From Rhodanobacter sp. Root480 (GTDB taxonomy: Bacteria > Pseudomonadota > Gammaproteobacteria > Xanthomonadales > Rhodanobacteraceae), in NCBI RefSeq assembly GCF_001426645.1, contig NZ_LMEX01000001.1, positions 2,274 through 66,273 of the forward strand: a stretch of DNA of 64,000 bases, read 5' to 3'. Position numbers and translations under genes: made by a program. Positions 1-64,000 of this stretch are shown here, one piece after another (within the stretch, counting starts at the first letter, position 1; every line of letters begins with the position of its first letter). Below the pieces are notes generated by a model. That model was not told where the DNA came from. It saw only the letters and a program-made list of their open reading frames with translations, and did not search any database.

Positions 1-240
1 ACCCAGCAGAACGCGGCCCTGGTGGAGGAAGCCTCCGCCGCCGCCCGCGCGATGCAGGAGCAGGCCAACGAATTGCGCCAGCAGATGACGTTCTTCCACT
101 TGACCCCGGACGAGGCGGCACCTGCCGCCCCGGCGCCCGTATCCGCTCGCCCTGCGCGGGCGCAGCCGCGTCGCGTGACCAAGGCCATGCCGGTGCGCAC
201 CGCAGCATTGGTGGCCCCGGGCGACTGGACCGAGTTCTAG
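1..240 (+). CDS. Methyl-accepting chemotaxis protein, C-terminal end (partial)
   Basis: The frame is open from base 1, so this is the 3' end of a longer gene. The visible 79 residues match the C-terminal cytoplasmic helix of an MCP signalling domain ([19 protein letters not shown]) and are nearly identical to the same stretch of the complete MCP at 1972-3708, so the two are paralogues. After the helix comes a flexible Ala/Pro/Arg-rich linker ending in DWTEF, which resembles the NWETF-type tether that docks CheR and CheB in enteric receptors. The sensor part lies outside the window. Confidence 0.9.
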   Translation, partial: TQQNAALVEEASAAARAMQEQANELRQQMTFFHLTPDEAAPAAPAPVSARPARAQPRRVTKAMPVRTAALVAPGDWTEF

Positions 241-311
241 GGCCTCGTCCCCGCAGCTATCCCCGGGAGCGGCACGCTGCCGCTCCCTTCTCCTTTTCCA
301 CGGAAATAACC

Positions 312-1346
312 ATGAATTCTGTTTGGATGTCGGCCCGGCACGCGATGCCGGTGCTTGCGCTCGGTAGCGCATTCGCGCTGGCCACCCCAGCCGCCAGCGC
401 CGGCGATTTCAGCTTCGGCGGCAAGGTGTTTGCCGATATCAGTCAGCTGCAGAAACAGGACCACGCGGCGGGTACCGACACCCGTGCGTGGGACGTCGAT
501 CTGAAGCGCCTGTACCTGGATGCGGATTACGCGTTCGACCCCGCGTGGTCGGTCCATGTCACCACCGACGTGAACTGGCTGCGCGGCGAGCGCGACCCGG
601 ACGTATGGCTGAAGCACGCCTATGTGCAGCGGCAGTGGGACGGCGGCACCCGCTTGCGCGTGGGCGTGGACGACATGCCCGCGCTGGCGCTGACCAGCAA
701 GTGGTACGGCTACCGCTACATCGACCCCATCGGCACCTCGATCCAGAAGATCGACAGCGCCGCCGATTGGGGCGTGCACCTGACAGGCGTGCTGGCGCCG
801 AAGGTGGATTACGCCGTGTCCGTGGTGACGGGCGGCGGCTACAAACACCCCACCCACGGCCGCCGCGCCGACGTCGAGGCGATGGTGACGTGGCATACCA
901 GCGAACACACGATGCTGGCGCTGGGCGGCTTCGATGGCCAGCTTGCCGCCAGCGCGGATGCGCGGCCGCTTTACCACACCGCGCGCCGGCTCGACCTGCT
1001 GGCAGCCTATGCCAGTGACGTCTGGCGCCTGGGCATGCGCTACAGCTACGCCAGCAACTGGACCACGCTGTACAGCGTGAACAGCGAGCGCAACGGCAGC
1101 TGGTCGGCCTGGGGCAGCGTGCAGGTGGCGCCGCAATGGAGCGTGTTCGCCCGTTACGACCGGGCCCAGCCCACGCGCCTGAACGATCCCTCGCGCCGCG
1201 CGATGTACGCCAACGCCGGCGTGCAGTGGCAACCGGTGAAGCGTCTGCGGCTGGCGCTGGCGTTCAAGCGCAACGCCCTGCGTCGCGACAACGGCGAGAT
1301 CCGGCGCAGCAATGAAGCCGGTATCTGGAGCGAATACTCGTTTTGA
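312..1346 (+). CDS. Putative outer-membrane porin-like protein
   Basis: The 344-residue protein has a signal peptide of about 30 residues ending AASAGD. The rest is rich in alternating aromatic and polar residues typical of beta strands (WSVHVTTDVNWL, WRLGMRYSYASNW), and the chain ends in Phe (SEYSF), the usual terminal residue for BAM-dependent insertion. These features indicate an outer-membrane beta-barrel, perhaps of the phosphate-selective porin O/P type. The substrate is unknown. It lies between two MCP genes and cheW on the same strand, 71 bp after the upstream MCP, which is unusual for a chemotaxis cluster. Confidence 0.7.
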   Translation: MNSVWMSARHAMPVLALGSAFALATPAASAGDFSFGGKVFADISQLQKQDHAAGTDTRAWDVDLKRLYLDADYAFDPAWSVHVTTDVNWLRGERDPDVWLKHAYVQRQWDGGTRLRVGVDDMPALALTSKWYGYRYIDPIGTSIQKIDSAADWGVHLTGVLAPKVDYAVSVVTGGGYKHPTHGRRADVEAMVTWHTSEHTMLALGGFDGQLAASADARPLYHTARRLDLLAAYASDVWRLGMRYSYASNWTTLYSVNSERNGSWSAWGSVQVAPQWSVFARYDRAQPTRLNDPSRRAMYANAGVQWQPVKRLRLALAFKRNALRRDNGEIRRSNEAGIWSEYSF

Positions 1347-1449
1347 ACCGGAGCGGCGCCATTCCGGCCCCGCTCAAGTTTCCCCTTCAAGCGCCGACAA
1401 AGTCAGGGCAGCAGGACGTCTGCAGGCGTCCGTCAACAGGTAGCAGGCC

Positions 1450-1956
1450 ATGCACGAAAACAACCAGGACGCGGCAACAACGTTGCAGCAGCTCACTTTC
1501 ACTCTCGCCGGCGAGGAATACGGCGTGGACATTCTGGCCGTACGCGAGATCCGCGGCTGGTCACGGGTGACGCGCATTCCGCAAACCCCGGAACATCTGC
1601 TTGGCGTGCTCAACCTGCGCGGCGCGATCGTGCCGATCATGGATCTGCGCCTGCGTTTCGGGCTGGAACGCGAGAGCTTCGGCGACAACACCGTGGTGAT
1701 CATCGTGGCGGTGGAAGAGCGTCTGTTCGGCATCGTCGTTGACGCTGTGTCCGACGTGGTCGACATCGACCCGGCCGCGATCAAGCCCGTGCCCGACATG
1801 GGCGTGGTGGTGGACACCCGCTATCTGAAAGGCCTGGCCACCCATGTGGAACGCATGGTGATGCTGCTGGATGTGGAAAAACTGATGCGTCCTGAAGACG
1901 TCGAAACGCTGGACGCCGCCATGCCGGACGTCCGTGACGTCGAAGTTGCCGCCTGA
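1450..1956 (+). CDS. cheW: Chemotaxis coupling protein CheW
   Basis: This 168-residue protein is a single CheW domain linking chemoreceptors to the CheA kinase. The domain runs from about residue 13 (FTLAGEEYGVDILAVREI) through LLGVLNLRGAIVPIMDLR to a C-terminal VVDTRYLKGLATHVERMVMLL. The length is typical. The start codon follows a purine-rich AGCAGG. It lies 15 bp upstream of the MCP gene, as expected for a receptor-adaptor operon. cheA and cheY are not in the window and are presumably further upstream. Confidence 0.95.
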   Translation: MHENNQDAATTLQQLTFTLAGEEYGVDILAVREIRGWSRVTRIPQTPEHLLGVLNLRGAIVPIMDLRLRFGLERESFGDNTVVIIVAVEERLFGIVVDAVSDVVDIDPAAIKPVPDMGVVVDTRYLKGLATHVERMVMLLDVEKLMRPEDVETLDAAMPDVRDVEVAA

Positions 1957-1971
1957 CCCCGGGGATAGAAA

Positions 1972-3708
1972 ATGAAGCTAAAAACATTCATGGCACGCTT
2001 TACCAAGATGCCCACGCTGAGCGTCAGGACCCGCCTCATCGGCGTGCTCGGCATGCTTGGCGCGATGTTGATTGGCGGCGCGATCATCGGCCTCGGCGCC
2101 ATGCAGATGCAGAACAACGGCACGCGCGAGATCTATCACGACCAGATGGTGCCGGCGAACCTGGTGGCCACCATCACGCAGCGCTCGCTGATGTCGTACA
2201 TCGCGCTGGGCGAGGCGGCGTCGCTGATGAGCCAGCCCGACCAGATGAAGCAGAAGATCGACGACTTCACCAAGTCGCAGGCCGAGATCGCCGAGCTGAA
2301 GAAGAAGCTCGCCGCGCTGCCCAAGAGCCCGGAAATCGAGAAGCTGTACAAGGATTGGACCTCGACCGACGCCGACCTGGAGTCGAACAGCAAGGATCTG
2401 CTGGACGCGTTCGCCGAGAAGGACGAGGCCTCGCCCGACCTGCTCAACATGCAGGTGCGCCCGCTGATGCTGATGCGCCAGGCCACGCTGGCCAAGATCA
2501 TGCAGGCGCAGCAGGCCACGGCGCTGAGCATCTACGACGGACAGGTGAGCCGCTACCAGACGGTGCGGGCTTTTACGCTGGCCGCGCTTGGCGGTGGCTT
2601 GCTGGTGGCGTTGATCGTCGGGGTGCTGCTGATCCGCTCGATCACCGGCACGCTGCGGCGCGCCGTGGAAGTGGCGCATGCCATCGCCGACGGCAACCTC
2701 GGTCACGATATCGAGGTGGGTCGCAACGACGAACTGGGCAAGCTGTTGAATGCGTTCCGCACCATGGACGATCGCCTCAGTGCGATCGTGGGTGAGGTGC
2801 GCCAGGGCTCCGAGGCGGTCAATACCGCCGCGCAGGAAATCGCCCGCGGCAACGACGACCTCAGCCAGCGTACCCAGGAGCAGGCATCCAGCCTGGAAGA
2901 AACCGCCTCGTCGATGGAGGAAATGACCTCCACCGTGAAGCAGAACGCCGAGAACGCCAGCCATGCCAACCAGTTGGCCCGCGGTGCCCGCGAGCAGGCC
3001 GAGCGCGGCGGCGAAGTGGCCAGTCGCGCGATCCTGGCGATGGGCGAAATCAATGCCTCCAGCAACAAGATCGCCGACATCGTTGGCCTGATCCAGGAGA
3101 TCGCCTTCCAGACCAACCTGCTGGCGTTGAACGCCGCGGTGGAAGCGGCGCGCGCCGGTGAGCAGGGTCGCGGCTTCGCCGTGGTCGCCACCGAGGTGCG
3201 CAGCCTGGCGCAGCGCAGCGCCGGCGCCGCCAAGGAGATCAAGGGGCTGATCGCCGACAGTGCCGAGAAGGTGCGCAGCGGCTCCGAGCTGGTCGACCAG
3301 TCCGGCAAGGCGCTGGCCGAGATCGTGGACAGCGTGAAGAAGGTCACCGACATCGTGGCCGAGATTGCCGCGGCCAGCCAGGAGCAGTCGGCCGGCATCG
3401 ACCAGGTCAACAACGCCGTCATGCAGATGGACGAGATGACCCAGCAGAACGCCGCGCTGGTGGAAGAGGCCTCGGCCGCCGCCCGTGCGATGCAGGAGCA
3501 GGCCGGCGAACTGAGCCGCCAGGTCGGCTTCTTTCACCTGAGCGAGGACGGCGACGACGTGGACGCCGCCGCGGCACAGGCGCGCACGCAGAAAGTGGCG
3601 GTGGCCACCGAGGCCGTGTTCGCCGCCATGCGCAATGCGCCCGCATCGAAAACGTCGCCGGCGACCGCCGACGCCGGCAATGCAAGCGGTGCCTGGAAGG
3701 AGTTCTGA
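1972..3708 (+). CDS. Methyl-accepting chemotaxis protein (transmembrane receptor)
   Basis: The 578-residue chemoreceptor has the classic layout: transmembrane helix 1 at about 22-44, a helical periplasmic ligand domain (four-helix-bundle type) at 45-198, transmembrane helix 2 at about 200-221, HAMP at about 219-272, and a long cytoplasmic signalling helix pair. The CheA/CheW-binding tip is at about 376-412 ([20 protein letters not shown]). The C-terminus is AWKEF, like the CheR/CheB tether pentapeptide of enteric Tar/Tsr. The ligand cannot be told from sequence. The stop codon is directly followed by the cheR GTG start, so the two are probably translationally coupled. Confidence 0.95.
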
Positions 3709-4590
3709 GTGAGCGTGTTGTCCGCCCCGGCTAAGAATGATCCGGCTGCGGCGGGCAGCAATGGCCCCGTGCTGCAAACCGCGGAGTTCGAGTTTCTGCG
3801 CCGTTTCGTGCTGGAGCACTGCGGCATCTCGCTGGGCGACCACAAGCATCAGCTGGTGCAAGGTCGCCTGCAGCGGCGGCTTCGCGCCCTTCGCCTGAAG
3901 GGTTTTGCCGAGTATTGCGACGTGTTGCGGCATGACCCGCAGAGCGAACTGGGTGAACTGGCCAGCGCCATCAGCACCAATGTCACCAGTTTTTTTCGCG
4001 AAGTGCATCACTACGAACTGCTGGAGAACGAGCTGCTTCCCGCGTGGCTGGCACACAAGCAGCGTGCCGGTGACCGCTTGCGCATCTGGTCGGCCGGGTG
4101 TTCCAGCGGCGAGGAGCCGTACGCGCTGGCGATGGTGCTGGCCGAGGCCCTCGCGCGCAACAACAGCACGCTGGACGCGAAGATCCTGGCCACCGACCTG
4201 TCGCCGCAGGCACTGGCCACCGCCCGCAGGGGCGTCTATCCGCTGGACCGCCTCGGCGGCATCAGCGCGGAGCGCTGCCGTCGCTGGTTGCTGCGCGGCA
4301 CCGGCGAGTACGAAGGCCTCGCCAGCGTGCATCCGCAGCTGCGCGAGCTGGTGACGATCCAGCCGCTGAACCTGCTGCATGACTGGCCCATGAGTGGGCC
4401 GTTCGATGCCATTTTCTGCCGCAACGTGGTGATCTATTTCGATCAGCCCACCAAGCAGCGCCTGTTCCGCCGCTACGCGCAGTTATTGCCGGTGGGTGGT
4501 TACCTTTTTCTCGGTCATTCCGAATCGCTGCATGGCATCAACGACGATTTCGAACTGATTGGCCGCACGGTCTACCGGAAACGCGGATGA
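3709..4590 (+). CDS. cheR: Chemotaxis protein methyltransferase CheR
   Basis: The enzyme transfers methyl groups from S-adenosylmethionine to receptor glutamates during adaptation. It has 293 residues, with the helical CheR_N domain at about 20-80 and a Rossmann-like SAM domain with WSAGCSSGEEPYALAM at about 126-141 and CRNVVIYF at about 237. The GTG start immediately follows the MCP stop; a second in-frame GTG lies two codons later. The 3' end overlaps cheD by ATGA, so translation is probably coupled. Confidence 0.96.
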   Translation: MSVLSAPAKNDPAAAGSNGPVLQTAEFEFLRRFVLEHCGISLGDHKHQLVQGRLQRRLRALRLKGFAEYCDVLRHDPQSELGELASAISTNVTSFFREVHHYELLENELLPAWLAHKQRAGDRLRIWSAGCSSGEEPYALAMVLAEALARNNSTLDAKILATDLSPQALATARRGVYPLDRLGGISAERCRRWLLRGTGEYEGLASVHPQLRELVTIQPLNLLHDWPMSGPFDAIFCRNVVIYFDQPTKQRLFRRYAQLLPVGGYLFLGHSESLHGINDDFELIGRTVYRKRG

Positions 4591-5234
4591 ATATTTCGAC
4601 CTTCGCGAAACCCACGGCGCCGCCGCCGCGTGCGCTTCCCGGTTTCGAACATCTGCGTCGCTACTGGGACCCGGTCAGCGCGTGCATGACGGTGAAGGTC
4701 CTGCCCGGCGAGCTGTATGTCAGCACCCAGGAAGAGCTCGTCACCACGGTGCTGGGTTCGTGCGTATCAGCCTGCATCCACGACGCGCGCCGGGGTATCG
4801 GCGGCATGAACCATTTCATGCTGCCCGAGCCGCTGGGCGAACGCGATGGCTGGTCGTCCACCATCAGCCGCGCGGCGCGCTACGGCAGCGACGCGATGGA
4901 GCAGCTGATCAACGGTGTCCTCAATGCCGGCGGCCAGCGCGCCGACCTGCAGGTGAAGATTTTCGGCGGCGGCCGTGTGCTGGCCCAGCTCAGCGATGTG
5001 GGGCAGCGCAACATCGAGTTCGTGCAGCGCTACATCGAAGTCGAAAAGCTCAATCTGTGCGCCTCCGACCTGGGCGACATCTACCCCCGCCAGGTGCAGT
5101 TTTTTCCGCAGAGTGGCCGCGTGCGGGTACGCCAGTTGCGCCGCCGCGACGATGTGGCGCTGGTGGCCGACGAGCGCGGTTACCTCAAGCGTTTGGCAAA
5201 TGATCCGATAAAGGGTGAGGTCGAGTTGTTCTAG
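4587..5234 (+). CDS. cheD: Chemoreceptor glutamine deamidase CheD
   Basis: CheD deamidates receptor glutamines, creating methylation sites; in Bacillus and Thermotoga it also binds CheC. The 215 residues include a 45-50 residue N-terminal extension relative to short CheD proteins. The catalytic Cys59 is in VLGSCVSACIHD and the His76 in GMNHFMLP. The protein ends GEVELF, almost the same tail as the receptor-like protein at 6423-7601 (GEIELF), which suggests a shared docking peptide. It overlaps cheR by 4 bp and precedes cheB. Confidence 0.95.
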   Translation: MNISTFAKPTAPPPRALPGFEHLRRYWDPVSACMTVKVLPGELYVSTQEELVTTVLGSCVSACIHDARRGIGGMNHFMLPEPLGERDGWSSTISRAARYGSDAMEQLINGVLNAGGQRADLQVKIFGGGRVLAQLSDVGQRNIEFVQRYIEVEKLNLCASDLGDIYPRQVQFFPQSGRVRVRQLRRRDDVALVADERGYLKRLANDPIKGEVELF

Positions 5235-5304
5235 CGACCGCGGCGGCAGGCACGCGGATTGACAGTGCTGTCGCATGCGACAGGGTTTGGATTACGGCAG
5301 GGTG

Positions 5305-6405
5305 ATGGACAACATGGAAAGAGTGCGTGTTCTGGTGGTCGATGACTCCGCATTGGTGCGCAAGCTGATGTCGACCATGCTTGCCTGCGATCCGGCGATC
5401 GAGGTGGTCGGCACCGCTGCCGATCCGTTGATCGCGCGCGAGAAGATCAAGCAGCTGAACCCGCACGTGCTCACCCTGGACGTCGAGATGCCGCGCATGG
5501 ACGGCCTCACCTTCCTGGAGAACCTGATGCGGCTGCGACCGATGCCGGTGGTGATGGTGTCGTCGCTGACCGTCGAGGGCGCGGACGTGACCTTGCGTGC
5601 GCTGGAACTGGGCGCGGTGGATTTCTTCGCCAAGCCCGACAGCGACCTGGCCAGCCGCTTCGGCGAAAGCGCGCAGGAGATCTGCCACAAGGTGAAGATG
5701 GCGGCCACCACGCGGCCGCGCGCGCGCACCGCCGTGCGCAAGCTGGACGTGCCGCCACGCCTGTCGGCCGACGCCGTGCTGCCGCGCGCGCAGACCGCGG
5801 GTACCCGTGGCGGCAGCCCGCTGATCGCGGTGGGCGCATCCACCGGCGGCACCGAAGCGGTGCGCGTGCTGCTGGAAGCGATGCCACCGGATGCGCCGCC
5901 GATCCTGGTGACCCAGCACATCCCGGCGGCGTTCAGCGGCCCCTTCGCGGCGCGGATGGACCGCTGCTCGGCGATGCGCGTATGCGAGGCCCGCGACGGC
6001 CAGCCCATCCAGAGCGGCCATGTCTACATCGCGCCGGGCAGCCACCACCTGCTGGTGATGTGGGACGGCGCGCGCTACGTGTGCCGTTTGCACGACGGCC
6101 CGGCGGTGAACCGGCACAAGCCCAGCGTGGACGTGCTGTTCCGTTCGCTGGCGGCCAGCGCCGGGGCGGCCACGGTCGCGGTGCTGCTTACCGGCATGGG
6201 CGACGATGGCGCGCGCGGCCTGCTGGAATTGCATCAGGCTGGCGCCACCACCCTGGTGCAGGATGAAGAAAGCTCGGTCGTCTGGGGCATGCCCGGTTCG
6301 GCCTGGAAGCTCGGTGCGGCTAGCGAAATGCAGCCGCTGGACCATATTGCCGCGCGCCTGCTTGCGCTGACGCGCCAAACTCACGTAAGCGCCACGAGCG
6401 CCTGA
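5305..6405 (+). CDS. cheB: Chemotaxis response regulator protein-glutamate methylesterase CheB
   Basis: This is a receiver domain plus methylesterase domain that removes receptor methyl groups when phosphorylated. Counting from the ATG at 5305 (366 aa), the phosphoacceptor is Asp59 in [12 protein letters not shown]. The catalytic triad is complete: Ser179 (GASTGG), His205 (TQHIP) and Asp301 (GMGDDG), with the same spacing as Salmonella CheB (26 and 96 residues). The frame is open to an upstream ATG at 5275, and another ATG is at 5314. The internal start is preferred because the receiver core begins right after it. Confidence 0.95.
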
Positions 6406-6422
6406 CCTGCGGATCGTCACTC

Positions 6423-7601
6423 ATGCTTTTCACTGCCCCCAGCGCCACCAAATATCCCGTCTACGGCGGGCTTGCCAGTGCGGTTGCCTTGCTGCTTGCC
6501 CTGTTCGTGCGCGAAGCCTGGCTGGCGCCGTTGCTGATCGTGCTTCTCACCATCGTGTGGATCATCGAAAGCCGGACACGCAACACTGAACAGGTGCCCG
6601 CGGCGGCGCCCGGCAACATCGAGCCCGTGCGCGAGGCGCTGGATGACATGCGCGGCGCAGTGGTGGACGAGTTGGGCCACGCCACCCGCGAGCTGCACCA
6701 GGGCCTGGACCTGCTGCGCGATGCCGTGCTCGAACTCGGCGGCGGCTTCGACGGCTTGTCCAACAAGACCGCGCTGCAGCAGTCGCTGCTGAAACAGATC
6801 ATCGGCGGGCAGGAGGGTGGTGTCTCGGTGCAGGATTTCGCGGCGCGCACTGCCGACCTGCTGCAGCATTTCGTGGGCATGATCGTGCAGATGTCGCGCG
6901 AGAGCCTGCGCATCGTCTACCGCATCGACGGCATGGCCAAGGAAATGGACGCCGTGTTCGGCCTGCTGCGCAACGTCAACACCATTGCCGAAGAAACCAA
7001 CCTGCTGGCGCTGAACGCGGCGATCGAGGCGGCGCGCGCGGGCGAATCCGGTCGCGGTTTCGCGGTGGTCGCCGGCGAGATCCGCAACCTGGCCAGCAAC
7101 TCCAACCAGTTCAACGAGCAGATCGGCAGCCACGTGGAGCGTGCGCGCGCCGCGATGGAGCAGCTGCGCGGGCTGGTGGGCACCATGGCCTCGCAGGATC
7201 TGAACGTGGCGCTGTCGGCCAAGGGCGGCATCGACGCGATGATGGCGCACGTCACCGAGAGCGACGCGCGTACCAGCGCCGTGGCCGACCAGGTCGTCGA
7301 AATCAGCCGTGGCCTGGGCAGCGACGTGTCCACCACCATCCGCTCGCTGCAGTTCGAGGACATCCTCAGCCAGCTGATCAACCAGACCCGCACGCGCCTG
7401 ATGGAGCTGCAGGAAGTCACCGCCGAGTGCACCCGCGACATCGAAGAGCTGGCCTGCGGGCCGGACGACGCCGAAGTGCTGCAGGCCCACGCGCAGCGCC
7501 TGCGCAGCCGCCTGGCCATCCAGCGCGAGAAAGCCCGGCTGCGTTCGCGCGGCCCGGCCTTGCAAAGCTCGATGGACGCCGGCGAGATCGAGCTATTCTG
7601 A
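6423..7601 (+). CDS. Membrane receptor-like protein with MCP signalling tip and CheZ-like DxxxQ motif
   Basis: The 392-residue protein has a tight N-terminal transmembrane hairpin (about 14-31 and 33-49) and no periplasmic sensor. A coiled coil follows, then a receptor-type signalling tip at 187-212 ([19 protein letters not shown]). Downstream it leaves the MCP pattern: at 308-319 it reads [12 protein letters not shown], with Asp313 and Gln317 spaced like the CheZ phosphatase pair (E. coli D143/Q147 in DFQDLTGQVI). It ends GEIELF, like CheD. I infer a membrane-anchored hybrid that may bind the signalling array and act on CheY-P. It sits between cheB and a STAS gene, so a chemotaxis role is firm but the phosphatase activity is not. 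Confidence 0.75.
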
Positions 7602-7611
7602 GGAACCCACC

Positions 7612-7908
7612 ATGATCGTCCACCACGACAGCGACAACGATTGCCTCACCCTGCAACTGGGCGAGCGCTTCGACTTCAGTATCCACCGTGAATTCCACGA
7701 CGCCTGCCTGCGCGACGGTGTCGCCCGCAGCTATGTCATCGACTTCAGCGAAGTGAGCAGCATGGACAGCTCCGCGCTGGGCATGCTGCTTCTGCTGCGC
7801 GAGCATGCCGGCGCGGACAAGGCCGACATCCGCATCGTCAACGCCGGTACCGAACTGCGCGGCACCTTGCGCGTGGCCGGCTTCGACAAGCTGTTCGTAC
7901 TGCATTGA
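7612..7908 (+). CDS. STAS-domain protein (SpoIIAA-like anti-sigma factor antagonist type)
   Basis: The 98-residue protein is a single STAS domain. The conserved loop SSMDSSALGMLLLL at about 49-62 matches the phosphorylation loop of SpoIIAA, with Ser54 at the phosphorylated position. The domain usually partners with a serine kinase or another regulator. No kinase or phosphatase of that kind is next to it. It starts 10 bp after the receptor-like gene and ends at the operon terminator, so it is the last gene of the chemotaxis operon. Its role there is unknown. Confidence 0.85.
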   Translation: MIVHHDSDNDCLTLQLGERFDFSIHREFHDACLRDGVARSYVIDFSEVSSMDSSALGMLLLLREHAGADKADIRIVNAGTELRGTLRVAGFDKLFVLH

Positions 7909-7970
7909 GCGGGCGCCCGCGTGGCGGGCCGCGCATCCATCCGTCAGTGGGTCATGGGATGGCGGGCATA

Positions 7971-7996
7971 AAAAAGGCTCCTTTCGGAGCCTTTTT
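7971..7996. terminator. Bidirectional rho-independent terminator
   Basis: A perfect 11-bp stem (AAAAAGGCTCC, TTTC loop, GGAGCCTTTTT) with A/T tracts on both sides lies between the convergent STAS gene and the minus-strand secreted-protein gene. It can terminate transcription from both directions. Confidence 0.9.
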
Positions 7997-8022
7997 CGTT
8001 TCCATCGGTGCGCTTTGAAGAC

Positions 8023-8385
8023 TTACCAGATGCGCACGTCCGTGATCGTGGCGGTGAACGCGCTCATGCCGTCCTTGTAGCGGAACAGGCGGCCCACGTC
8101 GAAGCTGACCTTGTCGCCCGGGCCGATGTTGCCGGTGCCGGCGGGCCACACGTCCTTGCTCTGCAGGACGTTGCCCTTGTCGTCCTTGATGTCGATGCGG
8201 ATCTGCCCCGCGGCTGCTTCGGCGCAATGGTTGACCAGGTCACCGCGCAGGGTGATGCGCGTGGACGAACCCACGCTGGTCATGGCCGGCGAGAAGTTGG
8301 CGATAGCGAAATCCTTGACGGCGCAGGCCGCATGCGCACCCATCGGCAGCAGAAACAAGGCAGTGGCGGCAAATAGTATTTTCAT
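8023..8385 (-). CDS. Small secreted protein, paralogue A
   Basis: The start is set at MKILFAATALFLL because it begins a clear signal peptide ending AHA-AC; upstream codons would put unrelated residues before it. The mature protein of about 100 residues has two cysteines (AAC and NHC), which could form one disulfide, and ends in VRIW. It shares its length (120 aa), both cysteines, and the motifs QIRI, VLQSK, WPAGT.NI.PG and GRLFRY with the gene at 8655-9017, so the two are tandem duplicates. I do not recognise the family. It is probably periplasmic or extracellular. Confidence 0.75.
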   Translation of the reverse strand: MKILFAATALFLLPMGAHAACAVKDFAIANFSPAMTSVGSSTRITLRGDLVNHCAEAAAGQIRIDIKDDKGNVLQSKDVWPAGTGNIGPGDKVSFDVGRLFRYKDGMSAFTATITDVRIW

Positions 8386-8654
8386 AGGTGAGTGTCCATC
8401 CGTACAAAGCCAGAACAAGTCGATATACCCATGATCGGCCACGCCGCCGGATTCTTTAGCCGCACCCACGACGATGCACGCCGCACGCCGGCACCGCCCG
8501 TTTTCAGCGGTGGCCGGGCGCAGCGAGGCGGCTCGGCGTCATCGCCGGGCGGTGTTCTTTTCTACGGGGGGATGGCGGTTACGCCGGTGCGATTGTCATC
8601 GTTCGTATCACCGGGGGAGGCCGCCGCATGCGCGGCGGCGATCCCGGCTGGTGC

Positions 8655-9017
8655 TTACCAGGTGCGCACGTTGATGATGCTGACGGTGTAGGTGTCCATG
8701 TCCGACTGGTAGCGGAACAGGCGGCCGAGGTCGAACTTGGCCGTTTCGCCCGGGGCAATGTTGGACGTGCCGGCCGGCCAGCCTTCCTTGCTCTGCAGCA
8801 CCTTGCCGCTGGCGTCCTTCGCTTCGATCCGGATCTGGGCTGCCGAGGCGGTGGCGCAGTGGTTGGCCAGCTCGCCGGCGAGGCGCAGGCGCATGGAGGA
8901 GCCGGAACCGGGAACCTGCGGCTTGAACTCGGTGATCGTGAAATCGGTGGGCGAGCAGGCGGCATGGGCAGCCAGCGGCGACAGCAACAGCAGAGCGGAG
9001 GCAAGCAGAATTTTCAT
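8655..9017 (-). CDS. Small secreted protein, paralogue B
   Basis: The 120-residue protein has a signal peptide (MKILLASALLLLSPLAAHA) and shares length, cysteine positions and many motifs with the downstream paralogue at 8023-8385. It ends VRTW. The two genes are in the same orientation with about 270 bp between them. A GC-rich hairpin (8620-8639, GCCGCCGC-ATGC-GCGGCGGC) just downstream lacks a T tract, so it is at best a weak terminator. The function is unknown; the mature part looks like a small beta-rich domain. Confidence 0.75.
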   Translation of the reverse strand: MKILLASALLLLSPLAAHAACSPTDFTITEFKPQVPGSGSSMRLRLAGELANHCATASAAQIRIEAKDASGKVLQSKEGWPAGTSNIAPGETAKFDLGRLFRYQSDMDTYTVSIINVRTW

Positions 9018-9089
9018 GGGGACGGATCCATCTGTGAGGGGGCGCCGATGTGGGTCGGCATACTCATGGCGGCAATCCGTCGAAAATCT

Positions 9090-9677
9090 TTAGCTCTTTT
9101 TGTTCGCCGCTTCGGTGGCCGGGGCGCCGTGCTCGATGAACCACAGGCCGGCGAACAGCTTGGGGTCGATCGAATAACCTTCGGCGGCGCGCGCGAACAG
9201 CCAGGCACCGGCGTCGCGCCGCGGTACTTCGTGGACGACGATGTTTTCCGTTTCGTCGCCACCGCCAGGGCCGACTTTTTCCAACTCCCACGCGCGCACG
9301 AACGCGATCATCTCGGTACTCATGCCCGAGGACGACGGACCGGTGTGGATGAACTCCACGCGCTGGCAGCGGTAGCCGGTTTCCTCTTCCAGCTCGCGCT
9401 GGGCGGCCAACAGCGCGCCTTCATCGGCCTGGTCCGGCAGGTCGCCGACCAGGCCGGCCGGCATCTCGATGGTGTTTTGCAGGATCGACACCCGGTACTG
9501 CTCGACGAACAGCACCTTGTCCTCCGGCGTCACCGCCAGGATGATCACTGCGCCGCCGGGGTTGTTGCGCTCGGCGTACTCCCAGCGGCCACGCTTGCGC
9601 AGGCTGAGCCAGCGGCCTTCGCACAGGGTTTCCACGGGAGCATGCGCGTCGGCCGGCACATTTTCAGCTGGGGTCAT
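9090..9677 (-). CDS. Nudix hydrolase, ADP-sugar pyrophosphatase type
   Basis: The 195-residue protein has a Nudix fold with the catalytic box around MPAGLVGD and AAQRELEEETGYR (RExxEExGY). The GFSSPG-like stretch TGPSSSGMSTEM and the overall layout resemble ADP-ribose pyrophosphatases (NudF type), which cleave ADP-ribose or related ADP-sugars to AMP. The exact substrate cannot be fixed from sequence. It is a separate minus-strand gene between the secreted paralogues and the exonuclease gene. Confidence 0.85.
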   Translation of the reverse strand: MTPAENVPADAHAPVETLCEGRWLSLRKRGRWEYAERNNPGGAVIILAVTPEDKVLFVEQYRVSILQNTIEMPAGLVGDLPDQADEGALLAAQRELEEETGYRCQRVEFIHTGPSSSGMSTEMIAFVRAWELEKVGPGGGDETENIVVHEVPRRDAGAWLFARAAEGYSIDPKLFAGLWFIEHGAPATEAANKKS

Positions 9678-9742
9678 CGTTGTCGCCTGTCAAAGAGATA
9701 CCGCCATGGTGATACCGCGCGGCGCGGGCAACAACCGTGGCA

Positions 9743-10630
9743 TCAGCGCAGCAGGGCACGCAGGCGGCTGCGGGTGAAGGCGCCGAACCGCAACTGCTCG
9801 CACAGCGCTTCCAGCACGGCGGGATCGGCCGGTTGCCGTCGCAGCGCTTCCGTCGTGGTCATGCCCGGTGCGTCCAGCGCGATCCGCGTCAGCCGCCGGT
9901 AAGTACGCGCGTTCTCCGCGTGTTCGCGCAGCTTGACGGCGCAGCTGGCCGCGCCGCGCAAGCGCAGGAAGGCCACCTCGTCGATGCGGTCGAGCAGGTT
10001 GTCGAGACTTCCGAAATGGGTGAGCAGCGCCGCGGCGGTTTTCGCACCCACGCCCGGCACGCCGGGGATGTTGTCGATCGCGTCGCCGCACAACGCCAGG
10101 TAGTCGGCGACCTGATGCGGGTGCACGCCCAGCTTTTCATGCACACCGCCCGGACCCCAGCGCAGGTTGCGCGCGTAGTCCCACTGTTCGTCGTGTTCGC
10201 CCAGCAACTGGCCGAAATCCTTGTCGGCCGACACGATGACGCTGCGCCAGCCCTGCATGCGCAGGTTCCAGGCGGTGCTGCCGATCAGGTCGTCGGCTTC
10301 GTAGGCGTGGTCGATCATCATGCAGATGCCGAGCGCCTCGGTCACCGCGCGACATTGCACGAACTGGCGCTCCAGCGACGGCGGCGGCAGTTCGCGGTTG
10401 GCCTTGTAGGCGGGGTAGATCGTGTTGCGGAACGAACTGGTCAGCGAAGCGTCGAACGCCACCGCGATGTGGTCCGGCTGCGCCCGTTCCAGCAGTTCGC
10501 ACAGGAAGCGGGTGAACCCGTGCACGGCGTTGATCGATTGCCCGTCGGCATCGAAAAACTCGTCCGGCATGGAATGCCAGGCGCGAAAGACATAGAGGCT
10601 GCCGTCCACCAGGTGGACGGTGGACGGCAT
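9743..10630 (-). CDS. 5'-3' exonuclease / flap endonuclease-like protein (ExoIX/Xni or Pol I N-domain type)
   Basis: The 295-residue protein resembles the 5'-nuclease domain of DNA polymerase I. Visible metal-site motifs are HLVDGSLYVFRAWH near the N-terminus, AFDASLTSSFRN, YEADDLIGS and SADKDFGQLL, followed by the helix-hairpin-helix GDAIDNIPGVPGVGAKTAA. It has no polymerase part. The chosen ATG overlaps the stop of the upstream nitroreductase gene (TGATG), giving translational coupling; an ATG 12 bp further upstream is possible. The likely role is removal of 5' flaps or RNA primers. Confidence 0.88.
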   Translation of the reverse strand: MPSTVHLVDGSLYVFRAWHSMPDEFFDADGQSINAVHGFTRFLCELLERAQPDHIAVAFDASLTSSFRNTIYPAYKANRELPPPSLERQFVQCRAVTEALGICMMIDHAYEADDLIGSTAWNLRMQGWRSVIVSADKDFGQLLGEHDEQWDYARNLRWGPGGVHEKLGVHPHQVADYLALCGDAIDNIPGVPGVGAKTAAALLTHFGSLDNLLDRIDEVAFLRLRGAASCAVKLREHAENARTYRRLTRIALDAPGMTTTEALRRQPADPAVLEALCEQLRFGAFTRSRLRALLR

Positions 10631-11199
10631 CACGCTGTCCATGTGCTGAGCAGGTCGTCCAACGCGGGCCGGTCGCGATCGGCGATGTCCGCCTGCGGCG
10701 TGCCGATATGGACGAAACCGATCACCTGTTCGTTGTCGGCCAGGCCCAGGATGGCGGCGGCATCGCGGTCGTAGGCAGCCCAGCCAGTGAGCCACTGCGC
10801 GCCGAAACCCAGCGCATGGGTGCCCAGCAGCAGGTTGTGCGCCACGCAGCCGGCGGACAGCTGCTGCTCGATGACGGGCACCTTGGCGTGGGTGTCGATA
10901 TTCGCCACCACCACGATCACCAGCGGCGCAAAGAGGTAGCGCCGTCGATCCTTGTCGAGCTTGGCGTCGGAGATGTCCGGATGCTTGGCGAGCGACAGCG
11001 CCACCAGCTTTTCGCCGAATTGCAGCTTCGCCTCACCCTGCAACCGGATCAGGCGAAACGGCACCAGCTTGCCGTGGTCGGGCACCCGCACCGCTGCCTC
11101 AAGCAGGGTGCGCAAGGTGGCTTCATCGGGAGCGGGCGCGCCCAGTTGCGGCGCGGGGACGGAGTGGCGTTGTTGCAACAGTGTCAGTCCGGAAAGCAT
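10630..11199 (-). CDS. Nitroreductase family protein (YdjA-like)
   Basis: The 189-residue protein belongs to the compact FMN-dependent nitroreductase family. Signs are the N-terminal QQRHSVP, RVPDHGKLVPFR (the flavin phosphate-binding region), AGCVAHNLLLGTHALGFGAQWLTGW and the C-terminal GFVHIGTP. The substrate is unknown; relatives reduce nitro compounds or quinones with NAD(P)H. Its 3' end overlaps the exonuclease start, so the two form a two-gene operon. Confidence 0.88.
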   Translation of the reverse strand: MLSGLTLLQQRHSVPAPQLGAPAPDEATLRTLLEAAVRVPDHGKLVPFRLIRLQGEAKLQFGEKLVALSLAKHPDISDAKLDKDRRRYLFAPLVIVVVANIDTHAKVPVIEQQLSAGCVAHNLLLGTHALGFGAQWLTGWAAYDRDAAAILGLADNEQVIGFVHIGTPQADIADRDRPALDDLLSTWTA

Positions 11200-11259
11200 G
11201 GGGAACTCGATGATGCGGGAACGCCCATGCTAGGAGTGGATGCGCTGGAAGCCAAGCAA

Positions 11260-11673
<414 letters not shown>

Positions 11674-11784
11674 CTATATCCATGCAGACAGCGGGAGCGT
11701 CGGCGGCGGCAGGGACATCACACGCCAGGCAACTGCGCCCATGGGCACGCTAAGATAACCCAACTCTCCAGCAGGGAACGTCCG

Positions 11785-12885
11785 ATGTCGATGACCGTAG
11801 CCGCCTTGAGTGAAACCGCCGCAGGGGAACGACGCGTGGCGATCACGCCGGAGATGGCCAAGAAATGGCGGGCCCGCGGTGTACGTATCCTGCTGCAGCA
11901 TGATGCGGGGCGCGCCGCCGGTTTTCCCGATGCGGCCTATGCGGACGTGGAATTCGCCGACGCGGCCGCGGTGCTGGCGCAAGCGGATCTGCTGGCCTGC
12001 GTGCTGCCGCCTGACGATGCGGCGCTGGCGCAGTTGCGGCCGGGCAGTGTAGTGGTGGGTCAGTTGCGCCCGCACGGCGCATCCGCGCGCATCGCGCAAC
12101 TCGTCGACGCCAAGCTGACCGCCTTTTCGCTGGAACTGCTGCCGCGAACCACGCGGGCGCAGGCGATGGACGTGCTCAGTTCGCAGGCGGCGGTGGCAGG
12201 TTACCGGGCCATGCTTATCGCAGCCGAGGCCTCGCCGAAATTCTTCCCGATGCTGACCACCGCCGCCGGCACCATCCGGCCGTCCAAAGTGCTGGTGATC
12301 GGTGCCGGCGTGGCGGGGTTGCAGGCGATCGCCACGGCACGCCGGCTGGGTGCGCAAACGGAAGGCTACGACGTGCGCCCGGAAACCCGCGAACAGGTGG
12401 AGTCGCTGGGCGCGAAGTTCCTGGAGCTGGGTGTCAGCGCCGCTGGCAGCGGCGGTTACGCGCGCGAGTTGTCGGCGGAGGAACGCGCCGCGCAGCAGCA
12501 GGCCCTGGCCGAGCACCTGAAATCCATCGACGTGATCGTGACCACCGCCGCGGTGCCGGGCCGACCGGCGCCGAAGATCCTCAGCGCGGCGATGGTCGAG
12601 GGCATGAAGCCGGGCGCGCTGATCGTGGATCTCGCCGCCGAAGGCGGTGGCAACTGCGAACTCACCCAGCCGGGCCAGCGGGTGGAGCACGCTGGCGTGG
12701 TGATCCTGGGGCCGCTCAACCTGCCGGCCGGTGCGCCTTTGCACGCCTCGGAAATGTACGCGCGCAACGTCTTCAACTTTGGCGAGCTGCTGCTGCGTGA
12801 CGGCGCGCTGGCACCGGATTTCGAGGATGAGCTGGTGGCCAAGAGCTGCGTGAGCCACGCCGGCGAGGCCCGTTTCACGGCGTGA
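11785..12885 (+). CDS. pntAA: NAD(P) transhydrogenase subunit alpha part 1 (NAD-binding domain I)
   Basis: This is the soluble NAD(H)-binding component of the proton-translocating transhydrogenase, which makes NADPH from NADH using the proton gradient. The 366 residues start with the AlaDH/PNT N-terminal domain (AGERRVAITPEMAKKWRARG). The dinucleotide fold has VIGAGVAGLQAIATARRLGA at about 172-190 and the acidic YDVRPETREQ after it. There are no membrane helices, so this is the split alpha form. The remaining subunits lie 1.7 kb downstream, beyond an oppositely oriented cassette. Confidence 0.95.
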   Translation: MSMTVAALSETAAGERRVAITPEMAKKWRARGVRILLQHDAGRAAGFPDAAYADVEFADAAAVLAQADLLACVLPPDDAALAQLRPGSVVVGQLRPHGASARIAQLVDAKLTAFSLELLPRTTRAQAMDVLSSQAAVAGYRAMLIAAEASPKFFPMLTTAAGTIRPSKVLVIGAGVAGLQAIATARRLGAQTEGYDVRPETREQVESLGAKFLELGVSAAGSGGYARELSAEERAAQQQALAEHLKSIDVIVTTAAVPGRPAPKILSAAMVEGMKPGALIVDLAAEGGGNCELTQPGQRVEHAGVVILGPLNLPAGAPLHASEMYARNVFNFGELLLRDGALAPDFEDELVAKSCVSHAGEARFTA

Positions 12886-12911
12886 GTGTCGTGCGGTAGG
12901 CCGGGTGATTC

Positions 12912-12933
12912 GCCGCGACGATGAGGTCGCGGC
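12912..12933. terminator. Possible terminator hairpin between pntAA and the DUF3106 gene
   Basis: An 8-bp perfect stem (GCCGCGAC, loop GATGAG, GTCGCGGC) lies between two convergent genes. It has no strong T tract on either side, so it may be a rho-dependent or weak terminator. If active, it would stop pntAA transcription before pntAB-pntB. Confidence 0.4.
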
Positions 12934-12952
12934 TTCCGGTTCGGTCAGACCA

Positions 12953-13480
12953 TCACTGCGGATGTGATGGTGGCGACGGTTGGTCCGATGAAGGCGGTTG
13001 CGCCGCGGGCGCCGTCGGTTCGCGCCATTCCAGCCGCTGTTTCGGCGTCAGCGCGCGCCACTCGCGTATGAGGCGCTCGCGCTGCGGCGGCGGCAGGCTC
13101 TGGAAATGCTCGAACGTGGCGTGCAGTTGTTCGCGCTGCTCGCGCGGCATCTTGTGGAACTCGCGCATGTTGGCGCGGGCCTGCCGGCGCTGCTCGGGTG
13201 TCATCTGCTGCCAACGGGCGATGCGCTCGCGGATTTCCGCGCGCTTTTCCGGTGGCAGCGTGGCCCAGTGTTCGGCGCGACGGAGCATGTGCGCCCGTTT
13301 GCGTGGCGACAAGCTGTCCCACTCCTGCTGCAGCGGTGCCAGCACGTCGCGCTGGGCGGCGGAAAGGCTGCTCCAGGATGGCGGCGGCGTACCCGCGTCG
13401 TCCTGCGGTGGGGCGGCAAAGGCATTGCCAAGCGCGCCGGCCAGCAGCAGGGAGAGTGCGATGCGGAGTAGTGGTTTCAT
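12953..13480 (-). CDS. DUF3106 domain protein, secreted
   Basis: The 175-residue protein has a signal peptide of about 22 residues (LLLAGALGNAFA). After a short linker it consists of repeated helical units with the pattern W..L.P..R (WSSLSAAQRDVLAPL, WDSLSPRKRAHML, WATLPPEKRAEI, WQQMTPEQRRQAR, FQSLPPPQRERLI, WRALTPKQRLEW). This is the hallmark of DUF3106. The C-terminus is Pro/Ser-rich. It is the last gene of the sigma-factor cassette, 3 bp after the membrane protein gene. The function is unknown; the repeats suggest a periplasmic binding helix bundle. Confidence 0.85.
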   Translation of the reverse strand: MKPLLRIALSLLLAGALGNAFAAPPQDDAGTPPPSWSSLSAAQRDVLAPLQQEWDSLSPRKRAHMLRRAEHWATLPPEKRAEIRERIARWQQMTPEQRRQARANMREFHKMPREQREQLHATFEHFQSLPPPQRERLIREWRALTPKQRLEWREPTAPAAQPPSSDQPSPPSHPQ

Positions 13481-13483
13481 GAC

Positions 13484-13918
13484 TCAGCGCGTCGTCGGGT
13501 GGTGGTCGGCAGCAGCCAGCCAGGTGTAGAAATCGAGGTTCTGGTAGAGCACCGGATCGGTCTTGTCGGCATCCGGCGGCAACTCGTTGTCGAGGTCGGT
13601 GGCTGCCTCGACGGTGGTGGCTGGCCGGTTGCTGCCTTGCGGCAACGGTTGCCACAGCATCAGCGACGCCAGGGCGATCACCGCCACGGCGCCGGACGGA
13701 ATCAGCCAGCGGCTGACCTGGTGCGATGGCTTGCCTGCCGTCTCCAGCGCCTGCCGGCGGGCCGCGCGCAAGCGCCCGGCGGTTGCCGGGTCGACGCGTC
13801 GGCCAGCTTCGCGGTAAAGCTCGCGGGCGCGCTGTTGCAGCCGCTGGTCGGACAGGTCGCCCGCCAGGCTGCCGGATCGATCACCAGGCCGGGTGGACTC
13901 GGTGTCGGGCATGTTCAT
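13484..13918 (-). CDS. Single-pass membrane protein, DUF3619-like, possible anti-sigma partner
   Basis: The 144-residue protein has a charged N-terminal helix region (LQQRARELYREAGRRVDPAT), one transmembrane helix at about 70-90 (WLIPSGAVAVIALASLML) and an acidic C-terminal periplasmic part containing DFYTWLAA. Its start overlaps the sigma-factor stop by ATGA. The topology and position fit a membrane anti-sigma factor, and the sequence resembles DUF3619 from memory, but there is no zinc-binding HxxxCxxC motif. An anti-sigma role is inferred from context only. Confidence 0.65.
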   Translation of the reverse strand: MNMPDTESTRPGDRSGSLAGDLSDQRLQQRARELYREAGRRVDPATAGRLRAARRQALETAGKPSHQVSRWLIPSGAVAVIALASLMLWQPLPQGSNRPATTVEAATDLDNELPPDADKTDPVLYQNLDFYTWLAAADHHPTTR

Positions 13919-14541
13919 CGCCAGTTCTCCAGTTGGTCGCGCAAGGTGTGCATGGCGCGCGACAGATGGGTTTTCACGCTGCCTTCGCTGCAGCCCATGG
14001 CTTGCGCCGTTTCCTTGCCGTCGAGGCCTTCCAGCATGCGCAGCATGAAAGCTTCGCGCTGGCGCCTCGGCAAGGTGTTCACCGCGGCGGCCATGTCTGC
14101 ATAGGACTGCACGTCGTGCAGCCGGTCGAGCGGGCCTGGGTTCTGGTCAGCGGGCTCCCATACCGGGAGTTCGTCGCCATCCTTGTCGTGGCCGCCGCCG
14201 AGCCAGCCCACCACGATCGAGCGCACCTTGCGCCGCCGCTGCAGGTCGACCACGCGCCGCCGCAGGATGCCCCAGAACAGCGGCGCCCATTCTGCGGCGG
14301 GCTTGTCCCGGTAGTGCTTCACCAGCCGCAGCATCGCGTCCTGCACCGCGTCCATGGCGTCTTCGCGGTGACGCAACTGCATCTCGGCCATGCGGAACGC
14401 GCGGCGCTCGACCTGCGCCAGGAACGCGTCCAGCGTGGCCGGTGTCGCCTCATCGAGCACCATGTCCGCGCCAAGCGCGTCGACCGCCGTATTCATGGCT
14501 GGCGCGCCCGTGTCGTCGCGTGCTGCATTTTCGGGCTCCAT
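13915..14541 (-). CDS. ECF-type RNA polymerase sigma factor
   Basis: The 208-residue protein has a sigma region 2 at about 35-95 (FRMAEMQLRHREDAMDAVQDAM, WAPLFWGILRRRVVD) and region 4 at about 148-200 (LPRRQREAFMLRMLEGLDGKE, CSEGSVKTHLSRAMHTLRDQL). Start choice: the ATG at 14541 has GGAG seven bases upstream, while the open frame would otherwise reach into pntAB. The longer-than-usual linker between the regions contains GGGHDKDGDELP. It begins the minus-strand cassette and is divergent from pntAB with about 90 bp between, so the two share a promoter region. Confidence 0.88.
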   Translation of the reverse strand: MEPENAARDDTGAPAMNTAVDALGADMVLDEATPATLDAFLAQVERRAFRMAEMQLRHREDAMDAVQDAMLRLVKHYRDKPAAEWAPLFWGILRRRVVDLQRRRKVRSIVVGWLGGGHDKDGDELPVWEPADQNPGPLDRLHDVQSYADMAAAVNTLPRRQREAFMLRMLEGLDGKETAQAMGCSEGSVKTHLSRAMHTLRDQLENWR

Positions 14542-14632
14542 CGTTCGACTCCATAGCTTGAACGCGCCAAGCTCGCGCCGGTTGACGGACAACCGTATGA
14601 TGCGTGAACCAAGTTCCTGACAGGGTGGGGTC

Positions 14633-14941
14633 ATGATCGACGGTTTCCTGGCACTTTACATCTTCATGCTGGCCGCGTTCTGCGGTTACGAAATCATCGC
14701 GCGGGTGCCGGTGATCCTGCATACGCCGTTGATGTCCGGCTCCAACTTCATCCACGGCATCGTGCTGGTGGGCGCGATGATCGCGCTCGGTCATGCACAG
14801 ACCCCGTTCGAGATAACCATCGGCTTCGTGGGCGTGCTGCTTGGCGCCGGCAATGCCGCGGGTGGCTACGTGGTGACCGAGCGCATGCTGGAGATGTTCA
14901 AGTCGAGCAAGCCGGGCGCCGGCAAGGGAGATCAGGGATGA
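14633..14941 (+). CDS. pntAB: NAD(P) transhydrogenase subunit alpha part 2 (membrane domain)
   Basis: The 102-residue membrane protein supplies the first helices of the transhydrogenase proton channel. Three to four hydrophobic helices are visible (LALYIFMLAAFCGYEII, FIHGIVLVGAMIALG, GFVGVLLGAGNAAGGYVV). The typical split-alpha length fits. A GGTGGGG ribosome site precedes the ATG, and its 3' end overlaps pntB by ATGA. It is separated from pntAA by the minus-strand cassette. Confidence 0.95.
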   Translation: MIDGFLALYIFMLAAFCGYEIIARVPVILHTPLMSGSNFIHGIVLVGAMIALGHAQTPFEITIGFVGVLLGAGNAAGGYVVTERMLEMFKSSKPGAGKGDQG

Positions 14942-16395
14942 GCCTGCTGCCGACCTTGATCAAGGCGTGTTATTTCCTCGCCGCGCTGCTGTTCATCCTG
15001 GGGCTGAAACGCATGAGCTCGCCGCGCACGGCGCGCGGCGGCATCGTGTGGGCCGGTGTGGGCATGCTGCTGGCGGTGCTGGCGACGTTCTTCCTGCCAG
15101 ACATGCACAACCGCAGCCTGATTGTTGCCGCCGTGCTTATTGGCGTCAGCGCCGCGTGGTGGACCGGTCGGCGCGTGGCGATGACGGCGATGCCGCAGAT
15201 GGTGGCTCTGTACAACGGCATGGGCGGCGGCGCGGCGGCGGCCATCGGCGCGGTCGAGCTGATCGGCTACGCGCGTGCGTTGGGGCTGCTGCACGTGGTG
15301 CCGAATACCTCGCCGCTGCAGCCGGAGAGCTGGGCGATAAACGGTCTGCCGCCGATGCTGTCGCCGGTGGAGCTGTCGCTGGGCGTGCTGGGTGCCTTGA
15401 TCGGCACGGTGAGTTTTTCCGGTTCGCTGGTCGCTTTCGCCAAGCTGCAAGGGTGGATGGACAAGCGCTTCGTGTTCCCCGGCCAGCGCGTGGTGAACAT
15501 GCTGCTGCTGGCCGCCGCGGTTGTGGTGGGCGTGGTACTGGCGTCCGGCCATGTCAGCGGGCCTCTGATCGCACTTTTCTTCGTGCTGGCGTTGCTGTTC
15601 GGCCTGCTGATGACGTTGCCGATCGGCGGCGCCGATATGCCGGTGGTGATCTCGCTGTACAACGCGTTCACCGGCCTGGCCGTGTCGTTCGAGGGTTTTG
15701 TGCTGGGCAACGAGGCGATGATCATCGCCGGCATGGTGGTCGGCGCGGCCGGCACCTTGCTGACCCAGTTGATGGCCAAGGCGATGAACCGTTCGATCGG
15801 CAATGTGCTGTTCGGCAGTTTCGGTGCGGCCGGTGGCGAGGCGCAGGCGATCGAGGGCGCGCAAAAGCCGGTCGAGGCCAGCGATGCGGCGGTGATGATG
15901 GCCTACGCCGAGCGCGTGGTGATCGTGCCCGGCTACGGCCTGGCGGTGGCGCAGGCGCAGCACAAGGTATGGGAGTTCGCCCAGTTGCTGATCAAGCGCG
16001 GGGTGAAGGTGAAATTCGCCATTCACCCGGTGGCCGGCCGCATGCCCGGGCACATGAACGTGCTGCTGGCCGAGGCGGGCGTGCCCTACGACCTGATTGC
16101 CGACATGGACGAGATCAACCCGGAATTCCCCGCCACCGACGTGGCGCTGGTGATCGGCGCGAACGACGTGGTGAACCCGTTGGCCAAAACCGACCCGGCT
16201 TCGCCGATCTACGGCATGCCGATTCTCGACGTCAGCGCCGCGAAACACGTGATCGTGATCAAGCGTGGCAAGGGCACCGGCTTTGCCGGCATCGAGAATG
16301 CACTGTTCTACGCTGACAACACCCGCATGCTGTACGGCGATGGCCAGGCTGCCGCGGGCCAGCTGGTGAACGAGCTGAAATCGCTGGACGACTGA
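14938..16395 (+). CDS. pntB: NAD(P) transhydrogenase subunit beta
   Basis: The 485-residue subunit carries most channel helices and the NADP(H)-binding domain III. About nine helices fill residues 1-280 (for example YNGMGGGAAAAIGAVELIGY and LPIGGADMPVVISLYNAFTG). Domain III follows with PGYGLAVAQAQHKVWEF, HPVAGRMPGHMNVLLAEAGV and a C-terminal RGKGTGFAGIENALFYADNT. All key motifs are intact. It ends the pntAB-pntB operon before a strong hairpin. Confidence 0.97.
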   Translation: MSLLPTLIKACYFLAALLFILGLKRMSSPRTARGGIVWAGVGMLLAVLATFFLPDMHNRSLIVAAVLIGVSAAWWTGRRVAMTAMPQMVALYNGMGGGAAAAIGAVELIGYARALGLLHVVPNTSPLQPESWAINGLPPMLSPVELSLGVLGALIGTVSFSGSLVAFAKLQGWMDKRFVFPGQRVVNMLLLAAAVVVGVVLASGHVSGPLIALFFVLALLFGLLMTLPIGGADMPVVISLYNAFTGLAVSFEGFVLGNEAMIIAGMVVGAAGTLLTQLMAKAMNRSIGNVLFGSFGAAGGEAQAIEGAQKPVEASDAAVMMAYAERVVIVPGYGLAVAQAQHKVWEFAQLLIKRGVKVKFAIHPVAGRMPGHMNVLLAEAGVPYDLIADMDEINPEFPATDVALVIGANDVVNPLAKTDPASPIYGMPILDVSAAKHVIVIKRGKGTGFAGIENALFYADNTRMLYGDGQAAAGQLVNELKSLDD

Positions 16396-16412
16396 GCGCG
16401 CGTGATGCGATC

Positions 16413-16441
16413 GAGGAAAACCACGGGAAGTGGTTTTCCTC
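16413..16441. terminator. Terminator hairpin after pntB
   Basis: A perfect 12-bp stem (GAGGAAAACCAC, GGGAA loop, GTGGTTTTCCTC) lies between the convergent pntB and the membrane protein gene at 16457. The stem is A/T-rich near its middle and lacks a long T tract, but its position and perfect pairing support a terminator. Confidence 0.7.
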
Positions 16442-16456
16442 ACCAGTGCCGATGCG

Positions 16457-16885
16457 TCAGTTGCTCCGCCGGGGCCGGCTTGCGAGTACCGCAGCCAGCC
16501 CGGCGGCGACCAGGTACCAACCGGCATCAGCCGCCGAGAAGCCCATCCGTGCCAGTTGCAGCAGCATGCCGGCGCCCGCCGTGCGCAGTGCATCGACGAT
16601 ACCCATGCCCATGTTGGCGGCAACCAGCGCACCAGCCATCAGCACATTGACGTACAGCGCCGCCAGCAGTGCGGCGAGCGCGGCAAGTAACGCCGCAAAG
16701 CGGCCCGGCGACTGCACCCAGTGCCGTATGGTCCATGCCAGCACCACGGCAAACGGCAACGCCAGCCAGGACGTGGCGTGGCCCGCGTAGAGAGCGGCCA
16801 CCATCCACACGGCGCCGGCCGCGAGTCCCAGCATGGCAGCGCAGACGAGGGCGAACAGCGCGCGGAAAACGGAATGCACGCTCAT
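16457..16885 (-). CDS. Hypothetical small integral membrane protein
   Basis: The 142-residue protein is almost entirely hydrophobic, with about four transmembrane helices (LFALVCAAMLGLAAGAVWMVA, WLALPFAVVLAWTI, ALLAALAALLAALYVNVLMAGALV, AGWYLVAAGLAAVLA) and a basic tail RPRRSN. I do not recognise the family. It has its own minus-strand unit between the pntB terminator and sufT, about 200 bp from the divergent sufT start. Confidence 0.7.
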   Translation of the reverse strand: MSVHSVFRALFALVCAAMLGLAAGAVWMVAALYAGHATSWLALPFAVVLAWTIRHWVQSPGRFAALLAALAALLAALYVNVLMAGALVAANMGMGIVDALRTAGAGMLLQLARMGFSAADAGWYLVAAGLAAVLASRPRRSN

Positions 16886-17091
16886 GAATGCGACGGGCGC
16901 GAAAGAATGGCGGTCACATTGATTCCCCGGGTAAAGCCCCGATCATAACGCGAGCGCGAAGAGCCACGCCCGTCGCGGGCGGCTGACTGGCTCTCGCTTG
17001 ATCTGGAACAAGCAGCCCGGGGCGACGGGCGGCATAATAGAGCGCCGGCGCGGTGTCTTGTCGCGCCCATTGATTCGGGTTGGACAGTGGT

Positions 17092-17649
17092 ATGAGTGGT
17101 TTCAGTTTGAGCAGCGAACCTTTCACCCTGTTGCGTGATTGCAACGCGGTGATGGTGCCGCAGGGTGAGGTGATCACCTTGCCGGCCGGCCAGATCGGCT
17201 ACATCACGCAGGCGCTGGGCGGCAGTTTCACGGTCTATGTCGACGGCAACCTGTTCCGTATTGCGGGCGACGATGCCGATGCACTGGGCAAGCCGCCACC
17301 GGAGGCGATCGAAGTGGCTGCCGACGCCACCAACGAGGACGTTGAGAAACTGGCCTGGGACCAGTTGCGCACCGTGTTCGATCCGGAGATCCCGGTAAAC
17401 GTGGTCGACCTTGGGCTGGTTTACGACCTCAGCCTGGAGCAGACCGCCGAAGGCGATCGCAAGGTCTACGTGAAACTCACCTTGACCGCACCCGGCTGCG
17501 GCATGGGCGACATCCTGGTGGATGACGCGCGCACCAAGCTGGAGATGATCCCCACCATTATCGAGGCGGACGTGGATCTGGTATTCGATCCGCCTTGGAG
17601 TCACTCGATGATGTCGGACGCCGCGAAACTCGAAACCGGCATGCTCTGA
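17092..17649 (+). CDS. sufT: Probable Fe-S cluster assembly protein SufT (DUF59/MIP18)
   Basis: The 185-residue protein has an N-terminal beta-rich half (about 10-75) and a C-terminal DUF59 domain with DPEIPVNVVDLGLVYDL and LTLTAPGCGMGDILVDD, whose Cys is the conserved MIP18 residue. It ends with FDPPWSHSMMS. This two-part layout is that of SufT, a maturation factor for iron-sulfur proteins. The frame is open from a TTG at 17080, but the ATG at 17092 preceded by GGACAG is a better start. No other suf genes are nearby. Confidence 0.88.
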   Translation: MSGFSLSSEPFTLLRDCNAVMVPQGEVITLPAGQIGYITQALGGSFTVYVDGNLFRIAGDDADALGKPPPEAIEVAADATNEDVEKLAWDQLRTVFDPEIPVNVVDLGLVYDLSLEQTAEGDRKVYVKLTLTAPGCGMGDILVDDARTKLEMIPTIIEADVDLVFDPPWSHSMMSDAAKLETGML

Positions 17650-17711
17650 CCTGGCCGCGCAGCTCGGCTTGACGACCTAGCCAAACCTCAGCACCCCAGA
17701 AACACCGTAAT

Positions 17712-17752
17712 GCCCTCTCCCCTGCGGGGAGAGGGCAGGGGAGAGGGGGCCA
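17712..17752. repeat. GCCCTCTCCCC-type palindromic intergenic repeat, copy 1
   Basis: A GCCCTCTCCCC / GGGGAGAGGGC hairpin (11-bp stem, TGC loop, 17712-17736) is followed by AGGGGAGAGGGGGCC. On the reverse strand it lines up with the element at 22764-22804, so the two belong to one repeat family in opposite orientation. It lies 60 bp after sufT and may help end its transcript. The rest of the gap to the H-NS gene (17753-17893) holds a second imperfect hairpin (CCTCTTCCCAAGGAAAGAGG near 17835-17854) but no gene. Confidence 0.7.
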
Positions 17753-17893
17753 CGCCGCGGGGAAGCCCCAACCAAACCTCCCACGGTATCGAAAAGCCCC
17801 GTCACCCACTTCCCCGCGAGCACCCTCTCCTCAATCCTCTTCCCAAGGAAAGAGGAGACTTTCTTTGGGAGTGCTCCATATATCGCGCATCAC

Positions 17894-17925
17894 AAAAAAA
17901 CCGCATGCGTCCGGGACGCATGCGG
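17894..17925 (-). terminator. Rho-independent terminator of the H-NS gene
   Basis: On the minus strand an 11-bp stem (CCGCATGCGTC / GACGCATGCGG) is followed by seven T residues (the A run at 17894-17900 on the plus strand). It is about 70 bp downstream of the H-NS stop codon. Confidence 0.85.
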
Positions 17926-17996
17926 GTTTGATACTTTCAACCGCGGCACGAGGGCATTGTTCGCTACATGCCTGCCGCGCAAGCGCCAGAAACGAA

Positions 17997-18317
17997 TCAG
18001 ATCGCCAGATCCTTTTCCTTCTTGCCCGCCTTCAAGGCATCGTTGTACCAGCGCGGGCGCTTGCCGCGGCCGGACCAGGTCTGGGCCGGGTCGGCGGGGT
18101 TGCGGTATTTCGGTGCCACCGGACCGGTGCGACGGGACTTTCCGCGGCTCTGGCCGAAAATGTCCTCGAAGCTGTAACCCTCGGCCTTGATCAGCGCGTG
18201 GACTTTCTCGCGCAGCTTGACCACCTTTTCCTTGCGCAGCTCCGTCTGGCGCGTTTGTGCCTTGCTGATCAGTTCGTTGAGCTGGTTATGGTTGAGGTTC
18301 TTGATATCGACGGCCAT
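17997..18317 (-). CDS. H-NS family nucleoid-associated protein
   Basis: The 106-residue protein has an N-terminal coiled-coil oligomerisation region (residues 1-50, rich in Leu, Glu and Lys) and a C-terminal DNA-binding domain. The latter holds PKYRNPADPAQTWSGRGKRP followed by WYNDALKAGK, the AT-rich minor-groove binding motif of the beta/gammaproteobacterial H-NS subfamily. It silences AT-rich, often foreign, DNA. It is monocistronic with its own terminator. The upstream region (18318-18598) is relatively AT-rich, as for many hns promoters; I find no other gene there. Confidence 0.92.
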   Translation of the reverse strand: MAVDIKNLNHNQLNELISKAQTRQTELRKEKVVKLREKVHALIKAEGYSFEDIFGQSRGKSRRTGPVAPKYRNPADPAQTWSGRGKRPRWYNDALKAGKKEKDLAI

Positions 18318-18533
18318 GGGGAACTCCGGGAGTGGTTATCAGTAATGTGGAATTGGCTGCAACGGGGTGGAACAAACGAAGTGCCACTGCATGATTCTCC
18401 ACGAAAAGAAAATTGAATGCAAAGCAGGCGCCCATTAGCTGCACGCGTCCCCCGTGACGATTAACTCGATCACATCGGTTTCACGTGGTCCGGGGGGAGC
18501 CGTAATGCATTGCCGTGTAGTTAATTTGCGGCC

Positions 18534-18554
18534 GCCGCCCGATAACGGGGCGGC
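18534..18554 (-). terminator. Possible terminator after proS
   Basis: A 7-bp GC stem (GCCGCCC, loop GATAACG, GGGCGGC) sits 45 bp downstream of the proS stop on the minus strand. The T content after it (CGCAAATTAAC) is weak. Confidence 0.35.
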
Positions 18555-18598
18555 ATTCGTGTGCTGTCGTGACAGGTACTTTGTACCCGCTGCGCGAA

Positions 18599-20296
18599 TC
18601 AGCCAAGCAGGTCGAATAGCTGTTCCTGGGTAATGGCCCGGCTCTCGGTTTCGGTACGCCCGCGATATTCAAGCGTGCCCGCGGTGAGGCCGCGGTCGCT
18701 GATCACCACCCGGTGCGGAATGCCGATCAATTCCATGTCGGCGAACATGCCGCCGGGACGCAGGCCGCGGTCATCCAGCACGGTTTCGATGCCGCGTGCA
18801 TTGAGTGCTTCATAGAGCGCCTGCGCCGCTTCGCTTACCGCCGGCAGGTGCTTCGGGTTGATTACGCAAACCGCGACACGCCATGGCGCCATCGCTTCGG
18901 GCCACACGATGCCGGCGTCGTCGTGGCGCTGCTCGATGGCCGCCGCCACGATGCGGCTCACGCCAATGCCGTAGCAGCCCATGGTCATTACCTGCGTCTT
19001 GCCCTGGTCATTCAGCACCACGGCGTCGAGTGCTTCGGCGTATTTCGTGCCGAGCTGGAATACGTGGCCTACTTCGATACCCCGCGCAATATGCAGGATG
19101 CCTTCGCCATCGGGTGAACGATCGCCCTCGACCACATTGCGGATATCGGCGATGCGGGTGATGCGCGCATCACGCTCCCAGTTGGCGCCCGTGTAATGGG
19201 TGCCGTCGGCATTGCCGCCGCAAACGAAATCGGCGAGCACGGCGGCGTCGCGGTCGACAATGACCGGAATCGAATCAGGCAGTTTCACCGGCCCGATGAA
19301 GCCCGGGCGGGTTCCGACGGCGGCGAGAATTTCTTCCTCGCTCGCCAGTATCGATTCGCCACCCAGCTTGTCGAGCTTCGCCGCCTTGACCTCGTTGACC
19401 TGGTGGTCGCCACGCAGGCACAACGCGACGAGCCCGTCGCGTCCGCGCAGCAGCAGGGTTTTCACGCAACGCTCGGGTGAGACGCCGAGGAACGCAGCGA
19501 CGTCCTCGATGGTTTTCTGGGTGGGCGTAGCCACTTGCTGCAACGCCGTCGTGGCGGCCGGGCGCTCACTGGTGGGCGCCAGCGCTTCTGCTTTCTCGAT
19601 ATTGGCCGCGTAATCGGAACCGTCGGAAAACGCGATGGCGTCCTCACCCGAATCGGCCAGCACCTGGAACTCGTGGCTGGCATTGCCGCCAATCGCACCG
19701 GTATCCGCCTGCACCGCGCGGAAACTCAGCCCGAGCCTGGTGAAAATGCGGGTGTATGCCTGATACATCACCGCATAGGTGGCGGCCAGCGATTCCTGCG
19801 TGAGGTGGAAGGAATAAGCGTCCTTCATCAGGAATTCGCGCGCGCGCATTACACCGAAGCGCGGGCGGATCTCGTCGCGGAACTTCGTCTGGATCTGGTA
19901 GAAATTGACCGGCAGCTGCTTGTAGCTTTTCAGCTCGTTGCGGGCAAAGTCGGTAATGACTTCCTCATGCGTGGGGCCGTAGCAGAACTCCTGCTGCTTG
20001 CGATCCTTGATTTTCAGCAGCTGTCCGCCGAATTTCTCCCAGCGGCCGGTTTCTTCCCAGAGTTCACGCGGCTGCACCGACGGCATCAGCAGCTCGATCG
20101 CGCCGGCGCGGTTCATTTCCTCGCGCACCACGTTTTCGACCTTGCGCAACACGCGCAGCCCCAGCGGCGACCAGGTGTACAGGCCGGAGGCCAGCCGCCG
20201 GATCATGCCGGCGCGAAGCATCAGCTTGTGGCTGGCGATTTCGGCGTCGGCAGGGATTTCCTTGACGGTGGCCAGGTGGAATTGGCTGAGGCGCAT
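18599..20296 (-). CDS. proS: Prolyl-tRNA synthetase
   Basis: The 565-residue class II enzyme charges tRNA-Pro in translation. Motifs are clear: [20 protein letters not shown] (motif 1 region), [20 protein letters not shown] (motif 2) and [18 protein letters not shown] (motif 3). A long insertion between motifs 2 and 3 (about 225-410, containing [20 protein letters not shown]) is the editing domain that clears Ala-tRNA-Pro. The anticodon-binding domain is at the C-terminus. Full bacterial length. Confidence 0.97.
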
Positions 20297-20426
20297 GCGA
20301 GTGGATCCGGCGGAGGGGAAAGGCGCCGATTATAGCCGTCAGACCGCGCTGGAAGCCGCTATGCAGCGTGAATGCGGGTTTTCCGCCGGCGCGTTTGAAA
20401 GGCGCGCCGATGGGGGTGAACGTAAA

Positions 20427-20855
20427 TCAGTTGGCCTGGCAATATTGCTGATATTGCGCTTCGTCCGCCGCGATCTGCTGCTTGCGCTGGGTATCGTCCA
20501 GCGCCGTCGATTTTCCGGCCTGCTGCATCACCACCGGGCCGGTGCCCTTGAGCATCTTCAGATTGTTCTGCAGGGAGTCGCAAAGCGTCTTGCGGTTGGC
20601 GGGTGTGTCCGCGATCGGCTGGCTGGACGCCGGGGCGGGCTGTGCTTCGGTGGTAGCTGCCGGCGTTTGCGCCTGCGGGTCTTGCGCGGGCGCCGCGGCG
20701 GATTCGACCGTCTTTATCCTTTTGAAATCGACACCGGAGGCCGGTGCGGTCTGCGAGTAATGCACGGTGCCTTGGCTGTCGGTCCATTTGTAGACCTGCG
20801 CCACGGCCAGCGGCGTCAGCAGCATCAGCGCCACGGCGATCAACGAACGTTGCAT
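20427..20855 (-). CDS. DUF4124 domain protein, secreted
   Basis: The 142-residue protein begins with a signal peptide (MQRSLIAVALMLLTPLAVAQ), which sets the start. The following VYKWTDSQGTVHYSQTAP is the DUF4124 signature. Then come a low-complexity Ala/Pro/Thr/Gln linker and a helical C-terminal part with two cysteines (KTLCDSL and QQYCQAN). It is periplasmic or envelope-associated; the function is unknown. It lies upstream of proS on the same strand with a gap of about 130 bp. Confidence 0.8.
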   Translation of the reverse strand: MQRSLIAVALMLLTPLAVAQVYKWTDSQGTVHYSQTAPASGVDFKRIKTVESAAAPAQDPQAQTPAATTEAQPAPASSQPIADTPANRKTLCDSLQNNLKMLKGTGPVVMQQAGKSTALDDTQRKQQIAADEAQYQQYCQAN

Positions 20856-20959
20856 GGAGTGTCCCCTGGATGAGATACGCAGCCCGTCCTTGTTATCACT
20901 CCGGCGATCGGGACTCAAGCGATGGTTTACACTTCGCGCATCCTGTCACGGTTTGATTC

Positions 20960-21742
20960 ATGAGCGAGCAAATGCCAGTCCGCGCGCCGCGGCACCGGGG
21001 TATCTACCTGTTGCCCAACCTGTTCACCACCGGGGCAATGTTCGCCGGGTTCTACGCGATCATCGCCAGCATCAGCGGGTTCTATTCCGATGCGGCAGTG
21101 GCGGTGTTCTTCGCCGCTGTGCTCGATGGCATGGATGGCCGGGTGGCGAGAATGACCGGCACCCAGAGCGAATTCGGCGTGCAGTACGACTCGCTGTCCG
21201 ACTTGATCAGCTTCGGCCTGGCGCCTTCGCTGGTGCTGTACACGTGGTCGTTGTCCGCGCTGAAGGATTTCGGCCCGCTGTGGGGCAAGCTGGGCTGGGC
21301 CGCTGCCTTCATCTACGCCGCCTGCGCCGCCTTGCGGTTGGCGCGGTTCAATACCCAGGTCAGCGTGATCGACAAGCGCTATTTCCAGGGGCTGGCCAGC
21401 CCCGCTGCGGCCGGTGTCTGCATGTCATTCGTGTGGAGCATGGAGAAATTCGACGTGCCGGGTGCCGAGCTGTGCTTCGTGGTGCCGTTCATCGCCGTGA
21501 TTACCGGTTTGTTGATGGTGAGCCGGTTTCGCTATTACAGCTTCAAGTCGCTGCCGACCGGCGATCGCCAGCGGGTACCGTTCGGCTGGATGGTCGGTGC
21601 GGTGCTGTTGCTGGCGCTGCTGATTCTGGACACGCCGCGGGTATTGCTGGCGGGGTTCACGATTTACCTGTTGTCCGGCCCGGTAATGACGCTGTGGGGT
21701 TTGGCCGAGCACCGGCGGCGGGGACGCCGCGGCAACGCATGA
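20960..21742 (+). CDS. pssA: CDP-diacylglycerol-serine O-phosphatidyltransferase
   Basis: The 260-residue integral membrane enzyme makes phosphatidylserine, the precursor of phosphatidylethanolamine. The CDP-alcohol phosphotransferase motif is complete: Asp59-Gly60, Ala63-Arg64, Gly73, Asp77 and Asp81. Several transmembrane helices follow, ending in a basic tail (EHRRRGRRGNA). This is the type II (membrane) form, unlike the E. coli PLD-type PssA. It overlaps the next gene by ATGA. Confidence 0.94.
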   Translation: MSEQMPVRAPRHRGIYLLPNLFTTGAMFAGFYAIIASISGFYSDAAVAVFFAAVLDGMDGRVARMTGTQSEFGVQYDSLSDLISFGLAPSLVLYTWSLSALKDFGPLWGKLGWAAAFIYAACAALRLARFNTQVSVIDKRYFQGLASPAAAGVCMSFVWSMEKFDVPGAELCFVVPFIAVITGLLMVSRFRYYSFKSLPTGDRQRVPFGWMVGAVLLLALLILDTPRVLLAGFTIYLLSGPVMTLWGLAEHRRRGRRGNA

Positions 21743-22239
21743 ACGCGGCCGCGAGCCATGTCGACGCCGTCCATCGTGCGCGGGTGTTGCGCGCGCTGGG
21801 CATGGTGCCGTGGGTACGCCGCGCCGCGCCCACGCCGCTGGCTACGCAAGAAGACATCACGGCTGCGCCGCCGGTGCAGGGCGACGATGCGCCAGGTGCC
21901 TGCGTGGTGGTCTTGCCGGGCGGCTGCGCCACGCGCGAGCTCGACCTGCTGGGACGCACGTTCGGTGCCTGTGGTGCCTGGCTGGCGCGTGCCGCGCGGG
22001 TCAGCGTGAATGCAGCGGGCGAATTGGCGGAGGCACCGCCAGCGGCGCGCGCTTATCTGGTGTTCGGTGAAACCCAGGCCCACGCGTTGGGTCGGAGCCT
22101 GCCGGCCGAGGTGATGCAGCGCGCGCAGATCGTGCTGGTCGACGAGCCGTCGCAGGTGCTGTCGCACGCAGCCTCCAAGCGGCGCTTGTGGACCGCAGTG
22201 CGCACGCTGCACCGTGCGCTGGCTGGCGTCACGGGCTGA
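21739..22239 (+). CDS. Probable DNA polymerase III psi subunit (HolD-like)
   Basis: The 166-residue protein overlaps pssA at its start and runs to the start of rimI, the position of holD in E. coli (holD-rimI). The N-terminal stretch VLRALGMVPWVRRAA at 16-30 matches the E. coli psi N-terminus pattern LQQLGITQWSLRRP, the peptide that binds the clamp loader. Near the C-terminus HAASKRRLWTAVRTLHRAL resembles the psi segment NPTARAALWQQI. The middle is longer than in E. coli (137 aa) and Ala-rich. I infer a divergent psi that joins the clamp loader to chi and SSB. It would usually be called hypothetical. Confidence 0.6.
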   Translation: MNAAASHVDAVHRARVLRALGMVPWVRRAAPTPLATQEDITAAPPVQGDDAPGACVVVLPGGCATRELDLLGRTFGACGAWLARAARVSVNAAGELAEAPPAARAYLVFGETQAHALGRSLPAEVMQRAQIVLVDEPSQVLSHAASKRRLWTAVRTLHRALAGVTG

Positions 22240-22243
22240 CGTC

Positions 22244-22726
22244 GTGGTCGCGCTCGCTCATCCCTCGGCCCGGATGCGCACGATGACGGCGGACGATCTT
22301 GTCGCTGTTGGCGAGATCGAGCTGGCCTCGTATGAATTCCCCTGGTCGCCGGGCGTCTTTGCCGATTGCCTCAAGGCTGGCTATCCGTGCTGGGTGCTGG
22401 TCGTGGACGACGTCACTGCGGGCTACGGCATCCTTTCGATGGGCGCGGGCGAGGCGCATGTGCTGAACATCTGCATAAGCCCGCAACGGCGCGGCCAGGG
22501 CCTGGGCCGTTACCTGTTGCGCAGGCTGCTGGACAGCGCGCGCTGGAACGGCGCCGAGCGCGTGTTTCTGGAAGTGCGGCCGTCCAATGCCGATGCCCGG
22601 GCACTGTACGCGTCGATCGGGTTTCGCGAGATCGGTCGGCGGCCGCGCTACTACCCGGCACGTAACGGACGCGAAGAGGCGATCGTGATGGCGCTCGATC
22701 TGGCTGCAAGCCATATCGAGAAATAG
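22244..22726 (+). CDS. rimI: Ribosomal protein S18 alanine N-acetyltransferase
   Basis: This GNAT acetyltransferase modifies the N-terminus of ribosomal protein S18. The fold shows IELASYEFPWSPGVFADCL at the N-terminus, the acetyl-CoA site ISPQRRGQGLGRYLLRRLL at mid-protein, and SNADARALYASIGFREIGRR plus YYP near the end, all typical of RimI. The chosen GTG gives 160 residues; an in-frame GTG at 22214 overlaps the previous gene, and an ATG at 22274 is another option. Confidence 0.92.
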   Translation: MVALAHPSARMRTMTADDLVAVGEIELASYEFPWSPGVFADCLKAGYPCWVLVVDDVTAGYGILSMGAGEAHVLNICISPQRRGQGLGRYLLRRLLDSARWNGAERVFLEVRPSNADARALYASIGFREIGRRPRYYPARNGREEAIVMALDLAASHIEK

Positions 22727-22763
22727 GCGAGGGCGCTTCCGCTCCTGCTGCCTGGCGCGAAAA

Positions 22764-22804
22764 GCCCCTCTCCCCCAGCCCCTCCCCCGCAAGCGGGGGA
22801 GGGG
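22764..22804. repeat. GCCCCTCTCCCC-type palindromic intergenic repeat, copy 2; likely terminator
   Basis: It includes a perfect 12-bp palindrome, CCCCTCCCCCGC, AA, GCGGGGGAGGGG (22779-22804), preceded by GCCCCTCTCCCCCAG. It lies between the convergent rimI and valS genes. It belongs to the same family as the element at 17712-17752, in opposite orientation. Confidence 0.7.
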
Positions 22805-22807
22805 AGC

Positions 22808-25639
<2,832 letters not shown>

Positions 25640-25812
25640 GGGTGTGCTCGATGGCGCGGGCAGAGCCGGCGCTTGGATCAGTGGGGAAAACGATGATTGT
25701 ACGGGGCGGGAGCGAGGCTGCCAAAAGGCGACTCACTCAAAGCCGCCTTACACGCGCCAGGCGTGGTGAGCGGCGAGCCTGCGATGGGTTATCCCACGAT
25801 GCCAGTCAGGTC

Positions 25813-26163
25813 TTAAAGCAGTTCGATGCCGAACCGCCGCACCAGCAGCGCAAACAGCCAGAAGCACACCAGCGTGATCACCACGCACGACAGCAGCGTT
25901 GGCCAGAAACCGAGCCGTGGCAACAACACTGGAAACGCCAGGAACATCGGCAACGTCGGCACCACGTACCAGAAGGTGTACCAGGCGTGGTTCGCGATTT
26001 TCACCTGCGGCTGGCGCTCGACCTGCAACCAGATCAGCGCCAGCACGGTGACCAGTGGCAGCGCGGCGATCAGGCCGCCGAGGCGGTCGCTGCGTTTGGC
26101 GACTTCGGAGACGAGCACCACGACGGCGGCGGTGATCAGGTATTTGGTGACCAGCCACACCAT
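25813..26163 (-). CDS. DUF3147 family membrane protein
   Basis: The 116-residue protein has four hydrophobic helices and the DUF3147 pattern LITAAVVVLVSEVAKRSDRL, LIAALPLVTVLALIWL and HAWYTFWYVVPTLPMFL. The function of the family is unknown. It lies just downstream of hemE (21 bp) on the same strand and may be cotranscribed with it. Confidence 0.85.
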   Translation of the reverse strand: MVWLVTKYLITAAVVVLVSEVAKRSDRLGGLIAALPLVTVLALIWLQVERQPQVKIANHAWYTFWYVVPTLPMFLAFPVLLPRLGFWPTLLSCVVITLVCFWLFALLVRRFGIELL

Positions 26164-26184
26164 GGTGTGCTCCCTGGAAGATGT

Positions 26185-27252
26185 TCAGCGGCGCAGCGTG
26201 CGTCCGTAAGCGTGCACTTCATCGACCAGTACTTTGACGTGCTCGGGCTCGACCTCGGGCGTGATGCCGTGGCCCAGGTTGAACACATGGCCGGGATGGT
26301 TGCCGTAGCTGTCCATCACGGCGCGTACCTCGCGGCGGATCACCTCGGGGCTGGCGCGCATCACGGCCGGATCGAGGTTGCCTTGCAGCGCGACCTTGCC
26401 GGCTACGGCACGGCGTGCGTCGGCCAGGTCCATCGTCCAGTCGACGCCGAGCGCGGCGCAGCCGCTGTCGGCCATTTCCGCGAGATGCTGGCCGGCGCCC
26501 TTGGAAAACAGCGTCACGGGCAAGTCGCGCGAAGCCGGGTCGGCTTTCAATGCGGCCACGATCGAGGTCATGTAGCGCAGCGAAAATTCGCGGAACGGGG
26601 CCGGGCCGAGCAGGCCGCCCCAGGTGTCGAAAATCATCAACGCCTGCGCGCCCGCGTGAGCCTGCGCGATCAGGTAGGCGGCAACGGAGCGGGCCAGGGT
26701 GTTGAGCAGTTGGTGGGCGAGTTTCGGCTCGTTCCAGCACAGGCTCTTGAGCGTGGCGAAGTCCTTCGAGCCACGGCCTTCGACCATGTAGCAGGCCAGC
26801 GTCCACGGGCTGCCGGAGAAGCCGATCAGCGGCACGCGGCCGTGCAGCTCCTGCCGGATCAGCCGCACGGCGTCCATCACGTAGCGCAGTTCGCCGTCCA
26901 TGTCGGGCACCGCGAGTTTCGCGATATCGGCCGCCGTGCGCACGGGATGCGCGAACTGCGGGCCTTCCCCTTGCGCAAACGACAGGCCCAGGCCCATCGC
27001 GTCGGGAATGGTGAGGATGTCGGAGAACAGGATCGCCGCATCGAGATCGAACCGTTCCAGCGGCTGCAGCGTCACTTCGCAGGCGAATTCGGGGTTCTGC
27101 GCCAGCCCCATGAAGCTGCCGGCGCGTTCGCGGGTGGCGCGGTATTCGGGCAGGTAGCGGCCGGCCTGGCGCATCACCCAGATGGGCGTGGTGTCGGTGG
27201 CTTCGCGGCGCAGCGCGCGCAGGAAGCGGTCGTTTTTCAACGCGTCGGTCAT
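26185..27252 (-). CDS. hemE: Uroporphyrinogen decarboxylase
   Basis: This haem-pathway enzyme converts uroporphyrinogen III to coproporphyrinogen III. The 355 residues start with [30 protein letters not shown], whose [16 protein letters not shown] part is a HemE signature. The second signature is [17 protein letters not shown]. Aspartate and arginine active-site positions ([18 protein letters not shown]) are present. It starts one base after the stop of the upstream WGR gene, so they are probably an operon. Confidence 0.97.
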
Positions 27253-27253
27253 T

Positions 27254-27514
27254 TCAACGTCCGTAGGGGCCTTCCTGGCCTTGGCTGAACATCAGGCGGA
27301 AGCCGCGCTTGAGTTGCGCGTCGCGGGTTTTCTCGAAGGCGGCAATGGCCTCGTCGCGCTCCAGATATTGCTCGCGCTTGAGCGTGGCGCGGCCACCCTG
27401 CGTGCCGGATTCGCGGTACAGCGTCCAGCCGCCGAGCAGGTCCTGCTCCAGCGTGATCTGGACATAGCGTGGCGCGTCGGCGTTGACGGGCACGGTTTGC
27501 AGGTAGAGGCGCAT
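27254..27514 (-). CDS. Small WGR-domain protein
   Basis: The 86-residue protein is a lone WGR-like domain: [40 protein letters not shown] and [22 protein letters not shown] domains bind nucleic acid ends in PARP proteins and occur in bacterial MolR-like proteins. Here the W-G-R triplet reads as W-T-L-Y-R-E-S-G. It ends 1 bp before hemE. The function is unknown. Confidence 0.7.
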
Positions 27515-27587
27515 GGTTTCCAGAATGGAGCAAGGCGCGTTGCCGGACCGCGGAGTTTATCGCACTGCCGACCTGCCCGACGCCGCG

Positions 27588-28688
27588 CTAGGCCGGCATG
27601 GCCGCCTGCAGCACGGCCAGTACCTCGGTTTCATCCACGCCACCGACGATTTCGGCCTTGCCGATACCGCGCCACAGGATCAGGCGCAGCTGGCCGTTGG
27701 CGTTCTTCTTGTCCAGCCGCATCAGCTCCAGCAGGTGCTGCGGGTCCATGCCGGCGGGCACCGTCGTGGGCAACCCCAGTCGCTGCAGCAGGCGCTGCAG
27801 CCGTTCGCGGTCGACCGCCTCGCTCATGCCCAGCCGCTCGGACATCTTCGCGGCCAGCACCATGCCCACTGCCACGCCTTCGCCGTGCAGCAGGGTGGTG
27901 TAGTGGCCGGCGGTTTCCAGCGCATGGCCGAAGGTGTGGCCCCAGTTGAGCAAGGCGCGCTCGCCCTGTTCGGTTTCGTCGCGGGACACCACGCCGGCCT
28001 TGTAGCGCACCTTGCGGGCGATGGCTTCGATCACCAGCGCGGTGTCGTGGGCCATCAAGGCGTCGGCGTGTTCTTCCAGCCATTCGAAGAAAGGTACATC
28101 ACCGATCGCGGCGCCTTTCACCACTTCGGCCAGGCCGGCACTGTATTCGCGCTCGGGCAGGCTGGCCAGGGTGTCGATGTCGGCTACCACGGCGCGCGGC
28201 TGGTGGAAGGCACCGACGAGGTTCTTGCCCGCGGGCAGGTTGACGCCGGTCTTCCCGCCCACCGAGGAATCCACCATCGCCAGCAGCGTGGTCGGCATCT
28301 GGATGAAGTCGATGCCGCGCATCCAGCACGCGGCGCTGAAGCCGGCCAGGTCACCCACCACGCCGCCGCCCAGCGCGATCACGCAGGCATCGCGGGTGGC
28401 ACCCAGGTCGGCCAGTGCCTGCAGCGCGCGCTCCACGTTGGAAAACGATTTGTGCGATTCGCCGTCGTCCAGCAGGAACGATGACCAATCCAACCCCTCC
28501 AGCCCCTGCGTCACGCGCTGCAGGTACAACGGCGCGACGGTGGTGTTGCTGATCACCAACGCATGCCGGCCGCGCAGCATGGCGCGCCAGCGGTCGCGGT
28601 CGGCGAGCAGGTTGTGCCCGATCCAGACCGGGTAGCGGCGCTCGCCGAGGGCAACGTCAATCGTGGTGGTGGGGTGCGAATCGTTCAT
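27588..28688 (-). CDS. aroB: 3-dehydroquinate synthase
   Basis: This is the second shikimate-pathway enzyme, making dehydroquinate from DAHP with NAD and zinc. The 366 residues include the NAD site GGGVVGDLAGFSAACWMRGI and PTTLLAMVDSSVGGKTGVNL, both AroB signatures, and the metal ligand region LNWGHTFGHALET. The ATG overlaps the aroK stop (ATGA), which decides the start over upstream in-frame codons. aroK-aroB form the usual operon. Confidence 0.96.
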   Translation of the reverse strand: MNDSHPTTTIDVALGERRYPVWIGHNLLADRDRWRAMLRGRHALVISNTTVAPLYLQRVTQGLEGLDWSSFLLDDGESHKSFSNVERALQALADLGATRDACVIALGGGVVGDLAGFSAACWMRGIDFIQMPTTLLAMVDSSVGGKTGVNLPAGKNLVGAFHQPRAVVADIDTLASLPEREYSAGLAEVVKGAAIGDVPFFEWLEEHADALMAHDTALVIEAIARKVRYKAGVVSRDETEQGERALLNWGHTFGHALETAGHYTTLLHGEGVAVGMVLAAKMSERLGMSEAVDRERLQRLLQRLGLPTTVPAGMDPQHLLELMRLDKKNANGQLRLILWRGIGKAEIVGGVDETEVLAVLQAAMPA

Positions 28689-29239
28689 GCGGTTTGCGAT
28701 GGCCTGATGGGTTGGCGCTGCCAGTGGTGGTTGATCAGATCGATGCAGCGGTCGCCCGCCGTGGCGACGGTGGTGCTGCCGCCGGGGATGGCGAGGTCGG
28801 CCATCTGGCGATACAGCGGCTCGCGGATTTCCGCCATTGACTGCAGCCGTGCGCGGCGATCCGTGCCGGCCAGCAGTGGCCGATGGGTGTCGCGCTCCAG
28901 CCGTTCCAGTTGTTGCCCGATGCTGGCCTGCAGCCACACCACAAAGCCACGCGTGGCCAGCCTGTCGGCGTTTGCCGGGTCCAGCACGGCACCGGCGCCG
29001 GTGGCCAGCAAGATGTCGCCGCGGGCGGTGATGGCATCCAGCAGCAGGCCCTCGCGCTGGCGGAAACCCGCCTCGCCCTCGATCTCGAAGATGGTGGGGA
29101 TGTCCACGCCGGTCTGTCGCTCGATCTCCTGATCCAGGTCGATGAACGAGAGGCCATAATGACTGGCCAGCCGCCGCCCGACGGAGGTTTTTCCCGCGCC
29201 GGTGGGGCCGATGAGAAAGAGGCTGGACGACGGATTCAT
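28685..29239 (-). CDS. aroK: Shikimate kinase
   Basis: The 184-residue kinase phosphorylates shikimate. The P-loop is GPTGAGKTSVG at about 11-21, with FIDLDQEIERQTG and IFEIEGEAGFRQRE for shikimate binding, and ATGAGAVLDP as the Walker B-like segment, which departs slightly from the usual ATGGG. The lid segment is RPLLAG. It is upstream of aroB with ATGA coupling and divergent from the SDR gene 27 bp away. Confidence 0.95.
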   Translation of the reverse strand: MNPSSSLFLIGPTGAGKTSVGRRLASHYGLSFIDLDQEIERQTGVDIPTIFEIEGEAGFRQREGLLLDAITARGDILLATGAGAVLDPANADRLATRGFVVWLQASIGQQLERLERDTHRPLLAGTDRRARLQSMAEIREPLYRQMADLAIPGGSTTVATAGDRCIDLINHHWQRQPIRPSQTA

Positions 29240-29266
29240 CCGTGAACTTTAGCAGCAGAAGCTGAT

Positions 29267-30100
29267 ATGATCGAACGCGTTTTACTGGCTGGTTGTGGCG
29301 ATCTGGGCTTGCGCGTGGCGCGGCAACTGCTGGGCCGTGGCGACCGTGTCTGGGCGCTGCGGCGGACGCCGCCGGTCGGTGACACCAGCGGCATCCATTG
29401 GCTGCGCGCCGATTTGCGCCAAGCCGAAACGCTGCGCGACCTGCCGTCCGGAATCACCCGGCTGGTCTACCTGCCCACGCCCGACCGGCGCGACGAGGCG
29501 GCCTATCGCGCCACCTTCGTTGACGGCTTGCGGCATCTGCTGCAGGCGCTGGACGCCGACGCGCTGCGGCGGGTGCTGTTTGTTTCGTCCACGGCGGTTT
29601 ATGGCGCGCACGGCGGCGAGTGGGTGGATGAAACCACCGCGCCGGCGCCGCCGGGCTTCAATGGAAAGGCCTTGATGGACGCCGAGCATTGGCTCGCGGC
29701 GCAGCCCGTTTCGTCGGTAACGCTGCGGTTGGCTGGTTTGTACGGGCCGGGTCGGCTGCAACTGGTCGAACGGCTGCGCGCCGGGCAGGTGCAGGTACCG
29801 CGTGAGCATCCGCACTGGGCCAACCGCATCCACGTCGACGATGCCGCAGCCGCGATCACGCATCTGCTGACGCTCCCCGCGGCGCAGTCGCTGTACCTGG
29901 GCGTGGATGACACACCGTTGCCGCTGGCTGTGCTTTACGATCATCTGGCCCGCCTGGCCGGCGCACCCTTGCCGGCCGAGGGGCCGGCGCCGGCCGGTGT
30001 CGGCAGCAAGCGGCTCGGCAATGCCCGCTTGCGCGCCAGCGGCTGGGTGCCGCAATGGCCGGATTCGCGTGCCGGCTACGCTGCGTTGCTCGACAAGTGA
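29267..30100 (+). CDS. Atypical SDR / NAD-dependent epimerase-like protein (YeeZ type)
   Basis: The 277-residue Rossmann protein has the nucleotide motif LLAGCGDLGLRVARQLL (GxGxxG at 9-14) and FVSSTAVYGAHGG with the conserved Ser and Tyr-Gly. The catalytic YxxxK position reads FNGK, so the tyrosine is Phe. The C-terminal part (NRIHVDDAAAAI) is that of sugar-nucleotide SDRs. It is probably an NAD(P)-binding protein of the YeeZ group with unknown substrate; the missing Tyr makes standard dehydrogenase activity doubtful. Confidence 0.75.
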   Translation: MIERVLLAGCGDLGLRVARQLLGRGDRVWALRRTPPVGDTSGIHWLRADLRQAETLRDLPSGITRLVYLPTPDRRDEAAYRATFVDGLRHLLQALDADALRRVLFVSSTAVYGAHGGEWVDETTAPAPPGFNGKALMDAEHWLAAQPVSSVTLRLAGLYGPGRLQLVERLRAGQVQVPREHPHWANRIHVDDAAAAITHLLTLPAAQSLYLGVDDTPLPLAVLYDHLARLAGAPLPAEGPAPAGVGSKRLGNARLRASGWVPQWPDSRAGYAALLDK

Positions 30101-30119
30101 CCCACTACGGAGAACCGTC

Positions 30120-30464
30120 ATGGCCAGCACCGTTCCGCATCATCAGGTCAGTACCACCAACGACATTCCCGACTACCGCATCGTGCGTTCGCTGGGCATC
30201 GTGCGCGGCATCACGGTGCGTTCGCGCAGCGTGGTCGGCAATATCGGTGCGGCATTGCAGACCATCGTGGGCGGCAATATCTCGATCTATACCGAGCTGT
30301 GCGAGAAGGCACGCGAGGAAGCGTACGAGCTGATGCTGCAGCACGCCGCGGCGATGGGTGCCAACGGCGTGGTGGGGATGCGCTATGACGCCAACGACGT
30401 GGGCCAGGGTGTTACCGAAGTGCTTGCCTACGGCACCGCCGTGCAGGTTGAAGCGTCAACGTAA
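30120..30464 (+). CDS. YbjQ family protein (UPF0145)
   Basis: The 114-residue protein has the YbjQ fold: YRIVRSLGIVRGITVRSRS, a turn, AREEAYELMLQHAAAMGANG and VVGMRYDAND, ending YGTAVQVE. These small proteins form pentamer rings and are sometimes linked to metals, but no biochemical role is fixed. The start (ATG at 30120) follows a GGAGAACCG ribosome site, 19 bp after the SDR gene. Confidence 0.88.
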   Translation: MASTVPHHQVSTTNDIPDYRIVRSLGIVRGITVRSRSVVGNIGAALQTIVGGNISIYTELCEKAREEAYELMLQHAAAMGANGVVGMRYDANDVGQGVTEVLAYGTAVQVEAST

Positions 30465-30574
30465 GGTGATTTTGCAATGCGGCTTGTCACCCGCACGGAG
30501 CGCGGGCCAGACTCGGGCTTCAGGATGGGGGAGCGCATCGTGCCGCTTGCACGATTCAATCGGAGATTGACGCC

Positions 30575-30778
30575 ATGTCGGTAGCCAAGGTCATTGAAAT
30601 CAACGCTTCGTCCAGCAAGGGCGTGGAAGACGCCGTGCAGCACGGTTTGAAGAAGGCGGCGGAGTCGGTCAAGAACATCAAGGGCGCCTGGGTCAACGAG
30701 ATCAAGGTGGTTACCAGGGACGACGGCACGGTGACCGAGTGGCGCGTCAACATGAAGGTCAACTTCGTCGTCGACTGA
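30575..30778 (+). CDS. Dodecin family flavin-binding protein
   Basis: The 67-residue protein matches dodecin: VAKVIEINASSSKGVEDAV, Trp39 in IKGAWVNEIKV (the aromatic residue that stacks on the flavin) and TEWRVNMKVNFVVD as the last strand. Dodecins assemble into 12-mers that store or buffer riboflavin/FMN, and some also bind CoA. It is a single gene preceded by a 110-bp gap. Confidence 0.93.
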   Translation: MSVAKVIEINASSSKGVEDAVQHGLKKAAESVKNIKGAWVNEIKVVTRDDGTVTEWRVNMKVNFVVD

Positions 30779-30837
30779 TTCGGCGGGATGTTCGGGGCGG
30801 GGCAGGCAACCCTGTCCCGAGCCCCGAAAGCGCGGGC

Positions 30838-31668
30838 TCAATCGTGGCTGAGGCCGGTGACGTGGCGCTCGTCGTCGTACTCCACGCAGCTGTCGGCCAG
30901 CGCGGGCAGGGTGGCCAGGGCGTGGCGGCTCAGTCGTTCGAAGTGCGACAGGAAGCGATCCATGGCGTCCGCATCCATCGCCAGCGGCGCATGGCGGGCC
31001 ATCAAATCCTCCTCCTGCTGGCCGCGCCAGCGGCGCACGATGTTCCAGTCCGGTGCCTGCAGCACGATCAGCGCGTCGAATTTGCGCCATAGCGGCTGGT
31101 AACTGCGCAATTGCTTGTTCACCCAGCGGCGCCAGCTTCCGTCGGCGTCTTCACGGCGTTCCAGGTCGTTGATCGGGGGGAGCAGCGCCGATTGCGCCTG
31201 CGGCCGGATGCCCAGCGCCCAGCCTTCCACGATCACCAACTTCGGCGCGCGCTTGATGCGCGGCCAGCGCGACGGTGGAAAACGGGTGTCGCGGCCCTTG
31301 TCGAAACGCGGATGGGTTACCGGCAGCTTGTCCGACGCATGCGGCAGCGCCGCCAGCACCGACATCAGCAACTCGATCTCGTGGGTGCCCGGCACGCCGC
31401 GCGTGCGGAGCAGCGGATGCACCTGTTGGGACAACGCCTCGCGTTCGCTGCGGGCGTAGTAGAAATCGTCCAGCGAAAGCACTTCGGTGGCCCAGCCGCG
31501 CGCCTCGGCCTGTGCCTTCATCACCCGCGCCAGGGTGCTCTTGCCGCTGCCCTGCAGGCCGGAAAGCGCAAGCACGTATGGCCGCCGCGAACGGGCGATG
31601 CGGCCGGCGTAGTGATCCAGCAAGTGGCCGGCAAGTGCCTCGTTCTGGGTGTCCGCGAGAGCCTTCAT
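30838..31668 (-). CDS. P-loop kinase, D-glycerate 3-kinase-like
   Basis: The 276-residue protein has a Walker A motif, LSGLQGSGKSTLARV at about 35-49, SLDDFYYARSERE, VHPLLRTRGVPGTHE and VIVEGWALGIRPQ. This set fits the uridine-kinase-like group that includes plant-type glycerate 3-kinase and yeast YGR205W. The C-terminal half (RWVNKQLRSYQPLWRKFDALIV, RWRGQQEEDL) also fits. The substrate is likely glycerate, but is inferred from family only. Monocistronic, divergent from pdxH. Confidence 0.75.
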   Translation of the reverse strand: MKALADTQNEALAGHLLDHYAGRIARSRRPYVLALSGLQGSGKSTLARVMKAQAEARGWATEVLSLDDFYYARSEREALSQQVHPLLRTRGVPGTHEIELLMSVLAALPHASDKLPVTHPRFDKGRDTRFPPSRWPRIKRAPKLVIVEGWALGIRPQAQSALLPPINDLERREDADGSWRRWVNKQLRSYQPLWRKFDALIVLQAPDWNIVRRWRGQQEEDLMARHAPLAMDADAMDRFLSHFERLSRHALATLPALADSCVEYDDERHVTGLSHD

Positions 31669-31825
31669 TCGTACCGCGCCGTGACGTGCGGCAGCACCGT
31701 GCAGCGGGCGGCGGATCCCCGCCGTGTGGCGCGGGCTGGGGGGGGGATTGAGCTAATATGTGAGGTATCCATCTGCCCCATGATGGCGCGCGCGGGCCAC
31801 GATTCAAGGAAAAGTTTCAAAAGCC

Positions 31826-32413
31826 ATGCTTAATTCCGAGATGTTGCACATTTTCCAGCAGTTGCTGGAGGAGGCCCGGGCCAGCGGCGACCCCGAGCCG
31901 ACCGCGATGAACCTTGCCACGGTGGATGCTTCCGGCCGCGTGGCTTCACGCATCGTGCTGCTCAAGGGCGTGGATGAGCGCGGGTTCCGCTTCTTCACCA
32001 ATTACGCGAGCGACAAGGGCTCCCAACTGGAAGCGCACCCGCAGGTGGCGTTGTGCTTTCACTGGAAGCAGATCCGCCACGGTGTGCAGGTGCGCGTGGA
32101 AGGCCATGCCCGCAAATTGCAGGACGAAGAATCCGACGCCTATTTCGCCACCCGCGCGCGCGGCAGCCAGATCGGTGCCTGGGCGTCGCTGCAATCGCAA
32201 ACGCTGCCTGATCGACAGACTTTCGAGCAGCGGGTGGAACGCTACGAACAGGAATTCGCCGGCCGCGACGTCAGCCGCCCGCCGCACTGGGGCGGCTTCG
32301 TGGTCGAGCCCGACACGCTGGAGTTCTGGTACGGCGCGGAATTCCGCCTGCACGAACGCGTGCGCTGGAACCGCCACGGCCAGACCTGGACCCATCGCCT
32401 GTTGTACCCATGA
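31826..32413 (+). CDS. pdxH: Pyridoxamine 5'-phosphate oxidase
   Basis: This FMN enzyme makes pyridoxal 5'-phosphate, the active vitamin B6. The 195 residues are slightly short at the N-terminus against E. coli (218). Visible features: TAMNLATVDASGRVASRIVLLKG (FMN site), TNYASDKGSQLEAHPQVAL, ASLQSQTLPDR and the C-terminal RPPHWGGFVVEPDTLEFW plus RLHERVRW. It overlaps the next gene (YjbQ) by ATGA, an operon not expected from metabolism. Confidence 0.94.
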   Translation: MLNSEMLHIFQQLLEEARASGDPEPTAMNLATVDASGRVASRIVLLKGVDERGFRFFTNYASDKGSQLEAHPQVALCFHWKQIRHGVQVRVEGHARKLQDEESDAYFATRARGSQIGAWASLQSQTLPDRQTFEQRVERYEQEFAGRDVSRPPHWGGFVVEPDTLEFWYGAEFRLHERVRWNRHGQTWTHRLLYP

Positions 32414-32853
32414 ACGGCGGCGCCCAACCCGGTCGGCTGGTCGACCAGAACGGCTTCACGGTCGCGACCCGTGGCCGCGGTTTCAGCGAGATCACTCGCG
32501 ACGTAGCCGACCTGGTGGCCGCCAGCGGCGTGCAGAAGGGTATCGCGCAGGTGTTCACGGCGCACACCAGTTGCTCGTTGTTGATCTGCGAAAACGCCGA
32601 TCCCTCGGTACGCGGCGACCTGGAGCGCTGGATGGCGCGCGTCGTACCCGATGGTGATCCGATGTTCCGCCACGACGCGGAGGGCCCGGACGACATGCCC
32701 GCGCATATCCGTTCGATCCTCAGCGGGGTAAGCCTCACTGTGCCCGTTGGCGGCGGTCGCCTGCGGTTGGGCACCTGGCAGGGCATCTACCTGTGGGAGC
32801 ATCGGACGCACCCGCATCAGCGCAAGGTCACCGTGACGGTCCTGGGATGCTGA
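32410..32853 (+). CDS. YjbQ family protein (UPF0047, thiamin phosphate synthase-like)
   Basis: The 147-residue protein contains the YjbQ signature: GFSEITRDVADLVAASGVQK, VFTAHTSCSLLICENADPSV and LGTWQGIYLWEHR. The His and Glu/Asp residues form a metal site. Related E. coli YjbQ has weak thiamin phosphate synthase activity, so the role is probably broader than that. It overlaps pdxH and the next gene, so it sits in a tight three-gene unit. Confidence 0.88.
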   Translation: MNGGAQPGRLVDQNGFTVATRGRGFSEITRDVADLVAASGVQKGIAQVFTAHTSCSLLICENADPSVRGDLERWMARVVPDGDPMFRHDAEGPDDMPAHIRSILSGVSLTVPVGGGRLRLGTWQGIYLWEHRTHPHQRKVTVTVLGC

Positions 32854-33695
32854 CGACCCGGGCCATGCCGCTGCACGCCATGTGTCTGACGCCATACATG
32901 CCCGACGCCTACCCCCAACGCATCGTCTGCCTTACCGAGGAACCTACCGAGGTGCTCTACGCGTTGGGCGAGGCGCACCGCATCGTCGGCATCTCCGGTT
33001 TCACCGTGCGTCCACCGCAGGCGCGGCGGGAAAAGCCCAAGGTTTCGGCTTTCACCAGCGCGAAAATCGGTGAGATCCTGAAGCTGGAGCCCGACCTGGC
33101 GATCGGCTTCTCCGACATCCAGGCCGACATCGCGCGCGAGCTGATCAAGGCGGGTGTCGAGGTGTGGATCAGCAACCATCGCAGCGTGGACGGCATCCTC
33201 GCCTATATCCGCCGGCTGGGCGCGATGGTGGGCGCGGCCGCCAAAGCCGAGGCGTATGCACAGCAGGCGGAGCAGCACCTGGCCGATATCCGCGCTGCCG
33301 TCGCCAGCTTGCCGCGGCGGCCGAAAGTGTATTTCGAGGAATGGGACGAGCCCATCATCACCGGCATCCGTTGGGTCGCCGAGATCATCGGCATCGCCGG
33401 CGGTGACGACTGTTTCCCCGAGCTGGCCCGCGAGCCGCTGGCCAAACAGCGCATCCTGCCCAACGGCGACGAGGTGGTGCGGCGCGCGCCGGATATCATC
33501 CTCGGCTCATGGTGCGGCAAGCGTTTCCGGCCGCAGAAAGTCGCGGCACGAGCGGGCTGGGACGCGATTCCCGCGGTGCAGACCGGCGACCTGTACGAGA
33601 TCAAGTCGCCGATCATTCTGCAGCCGGGGCCAGCCGCGTTGTTCGATGGGCTGGACGAAATCCATCGCATCATCACCGCATGGGCGCTCCGCTGA
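32847..33695 (+). CDS. ABC-type cobalamin/Fe3+-siderophore periplasmic-binding-like protein
   Basis: The 282-residue protein has the class III binding-protein fold: RIVCLTEEPTEVLYALGEAH, KIGEILKLEPDLAIGFSDIQ, KAGVEVWISNH and WVAEIIGIAGGDDCFPEL. It resembles BtuF. No clear signal peptide is seen. The frame holds several ATG codons (32847, 32865, 32880, 32898); the first overlaps the YjbQ stop. No BtuC/BtuD genes follow. It may be cytosolic or depend on another permease; the ligand is inferred. Confidence 0.75.
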   Translation: MLTTRAMPLHAMCLTPYMPDAYPQRIVCLTEEPTEVLYALGEAHRIVGISGFTVRPPQARREKPKVSAFTSAKIGEILKLEPDLAIGFSDIQADIARELIKAGVEVWISNHRSVDGILAYIRRLGAMVGAAAKAEAYAQQAEQHLADIRAAVASLPRRPKVYFEEWDEPIITGIRWVAEIIGIAGGDDCFPELAREPLAKQRILPNGDEVVRRAPDIILGSWCGKRFRPQKVAARAGWDAIPAVQTGDLYEIKSPIILQPGPAALFDGLDEIHRIITAWALR

Positions 33696-33730
33696 ACCGG
33701 CTTCAATCAGGCGCCGGCATCAGGTAAAGC

Positions 33731-34306
33731 TCAACGCGCCAATGCCAGCCGCATGCCCAGATCCAGCAGTGGCGCGGCGATCAGCATGCGCGCCAGCAGC
33801 AGAGCGATCATCACCGCCATCGGCGCGAAATCGATCATGCCCACGACCAGCCGCCCGCGCAGCGGCCGCATCAACGGCGCCACGATGGCATCCAGCAACC
33901 GCAGCACCGGATGGCGCTGGTCGACCGCGAACATGCTCAGCAACGACCACGCGAAAACCAGGATCAGGTAGAACATCAGCGCGAAATCGAGCAGCTCGGC
34001 CAGCGACAAAACCAGCAACCCGGCCACTCCGGGCATCATGCCCGTCACCGCGAACAACACCCAGCGTTTCAGCAGCATCGCCAGCCATGCCAGCAGCAGG
34101 GCGGCCAGGTTGATCCGCCGCCAGTTGGGGATCACCCGCCGCACTGGCGCCAGTACCGGGTTGGTGTAGCGATAGACGAACTGGCTCAGCGGATTGTGGA
34201 AATCCGCCCGGCAGGCTTCGGCCAGCACTCGTAGCAGGAGCAGGGTGACGGCGGCATTGAAGGCCAGTTCGATCAGCAGGCCCAGGGCATTCAGCAGGTA
34301 GCTCAC
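33731..34306 (-). CDS. YggT family membrane protein
   Basis: The 191-residue protein consists of two repeated YggT units with four to five transmembrane helices. Each repeat has the FxNPL..FVYRYTNPVLAPVRR / ILRLLDAIVAPLMRPLRG pattern. YggT members are linked to osmotic or cation stress and to membrane-protein insertion, but the exact function is unsettled. It overlaps proC by 4 bp (ATGA), as in Pseudomonas. Confidence 0.88.
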   Translation of the reverse strand: MSYLLNALGLLIELAFNAAVTLLLLRVLAEACRADFHNPLSQFVYRYTNPVLAPVRRVIPNWRRINLAALLLAWLAMLLKRWVLFAVTGMMPGVAGLLVLSLAELLDFALMFYLILVFAWSLLSMFAVDQRHPVLRLLDAIVAPLMRPLRGRLVVGMIDFAPMAVMIALLLARMLIAAPLLDLGMRLALAR

Positions 34307-35124
34307 GTTGGCTCATCCAGGCTGGCGGCAAGTTCGACGCCGCGCTTCCTGGCCGCGCCCATGGCATTGGCCACAATGAGGGGCAGACCGTCGGCGGCAA
34401 AGCTCTCCAGCGCGGCCTGCGTGGTGCCGTTGGGTGAGGTGACGCGCTGGCGCAAGGTGGCCGCGTCTTCGCCGCCTTCCGTCAGCATGCGGCCGGCGCC
34501 CAGGCAGGTCTGTGCGGCCAGCGCGCGCGCTGCGTCGCGCGGCAGGCCCTGCGCCACGGCCGCGGCTTCCATCGCCTCGACCATGGCAAAGAAATACGCG
34601 GGGCCCGAGCCGGACAATGCCGTGACCGTATCCATCAGGGCCTCATCGTCGATCCAGCGGGTGACGCCGGCGGTACCCAGAACTTCCTGCGCCTTGGCCT
34701 TTTGCGCCGCGCTGACCGCCGCATTGGCGTACAGCCCGGTGGCGCCCGCGCCGATCAACGCGGGCGTATTGGGCATGCAACGCACGATCGGCAAAGCGCC
34801 AAACCAGCGTTCAAGCTGGTCGATGCGCACGCCGGCAGCGATCGAGATGAGCAGGGGTGACTTGGTCTGCAGGATGTCGCGCAGGTCGCCCTGGATGGCC
34901 GGCATGACCTGGGGTTTTACTGCCAGCACGACCACATCGGCGCCGGCTGCGGCGGCCTTGTTGTCACCATGGCAGGTCACGCCCAGGTCGCGCGTCAACG
35001 CCTCGCGGGCCGCGGCCATGGGCTCGGCAACGTTGATGTCGCCCGGGGCAGCGCCATGCTTCAACAATCCGCCGATCAGGCTGCGCGCCATGTTGCCGCC
35101 GCCGATGAAAGCAATCTGTGTCAT
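34303..35124 (-). CDS. proC: Pyrroline-5-carboxylate reductase
   Basis: This is the final enzyme of proline synthesis. The 273 residues start MTQIAFIGGGNMARSLIGGL with the Rossmann NAD(P) motif, followed by VVVLAVKPQVM and VRCMPNTPALIGAGATGLYA, and a helical C-terminal dimer domain with SGSGPAYFFAMVEAM. The start was placed at the Rossmann fold, since the frame upstream gives no plausible N-terminus. It is operonic with yggT. Confidence 0.96.
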   Translation of the reverse strand: MTQIAFIGGGNMARSLIGGLLKHGAAPGDINVAEPMAAAREALTRDLGVTCHGDNKAAAAGADVVVLAVKPQVMPAIQGDLRDILQTKSPLLISIAAGVRIDQLERWFGALPIVRCMPNTPALIGAGATGLYANAAVSAAQKAKAQEVLGTAGVTRWIDDEALMDTVTALSGSGPAYFFAMVEAMEAAAVAQGLPRDAARALAAQTCLGAGRMLTEGGEDAATLRQRVTSPNGTTQAALESFAADGLPLIVANAMGAARKRGVELAASLDEPT

Positions 35125-35583
35125 GAAAATCCTCGTTGATGGGCCTTGCCGCGATGCCTGCTGCAGGCGCCTTTTTTGCCTTGTTGCCGATGACCGCTCC
35201 CGGCGGTGCGTCGCGCCGAAAGTGAGATCTGTACATCTATACCGAAACGCTTGAAGTGGCGGCTGCCCGGTTTTGCACGCCGGGCTGCCTAGCCTAACCG
35301 AGCCGGCCATGGCGGGGAAAACGGCCGGCATGCTGGCGTCGTCGGACGGCTACCCTGGCGCCACGTGCAAACTGCGTCGAAAGTTTGCAATGTCCACCCG
35401 GGAAACAGTGGCCGCGCAGCGGCTTGCGCGAGTAGTATCGAAGCGGTCGCAAGGGGAAGGGGTACCCGGTTGTCGGATCGCGCCGGCGTCTGCGCTGGCG
35501 AGGGTCGCCCCGGTGAACTTCGCCCCCGTTTCATGCGGCACCAATCCATGCATCCAGACGATCGGTTTTGAGGGGAACGATAG
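35125..35583. other. Intergenic region between divergent proC and pilT
   Basis: I see no gene in these 459 bases. In Pseudomonas this place is held by yggS, which is absent here, and I find no remnant in any frame. An 8-bp inverted repeat, TGCAAACT-N8-AGTTTGCA (35366-35389), and a GCCGGCC/GGCCGGC pair (35302-35329) are present. They could be operator or hairpin sites for the two divergent transcripts; a canonical promoter is not obvious. Confidence 0.5.
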
Positions 35584-36621
35584 ATGGACATTGCCGAACT
35601 GCTTGCGTTCTCGGTGAAAAACAAGGCTTCGGATTTGCACCTTTCCGCGGGCCTGCCGCCGATGATTCGCGTCGACGGCGACGTCCGCCGCATCAACATC
35701 CCGGCACTGGAACACAAGGAAGTGCACTCGCTGATCTACGACATCATGTCGGACAAGCAGCGGCGCGATTACGAGGAGTTCTACGAGACCGACTTCTCGT
35801 TCGAGATTCCCGGCCTGGCGCGTTTCCGCGTCAACGCGTTCACCCAGAACCGCGGCGCCGGCGCCGTGTTCCGCACCATTCCGTCCGAAGTGCTGACGCT
35901 GGAGGATCTGGGCTGCCCGCGCATCTTCAAGGAGCTGATCGAGCAGCCGCAGGGCCTGATCCTGGTGACCGGGCCGACCGGCTCGGGCAAGTCCACCACG
36001 CTGGCGGCGATGGTCGACCACATCAACAAGACCGAATACGGCCACATGCTGACGGTCGAGGACCCGATCGAGTTCGTGCATACCTCGCAGAAGTGCCTGG
36101 TCAACCAGCGCGAGGTGCATCGCGACACGCACGGTTTCAACGAGGCGCTGCGCTCGGCGCTGCGCGAGGATCCCGACTACATCCTGGTCGGCGAATTGCG
36201 CGATCTGGAAACCATCCGGCTGGCGCTGACCGCGGCGGAAACCGGCCACTTGGTGTTTGCCACCGTGCACACGAGTTCCGCGGCCAAGACCATCGACCGC
36301 ATCATCGACGTGTTCCCCGCGGGCGAAAAACCCATGGTGCGCTCGATGCTGTCGGAGAGCCTTCGCGCGGTGATCTCGCAGTCGCTGCTGAAGAAGGTGG
36401 GTGGAGGCCGTATCGCGGCGCACGAGATCATGGTGGGCATCCCGGCCATCCGCAACCTGATCCGCGAGGACAAGGTGGCGCAGATGTATTCGTCGATCCA
36501 GACCGGCCAGCAGTTCGGCATGCAGACCCTCGACCAGTGCCTGCTCGACCTGGTCAAGCGCGGCGTGGTGTCACGCCAGCAGGCGCAGGGGTATGCGAAG
36601 AACAAGGACAGTTTCAAGTGA
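35584..36621 (+). CDS. pilT: Type IV pilus retraction ATPase PilT
   Basis: This hexameric motor depolymerises pili, driving twitching. The 345 residues have an N-terminal PAS-like domain, then the ATPase with Walker A GPTGSGKSTTLAAM at about 136-149, Asp box and Walker B region (LREDPDYILVGELRD), and the arginine finger region. The PilT-specific AIRNLIRED signature precedes VAQMYSSIQTG near the C-terminus. It is followed by a repeat element and pilU. Confidence 0.97.
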   Translation: MDIAELLAFSVKNKASDLHLSAGLPPMIRVDGDVRRINIPALEHKEVHSLIYDIMSDKQRRDYEEFYETDFSFEIPGLARFRVNAFTQNRGAGAVFRTIPSEVLTLEDLGCPRIFKELIEQPQGLILVTGPTGSGKSTTLAAMVDHINKTEYGHMLTVEDPIEFVHTSQKCLVNQREVHRDTHGFNEALRSALREDPDYILVGELRDLETIRLALTAAETGHLVFATVHTSSAAKTIDRIIDVFPAGEKPMVRSMLSESLRAVISQSLLKKVGGGRIAAHEIMVGIPAIRNLIREDKVAQMYSSIQTGQQFGMQTLDQCLLDLVKRGVVSRQQAQGYAKNKDSFK

Positions 36622-36623
36622 GG

Positions 36624-36766
36624 CCGGGAATCGGGCATCGGGAATCGGAAATCGTTGAAAAGCACCGTGCTTCACGCGCTCGTGGCTTGAACGTTCCTGC
36701 CCCCGGATACCAATTTGCGGCGGATGCCGGTTTTCCGATTCCCCACTCCCGATTCCCGATTCCCGG
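36624..36766. repeat. GGGAATCGG inverted-repeat element (MITE- or REP-like) between pilT and pilU
   Basis: The left arm (36624-36654) reads CCGGGAATCGGGCATCGGGA..., and the right arm (36735-36766) is its inverted copy; the outer 20 bases pair with one mismatch. The 80-base core contains a smaller palindrome (AAGCAC-C-GTGCTT). This looks like a small palindromic mobile repeat that has entered the 154-bp gap between pilT and pilU. No ORF is in it. The stem may also slow pilT-to-pilU transcription. Confidence 0.65.
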
Positions 36767-36775
36767 GGTACAGCC

Positions 36776-37948
36776 ATGAGCGATTTCGATTTCACCTCGT
36801 TCCTGAAACTGATGGTGCACAAGAAGGCATCGGACCTTTTCATCACCGCCGGTGTGGCGCCGTCGATGAAGGTGCAGGGGCGCATCGTGCCGATCACGCA
36901 GAGCCCGCTGTCGGTGCAGCAGGCGCGTGACATGGTGTTGAACGTGATGACGCCGGGGCAGCGCGAGGAGTTCGAGAAAACCCACGAATGCCAGTTCGCG
37001 ATTTCCGCGCAGGGCGTGGGCCGCTTCCGTGTCTCGTGTTTCTACCAGCGCAATTGCGTGGGCATGGTGTTGCGCCGGATCGAGTCGAAGATCCCCACGC
37101 CGGAGGAATTGAACCTGCCACCGGTGATCAAGCAGCTGGCGATGACCAAGCGCGGCATCATCGTTTTCGTGGGCGCCACCGGCTCGGGCAAATCGACCTC
37201 GCTGGCCGCGATGATCGGCTACCGCAATGCCAACTCGACCGGCCACATCATCACCATCGAGGACCCGATCGAATACGTGCACAAGCACGAGGGCTGCATC
37301 ATCACCCAGCGAGAAGTCGGCATCGATACCGACAGCTGGGACAACGCGCTGAAGAACACGCTGCGCCAGGCGCCGGACGTGATCATGATCGGCGAAATCC
37401 GCACGCGCGAAGGCATGGACCACGCGATCGCGTTCGCCGAAACCGGCCATCTGGTGCTGTGCACCCTGCACGCCAACAACGCCAACCAGGCGATGGATCG
37501 CATCCTGCATTTTTTCTCGGAAGACCGCCGCCAGCAGTTGCTGATGGATCTTTCGCTCAACCTGAAAGGCATCGTGGCGCAGATGCTGATTCCCACGCCC
37601 GACGGCAAGTCGCGGCGGGTGGCGGTGGAGATACTGCTGGGTACGCCACTGGTGCAGGACTACATCCGCCAGGGCGACATCCACAAGCTGAAGGAGGTGA
37701 TGAAGGAATCCACCTTGCTCGGCATGAAGACCTTCGACCAGAGCCTGATCGAGCTTTATCAAGCCGGCGAGATTTCCTACGAGGACGCATTGCGCTATGC
37801 CGACAGTGCCAACGAGGTGCGTTTGCGCATCAAGCTGGCGCAAGGTGGCGATGCGCACACCCTCGCGCAGGGGCTCGACGGCGTGGCGCTGGAGGAGGAC
37901 CGCGACCCGAACAACCTCGGCTCGGGCAGCAATCTGCTGAATCGCTGA
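36776..37948 (+). CDS. pilU: PilT-like retraction ATPase PilU
   Basis: This second retraction ATPase supports PilT under load. The 390 residues contain Walker A GATGSGKSTSLAAM at about 129-142, VIMIGEIRTREGMDHAI and ALKNTLRQAPD as the Asp/Walker B region, and AETGHLVLCTLHANNANQAM. It has a longer C-terminal tail than PilT (ALEEDRDPNNLGSGSNLLNR). Full length, same strand as pilT, ending at a strong terminator. Confidence 0.96.
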   Translation: MSDFDFTSFLKLMVHKKASDLFITAGVAPSMKVQGRIVPITQSPLSVQQARDMVLNVMTPGQREEFEKTHECQFAISAQGVGRFRVSCFYQRNCVGMVLRRIESKIPTPEELNLPPVIKQLAMTKRGIIVFVGATGSGKSTSLAAMIGYRNANSTGHIITIEDPIEYVHKHEGCIITQREVGIDTDSWDNALKNTLRQAPDVIMIGEIRTREGMDHAIAFAETGHLVLCTLHANNANQAMDRILHFFSEDRRQQLLMDLSLNLKGIVAQMLIPTPDGKSRRVAVEILLGTPLVQDYIRQGDIHKLKEVMKESTLLGMKTFDQSLIELYQAGEISYEDALRYADSANEVRLRIKLAQGGDAHTLAQGLDGVALEEDRDPNNLGSGSNLLNR

Positions 37949-37967
37949 ACTTCGCAGACTGCTTGCC

Positions 37968-38000
37968 AAAAAAAGGGAGCCGTGAGGGCTCCCTTTTTTT
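37968..38000. terminator. Bidirectional rho-independent terminator
   Basis: A 14-bp stem AAAAAAAGGGAGCC / GGCTCCCTTTTTTT with loop GTGAG stands between the convergent pilU and BON-protein genes. Both sides have long A/T tracts, so it serves both directions. Confidence 0.92.
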
Positions 38001-38041
38001 GCCGCATCACCGCGGCCCCACAGCTGACGACAGCTGTTGTT

Positions 38042-38416
38042 TTACTGGCCAGCCGACGCATTCACCGTTATGCCGCTGGCATCCACGCTCTTGACGCCCT
38101 TGACGGACTTGGCCACGCGAACCGCGTCCAGCTTTTCCTGCGCCGAACCGACGGTGCCACTGAGGGAGACCGTGCCATCAACGGTGGTGACCGATATGTC
38201 GGTCGCCTTCACGGTCTTGCTGGTGCCGAACTCGGATTTGACCTTGGTGGTGATCCAGGCATCGGCCGCCTTGTCCGGCACGGTCTGGTTGCTGTGCTGC
38301 ATTGAGTCGTTGGCGCTGGCATCCTGTGCCGCGACCTGGCTGAGCGGAATCAGCGCAAATGCGGCGGTCAGGCCAGCGGCCAACACGGTGCGACGAATCA
38401 TGGACTGGTTACGCAT
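38042..38416 (-). CDS. BON-domain periplasmic protein
   Basis: The 124-residue protein has a signal peptide (MIRRTVLAAGLTAAFALIPLSQVAAQ after MRNQS) and a BON domain from about residue 50: DAWITTKVKSEFGTSKTVKA, TTVDGTVSLSGTVGSAQEKL and VKGVKSVDASGI. It resembles OsmY. Such proteins bind phospholipid or envelope components during osmotic stress. An alternative start is 38401. Confidence 0.88.
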   Translation of the reverse strand: MRNQSMIRRTVLAAGLTAAFALIPLSQVAAQDASANDSMQHSNQTVPDKAADAWITTKVKSEFGTSKTVKATDISVTTVDGTVSLSGTVGSAQEKLDAVRVAKSVKGVKSVDASGITVNASAGQ

Positions 38417-38599
38417 GGGCTCTCTCCTGCGGTGGGGGGGATCTGTCGATATGACAGCCGGTCGCCAACATCCCGGCGTCCGTGAGCACATGGCAACAGC
38501 CGCGCCGTGAACCTCGCGTGGGCACGAAAAGCTCCGGTTCAGCCCGCGATCACCGACGCGAAGAGAGAGTTACGTGCATGTTTTCCTGCCGTTACGGGA

Positions 38600-39355
38600 T
38601 CAATTGCGCGACTGCAGTTTCGACAGCAGGCGCAGCAATTCCAGATACAGCCAGACCAGCGTCACCACCAGCGCGAACGCGCCGTACCACTCCATGTACT
38701 TCGGCGCGCCCGACCGGGCGCCGGTTTCGATCAGGTCGAAATCAAGCACCAGGTTCAGTGCGGCGATGATCACCACCACGATACTGAAGCCGATGCCCAG
38801 GGTGCTGTTGCCGCTGATGAAATCCATCGAGTGGCCGAAGAAGCCCATCACGAAATTGGCGAGATAGAGAAGAAGCACGCCGCCGGTGGCCGCGACCACG
38901 CCCAGCTTGAATTTCTCGGTGGCGCGGATCAGCCCGCTGCGGTACGCCAGCAGCAGCGCCGCCATGGTGCCGAAGGTGAGGCCGACGGCCTGCATCACGA
39001 TGCCGGGAAAACGTACTTCGAAAATGGCCGACAGCGCGCCGATGAAGACGCCTTCCACCAACGCGTACAGCGGTGCGGTGAACGGCGCCCAGGTTTTCTT
39101 GAAGGTGGTGACCAGGGCCAGGATCAGGCCGCCGATCGCGCCGCCGAGAATCAGCGGATAGAGCGCGGGCGCACTCTCCGGGCCGCTGAAACGGCTCCAG
39201 CTGTACATCGCCCCGACCAGCACCAGGATCAGCAGCAGCCCGGTCTTGTTGACCGTGCCGTTGATCGTCATGGTGCTGTCGTCATGGGCAACCAGAGCGC
39301 CGCTGGCCGCGTCCAGGAAGGTGTTCTTGTTGATGGCCGGATTGCCGCTTTGCAT
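38600..39355 (-). CDS. Bax inhibitor-1 / YccA family membrane protein
   Basis: The 251-residue protein has seven hydrophobic helices and the conserved final part YMEWYGAFALVVTLVWLYLE. It belongs to the BI-1-like calcium/proton leak channel family (YccA/YbhL group). The cytoplasmic N-terminus (about 35 residues) is polar. No neighbouring gene suggests a specific partner. Confidence 0.88.
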   Translation of the reverse strand: MQSGNPAINKNTFLDAASGALVAHDDSTMTINGTVNKTGLLLILVLVGAMYSWSRFSGPESAPALYPLILGGAIGGLILALVTTFKKTWAPFTAPLYALVEGVFIGALSAIFEVRFPGIVMQAVGLTFGTMAALLLAYRSGLIRATEKFKLGVVAATGGVLLLYLANFVMGFFGHSMDFISGNSTLGIGFSIVVVIIAALNLVLDFDLIETGARSGAPKYMEWYGAFALVVTLVWLYLELLRLLSKLQSRN

Positions 39356-39459
39356 GATGAGCTCCTGAAGAAGTAGTGCTCATCTTAGAGCCTGCGGCGC
39401 GGAAGTCGACCGGTCCGGCCGCACTGGCGCCAAAGGCGGCGCCGGGCGGCGGAAAGCGG

Positions 39460-41247
39460 CTATTTCAGGACGGTCTGGCTAGTGATCACCATGCCATCGT
39501 CGTCGACGTGCATTTCCGCGTCGATACTGTCGACGCGCTCGGCCTGGGCCTTCATGACGGCGAACTGGGCTTTGGAACGAGCCGCGTTGGCGGCGGCCTC
39601 GGTTGCCGCGTCATCGTTGTCGGCACCCAGCGAGGAGTCGTCGCCGCGACTGATGGTCGCAGTTGCGGCGGCCAGGCTGTCGGCCTTGTCCTCCATCAGT
39701 TGCAGCCAGCTCAGGTACATCGCGCCGTTCAGGTGCATGCGCAGCATGCGCCCGGCGTCGCCCACCGGCGTGTTCAGGGTTTCGGCGAGCTTGGCGTCTT
39801 CGCCGGCACCGATGCCGATGGCCAGTGCATGCGGATTCATGGCCAGCCACGCCGGCTGACCCACCATGTTCGCCAGGTCCTGCGGCAGCGGTACCGGCTT
39901 GCTGTCCGCGGCGAGTTTCAGCCGCGCCAGCGACGGCACCATCATCTGGCCGGTGGCGAGCAGGCCGGTGGGGTTGGAGGTGGCCAGCACAAAGCGTCCG
40001 CTGAAGGTCGGCAGCGAGGTGTTTTTCGCGGCCACCATGGTGTCCAGCGCCACCCGCAAACCGAGCATGTCGCCGAACGGCGGAATGGCTGCCTGCTGCA
40101 TGGCGGCGCCGAGCTTGGCGAACTCGTCATTGAGATCGGTCAGCTTGGGGCAGGTGAATGGCTTGGCGGCTACCGCATCGGCCTGTGCCGACCAGAACGT
40201 GCGCAAGGACATGACCGGCAGCGCAATGCTGAGGTCGAACGGCGCGGTGCCGGCCGTGCCCAGACCTGGCAGATCCACCTTGAGCTTGGCAAAGGCCTCG
40301 CTGATGTCAGGTGCCAACGCGATGTCGAAGCGGGCATCCTGGTGTTTCGGGTCGAGCCGCGTGTAGCCAAAGCTCATCGCAGGCACGCGGGCGGCGATGC
40401 GCGCCGCGTCGATGGCGCAGCTGGGCGGCGTCTGCAACTGGTTGGCCACCGGTTCACCGGTCTTGGCCGACTCGGCCTTGGCCCGGGCCTTCTCGATGGC
40501 GCCGAACAACGGGTCGTTGCCACTGGCCAGCAGCGGCAGGGCGCGGGTCAGATCCAGCTGGCCGACCAGCCAGTCCTTGTAGCCCTTGGCCTTGGCCAGG
40601 GTCTTCAGGCGGCCATCATCCTGCAGGCTCTTTTTCGGCCGATCCAGGCCCAGCGCCTGACGCAGCAGGCTCGGTGTCGCCGTGTCGGGCAGCAGGGCGA
40701 TGACGGCCTGCTTGCCGACGATGGCCAGGATCACCTCGGTGCCCGACGCGGTGGAAACGTGGCGACGATAAGCCTGCTTGTCTTCCTGCGCGGTATCGAG
40801 TTTCTTGCCGTAGGCGGTTTCGAGCCGGGTGACGAACCCCTCGAACATCGCCGGGTCGCTGAGGTCGAACCGCAGCACCGGAGCCAGGCCCAGGCCGTAA
40901 AACGCGGCACGGCCCTTCACGTCGATGCCGGCGTGTGCGGCAAAGGTTTCGATGGTCTGGCCTTTCAGCTCGGTGCCGAACGCGCGCAGCAGGCGCGCGG
41001 TATCCGGATCCTTGGCGGCCATGTCGTCAGCCATGGCATTGAGCTGGGCCAGTTGGGCCGGCAACTGCGCGTCGGCCTGGGTCAGCAGGGCGGTGCGGGT
41101 GTCATCGTCCAGCGTCGCCAGGTTGGCCACCGCATACGGCGTGTCGGCAGGTACGAAAGCCAGCGGTGCGTTCTTGTCCTTGTGCGAGCAGGCCACCAGC
41201 ATGAAGCCGGCCAAACCCAGCGCGATGAAGCGCATCGTCGATCGCAT
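39460..41247 (-). CDS. Large uncharacterised lipoprotein
   Basis: The 595-residue protein has a lipobox (FMLVACSHKD), setting the start at MRSTMRF. The mature part begins FVPADTPYAVANLATLDDDTRTALL and is mixed alpha/beta with no motif I can name. Sections such as MNPHALAIGIGAGEDAKLAE and LRMHLNGAMYLSWLQLMED suggest two similar halves, as in DUF3352-like proteins. It probably lies in the outer membrane facing the periplasm. It is downstream of the pyrB operon on the same strand with a gap of about 110 bp. Confidence 0.7.
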   Translation of the reverse strand: MRSTMRFIALGLAGFMLVACSHKDKNAPLAFVPADTPYAVANLATLDDDTRTALLTQADAQLPAQLAQLNAMADDMAAKDPDTARLLRAFGTELKGQTIETFAAHAGIDVKGRAAFYGLGLAPVLRFDLSDPAMFEGFVTRLETAYGKKLDTAQEDKQAYRRHVSTASGTEVILAIVGKQAVIALLPDTATPSLLRQALGLDRPKKSLQDDGRLKTLAKAKGYKDWLVGQLDLTRALPLLASGNDPLFGAIEKARAKAESAKTGEPVANQLQTPPSCAIDAARIAARVPAMSFGYTRLDPKHQDARFDIALAPDISEAFAKLKVDLPGLGTAGTAPFDLSIALPVMSLRTFWSAQADAVAAKPFTCPKLTDLNDEFAKLGAAMQQAAIPPFGDMLGLRVALDTMVAAKNTSLPTFSGRFVLATSNPTGLLATGQMMVPSLARLKLAADSKPVPLPQDLANMVGQPAWLAMNPHALAIGIGAGEDAKLAETLNTPVGDAGRMLRMHLNGAMYLSWLQLMEDKADSLAAATATISRGDDSSLGADNDDAATEAAANAARSKAQFAVMKAQAERVDSIDAEMHVDDDGMVITSQTVLK

Positions 41248-41361
41248 GATGAAACCCCTGATGGATAGGTGGAAAGCGCGGCTATTATGCCCGTTTCCAC
41301 CCGTGCCGCATCGCAACACCGAAGCGGCGGCGCGCGCCATCACGTACCGCCGGATGCTTTC

Positions 41362-42288
41362 TCAGCGGGCCAGCACTTCGCACAACACGGCCATGCGCAC
41401 GAACACGCCGTTGCCCACTTGTTCGAGGATGCGCGACTGCGCCCCATCGGCCACTTCCGACGCGATCTCGATGCCCCGGTTGAGTGGCCCGGGATGCATC
41501 ACCAGGCAGCCCTTGGCGGCACGCGCCAGACGGCGTGTGTCCAACCCGTAGTGGTTGAAGTACGCGGCCTCATCGGGCAAATCCACGCTGGCCATGCGCT
41601 CTTTCTGCAGGCGCAGCATGATCGACACATCGGCGCCCTCGATCGCGGCGTCGAAGTCGTTGTAATAGCGGCAGTGGGGGAATTCGTCTGCCGCCGGCAT
41701 CAGGCCCGCGGGGCCGCACAGGCGGATTTCCTTCACCCCCAGCACGGTCAGCGCGTGGATGTCCGAGCGCGCGACGCGCGAGTGCTTGATGTCGCCGCAG
41801 ATCACCACTACCAGGTTCTCGAAATCCGGCCGGTGCTGGCGGATCGTGAGTACATCGAGCAGGCCCTGGGTGGGGTGGGCGCGGTTGCCGTCGCCGGCGT
41901 TGACCACCGAGACACCGCTCATCGCGTGGCGTACGAGTGCGTCGGGCGTGCCGGCTTCCTTGTGCCGCACGATGATCGCATCCAGGTGCATGGCTTCCAG
42001 CGTATGCAGCGTGTCGTACAACTCCTCGCCCTTGCTGGTGGACGAAAAGCTCAGGTCGAAATTGATGACGTCCGCGCCCAGCCGGCGCGCGGCCAGTTCG
42101 AACGACGTGCGGGTGCGGGTGGAGGGTTCGAAGAACAGGTTGAGCACGGTGCGCCCGGCCAGCACGTCCAGCTTTCGGGTGCCGTGTGCGCAGGCGTCGC
42201 GCAGGGCTTCAGCCCGATCGAGCAGGCGCTCGATGCTGATGCGGGGAAGGTGTTCCAGGGTGGTGAGGTGGCGCAGGCGAGGGCTCAT
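41362..42288 (-). CDS. pyrB: Aspartate carbamoyltransferase, catalytic subunit
   Basis: This enzyme of pyrimidine synthesis makes carbamoyl aspartate. The 308 residues include the carbamoyl-phosphate motif FFEPSTRTRTSFELAARRLG, the aspartate loop FSSTSKGEELYDTLH, NAGDGNRAHPTQGLLDV and the C-terminal HPGPLNRGIEI. There is no pyrI, pyrC or pyrR beside it. ruvX lies 26 bp upstream on the same strand. Confidence 0.96.
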   Translation of the reverse strand: MSPRLRHLTTLEHLPRISIERLLDRAEALRDACAHGTRKLDVLAGRTVLNLFFEPSTRTRTSFELAARRLGADVINFDLSFSSTSKGEELYDTLHTLEAMHLDAIIVRHKEAGTPDALVRHAMSGVSVVNAGDGNRAHPTQGLLDVLTIRQHRPDFENLVVVICGDIKHSRVARSDIHALTVLGVKEIRLCGPAGLMPAADEFPHCRYYNDFDAAIEGADVSIMLRLQKERMASVDLPDEAAYFNHYGLDTRRLARAAKGCLVMHPGPLNRGIEIASEVADGAQSRILEQVGNGVFVRMAVLCEVLAR

Positions 42289-42314
42289 GGAATCGGGTCG
42301 ACAGGTGGGCGGGA

Positions 42315-42761
42315 TCAGCGTGGTTCGGCGGTGGCCGGAACCGGCGGTTCGAGGAGCCAGTGCTCCAGAATGACGGCGGCGGCCTCGGCATCGATGTCGT
42401 CGGCGTGCCGGCGACGTTTCAGGCCGACGGAGCGGGCATGCGCGAAGCGGCGCGCCGCTTCCTGCGAACTGTGTCGCTCGTCGACAAGGACCACGGGCAC
42501 GCCGTAGCGCTCATGCAATTGCGTGGCGAACCGGCGCGCACCGCGGCTGGCCGGTTGTTCGGCGCCATCGAGCGTCAAGGGCAGGCCGACCACGAAGGTG
42601 TCCGGCAGCCAGGTCTTTTGCAGCGTGTCGATGACATGCCATTCGATGTTGCCGTCGCGCACTTGCGCGGTGGCCACGGCGCGGGCGCTGCTGGTGATCG
42701 TGTTGCCGACGGCGACGCCGATGATGCGGCTGCCGACGTCGAAACCCAGCGCGCAACTCAT
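42315..42761 (-). CDS. ruvX: Holliday junction resolvase-like protein RuvX (YqgF)
   Basis: The 148-residue RNase-H-like protein has GFDVGSRIIGVAVGN, VVGLPLTLDG and VVLVDERHSSQEA, all YqgF signatures. It acts in pre-16S rRNA maturation, and possibly on DNA junctions. The ATG overlaps the algH stop (ATGA), so the start is well supported. It is upstream of pyrB. Confidence 0.94.
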   Translation of the reverse strand: MSCALGFDVGSRIIGVAVGNTITSSARAVATAQVRDGNIEWHVIDTLQKTWLPDTFVVGLPLTLDGAEQPASRGARRFATQLHERYGVPVVLVDERHSSQEAARRFAHARSVGLKRRRHADDIDAEAAAVILEHWLLEPPVPATAEPR

Positions 42762-43327
42762 GCGTGGCCTGCGTACATGGAAAGCTGACGCGGGTCCACG
42801 CCAACCAGAGCGGCGGCTGCGGTCCAGCGGTCTTCCAGTGGCGTCTCGAACAGGATGTGGCTGCTGGCTTCGGCGGTGAGCCAGGCGTTGTCCAGCAGCT
42901 CCTGCTCCAGCTGCCCCGCTTCCCAGCCGGCATAGCCCAGCGCCATCACCGCCTGCCGCGGACCTTCGCCGGCGGCGATCGCCACCAGGATGTCGCGCGA
43001 GGTGGTGATCGACCACTCGGTGCTGACGCGGTAGCTCGACTCCCAGTTGCCGGTTTCGCGATGCAGCACGAAACCGCGCTCCTGTTGCACGGGGCCTCCG
43101 ATCAATACCGGTGAATCGGCCATTTCGATATCGACGCAGTCGAGCTTCATTTGCGCCAGCACGTCGCCCAACCGGTACTCGGACAGGCGGTTCACCAGCA
43201 GGCCGACCGCGCCGTTCTCGTCGTGCTGGCACAGCAGGGCCACGCCGCGCGAAAACGGCGGATCGGCCAGGTTCGGCATGGCGATCAGGAAATGGCCGGT
43301 GAGAATGTCGGCGGCAGGCGTACTCAT
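42758..43327 (-). CDS. algH: YqgE/AlgH family protein
   Basis: The 189-residue protein shows the AlgH pattern: LTGHFLIAMPNLADPPFSRGVALLCQH-type start, GAVGLLVNRLSEYRLGDVL, PVLIGGPVQQERGFVLH and ALGYAGWEAGQLEQELLDNAW. AlgH affects alginate and virulence regulators in Pseudomonas but its mechanism is unknown. It overlaps ruvX. The usual algH-ruvX order is kept. Confidence 0.92.
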   Translation of the reverse strand: MSTPAADILTGHFLIAMPNLADPPFSRGVALLCQHDENGAVGLLVNRLSEYRLGDVLAQMKLDCVDIEMADSPVLIGGPVQQERGFVLHRETGNWESSYRVSTEWSITTSRDILVAIAAGEGPRQAVMALGYAGWEAGQLEQELLDNAWLTAEASSHILFETPLEDRWTAAAALVGVDPRQLSMYAGHA

Positions 43328-43390
43328 GTGCTCATTGTAAGCCCGGCGCGCCGAATAACGTGCGAACGGGAAGTGACCGCCATGCCGGTT

Positions 43391-44254
43391 CTAGTGATTG
43401 CGCAGCACGTCGCCCGGCAGGAACTGCCAGGTGCGCGTGATGTACAGCTCGTCCACGGCGGCGTCCCTGGGCAGGGCCGGGAAAGGCGCCGCCAGCCGCA
43501 CGATGCGTTCGGCCGAGGCATCCAGCAGCGGATGCCCCGAACTCTTGATCACCTCGATCGTCTTGATACTGCCGTCGCGGCGCAGGCCCACGGTGAGCAC
43601 CAGGTCGCCGTACAGCTTGCGCTCGCGCGCCTGCTCCGGGTAGTTGAGGTTGCCCACGCGCTGCACCCGGTCGGACCATCCGCGCATGTAGCTGGCGTAG
43701 ACGTACTCGCGAGTGCTGGCGGAGATGAATTTCTTCTTCGGCCGCTTCGCCAGCGCCTCGGTCTGCTCGCGCAGCTCGGCGGCCAGCTGCGCCATCGTCT
43801 GCTGGCGTTGCAGGTCGGCGGCGGTCTGTGTCTGCGGTTGCGGCGCGACCTTGGTCTGCGCCGAATCGCTGGTCACCGCGAACGCGCTGGTGCCGGTGGT
43901 GGTGACCATGTGCGTGGGCGTGGCGTCGCGCGGAGCGGGTGTGGTCGCCTCCGTCGCCTTGGCCGCCGTGCCGGGGTCGGGCTTGGATAGCGCGCCGGAG
44001 TGCCGCTGCGACGGCCGTGCGGCCCGATCGCTCACACCGCCGCCGCTGTTGTTGGCCTGGGCCAGGAAGTCCGCCTGGTCCGGCGCCCGCTGGTTGGCCA
44101 CGTTGACCAGCGTCACATCCAGCGTCGGCAGCGCGGGCGTGGGTTTGGTGAAGTGGAACGTGATGCCCAGCAACAGCACGCCGTGCAGCAACAGCGAAAA
44201 CAGCATGGTGGCGCCGATCGCGTTCGGCGTCTCGTTGACGGTGACGGCATTCAC
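43391..44254 (-). CDS. TonB-like energy transducer
   Basis: The 287-residue protein has one N-terminal transmembrane helix (about 17-36, LFSLLLHGVLLLGITFHF), a periplasmic Ala/Thr/Pro/Gln-rich spacer and a C-terminal TonB domain at about 200-285 (YPEQARERKLYGDLVLTVGL, RRDGSIKTIEVIKSSGHPLL). The gshB stop overlaps its start (ATGA). No exbB/exbD are near. Pseudomonas TonB3, in the same position beside gshB-pilG, is linked to pilus function; a similar role here is inferred. Confidence 0.8.
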   Translation of the reverse strand: MNAVTVNETPNAIGATMLFSLLLHGVLLLGITFHFTKPTPALPTLDVTLVNVANQRAPDQADFLAQANNSGGGVSDRAARPSQRHSGALSKPDPGTAAKATEATTPAPRDATPTHMVTTTGTSAFAVTSDSAQTKVAPQPQTQTAADLQRQQTMAQLAAELREQTEALAKRPKKKFISASTREYVYASYMRGWSDRVQRVGNLNYPEQARERKLYGDLVLTVGLRRDGSIKTIEVIKSSGHPLLDASAERIVRLAAPFPALPRDAAVDELYITRTWQFLPGDVLRNH

Positions 44255-45228
44255 GCGGCGCGCGTTCCGGCAACGCGCTGCTCGATGACATCGAACAACT
44301 GGCCGGCGATATTGAGGCCGAACTGGTGATCAAGCTCCCGCACGCAGGTGGGCGAGGTCACGTTGATTTCGGTGAGGTAGTCGCCGATCACGTCCAGGCC
44401 GACGAACAGCAGCCCGCGCCGGCGAAGCTCGGGCGCCACCTGCGCCACGATCCAGCGATCGCGCTCGGACAGCGGCACGCCTTCGCCACGCCCGCCGGCG
44501 GCGAGATTGCCGCGGAACTCGTTACCTTGCGGTATGCGCGCCAGCGCATACGGCACGGGTTCGCCGTCGACCACCAGGATGCGTTTGTCGCCGGCAGTGA
44601 TTTCCGGAATGTATTTCTGCGCGATGGTGAGCTGTCGGCCGGCACCGTGGGCATCGCCGCCGAGCAGGGTTTCCAGCATCGAGTTGAGGTTGCTGTCGCC
44701 CGCCTTGACCCGAAAGATGCCCCGGCCACCCATGCCGTCGAGCGGCTTCAACACCACCTCGCCGTGTTCGGCGGCAAAGCGGCGCAGTTCGTCGGCGTCG
44801 CGCGCCACCAGGGTCGGCACGATGCACTGGGGGAAATCCATCGCGAACAGTTTCTCGTTGCAGTCGCGCAGCGCCTGCGGCTTGTTCACTACGGTGACGC
44901 CGGCGCGCTGGGCAACTTCGAGCACCAGGGTGTCGTTGATGAACTGAGCATCCACCGGCGGGTCCTTGCGCATCAGTACGACATCGATGTCGCGCAGGTC
45001 GCGCCATTGCGGCTCGCCCAGCGTGTACCAGTCGCGCGGATCGTCGCGTACCTGCAAGGCAGCCAGTCGCGTCCACGGCACGCCGTCGCGCAGGGCCAGG
45101 CTGGCCTGCTCGAAGTAGAGCAGCGAGTGCCCGCGACGCTGCGCCTCGAGCAGCATCGCGAAGCTGGTGTCCTTGGCGACCTTGATGGTGCTGATGGGAT
45201 CCATCAGCACCGCGACCGAAAGCGTCAT
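44251..45228 (-). CDS. gshB: Glutathione synthetase
   Basis: The 325-residue ATP-grasp enzyme joins gamma-glutamylcysteine and glycine. It begins with the MDPISTIKVAKDTSFAMLLE N-domain. The ATP site has ALRDCNEKLFAMDFPQCIVP, VLKPLDGMGGRGIFRVK and KRILVVDGEPVPYALARIP, with INVTSPTCVREL near the C-terminus. Full-length. Divergent from pilG, with a 365-bp gap. Confidence 0.96.
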   Translation of the reverse strand: MTLSVAVLMDPISTIKVAKDTSFAMLLEAQRRGHSLLYFEQASLALRDGVPWTRLAALQVRDDPRDWYTLGEPQWRDLRDIDVVLMRKDPPVDAQFINDTLVLEVAQRAGVTVVNKPQALRDCNEKLFAMDFPQCIVPTLVARDADELRRFAAEHGEVVLKPLDGMGGRGIFRVKAGDSNLNSMLETLLGGDAHGAGRQLTIAQKYIPEITAGDKRILVVDGEPVPYALARIPQGNEFRGNLAAGGRGEGVPLSERDRWIVAQVAPELRRRGLLFVGLDVIGDYLTEINVTSPTCVRELDHQFGLNIAGQLFDVIEQRVAGTRAA

Positions 45229-45593
45229 CGTATTTCTCCGTGGCGGGTATGGCGGACCGAGTGGCCCGCGGTCGCCATGTCATGCGTGAATGGTCGCCGA
45301 GACCACGCCATCGCCACAAGCGATTCCGGCCCTGCCGTGTGCGTTGCCTGCCGCTCACCGCCACATGCTGCCGATTTGCGTCACACTCGACATCGCCGAG
45401 CGGAGCGCTCTGTCATCATTGCTTGACAGTCTCGGCGAGCAGGCGGTAAACAGCAATGCGCGAGAGGCATTGCCCGAAAGCCTGTTTTCGAGCGGCCTTA
45501 TCTTTGCTGAATTTGTGCATGTACCCCAGCGGCATAGTAGTTGCTTGCCATCAAGGTCCATGCTGAGCTCGGTGCGCCACAGGGGGAGCTTGA
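45229..45593. other. Intergenic region between divergent gshB and pilG
   Basis: The gap holds no gene that I can support. A TTGACA at 45423-45428 with TAAACA at 45447-45452 (18-bp spacer) could be a promoter for pilG, since its -10 box is only a partial match. A ribosome site AGGGGGAG is present just before the pilG GTG. Confidence 0.4.
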
Positions 45594-46007
45594 GTGAATT
45601 TGAACGTGAGCGTTAACGGCCTCGCTGGACTGAAGGTCATGGTGATCGATGACTCCAAGACCATCCGCCGCACCGCGGAAACCTTGCTCAAGAAGGAAGG
45701 TTGCGAAGTGTTGACCGCGGTGGACGGATTCGAGGCATTGGCCAAGATCTCCGATCAGAAACCCGCGATCATCTTCGTCGACATCATGATGCCGCGGCTG
45801 GATGGTTATCAGACCTGTGCATTGATCAAGAACAATCCGCAATTCCGCAGCACCCCGGTCATCATGCTGAGCTCGAAGGATGGTCTGTTCGACAAGGCTC
45901 GCGGCCGCATCGTGGGCGCGGAACAGTATTTGACCAAGCCGTTCACGCGCGACGAACTGCTGGGTGCCATCCATAGCCACGTCGGCTCAGCGCATACCGC
46001 CGGCTGA
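45594..46007 (+). CDS. pilG: Type IV pilus response regulator PilG
   Basis: This single receiver domain of 137 residues is the CheY-like output of the Pil-Chp system. Phosphoacceptor Asp63 is in FVDIMMPRLDGYQT, the acidic pocket is in VMVIDDSKTIRRTAE, and Lys is in YLTKPFTRDELL. The start is GTG, supported by AGGGGGAG. It opens the chemosensory operon that controls pilus extension and retraction. Confidence 0.95.
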   Translation: MNLNVSVNGLAGLKVMVIDDSKTIRRTAETLLKKEGCEVLTAVDGFEALAKISDQKPAIIFVDIMMPRLDGYQTCALIKNNPQFRSTPVIMLSSKDGLFDKARGRIVGAEQYLTKPFTRDELLGAIHSHVGSAHTAG

Positions 46008-46029
46008 CTGCAGAGATCCAGGGGGTTCT

Positions 46030-46401
46030 GTGGCAACTATTCTCATCATCGACGATTCGCCGACCGACGTGCGTGTCTTCACCACGTTGCTCGAGCGCGC
46101 CGGTTATACCGTCATCGCGGTCAGCACCGCCGAAGACGGCATTGAACGCGTAAGGGCCGAGCTGCCCGACCTGGTCATCATGGACGTGATCATGCCCGGC
46201 ATGAACGGCTTCCAGGCCACCCGCATCCTCACCCGCGACCCGGCCACGGCCGGCGTCCCGATCGTGATGATCACCACCAAGTCGATGGAAACCGATCGCG
46301 TGTGGGGGCTGCGCCAGGGTGCGCGGGCCTTCATCACCAAGCCGGTGAATGAAAAAGAGCTGCTGGCCAGCATCAGCGGGTTGCTGCCGGGGGCGGCATG
46401 A
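46030..46401 (+). CDS. pilH: Type IV pilus response regulator PilH
   Basis: This is the second CheY-like receiver, 123 residues. Asp52 is in VIMDVIMPGMNGFQ, the acidic pair in LIIDDSPTDVRVF, and Lys in FITKPVNEKELL. The GTG start follows AGGGGG; an upstream ATG would fuse junk residues. PilH is thought to act as a phosphate sink for PilG. It overlaps pilI by ATGA. Confidence 0.94.
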   Translation: MATILIIDDSPTDVRVFTTLLERAGYTVIAVSTAEDGIERVRAELPDLVIMDVIMPGMNGFQATRILTRDPATAGVPIVMITTKSMETDRVWGLRQGARAFITKPVNEKELLASISGLLPGAA

Positions 46402-46937
46402 ACCAGGCGGTCAACCTCACGCCTTTCGAGATACTTGCCCATTTCGAGCGGAAGTCGCTGGCGCACGCCTCGGCTTCGCCCGACACGCTGGAGGCGCCGG
46501 GGCTTTGGCGCGGCATCGGCTTCCGGGTGGGCTCGCGTCTGCTGGTCAGTGGCATCGACGAGATCAGCGAACTGCTGGCGGTGCCACTGCTTACGCCGGT
46601 GCCGGGCACGCAGCCATGGCTGCTCGGCGTCGCCAACGTGCGCGGCAACCTGGTACCCGTCATTGACTTCGCCCGCTTCCTGTTCGGCGAACGCACGCTG
46701 CATACCGACCGTACGCGCCTGCTGATCGTGCGCCAGAACGGCGGCAACGTGGCGCTGCTGGTGGACGAGGTGTTTGGCCAGCGTACGGTCGACCAGGAAC
46801 AACGGACTCAGGCGATGAACGAGGACGATCCGCGCCTTGTTCGTTTCGTCGATGGTCGCGTGGGGGAGCAGCAGTTGGCGGTTTTCAGCATGAACCGACT
46901 GGTGCGCGCACCGGATTTTCGACAGGCCGCGGCCTGA
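46398..46937 (+). CDS. pilI: Pilus chemosensory adaptor PilI (CheW-like)
   Basis: The 179-residue CheW-domain protein connects PilJ to ChpA. Domain hallmarks are IGFRVGSRLLVSGIDEISEL, LLGVANVRGNLVPVIDFARF and GNVALLVDEVFGQRTV. It is about 10 residues longer than a typical CheW at the N-terminus (FEILAHFERKSLAHAS). It overlaps pilH by 4 bp. Confidence 0.93.
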   Translation: MNQAVNLTPFEILAHFERKSLAHASASPDTLEAPGLWRGIGFRVGSRLLVSGIDEISELLAVPLLTPVPGTQPWLLGVANVRGNLVPVIDFARFLFGERTLHTDRTRLLIVRQNGGNVALLVDEVFGQRTVDQEQRTQAMNEDDPRLVRFVDGRVGEQQLAVFSMNRLVRAPDFRQAAA

Positions 46938-47048
46938 CGCGTCACATCGAATACAAGAAGGACCGGGATCGGTTGGGACCGGAATCAGGGGCAACTGCTC
47001 CGCTGAGCGCCGCCACGAGCGGCGCTGCCAGAAGCGCAGACGGGTGAG

Positions 47049-49085
47049 GTGAACATGAGCACTACAGGGGGCGTTAGCAGGGAACGGGGTTACACCCTCC
47101 TTATCGTCATGCTGCTGGCGGCGATCGGTTTTGCGGCGGTGGACTTTTTCCTGCTCAACCAGCGCAACGGCGAGGATCGGCAAGCGATCGCGCTGACCAC
47201 GCAGATCCAGGTGCTGTCGCAGCAGACTGCGAAATTCGCGCTTGAGTCCGCCGACGGCAACGTCGATTCGTTCAAGGAACTGGAAAGCACGCGCAACGCC
47301 ATCGATTCGGCGGTGCAACGGTTGAGCAAAGGCGATACCGCCGGTGGCATGCGTGCCTACGGCAACAACGACACCACGCCGTCCGGTCGCGCGGTAACCG
47401 CGTTGAGCCATTCCTGGAGCCAGCTCGACGCCGATATCGGCAAGATCCTGTCCAACAAGTCCGTGGTGCTCGATTCGGCCCAGCGCGCCGCCACGCTGTC
47501 GCGCGAGATACCGCTGCTCAACTCCAGCATGGAGCAGGTGGTCAACATCCTGCAGCAGCGCAACGGCAGCTCCGAGCAGATGCTGGGCACTTCGCGCCAG
47601 ATGCTCTCTGCTGACCGCATCATCCGCCGTGTGCAGGAAGTGTTGCAGGGCGGTTCCACCGCCCAATCCGCGGCCGACGGACTCGCCCGTGACGCCCAGC
47701 TCTACGGCACCGTGTTGAAGGGGTTGCTCGAGGGCAACAGCGGCAGCGGCGTAAAACCGGTCAGCGACGCCAATGCGCGCAAGATCCTTTCCGACATGGA
47801 TGCCAGCTGGGAAAAGCTGGCCGATCCGCTGTCACGGCTGGTCGCTGCCGCCAGCAACATCGCGGACGTGAAGCACGCCGGCAACCAGGCATCGCTGGAT
47901 TCGCAGACCGTGCTGTTGCGCGCCAACGACCTCTCCGAGCAGATCGGCAAATTGCCGTTGCGCAGGCTGTTCCCGAACGTGTGGTGGGGCCTGCTGGCAG
48001 CGATTGGCGCGGTGGCCTTCGCGCTGTTGCTGGTGGTCAGCCTGGTGCGCGACCAGCGCCGCCGCTTCGCCGAGAGTACCGAGCTGAACCAGCGCAACCA
48101 GGAGGCGATCATGCGCCTGCTGGATGAGATGGGATCGCTCGCCGAGGGTGACCTCACCGTCAAGACCACCGTTTCCGAGGACATCACCGGCGCCATCGCC
48201 GACTCGGTGAACTACGCCATCGACGAGCTGCGATCCCTGGTGACCACGATCAACGAGACCTCCGAGCAGGTGTCGTCCTCGGCGCAGGAAACGCAGACCA
48301 CCGCCCGCCAGCTGGCGAACGCGGCCGAGCAGCAGGCACAGCAGATCAGCACCGCGACCTCGGCGATCAACCAGATCGTGAGTTCGATGGACAACGTGTC
48401 GCGCGATTCGGCCGAGTCGGCCGACGTGGCCGAGCGCTCGGTGAAAATCGCCTCGCACGGCGCCGAGGTGGTACGCGAAACGATCTCCGGCATGGACTCC
48501 ATCCGCGACCAGATCCAGGAGACCTCCAAGCGCATCAAGCGGCTGGGCGAATCCTCGCAGGAGATCGGCTCGATCGTGGAACTGATCAACGACATTGCCG
48601 AACAGACCAACATCCTGGCATTGAACGCAGCCATCCAGGCCGCCTCAGCCGGTGAGGCCGGTCGCGGTTTCGCGGTGGTGGCGGACGAAGTGCAGCGACT
48701 GGCCGAACGCTCCACCAGCGCCACCAAGCGTATCGAGACGCTGGTGCAGACGATTCAGTCCGATACCAACGAAGCGGTGAACTCGATGGAGCAGACCACC
48801 GCCGAGGTGGTCGCCGGTGCGCGACTGGCGGAGGACGCAGGCAGCGCGCTGGGTGACATCGAGCGCGTTTCGCACGATCTGTCCGCACTGATTCAGAGCA
48901 TTTCCACGGCGGCAAGGGAGCAGTCGGCGGCGGCCACCGATATTTCGGTATCGATGAATGCGATCCAGGAAATCACCTCGCAGACATCGCAAGGCGCCAG
49001 CCAGACAGCGGATTCCATCGGTACGTTGGCGCAGTTGGCGAGCGATCTTCGCCGCTCGGTGGCGCATTTCAAGTTGCCGGATTGA
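47049..49085 (+). CDS. pilJ: Type IV pilus methyl-accepting chemotaxis receptor PilJ
   Basis: The 678-residue receptor senses pilus contact. The first membrane helix is at about 14-34 ([20 protein letters not shown]), followed by a large periplasmic region of two PilJ-type helical domains, the second helix at about 313-333, HAMP and a signalling tip [20 protein letters not shown]. It has no C-terminal CheR tether pentapeptide (it ends HFKLPD). The gap of 111 bp before it may hold a site of regulation. No pilK follows. Confidence 0.95.
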
Positions 49086-49157
49086 CATGAGCACTTTGAA
49101 GGGGGGCATTCTCGCTGGTGGCGTAATGCATCGCTGCGCAACCGCTGAGAGAGGCGC

Positions 49158-52100
49158 ATGAGACTTCAAGACCACATCGATTTCACCACGCTGCAGTGGG
49201 TCAAGCCCCAGCTGGACGAAGCACTGTCCAGCGCCCGTGACGCGTTGGCGACCCATGTCGAAAATCCCGCCGATCGCAGCGTCATGCGTTCGTGCGTGGA
49301 CCAGTTGCATCAGGTGCGTGGCACCTTGCAAATGGTGGAGCTGCATGGCGCCGCCATGGCGGCGGCCGAGATGGAAGAGGTTTCCCGCGCGCTGCTTGAC
49401 GACCAGGTTGCCAATCGCGAAGACGCCTACGCCGTATTGATGCGTGGCCTGATGCAGTTGCCGGACTATCTCGAGCGCCTGTCCGGCGGACATCGTGACG
49501 TGCCGGTGGTGTTGCTGCCGCTGCTCAACGACCTGCGCGCGGCCATCGGGAAACCGCCGCTGTCCGAGTCGGCCCTGTTCCATCCCAATCTCGACGCCTT
49601 CCTGCCGGAGCAGGCGCCCGCCGCCATGAGCGAGTCGCATGCCGAGGCGCGTCGTGGCGAATTGACCGCGCTGCGGCTTCGCTTCCAGCGACAGCTGCTG
49701 GGCTGGTTCCGTGGCGAGGATCCGACGCGCCAATTGGCCGGCATGCGCACCACGCTGCTGGAAATTGCCGCGCGCTGCTATCACGTGCACGGTCGCCGGT
49801 TGTGGTGGATCGCGGCGGGAGTACTGGAGGGCCTTGGGCAAGGCTTGTTCAAGAACCGTACGACCGAAATCCGCCAGCTGATCGGCAAGGTCGATCGCAA
49901 TATCCGCGAGCTGGTCGAACACGGCGAGGACAGTCTGCGTGGTGGTGACGCCGACGAACTGGCGTGCCAGCTGCTCTATCTGGTGGCGCAATCGCCGCAG
50001 CGCAGCCCGCAGATGGAGCTGCTGCAATCCACGTACGCGCTCGATCGTCAGGTGCCTGACGCCAGCGAACTGGAGCACGCGCGCGGATCGATGGCCGGCC
50101 ACAACCGCGCCTTGCTCGACTCCGTGTCGCGCGCGCTGAAAGATGATTTGTTGCGGGTGAAGGAAGCGCTGGATCTGTTCCTGCGCCAGGTGGATGGTGA
50201 CCCGGCCCAATTGGCTGCACAGGGCGAAGTGCTGGAGCGTGTCGGCGACACCCTCGGCATGCTGGCGCTCGCGGTGCCGCGGCGGATGGTTGTCGAGCAG
50301 CGACAGGTTCTCGACGAGATCGCCAATCACATGCGCAGTGCCGACGAGGCCGCGTTGCTCGATGTTGCCGGCGCGCTGCTCTATGTCGAGGCATCGCTGG
50401 ACGACCACATCGAAAGCCTTGGCGCCGAGGGTGTGACGGAAGGCGACGAAGGTGTGGTCGGCGTTCCCCGCAGCGAGGCCATGGGCATCGTCGTGGCGTT
50501 GATGCAGGAAGCGATCAGCAACACCGGCAAAGTGAAAGACGCGATCGTGGCGTTCAGCGAATCCGGTTGGCAGCACGAGCATCTTGCCGGCAGCCCGGCG
50601 TTGATGGATGAGGTGGCCGGTGCATTGCGCATGCTGTCCACGGCACGCCCCGCCGAGCTGGCCGAAGGCATCAGCCGCTTCATCGGCAATGAGCTGCTGC
50701 TCGATCGACGCGTGCCCGATGGCGCGCAGATGGATCACCTGGCCGATGCGCTGGCCGCGCTGGAGTATTACCTCGAGGCTGCCCGCGAACATCGCGGTGG
50801 CCTGGAACATATCCTTGATGTCGCCGAGCACAGTCTGGGCCTGCTGGGTTACTGGCCGCCGCCGGCTGCCCGCGAATTGCCCGAGACCCCGCCGCCGGTG
50901 GCCGCCGATGCATTGCCGACGAACGACGAACATGTCGAGCTCTCCGAATCGGTGAGCGTGCATCCGGGCGACAGCATCGATGAGCTGATCATCGGCGAAG
51001 ACACATCCTCGCCGCGCTCCGCGCAGGATATCGATGGCCTGCGCCTGGCTGAAACCGAATCCCTGAAACCCGAGTCGGCCGAAAGCGCTTCCGACGAGGA
51101 CTGGGTCGAAATCGAAGAGGAGATCGTCGAGCAGGTTCCGGTCACCGATCCGCTGGCGGCCACCGCCGGCTTCAATGCCAACGCCGAAGGCATCGATGAC
51201 GATATCCGCGAAATCTTCCTGGAGGAGATGCAGGAGGAAATCGACAACCTCACCGAGGCCGAAAAGGTCTGGCTGGACGATCCATCGCAGTTGTCCTCAC
51301 TGACGGCCATCCGCCGCTCGTTCCACACATTGAAAGGTTCGGGCCGGCTGGTTGGCGCCAGCGTGCTCGGCGAGTTCGCATGGAAGGTCGAAAGCACGCT
51401 CAACCGCGTGCTCGACAACAGCATCGAACCGCATGAAGGCGTGCAGGCGATGGTGCGCCGGGCCATCGATGCGCTGCCGCAGTTGCTGGCCGCGCTCAAG
51501 GGCGAAGGCGCGCTGAAAGCACCGCTCGGCGCCATCATGGACGTGGCCGAACGACTGGCCGCTGGCGAGGAGGGCGCGCGGGTCGAGGGCCATCCGTCGG
51601 TTGTTACCGAAACGGTTCGCCGGGTCGTACGCCGCCGCGTGCCGCGCATGGACGCGGATGCGGCAGCGATTCCGCAGGCCGGCATCACCGATGCCCACAC
51701 GTTGGCAGGCGCGCCGGACGATGACGTCGAACCGGTTGAAGCGTTGCCGTTGCCGGTGATGCCGCCGGTGGACCCGGTTCTGCTGGAGATCCTGCGCAGC
51801 GAAGTGGCCCAGTATCTGCAGACGATACGCGGCGCCATCCAACGCGCGGGCACCGAACTGCGGGTGGGCGAAGAACTGCTGCGCGCCGTGCATACCTTGC
51901 ACGGGGCCATCGCCATGGTCGACATCGCCTTGCTGATGCAGGTGTTGTCGCCGCTGGAGGGTTTGCTCAAGCGCCTGCGCGCCGCCGATGTGCCGTTGTC
52001 CAGCGAAGGCATCCGCCTTCTGGGCGAGGCCGCCGACGTAGTCGATACCGTGATGGAGCAATTCGACGCGGCCGATCCGCAGTTGCCCGTCGTGGATGCG

Positions 52101-55100
52101 CTGGTCGACGAGATCGTGGCCATGCGCGACTTGTACTCCGAGTCGCAGGTTGCCCACGTGGTGTACGAGTCCCGCCCCGACGACCTGGAAGATGCCGCGG
52201 CATTGGGTGCGGAGCATGATCTGGACGCCTGGACGCCGTCGTACGAACTGGACGCGATGCCGGTCGACAACGACGAAGCACCGGCCATCGCCGACGAGAC
52301 ACCTGCCGACGAGACATTGTCGGAGGCATCGCCGGCTGCCGCCTTTGTTGACGGCGCCGAGCCTGCGGCCGATGCCGACGATGCGCACCACGAGACGTTT
52401 GCCAGCGAGTTGATGGCGGCGCTGGATGCGTTCGAACCAGGGGAAACCCGCGACAGCGATATCGAAGACGCTCCCGTCGACGATGCCGTGCGGATGGACG
52501 ACGAGAACGCCGCCATCGACGCGCAGCAAGACGACCTGGACGACGCCGGGCTGGCCGAGGAGCTTGCCGCGGAGCTGGAGGCCGTCGAGCGTGAGGCTGC
52601 TGCACGCGAAGCCGCCGAGCGTGAAGCTGCGGAGCAGCGCGAGGCCGAAGCGCGTGCATCGGCTGAACGTGAAGCCGCCGAGCGCGAAGCGGCCGGACGC
52701 CGTGCGCGTGAGGCACGCGAACTCGCCGAGCGCGAGGCGTCGGAGGCTGCTGCATTGGCGCGGCAGACGACCCACGCCGTCGATGCCGGTGCGGTATCCA
52801 CAACCGTGGAAGGCGGCGCCGATGAGACGCCCGCCGCCAATGCCCTCGATGACGACTTGCTCGAAGTGTTCCTCGATGAGGCACATGAAATCCTGGATCA
52901 CGCCGATGACGTGCTGGCGCAGTGGCGCGCCGAGCCGACTGAACTTGGCTACGTGGGCGAGCTTCAGCGCGACCTGCATACGCTCAAGGGCGGCGCGCGC
53001 ATCTCGGGCCTGGGGTCGATCGGCGATCTGGCCCACGCGATCGAGACACTGCTGGAGAAGCCGGTCGACGCGTCTGGCACCGCCTCGTTGATCGGCGCGC
53101 TGGAATCCAGCTTCGACCAGCTCAACGCGATGGTGCAGCAGGTGGCGCATCGCCAGACGATCGAATACCCGCAGGCGATGATCGACCGGCTGCTGGCGCT
53201 CGCCGGTGAGGAAGGTTTCACCAACGACGACGTGCTGGCAGCCATTGCGATGCCCGAGACGGCGGCGCCGGCGTCGCCGGTGGCGGCGTCCGGTGAACGG
53301 ACACCAGACGGCGATCTGCCGGGGCTGTTGCCCGAGGTGGAAGAAGAAGTCCGCTCGACGCAGGAACAGATCCGCGTTCGCGCCGACCTGCTGGACAGCC
53401 TCGTCAATCATGCCGGCGAAGTGGCCATCTACCGTTCGCGGCTGGAGCAGCAGGTTGCCGGCTACCGCTTCAACCTGGTCGAGCTGGAACAGACCGTGGC
53501 CCGCTTGCGCAGCCAGTTGCGCATGCTGGAAATCGAGACCGAGGCGCAGATCATCGCGCGCTTCCAGCGCGAGCATCGCGAGGCGGGCCTCACCACCGTG
53601 TTCGATCCGCTCGAGCTCGATCGTTATTCCCAGCTGCAGCAGTATTCCCGCGCGCTGGCCGAGTCGGTGTCCGACTTGGTCTCCATCCAGAGCACGCTGG
53701 ACGAACTGACGCGCCAGGCCGAAACCCTGCTGATCCAGCAGTCGCGTGTCAGCACCGACCTGCAGGATGGTCTGCTGCGTACCCGCATGCTGCCGTTCGA
53801 CACCATGGTTCCCAACCTGCGCCGCACCCTCCGCCAGGCCGCCCAGGAAGAAGGCAAGCACGCGCAGCTCTATGTGGACGGTGCGCACGGCGAAATGGAT
53901 CGCAACCTGCTCGACCGCATCAAGGCGCCGTTCGAGCACATGTTGCGCAATGCCATCGCGCACGGCATCGAAACGCCGGACGAACGACGCAAGGTCGGCA
54001 AGCCGGCCGAAGGCGCGGTGCATATCCGGGTGGCACGCGAGGCGACCGAGGTGGTAGTGCGCGTCAGCGACGATGGCCGCGGCCTCGATCGCGAGGCGAT
54101 CCGCGCCCGTGGCATCGAGCGCGGGCTGCTTCGTGCCGACGCCAACCCCAGCGACGATCAACTGCTGGGTCTGATCACCCAGGCCGGTTTCTCCACTGCG
54201 GGCAAGATCACCCAGCTGGCCGGCCGCGGCGTCGGCATGGACGTGGTGGCCAACGAGATCAAGCAACTGGGCGGCTCGTTGTCGATCGAATCGACCGCGG
54301 GCAAGGGCACCACGTTCGTACTGCGCCTGCCGTTCACCCTGGCGGTGACGCAGGCAATCCTGGTACGCATCGGCGAGGCCACGTTCGCCATCCCGATGAC
54401 GTCGGTCCAGGGTGTCGCACGGATTGACGCCGATGAGATGACGACGCTGCTGGAGCAGGGCGAGCCCACGTTCTCCCATGGCAATGAGTCCTACGCCATC
54501 CACGATCTGGCCGAACTGCTCGGGCTGCCGCCCGGGTTGCCGCCCGAGGGCGAGCAGCAGCCCTTGCTGCTTACCCGTGCCGGTGACTTGCGTGCGGCCA
54601 TCCGGATCGACGCGGTGCTGGGCTCCCACGAAATCGTGGTCAAGTCGGTGGGCCCGCAGATCAGTTCGGTGCCCGGTCTGCTCGGCGCCACCATCATGGG
54701 CGATGGCTCGGTGCTGATCATTCTGGATCTGGCGCCGCTGGTCCGCCACGGCATCACACGTCGCGAGCAGCGTCTGGCAGAGGGGCTCAGTGCCCTGCAG
54801 GCGCCGGTCATCGAGGAAGTCCGGGTGCGGCCGCTGGTCATGGTGGTGGACGATTCCATCACCATGCGCAAGGTCACCAGCCGCGTGCTCGAACGTCATG
54901 AGTACGAGGTCAGCACCGCCAAGGACGGTGTCGATGCGGTCGAGAAACTGCACGAGCGCGTCCCTGATCTGATGCTGCTGGATATCGAGATGCCACGCAT
55001 GGACGGCTACGAGCTGGCGACCCTGATGAAGGCCGACCCGCGCCTCAGCGGCGTGCCGATCATCATGATCACCTCGCGCAGCGGCGACAAACACCGCCAG

Positions 55101-55217
55101 CGGGCACTCGACATCGGTGTGGAGCGTTATCTCGGCAAGCCGTACCAGGAGGCCGACCTGCTGACGCAGATCGGCGAGGTGCTGGAGCTGCACGCGTCGG
55201 AGCCGGCCCATGACTGA
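49158..55217 (+). CDS. chpA: Hybrid chemosensory histidine kinase ChpA (PilL)
   Basis: The 2019-residue kinase is the centre of the Pil-Chp system. Hpt sites visible: His50 (LHQVRGTLQM), His723 (FHTLKGSGRL), His911 (VHTLHGAIAM) and His1274 (DLHTLKGGAR). A Glu/Ala/Arg-rich helix fills 1134-1203. The CheA-type dimer and ATPase domain follow (N-box HMLRNAIAHG near 1594, DDGRGLD near 1637, GRGVGMDVV near 1690), then a CheW-like domain at about 1730-1870 and a receiver at 1890-2010 (Asp1942 in LLDIEMPRMDG). Its N-terminal third is divergent. It overlaps the ChpB-like gene by 8 bp. Confidence 0.94.
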   Translation: MRLQDHIDFTTLQWVKPQLDEALSSARDALATHVENPADRSVMRSCVDQLHQVRGTLQMVELHGAAMAAAEMEEVSRALLDDQVANREDAYAVLMRGLMQLPDYLERLSGGHRDVPVVLLPLLNDLRAAIGKPPLSESALFHPNLDAFLPEQAPAAMSESHAEARRGELTALRLRFQRQLLGWFRGEDPTRQLAGMRTTLLEIAARCYHVHGRRLWWIAAGVLEGLGQGLFKNRTTEIRQLIGKVDRNIRELVEHGEDSLRGGDADELACQLLYLVAQSPQRSPQMELLQSTYALDRQVPDASELEHARGSMAGHNRALLDSVSRALKDDLLRVKEALDLFLRQVDGDPAQLAAQGEVLERVGDTLGMLALAVPRRMVVEQRQVLDEIANHMRSADEAALLDVAGALLYVEASLDDHIESLGAEGVTEGDEGVVGVPRSEAMGIVVALMQEAISNTGKVKDAIVAFSESGWQHEHLAGSPALMDEVAGALRMLSTARPAELAEGISRFIGNELLLDRRVPDGAQMDHLADALAALEYYLEAAREHRGGLEHILDVAEHSLGLLGYWPPPAARELPETPPPVAADALPTNDEHVELSESVSVHPGDSIDELIIGEDTSSPRSAQDIDGLRLAETESLKPESAESASDEDWVEIEEEIVEQVPVTDPLAATAGFNANAEGIDDDIREIFLEEMQEEIDNLTEAEKVWLDDPSQLSSLTAIRRSFHTLKGSGRLVGASVLGEFAWKVESTLNRVLDNSIEPHEGVQAMVRRAIDALPQLLAALKGEGALKAPLGAIMDVAERLAAGEEGARVEGHPSVVTETVRRVVRRRVPRMDADAAAIPQAGITDAHTLAGAPDDDVEPVEALPLPVMPPVDPVLLEILRSEVAQYLQTIRGAIQRAGTELRVGEELLRAVHTLHGAIAMVDIALLMQVLSPLEGLLKRLRAADVPLSSEGIRLLGEAADVVDTVMEQFDAADPQLPVVDALVDEIVAMRDLYSESQVAHVVYESRPDDLEDAAALGAEHDLDAWTPSYELDAMPVDNDEAPAIADETPADETLSEASPAAAFVDGAEPAADADDAHHETFASELMAALDAFEPGETRDSDIEDAPVDDAVRMDDENAAIDAQQDDLDDAGLAEELAAELEAVEREAAAREAAEREAAEQREAEARASAEREAAEREAAGRRAREARELAEREASEAAALARQTTHAVDAGAVSTTVEGGADETPAANALDDDLLEVFLDEAHEILDHADDVLAQWRAEPTELGYVGELQRDLHTLKGGARISGLGSIGDLAHAIETLLEKPVDASGTASLIGALESSFDQLNAMVQQVAHRQTIEYPQAMIDRLLALAGEEGFTNDDVLAAIAMPETAAPASPVAASGERTPDGDLPGLLPEVEEEVRSTQEQIRVRADLLDSLVNHAGEVAIYRSRLEQQVAGYRFNLVELEQTVARLRSQLRMLEIETEAQIIARFQREHREAGLTTVFDPLELDRYSQLQQYSRALAESVSDLVSIQSTLDELTRQAETLLIQQSRVSTDLQDGLLRTRMLPFDTMVPNLRRTLRQAAQEEGKHAQLYVDGAHGEMDRNLLDRIKAPFEHMLRNAIAHGIETPDERRKVGKPAEGAVHIRVAREATEVVVRVSDDGRGLDREAIRARGIERGLLRADANPSDDQLLGLITQAGFSTAGKITQLAGRGVGMDVVANEIKQLGGSLSIESTAGKGTTFVLRLPFTLAVTQAILVRIGEATFAIPMTSVQGVARIDADEMTTLLEQGEPTFSHGNESYAIHDLAELLGLPPGLPPEGEQQPLLLTRAGDLRAAIRIDAVLGSHEIVVKSVGPQISSVPGLLGATIMGDGSVLIILDLAPLVRHGITRREQRLAEGLSALQAPVIEEVRVRPLVMVVDDSITMRKVTSRVLERHEYEVSTAKDGVDAVEKLHERVPDLMLLDIEMPRMDGYELATLMKADPRLSGVPIIMITSRSGDKHRQRALDIGVERYLGKPYQEADLLTQIGEVLELHASEPAHD

Positions 55218-56895
55218 ATCCGGCCCGGGGATCGCATTGCTTTTCGGCGATGGCGAACTGGGCGGCCAGTTGCGCCTGGCACTGCAGGAGCATGGCGCGC
55301 GGATCGTGCACGAAGGCAGCATGGCCAGCCTCAACCGCGACCTGTTGATGGCAAGCGGGGCCGAGGTCGTGGTGGTGAATCTCGACGACGAGAACGACGA
55401 CGCGCTTGATCGCCTCTATGACGTGATCGACGGCGATACGCCGCGCGTGGTTTTCAATGACGGCCAGGCCAGCCGCGCGCTTGAAGGGTGGGATCGCGCC
55501 CGCTGGGCGCGCCATCTGGCGGCCAAGGTCATGGCCTCCGCCGATGTCGACCCGCCGCGGCCGCTCACCGCCGCCAGCCTGGTCGTGCCCGCTGCGGCCC
55601 CGTCGGTGGCCGAAAGCGCCGAGCTCACGGACGACACGGTTCCTGCCGCTGAAGAGGCCGTCACGACGGCCGTATCCAGCGCGACGGAGACCGACGGTGA
55701 CCTGGCTTTCGACGAGCCCGCATCGATCGATCAGGGCATCGATGGGCCCGAGAGCGCCGATTCCAACAGCCTCGAAGCCGAGCTCGAGGCCATGCTGGCC
55801 TCCGATGCCTTGTCGACGGGCGAGGACGAATTCGGCTCGGGCCTGCGTTATTTCGAAAACGCACCGGCATTGCACGATGGTGAGTTCGGCGATGTGGCTG
55901 GCGAAGCGGCCGAGGCCTCCGACGCCGTGGATGAACCCGCCGCCGAGGACAGCGTCGGTACCGAACGGGTTGCCGCAGCGGCCACGAGTTTCGATTTCGA
56001 TCACCTGCCGTCGGACCTGTCCCTGGCTGGTGATGCTGCACCTGTCTCCGAAAAAGCCCCGGCACCCACCGTGGTGAGTGCGCCCGACAGCTGGGCCTTG
56101 CTGGACGATGACGCTCCCGTCGCACCCGCGCCGGCGCCCGCCACGGTATCCGCCACGGATTTTGGCGTGGTGAAACAGACTGCAGCCGAATTCCTTTCAC
56201 CCGAGGTCGAGCACGCGGCACCGGCCACCGAGCCGGTGATGAGCCTGCAGTTGCTGACGATGGAAGAGGCGGTGGCGCCGCAGCCCTACTCGCAGGACAG
56301 CGAGATGCACCTGGACGACAACACTCGCCGTCTGCATCGGGTCGTGTTGCTGGGGGCGGCGGCTGACGGGCTGGATTCGGTGTGCGAATTCCTTTCGGCG
56401 TTGGCGGCACCCACGCGATCGACGTTTCTGCTCACCCAGCACCTGGGTGCGCAATCGATATCGGGGCTGATGGAAGTGCTGTCGGTCGGCGGCGGGCCAT
56501 TGCCCGTCCGGCTGGCAACCGACGGTGACCATGCCGTGCCCGGCGAGTTGTTGGTGGTGCCGGCGGCGTCCCAGGTTTCGTTGCGCCGCGACGGCGCGAT
56601 AACCGTGCAGGCCAACGAGCCCGATGCCGGCAACGAGTCCTCGATCGATGCCAATTTCAGCACGGTCGCCACTATTTTCGGGCGCGACGTGGTGTCGATC
56701 GTGTTCGCCGGAAGCTCCACCGACGCGGTTGCCGGCGCCCAGGCCGTACACGATCTGGGTGGCGAGGTCTGGGTCGAAGCCGCGTCCGACGTACAGTATT
56801 CCGATATGGTCGGCAGCATTTTTGCCGAGCGACTGGTCAGTTTTTCCGGTGCCCCGCATGAGTTGGCGGCGCACCTGATCGAGGTGTATCCATGA
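55210..56895 (+). CDS. ChpB-like protein: degenerate CheB methylesterase with N-terminal receiver-like domain
   Basis: The 561-residue protein occupies the chpB place. An N-terminal Rossmann-like domain (IALLFGDGELGGQLRLAL, VVVVNLDDEND) looks like a weak receiver. A long acidic Ala/Glu/Asp-rich linker spans about 110-370. The C-terminal CheB-like domain has His411 (LLTQHLG) and Asp505 (GSSTDAVAG), but the active-site serine of GASTGG is replaced: GAAADG with Ala384. Spacings match CheB (27 and 94 residues), so the loss seems genuine. I infer a non-catalytic regulator. Confidence 0.8.
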   Translation: MTESGPGIALLFGDGELGGQLRLALQEHGARIVHEGSMASLNRDLLMASGAEVVVVNLDDENDDALDRLYDVIDGDTPRVVFNDGQASRALEGWDRARWARHLAAKVMASADVDPPRPLTAASLVVPAAAPSVAESAELTDDTVPAAEEAVTTAVSSATETDGDLAFDEPASIDQGIDGPESADSNSLEAELEAMLASDALSTGEDEFGSGLRYFENAPALHDGEFGDVAGEAAEASDAVDEPAAEDSVGTERVAAAATSFDFDHLPSDLSLAGDAAPVSEKAPAPTVVSAPDSWALLDDDAPVAPAPAPATVSATDFGVVKQTAAEFLSPEVEHAAPATEPVMSLQLLTMEEAVAPQPYSQDSEMHLDDNTRRLHRVVLLGAAADGLDSVCEFLSALAAPTRSTFLLTQHLGAQSISGLMEVLSVGGGPLPVRLATDGDHAVPGELLVVPAASQVSLRRDGAITVQANEPDAGNESSIDANFSTVATIFGRDVVSIVFAGSSTDAVAGAQAVHDLGGEVWVEAASDVQYSDMVGSIFAERLVSFSGAPHELAAHLIEVYP

Positions 56896-57458
56896 GTGAT
56901 CCGCTGCCGCGCGAAATCCGCTGCATCCTGGTGCCGGTTGGCCATATGCGCTTGTTGTTGCCCAACGCCACCGTGGCCGAAGTCATCACCCTGCCCGAGG
57001 CGGAGTCGGTAGCCGGTGCGCCGGCGTGGTTGCTCGGGCGCATTGCCTGGCGTGGCTGGCGGGTACCGCTGGTGTCGTTCACCCGGCTTTGTGGCGCGGA
57101 AGAGGGCGACGCCGAACTCAGTTCCCGCGTTGCCGTGCTGAAGACACTGGGTGGCAATGCGCAGATGCCGTTCATGGCGCTGGTCACGCAGGGTTTCCCG
57201 CGCCTTACCACGCTCAACGCCGAGCTGATCATCCCGACCCACGACGGCACCCAATTGCCGCCGGGTATCCGTGCCCGGGTGCTGGTGCGTGACGATGTCG
57301 CGGTGATCCCGGACATGGAAGGCATCGAGGCGGAACTTCTGGCCTTGCTGCAGCAGGTTGATGCCGTGGGGTCGGATGAGACGACCGAAGACCACGTCGA
57401 CTTCGAACGCATGGACTCCGCGTCCGCGCCGTCGTCATGGGCTGATTCCGACGATTGA
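56892..57458 (+). CDS. chpC: Pilus chemosensory adaptor ChpC (CheW-like)
   Basis: The 188-residue CheW-type protein is the last gene of the Pil-Chp operon. It has RCILVPVGHMRLLLPNATVA, APAWLLGRIAWRGWRVPLVSF and a helical C-terminal tail with an acidic extension (VGSDETTEDHVDFERMDSAS). ChpC links extra receptors to ChpA in Pseudomonas. It overlaps chpB by ATGA. The next gene is convergent 4 bp away. Confidence 0.88.
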   Translation: MSDPLPREIRCILVPVGHMRLLLPNATVAEVITLPEAESVAGAPAWLLGRIAWRGWRVPLVSFTRLCGAEEGDAELSSRVAVLKTLGGNAQMPFMALVTQGFPRLTTLNAELIIPTHDGTQLPPGIRARVLVRDDVAVIPDMEGIEAELLALLQQVDAVGSDETTEDHVDFERMDSASAPSSWADSDD

Positions 57459-57462
57459 GGCG

Positions 57463-58197
57463 TCAGGCGTCGCCGTGCAGTGCCTGCAACGCCGCAAGTG
57501 CCGCCATTCCCGCCGTTTCTGTGCGCAGGATGCGCGGGCCGAGGCGCAGGCCGGCAAAACCGTGCGCCGTGAGGGCCTGTATATCGCGCTCACCAAGGCC
57601 GCCTTCGGGACCGATCACCAGCGAGCCACCAGCCGGCCCGAAACGGAGATCGCGCGCGTTTTGCGTGCCTTCGGGTAACAGCGCCAGGCGCAGCGCGCCG
57701 TCGTCGGTCAGCTGATCCAGCCAGGCCTGCAGCGGTTGTGCGCCGAGGACCTCCGGCAGTCGCGCCCGTCCGCTCTGTTCACAGGCGCTGGCGACCACCG
57801 AACGCCAATGGGCCAGGCGCTTTTCCGCACGGGCGGCATCGAGTTTCACCTCCGAACGCTCCGTCAGCAGCGGCACGATCCGCGCCACGCCCAGCTCCGT
57901 GGCTTTCTGCATGATCAGGTCCATCTTCTCGCCACGCGCCACCGCCTGCGCCAGTGTCAGCCGCAGCGGTGATTCCGTCCCCGCCGGTTGGCCAGCGGCC
58001 ACGCGCACCACGACCTCGCGCTTGCCGGTGCGCTCGATGGTGGACGGGTAGTCGCTGCCGTCACCGTTGAACAAAGTCAACGGATCGCCGGCAACCAGAC
58101 GCAGTACGCGCGCGACGTGTTCACCGGCTTGCGCCGGCAAGGTCAGCTCGGCGCCGGCCATCAGCGGTACATCAACGTGGATACGAATGGTGCGCAT
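57463..58197 (-). CDS. rsmE: 16S rRNA (uridine-1498 N3)-methyltransferase
   Basis: The 244-residue SPOUT methyltransferase acts on the small ribosomal subunit. It has an N-terminal PUA-like domain (LPAQAGEHVARVLRLVAGDP) and a C-terminal trefoil knot with SLVIGPEGGLGERDIQAL and LRLGPRILRTETAGMAALAAL, which binds SAM. It is 24 bp downstream of bioA on the same strand, so they are likely cotranscribed. Confidence 0.95.
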   Translation of the reverse strand: MRTIRIHVDVPLMAGAELTLPAQAGEHVARVLRLVAGDPLTLFNGDGSDYPSTIERTGKREVVVRVAAGQPAGTESPLRLTLAQAVARGEKMDLIMQKATELGVARIVPLLTERSEVKLDAARAEKRLAHWRSVVASACEQSGRARLPEVLGAQPLQAWLDQLTDDGALRLALLPEGTQNARDLRFGPAGGSLVIGPEGGLGERDIQALTAHGFAGLRLGPRILRTETAGMAALAALQALHGDA

Positions 58198-58221
58198 GGG
58201 AGCGATCCGCGAACGAGTGAG

Positions 58222-59586
58222 TCAGCCTGCCACGGCACGTTCGATACCGGCGATCGCGGTATCGACCAGCAAATCGATTTCCTGTTCCGTCACGACATAA
58301 GGGGGCATGAAATACACCACGTTGCCCAGCGGCCGCAGCAACACACCCTGCTGCAAACCATGCAGGTAGACGCGCATGCCGCGCCGCTCCTTGCTGTCGA
58401 ACGGCCGGCGGGTGGCTTTGTCGGCCACCAGCTCCACCGCGGCGATCATGCCGGTCTGGCGCACATCAGCCACATGCGTATGGTCGCGCAGCGGGGCCAG
58501 TCGTTGTGCCAGATGGGCGGCCAGCACCCGGTTGCGATCAAGTACGGGCTCGTCGCGGAAGATCGCCAGGGTTTCCAGCGCCACGCGACAGGCCAGCGGG
58601 TTGCCGGTGTAGCTGTGCGAATGCAGAAACGCCTTGCCGGCGCTGTATTCGGCATAGAACGCGTCGTAGACGTCGTTGGTGGTGAGTGTCACCGAGAGCG
58701 GCAGGAAGCCGGCGGTGAGCCCTTTCGACAGGCACATGAAATCCGGTGACACGCCCGCCTGCTCGCAGGCGAACAGGCTGCCGGTGCGGCCAAAGCCCAC
58801 GGCGATCTCGTCGGCGATGAAGTGCACCGAGAACTCATCGCACAGCGCGCGCAGGCCGACCAGATAATCGGGGTGGTACATGCGCATGCCGCCGGCGCAC
58901 TGCACCAGCGGCTCGACGATCACCGCGCAGGTTTCGTGCGCGTGGCTTTCCAGCAGCGTGCGCAACTCGCGCAAGCGGCGGGCGGCCGTCTGCTGCGGGC
59001 TTTCACCTGGCTCGCCTTCGTAGGCATCCGGCGAAGGTGTCAGGAATGGCGTCAGCAGCAACGGCGCATAGGTTTTGCGGTACAGCGCCACATCGCTCAC
59101 CGACAACGCGCCCAGCGTTTCGCCGTGGTAGCTGCCGCTGAGCGCGATGAAGCGGGTCTTCTCGCCGTGGCCCTGGTTGAGCCAATAATGGAAGCTCATC
59201 TTCAGCGCGACTTCCACCGCCGAGGAGCCGTTGTCCGCGAAGAACACCTTGTCCAGCCCGGCCGGCGTAATGGCGACCAGCTTCTCGGCCAGCTCAATCG
59301 CCGGTTCGTGGGTGAAGCCGGCGAAGATGACGTGCTCCAGCGTGCTTGCCTGGTCGGCCAGCGCGGCGGCGATGCGGGGATTGGCGTGGCCAAAGATGTT
59401 GGTCCACCACGAGCTGATGCCATCGAGATATCGGCGGCCTTCGGCGTCGATCAGCCAGGCACCTTCGCCGCGCACGATCGGTACCAGCGGTACGCTTTCG
59501 TGGTCTTGCATCTGGGTGCAGGGGTGCCACACATGTTTCAGGTCGCGTGTGGCCAGTGCGACGTTGCCGCTTGCGGGGTGAGTCAT
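58222..59586 (-). CDS. bioA: Adenosylmethionine-8-amino-7-oxononanoate aminotransferase
   Basis: This PLP enzyme of biotin synthesis makes DAPA from KAPA using SAM as amino donor. The 454 residues include HVWHPCTQMQDHESVPLVPI at the N-terminus, VFFADNGSSAVEVALKMSFH, GSYHGETLGALSVSD, the cofactor aspartate region FIADEIAVGFGRTGSLFACE and the PLP-lysine CLSKGLTAGFLPLS. No other bio gene is in the window. Confidence 0.96.
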   Translation of the reverse strand: MTHPASGNVALATRDLKHVWHPCTQMQDHESVPLVPIVRGEGAWLIDAEGRRYLDGISSWWTNIFGHANPRIAAALADQASTLEHVIFAGFTHEPAIELAEKLVAITPAGLDKVFFADNGSSAVEVALKMSFHYWLNQGHGEKTRFIALSGSYHGETLGALSVSDVALYRKTYAPLLLTPFLTPSPDAYEGEPGESPQQTAARRLRELRTLLESHAHETCAVIVEPLVQCAGGMRMYHPDYLVGLRALCDEFSVHFIADEIAVGFGRTGSLFACEQAGVSPDFMCLSKGLTAGFLPLSVTLTTNDVYDAFYAEYSAGKAFLHSHSYTGNPLACRVALETLAIFRDEPVLDRNRVLAAHLAQRLAPLRDHTHVADVRQTGMIAAVELVADKATRRPFDSKERRGMRVYLHGLQQGVLLRPLGNVVYFMPPYVVTEQEIDLLVDTAIAGIERAVAG

Positions 59587-59649
59587 CCGGTTATCATCGG
59601 CCCTGCGCCGTGATCACTCAAGTGTTGCGGCTTTTCATCTGGAAGCGCC

Positions 59650-60411
59650 TTGACGTATCTGCGGAAAATCCTGCTTGGCTTCGGCGTCGTGCTGCTGGCC
59701 GTGGCGGTGCTGCTGTGGTTTTTCCCTGCGCGTTGGGCGGTGGCGCTGATCGCGCCGCAACTGCATGGCATGCAATTGCAGCAGGTTACCGGTTCGGTGT
59801 GGCAGGGCAACGCAGGGCAGTGGCGCGATCGCGAAGGCCACGATCTGGGGCGTGTGCAATGGCAACTGTCGCGCCGCGCGCTGTGGGGCGATGTGCGTCT
59901 GCAGATCGACATCGCCGGGCCGCAGCTGGATTTCAGTGGCAATGTGCGCAGGATTTCATCGGACACCTACGATTGGCGGAACGTACGGGCACGTGTGGCA
60001 TTGGGCGCGCCTTGGCAAAGCTGGCTGACCAGCATCGGCCCACCGCGCGGCGAAGTACAATTGTCAGTCGACCGTGCGCTGCTGCAAAACGGCTGGCCCA
60101 TGGATTTGCAGGGCACGGCACATTGGCGCAATGCCACGATCCAAGGTGCTAACGACGAGGTGGCGTTGGGCGACTGGCAGCTGCAGGCACAGGCGCGCGA
60201 CGGGTGGATCAAGGCACAATTCCGCAGCTACGGCGACGGGCCGCTGCGCGGGCACGGCCATCTGGAGGGCAATCTGCTCGGCTGGCGATTGCAGGCGACA
60301 TTGCAGCCGCATGGTCCTGATCGCGCATTGCGCCAGTTGCTGCATCGATGGGGCACCGTCGGTGCCGACGGTGCCGTACATGTCGACCGCCGTGGCGGCC
60401 TGGCCATCTGA
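59650..60411 (+). CDS. gspN: Type II secretion protein N (GspN), orphan
   Basis: The 253-residue protein has one N-terminal membrane helix (about 6-26, ILLGFGVVLLAVAVLLWFF) and a periplasmic GspN-type domain (LIAPQLHGMQLQQVTGSVWQ, RVQWQLSRRALWGDVRLQI, SIGPPRGEVQLSVDRALLQNG). The TTG start is supported by TGGAAG. No other gsp genes are nearby. It may serve a secretion system encoded elsewhere. It is divergent from bioA. Confidence 0.75.
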   Translation: MTYLRKILLGFGVVLLAVAVLLWFFPARWAVALIAPQLHGMQLQQVTGSVWQGNAGQWRDREGHDLGRVQWQLSRRALWGDVRLQIDIAGPQLDFSGNVRRISSDTYDWRNVRARVALGAPWQSWLTSIGPPRGEVQLSVDRALLQNGWPMDLQGTAHWRNATIQGANDEVALGDWQLQAQARDGWIKAQFRSYGDGPLRGHGHLEGNLLGWRLQATLQPHGPDRALRQLLHRWGTVGADGAVHVDRRGGLAI

Positions 60412-60438
60412 ATAGATTTTCCACGAACAGGAAACAAC

Positions 60439-61215
60439 ATGGATTCCGCAACACTCGCTCAGGCGCTTGCCGCCGCCAAGGAAGCTGCTGCCGCCGCCGG
60501 TGAGGTCATTCGCCACTACTGGCAACAGGGCGTGGCGGTGGAACTGAAAGAAGACGCCACCCCCGTCACCATCGCCGACCGCGAGGCGGAGCAGGCGATC
60601 CGCAAGATCTTGCAGGCGGCGTTGCCGCAGGCGTCCATCTACGGCGAGGAATACGGCCTGGATGGCGAGCGCGGCGGCCTGATGTGGCTGGTCGATCCGT
60701 TGGACGGCACCAAGAGCTTCGTGCGGCGCACGCCGTTCTTCTCGACCCAGATCGCGTTGATGGAAGGCAATGAGCTGATCCTCGGCGTGTCCAGCGCGCC
60801 GATCTACGGCGAGGTGATGTGGGCCAGTGCCGGCGGCGGCGCGTGGATGGATGGCGTGCGGGTGCAGGTGGCGGGCACGTCGGCGATGGCGCAGGCATCA
60901 GTCTCCACCGGCAACGTCAAGACGCTGACAAGCGATGCGCGCTGGGATGCGCTGGGCGCGTTGATCCGCGACAGCAACCGCATTCGCGGCTACGGCGATT
61001 TCTGCCACTACCACCTGCTGGCGCGCGGCGGGCTGGATCTGGTGATCGAGTCGGACGTGAATATCCTGGATATCGCGGCGCTGGCGGTGATCGTGCGCGA
61101 GGCCGGCGGTGTGTTCACCGAACTGGACGGCGCCCCGTTGACGCTCGATACGCGCAGCGTGCTGGCGGGCACGCCGGCCATCCACGCACAGGCGCTGCAG
61201 CGGCTGCGCCTCTGA
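60439..61215 (+). CDS. hisN: Inositol monophosphatase-family phosphatase (histidinol-phosphatase-like)
   Basis: The 258-residue protein has the IMPase metal sites: Glu in YGEEYG, MWLVDPLDGTKSFVRRTPFF and the C-terminal SDVNILDIAALAVIVREAGG. The usual WD of the third metal motif is here ILD. The family covers histidinol-phosphate, inositol phosphate and related substrates; HisN is the best guess, since the sequence resembles that subgroup. It is 27 bp after gspN. Confidence 0.65.
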   Translation: MDSATLAQALAAAKEAAAAAGEVIRHYWQQGVAVELKEDATPVTIADREAEQAIRKILQAALPQASIYGEEYGLDGERGGLMWLVDPLDGTKSFVRRTPFFSTQIALMEGNELILGVSSAPIYGEVMWASAGGGAWMDGVRVQVAGTSAMAQASVSTGNVKTLTSDARWDALGALIRDSNRIRGYGDFCHYHLLARGGLDLVIESDVNILDIAALAVIVREAGGVFTELDGAPLTLDTRSVLAGTPAIHAQALQRLRL

Positions 61216-61277
61216 ATCGCGTCGGCTGACGTCGCGCGGCGTTCGATTTCTGCGGTGCGGGCTTCTAGAATGGGCGG

Positions 61278-61832
61278 ATGCCGAAACTGCCGATCATCCA
61301 CGCCACGCGCGATGTCACCCACGGCCGTTTTCAGGTCGAACAAGTCGACCTGGAATTTTCCAACGGCGTGCGGCGCACCTACGAGCGCCTGAAAGGGGGC
61401 GGCCTGGGCGCGGTGATCATCGTGCCGATGCTGGACGACGACACCGTGCTGCTGATCCGCGAATACGGCGGCGGCGTGGGCCGTTACGAACTGGGTCTGC
61501 CGAAAGGCCGCCTCGACCAGGACGAGACCGCCGAGCAGGGCGCCAACCGCGAGCTGAAGGAAGAGGTCGGTTACGGCGCGCGCAAGCTGAAAATACTGCA
61601 CAACCTGTCGTTGTCCCCCTCGTACATGACGCACATGGCGCATGTGGTGCTGGCGCAGGATCTTTACCCCGAGCGGCTGCCTGGCGACGAGCCCGAGCCG
61701 CCTGAAGTGGTGCCCTGGAAAATGTCTGAATTGCACACCCTGCTCGGTCGCGACGACGTCACCGAGGGGCGTTCGATCGCCGCGCTCTACATGGCGCACG
61801 AGTACCTGGCTGGCCGGTTCAAGCGGTCATGA
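61278..61832 (+). CDS. nudE: ADP compounds hydrolase NudE
   Basis: The 184-residue Nudix enzyme cleaves ADP-ribose, AppA-type dinucleotides and NADH. It has the Nudix box LPKGRLDQDETAEQGANREL followed by KEEVGYGARKL, and the NudE tract LSLSPSYMTHMAHVVLAQDL. It overlaps cysQ by ATGA, a common pair in gammaproteobacteria. Confidence 0.94.
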   Translation: MPKLPIIHATRDVTHGRFQVEQVDLEFSNGVRRTYERLKGGGLGAVIIVPMLDDDTVLLIREYGGGVGRYELGLPKGRLDQDETAEQGANRELKEEVGYGARKLKILHNLSLSPSYMTHMAHVVLAQDLYPERLPGDEPEPPEVVPWKMSELHTLLGRDDVTEGRSIAALYMAHEYLAGRFKRS

Positions 61833-62641
61833 TCGCGCTTTCGTTGGCGCAGAAAGTCGGTGCCATCACGCGCGCTGCCGGCGACGCCATCATGGCGATT
61901 TACAGCGGCGATTTCGCGGTGCAGACCAAGGCCGATGCGTCGCCGCTCACCGCCGCCGACCTGGCCGCCCAGCAGGTGATTGCCACGGCGCTGGCCGAGC
62001 TCGATCTGCCGCTTCCCATCGTGTCCGAAGAAGCCCGTGCGGCGGATTGGTCGCAGCGCCGGCAATGGTCGCGTTACTGGCTGGTCGATCCGCTCGATGG
62101 CACGCGCGAGTTCGTCAAGCGCAACGGCGAGTTCACCGTCAACATCGCCCTGATCGACAACCACCAGAGCGTGCTGGGCGCGGTGCTGGCGCCGGTCACC
62201 GGTGATCTCTACGTGGCCGCGCGGGGCGCCGGTGCCTGGCTGCAGCAGAAGGCCGACGGACCGTGGCAACCGATCCACGCCCGCTCCTTGGCACAGCCGG
62301 CCACCGCTGCCGGCAGCCGTTCGCACGGTGGCCCCGAGCACGCCTTGCTGAGCCAGTTGGTGGGCGACGATTACGAACGCCTGCCGATGGGCTCTTCGCT
62401 GAAGTTCTGCCTGATGGCGCGGGGTGCTGCGGACGTCTATCTGCGGCTTGGACTCACCAGCGAGTGGGACACCGCCGCCGCGCAATGCGTGCTGGAGGAG
62501 GCGGGTGGTGCGGTGCTTGATCTGGCCGGTGCGCCGTTCCGCTACAACCGCGGCGAATCACTGCTGAATCCGGAATTCCTGGCGGTCGGCGATGGTTCGG
62601 TCGACTGGTCAGCGCGCCTGCAAGCCGCCACACGGGATTGA
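61829..62641 (+). CDS. cysQ: 3'(2'),5'-bisphosphate nucleotidase CysQ
   Basis: The enzyme hydrolyses pAp, a by-product of sulfate assimilation. The 270 residues include VSEEARAADW, WLVDPLDGTREFVKRNGEFT, SRSHGGPEHALL and the third metal site LTSEWDTAAAQCVLEEAGG, all CysQ hallmarks. It is coupled to nudE. Confidence 0.95.
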   Translation: MIALSLAQKVGAITRAAGDAIMAIYSGDFAVQTKADASPLTAADLAAQQVIATALAELDLPLPIVSEEARAADWSQRRQWSRYWLVDPLDGTREFVKRNGEFTVNIALIDNHQSVLGAVLAPVTGDLYVAARGAGAWLQQKADGPWQPIHARSLAQPATAAGSRSHGGPEHALLSQLVGDDYERLPMGSSLKFCLMARGAADVYLRLGLTSEWDTAAAQCVLEEAGGAVLDLAGAPFRYNRGESLLNPEFLAVGDGSVDWSARLQAATRD

Positions 62642-62645
62642 TGGG

Positions 62646-63053
62646 GTGACCCGGCGCGCCTCCGATCCGAGTGCGCTGGCCGGCATACCGCACGGCTTGC
62701 CCGCGTGGAAACGCGCAGAGCGGCTGCAGCAGCGTGCGGCCGCCACTGGCTTCGAATGGACCGATCCGCAACCGGTGCTGGACAAGCTGCGCGAAGAGAT
62801 CGAGGAAGTGCGCGCCGAGTTCATCGCTGGCGCCGACCCGGCGCGACTGGAAGACGAGATTGGCGATGTGCTGTTCGTGATGGTGAACCTGGCGCGCCAC
62901 GCCGGCGTGGATTTTCCGCGCGCGTTGCGCCACGCCAATGCCAAGTTCGAGCGCCGGTTCCGGCAGATGGAACAACTCGCGGCCGACGATGGCGTCGAGT
63001 TTGCGAGGTGCAGCCTGGCCGAGCAGGAGCAGCTGTGGCAACGCGCGAAATAG
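62646..63053 (+). CDS. mazG: MazG-like nucleotide pyrophosphohydrolase, single domain
   Basis: The 135-residue protein corresponds only to the C-terminal domain of MazG: LAGIPHGLPAWKRAERLQQR, VLDKLREEIEEVRAEF (Glu50-Glu54 metal motif) and LEDEIGDVLFVMVNLARHAG with EDEIGD at 69-74. The usual N-terminal domain is missing: 62646 is just 4 bases after cysQ. A GTG start is used; a longer ATG at 62592 would overlap cysQ without a good ribosome site. It is likely still an NTP house-cleaning enzyme. Confidence 0.85.
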   Translation: MTRRASDPSALAGIPHGLPAWKRAERLQQRAAATGFEWTDPQPVLDKLREEIEEVRAEFIAGADPARLEDEIGDVLFVMVNLARHAGVDFPRALRHANAKFERRFRQMEQLAADDGVEFARCSLAEQEQLWQRAK

Positions 63054-63070
63054 GCGGAACGGCAATCATG

Positions 63071-63102
63071 AAAAAACGCGCGAAGGTTGCCCTTCGCGCG
63101 TT
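63071..63102 (-). terminator. Rho-independent terminator for the minus-strand gene
   Basis: A 12-bp perfect stem AACGCGCGAAGG, TTGC, CCTTCGCGCGTT is followed by six T residues on the minus strand (the A run at 63071-63076). It ends the transcript of the gene at 63130-63651; on the plus strand it may also stop mazG. Confidence 0.88.
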
Positions 63103-63129
63103 GCGTTTCACGACAGGTGTCGTCTTGGG

Positions 63130-63651
63130 TTACTTGGCGGTTGCCGGAGCCGTGGCACCCTGGGCGCGACGCGACTGCCACTCGGCGCGCATTTTTTCCT
63201 TCGTCGCCTGCATCTTCGCCTCGTTGGCGAGGCTCTCGTCCAGCCCCTTGCGCAAGGTAGTGATCGCCTGATCCACGTTGGCGGGACGCGCCTGCAAGCG
63301 GGCCAGGTGGTGATAGACGTAATTGCGCACGCGCGGGTTCTGCGACCTGGCCAGCACGTCGTTGTACACCGCGGTCAGCTCCTTGCTGCGCCCGGACTCC
63401 ATGTACAAACGCTCCAATTGGCGCAGGTCGCCGATCACGCCGCCGCGATCCTTGTTGAAGCCATGGCGCTGCATGCCGTGGCGATACTTGCCATGGTCGC
63501 GCATGGCCTGGACGCCATGCCCGTGACCGGTGGTGCCCTGCGTCGTCGCAGCGGGAGGCGTCGTGGCTGGGGCGTTTTGCGCGATGGCGAACGACGCGGA
63601 ACCGGCCATCAGCAGGGTCAGCGCGGAAGCGAGCAGTGTCTTGCGATGCAT
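63130..63651 (-). CDS. Small secreted helical protein
   Basis: The 173-residue protein begins with a signal peptide (MHRKTLLASALTLLMAGSASFAIA-Q), which sets the start. A His/Gly-rich linker (TGHGHGVQAMRDHGKYRHGM) follows, then helices resembling TPR-like pairs (LRQLERLYMESGRSKELTAV, VRNYVYHHLARLQA) and a basic C-terminal helix. I do not recognise the family. The His-rich part could bind metal, but this is only a suggestion. Confidence 0.75.
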   Translation of the reverse strand: MHRKTLLASALTLLMAGSASFAIAQNAPATTPPAATTQGTTGHGHGVQAMRDHGKYRHGMQRHGFNKDRGGVIGDLRQLERLYMESGRSKELTAVYNDVLARSQNPRVRNYVYHHLARLQARPANVDQAITTLRKGLDESLANEAKMQATKEKMRAEWQSRRAQGATAPATAK

Positions 63652-63743
63652 GGTGGATCTCCGTCGGTAGGTGGGGAGAAAAAACGTGCGGTCGCCATGC
63701 GCGTTGACAGGTGCATTCAAGCGCCGCTCAGTTTCGCCACCGA

Positions 63744-64000
63744 CTAGCCCAGCCAGTGCCACGTCAGATACACCAGCGGCGCCGCCACCAGCAGGAACGG
63801 AATCGACACCGCATGCAGCAGCCGCAGGCCGTGCGGCTGTCGCGCCAGGCGCAGCGCGATAAGGTTGGCGAGCGAGCCGGTCACCAGGCCGAAGCCACCC
63901 ACGTTGACCGCCACCGCCAAGGCCATGGCATCCGGCGCGCGATCGAGCAACAGGACCGTGGCCGGCACGTTGCTGATCGCCTGGGATGCCACGATGGCGC
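63744..64000 (-). CDS. SLC13/ArsB-type anion transporter, C-terminal part (partial)
   Basis: The reading frame is open past the window end, so only the C-terminus is present. It shows helices of a sodium- or proton-coupled permease: ASQAISNVPATVLLLDRA, the NVGGFGLVTGSLANLIALRL loop with the conserved SNVP motif, and the final VSIPFLLVAAPLVYLTWHWL. This fits the ArsB/NhaD/SLC13 superfamily. The substrate is unknown. Confidence 0.75.
   Translation of the reverse strand, partial: AIVASQAISNVPATVLLLDRAPDAMALAVAVNVGGFGLVTGSLANLIALRLARQPHGLRLLHAVSIPFLLVAAPLVYLTWHWLG

Follow-up and report, generated by a model that had tools for sequence, protein, structure and literature searches.

We analyzed a 64,000-nucleotide stretch of the Rhodanobacter sp. 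Root480 genome (the window; C1:2274-66273), which carries a same-strand run of genes in the order cheW, MCP, cheR, cheD, cheB, X, STAS. The sixth gene, X, encodes an MCP-type protein with a CheZ-like DxxxQ motif. The genes of the run and the features of X are as follows (window coordinates).

1450..1956, + strand: CheW of the X cluster (Pfam)
1972..3708, + strand: MCP with TarH sensor and HAMP, ending GAWKEF, WxxF type (sequence, Pfam)
3709..4590, + strand: CheR (Pfam)
4587..5234, + strand: CheD, with a C-terminal hexapeptide GEVELF (5214-5231) that matches the X tail (Pfam, tails)
5275..6405, + strand: CheB (Pfam)
6423..7601, + strand: X, McpA-like, MCP-type, with CheZ-like DxxxQ, 392 aa (open reading frame, Pfam, conservation)
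6453..6578, + strand: hydrophobic N-terminal stretch of X, residues ~11-52, probable membrane hairpin (hydropathy; model helices 13-28 and 34-53)
6711..6779, + strand: conserved N-arm block of X, residues 97-119, with A101, F109 and Q119 (conservation; AxxxLxxxF in tip-less relatives)
6915..7313, + strand: MCPsignal match of X, residues 165-297 (Pfam PF00015, E 6.1e-24)
6999..7058, + strand: signalling tip of X, residues 193-212 (sequence, conservation)
7179..7241, + strand: conserved block of X, residues 253-273, with D259 and K267 (conservation)
7347..7373, + strand: CheZ-like motif LQFEDILSQ of X, residues 309-317, including D313 and Q317 (conservation, profile alignment)
7572..7598, + strand: conserved C-terminal tail of X, residues 384-392, MDAGEIELF (conservation, motif coupling)
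7612..7908, + strand: STAS-domain protein directly after X (Pfam, homologous loci)

A porin-like open reading frame precedes cheW (window 312-1346; Porin_O_P E 0.0019, below the cut-off), and further MCP genes lie upstream of it on the contig.

The original prediction had described X as a receptor-like protein of 392 aa with a signalling tip, no sensor domain, Asp313 and Gln317 within residues 308-319, and the C-terminus GEIELF. We observed that the coordinates, frame and residues were all correct. MCPsignal was the sole Pfam family above cut-off, and the Pfam scan found no sensor or HAMP domain, so the ligand-binding part of a canonical chemoreceptor is missing from X. The CheA/CheW-binding tip is a full MCP tip by sequence and Pfam, and is degraded or absent in some relatives. 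The N-arm block and the DxxxQ on the opposite arm lie at similar distances from the tip, and the two may pair with each other. Residues 253-273 are also highly conserved.

We compared X with homologous loci; public genomes gave 91 related stretches, of which the best 80 were used. Among these, the closest X homologue was that of Rhodanobacter fulvus (97% protein identity), and the titles were mostly Rhodanobacter, Dyella, Frateuria or Luteibacter. A STAS gene followed X in 80/80 of these loci and cheB preceded it in 79/80; one locus showed X and STAS alone. The order cheR-cheD-cheB-X-STAS equals the F7 stage 1 order, cheR-cheD-cheB-mcpA-STAS, as given in the accessible text of PMC7184735, where F7 clusters of stages 1-2 are described as having cheY and no cheZ. 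Two further arrangements were seen. In two loci (L168, L169), X stands directly before a cheY-cheA-cheW-MCP(WEEF)-cheR-cheD-cheB cluster. In three loci of another family of the same order (L146, L147, L148), X has the tail GAGTVELF and the fetched stretches hold no che gene; the L146 stretch opens at the contig start, shortly before X.

The absence of cheZ that had been noted for the window held there, but not for the genome. The genome's single CheZ match is a true cheZ in a flagellar cluster, fliA-cheY-cheZ-cheA, on contig C4. Of the 80 X-bearing genomes searched, 72 also carry CheZ, and this CheZ could serve both systems. The X cluster most likely has its cheA and cheY at the start of C4, where a STAS gene and an MCP truncated by the contig end lie beside them. 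C4 appears to join C1, because MCP genes are cut at both contig ends; as the assembly breaks inside MCP genes of the X cluster, the number of MCPs there is uncertain. The CheC, CheX and FliY phosphatases, which use an ExxN motif, would act on the same substrate class as X. We observed no such Pfam match in X, and no match to CheC or CheX above cut-off in its genome.

We assessed the DxxxQ motif across the family, because a single sequence alone means nothing: shuffled copies of X held 1.12 DxxxQ motifs on average, and 69% held at least one. D313 and Q317 were invariant in X and its 80 close relatives (81/81). Among 53 representatives below 70% identity, D313 and Q317 were each kept in 52/53, F392 in 52/53 and F311 in 53/53; ranked by conservation among the 392 positions, F311 was 1, F392 2, D313 9 and Q317 12. 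The exception (L163) was a tail-less upstream tandem copy. A profile built on residues 257-392 matched in 81/369 sampled genomes of the class and 76/398 of the phylum (the two samples overlap, and each includes the genome of X itself). All fetched loci together gave 157 distinct matching frames, of which 153 hold [LM][QR]F.D...Q; the other four are tail-less upstream tandem copies from three genomes, one pair having been fetched twice. Most X proteins were fetched with this profile, which contains the motif, the exception being the CheD-fetched set described below. The motif Asp lay 120 residues after the tip Asn in all 153 unique frames that combine a tip, the motif and a tail ending in F (roughly half are close relatives), whereas N-arm and tail lengths varied; one variant-tip protein had 122. 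The motif was found in 0/123 WxxF-ending MCPs. A chance motif is ruled out by the family conservation and the fixed tip spacing, not by the single sequence.

In 81/81 sequences, positions 387, 389, 391 and 392 of the C-terminal tail were G, I, L and F, and 388 and 390 were E or D. The tail lacks the -x-[HFYW]-x(2)-[HFYW] pentapeptide. The tail had been likened to the CheY-binding end of CheZ. It is acidic-hydrophobic and F-ending, as predicted, but GEIELF is closer to GEVELF of the CheD in the same operon than to CheZ tails, which are of the DDxDxLLSSLGF type. CheD is a receptor deamidase; the CheD of this operon belongs to another Pfam family than X and shares its tail type, G[ED][IV]ELF. CheD tails in the homologous loci read GEVELF in 78/79 and GDVELF in 1/79. 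Similar likenesses occur elsewhere: EEITFF with ADITFF (L333), and RPNIELF with SSNIELF (L223). A whole-genome search with the tail pattern returned CheD and X only, but the backward control pattern also matched twice. We considered a CheD tail confined to X-bearing genomes, and this was not supported: a loose tail pattern was present in 37/50 CheD frames from X-bearing loci (a hand-chosen set with some genomes counted twice, several of whose misses end GGVELF or DAELF, outside the pattern) and also in 26/50 CheD frames from genomes without an X match. Both structural models leave the tail unordered, with low confidence in its last residues. By analogy with the CheZ C-terminus, the X tail could be a docking peptide for CheY-P, or it could bind another shared partner.

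In some relatives the receptor parts are degraded or missing. In 16/16 proteins from outside the class (L150-L165; the downstream copy counted where a locus has two), LNARIV replaces LNAAIE in the tip, no hydrophobic 19-residue window exceeds 1.6, and motif and tail are both kept; these frames are mostly 334-369 aa, one being 457. Five proteins without the tip (L167, L176, L186, L228, L229) also keep both motif and tail. The N-arm pattern AxxxLxxxF is kept in these five and in L331, which is tip-less as well. L176 (212-aa frame), L186 (207-aa frame) and L331 adjoin a cheY. L228 (234 aa) and L229 (226 aa) come after cheB, and no CheZ was found in their genomes. Since relatives that have no tip or no hydrophobic stretch still carry motif and tail, these two features, rather than tip and anchor, are the constant core of the family. 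The small free-standing relatives scanned had no match over a Pfam cut-off (11 proteins) and none in NCBIfam at E up to 0.01 (seven proteins).

Tandem duplicates of X were read in three pairs (L163, L164/L184, L187); two more genomes (G422, G441), outside these counts, also hold a second match to X. The upstream copy lacked the tail in 3/3 and had Asp replaced by Glu in 3/3, and Gln was lost in 2/3. To judge from their residues, these upstream copies resemble a natural inactive partner.

We also performed a motif-independent search anchored on CheD, in 369 genomes of the class. CheD was present in 77/81 genomes with X compared to 44/288 without it (Fisher p 3e-42; listings compared by eye). 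From genomes without an X match we took 27 stretches around CheDs with tail-like ends. F.D...Q occurred in 24/914 frames of at least 100 aa in these stretches, and in 8/8 of the non-CheD frames that end [IVA][DET][LF]F. Seven of the eight are small (163-286 aa), with no Pfam match above cut-off and no hydrophobic window above 1.6. These FxDxxxQ proteins with a tail (L310, L313, L314, L318, L325, L331, L332), whose starts are not fixed, lie in CheD-bearing che clusters, and from their sequences they are possible free-standing phosphatases. The eighth is MCP-like and lies beside cheY and CheD (L333). No protein with such a tail and motif was seen in 19 of the 27 CheD stretches. Across all collected frames, a set largely fetched by the X profile, the motif was present in 147/147 non-CheD frames with the strict tail compared to 156/4988 control frames.

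The comparison of X with CheZ gave a mixed result. X had no CheZ Pfam row at E up to 1, and the CheZ match was absent in nine diverse relatives and in eight further proteins. The X profile alone aligned with CheZ in register, pairing D with D and Q with Q; it reached E 2.4e-4 at a probability of 44%, E 1.3e-4 (27%) under another setting, and E 1.4e-3 (7%) with the roles exchanged. With the motif masked, the match weakened to E 0.031; of 40 seven-column block shuffles, 2 scored better than the real alignment. Ordinary MCPs reached E 0.05-0.10 against CheZ in 6/6 draws from 116. X as a plain CheZ is ruled out, since X does not match the CheZ Pfam model and the signal of the X-only profile hangs on the motif.

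A second MCP-like group of eight proteins, picked for sub-cut-off CheZ Pfam matches (E 4e-5 to 8e-4; 19.8-24 bits vs a cut-off of 30.7), aligned with CheZ at E 4.8e-8 (95%) and with X at E 8.7e-14. Masking lowered its CheZ match to E 7e-4, and the best of 60 block shuffles reached 3.9e-6. X and the second group combined matched CheZ at E 1.5e-6 (90%) over 65 columns. Twelve sub-cut-off CheZ matches were listed, 11 fetched and 8 used; L222, L224 and L225 were left out. Weak CheZ matches are unspecific, because these 3 of the 11 fetched lack FxDxxxQ. L224, a 682-aa MCP-like frame, has QDLTTQ near its C-terminus and no such tail. The MCP-like proteins L215-L221 carry LQFQDRxxQ or FQFQDRTSQ, and have weak CheZ matches; their tails are mainly of NITFF, DITFF or ELTFF type, and most of these proteins lie beside cheY. 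VC1394 of V. cholerae may, we assume, belong to this kind.

In a model of residues 257-392, the motif lies inside one long helix (pLDDT 80). The full-length model was poor (pLDDT 59.6), and all its PDB matches with E <0.001 were receptors. Each model comprises one chain, and confidence was low for one of the two; Foldseek searches returned either receptors or no hit below E 1. Profile A1 found no relative among PDB sequences. X shares with CheZ (PF04344) the DxxxQ on a long helix, D-to-D and Q-to-Q, an acidic-hydrophobic F-ending tail and an expected helical hairpin; it differs in lacking the Pfam match and in having an MCP tip and a hydrophobic N-terminus. The predicted DxxxQ at the D143/Q147 spacing of CheZ is borne out by family-level conservation, fixed tip spacing, persistence in relatives that lack tip and membrane stretch, coupling to the tail and the in-register alignment. 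The profile comparison puts the motif in register, but X alone is weak and does not match the CheZ Pfam model. The sequence comparisons make a strong case for equivalence of the two motifs and are suggestive of common descent with CheZ. For X itself, common descent is not established, because masking drops X to E 0.031, two shuffles beat the alignment and the settings vary.

By gene order and described architecture, X resembles the McpA-like receptors CttP/PA0180, VCA1088 and SO_2117. The accessible parts of four papers treat these as F7-system receptors and call their role and conserved C-terminus unclear (PMC7184735, PMC7534058, PMC9855816, PMC11940527). X shares with them the MCP tip, the sensor-less membrane segment, the place next to cheB/STAS and the conserved C-terminus without pentapeptide. 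The difference is that the papers, so far as accessible, describe chemoreceptors and name no phosphatase motif. The paper passages, titles and abstract openings we covered, which could miss a prior mention, contained no phosphatase proposal for McpA-like proteins; PMC10653921 and PMC5907407 had nothing on McpA-like proteins or the X family in the parts available. The McpA-like protein is reported not to be needed in the F7 array (PMC7184735, in part), and a Comamonas F7 che cluster is reported with both CheD and CheZ (PMC6391922, in part). The DxxxQ in X suggests a job for this known receptor family.

Taken together, the sequence data make it probable that X uses a chemoreceptor scaffold to act as a CheZ-type phosphatase on the receiver domain of a response regulator. 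The two arms would dimerize as in receptors, giving a four-helix bundle at the level of D313 and Q317, and the tail would dock the substrate or a partner. Gln147 of CheZ positions the attacking water. By analogy, Gln317 would do the same, so that the phospho-aspartate would be hydrolysed. The most likely substrate would be CheY of the same F7 cluster, which is without cheZ. Through its tip, the enzyme would be able to join a receptor array or come under the control of one. If the hairpin turn is near residue 206, the site is ~107 residues away by arithmetic, or ~16 nm along the helix; within an array, this distance would put the site closer to the membrane, well away from the CheA layer. CheD, which shares the tail, would bind the docking partner that X binds, and adaptation and the removal of phosphate could be linked in this way. 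Against the phosphatase reading stand the missing CheZ Pfam match, the dependence of the X-only alignment on the motif, the CheZ carried by most X-bearing genomes, the 19 CheD stretches without such a protein, the receptor roles published for relatives, the Comamonas cluster with CheZ and the poor full-length model.

A rather doubtful branch of this reading, whose odds overlap with it, is that the CheZ-type phosphatase acts on another substrate: the CheB receiver, the receiver of a protein whose gene comes after STAS in many relatives, or the flagellar CheY. CheY-similar frames of ~560-630 aa do come after STAS in several loci, and in the accessible accounts mcpA, STAS and a serine phosphatase gene were moved and lost jointly in F7 evolution (PMC7184735), while McpA proteins were reported in association with the F6 array (PMC7184735, PMC9855816). 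Against this, the one SpoIIE match above cut-off in the X genome is SiaA-like, with no receiver domain seen on reading its sequence, and the tip-less L176, L186 and L331 adjoin a cheY.

It is improbable that X is an ordinary sensor-less chemoreceptor whose tail serves as a tether for CheR (or CheB) in the manner of the WxxF pentapeptide of other receptors, LQFEDILSQ being a structural feature of the coiled coil. The full MCP tip fits such a receptor, as do three published points, each from a source available in part: SO_2117 clusters with the F6 kinase CheA3, and its overproduction enhances swimming like that of three other MCPs (PMC9855816); a review of V. cholerae places Mlp44 (VCA1088) in System III on the basis of CheR methylation tests that its authors have not published; and the same review suggests that an E-W/V-E-X-F end could be a site for CheR3 (PMC11940527). 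However, relatives without tip or hydrophobic stretch still hold motif and tail, CheD carries the tail without being a receptor, and WxxF-ending MCPs do not carry the motif. The P. aeruginosa McpA C-terminus showed no interaction with any of four CheR homologs (PMC7184735, in part). We rate the CheR tether lower because the tip-less relatives and CheD share the tail. Least probable of all is that X and its relatives bind CheY-P without hydrolysis, as a phosphate-dependent anchor or sink at the array; tail and conserved surface would suffice for binding, but that has no call for an exact D and Q at the CheZ spacing, and in the duplicates loss of the tail accompanies loss of Asp and mostly of Gln.

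More tentatively, the phosphatase reading of X may extend to the family. The sequences leave room for the proposal, which we hold with more doubt than confidence, that McpA-like proteins are a branch of a wide DxxxQ phosphatase superfamily serving che clusters without cheZ. This superfamily would span full receptors, degraded-tip proteins and small free-standing proteins; CheZ would belong to it or have arisen from it, and the docking tail shared with CheD would couple phosphate removal to receptor adaptation. The phosphatase hypothesis for McpA-like proteins would by itself answer three questions raised by ancestral F7 systems: the role of McpA-like proteins, the conservation of their C-terminus and the output of clusters with cheY and without cheZ (Ortega et al. 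2020, PMC7184735, in part). If this hypothesis is right, the distinction between receptors and phosphatases in chemotaxis would blur, proteins annotated as receptors in many species would need new names, and the origin of CheZ from a receptor-like hairpin would become a concrete proposal.
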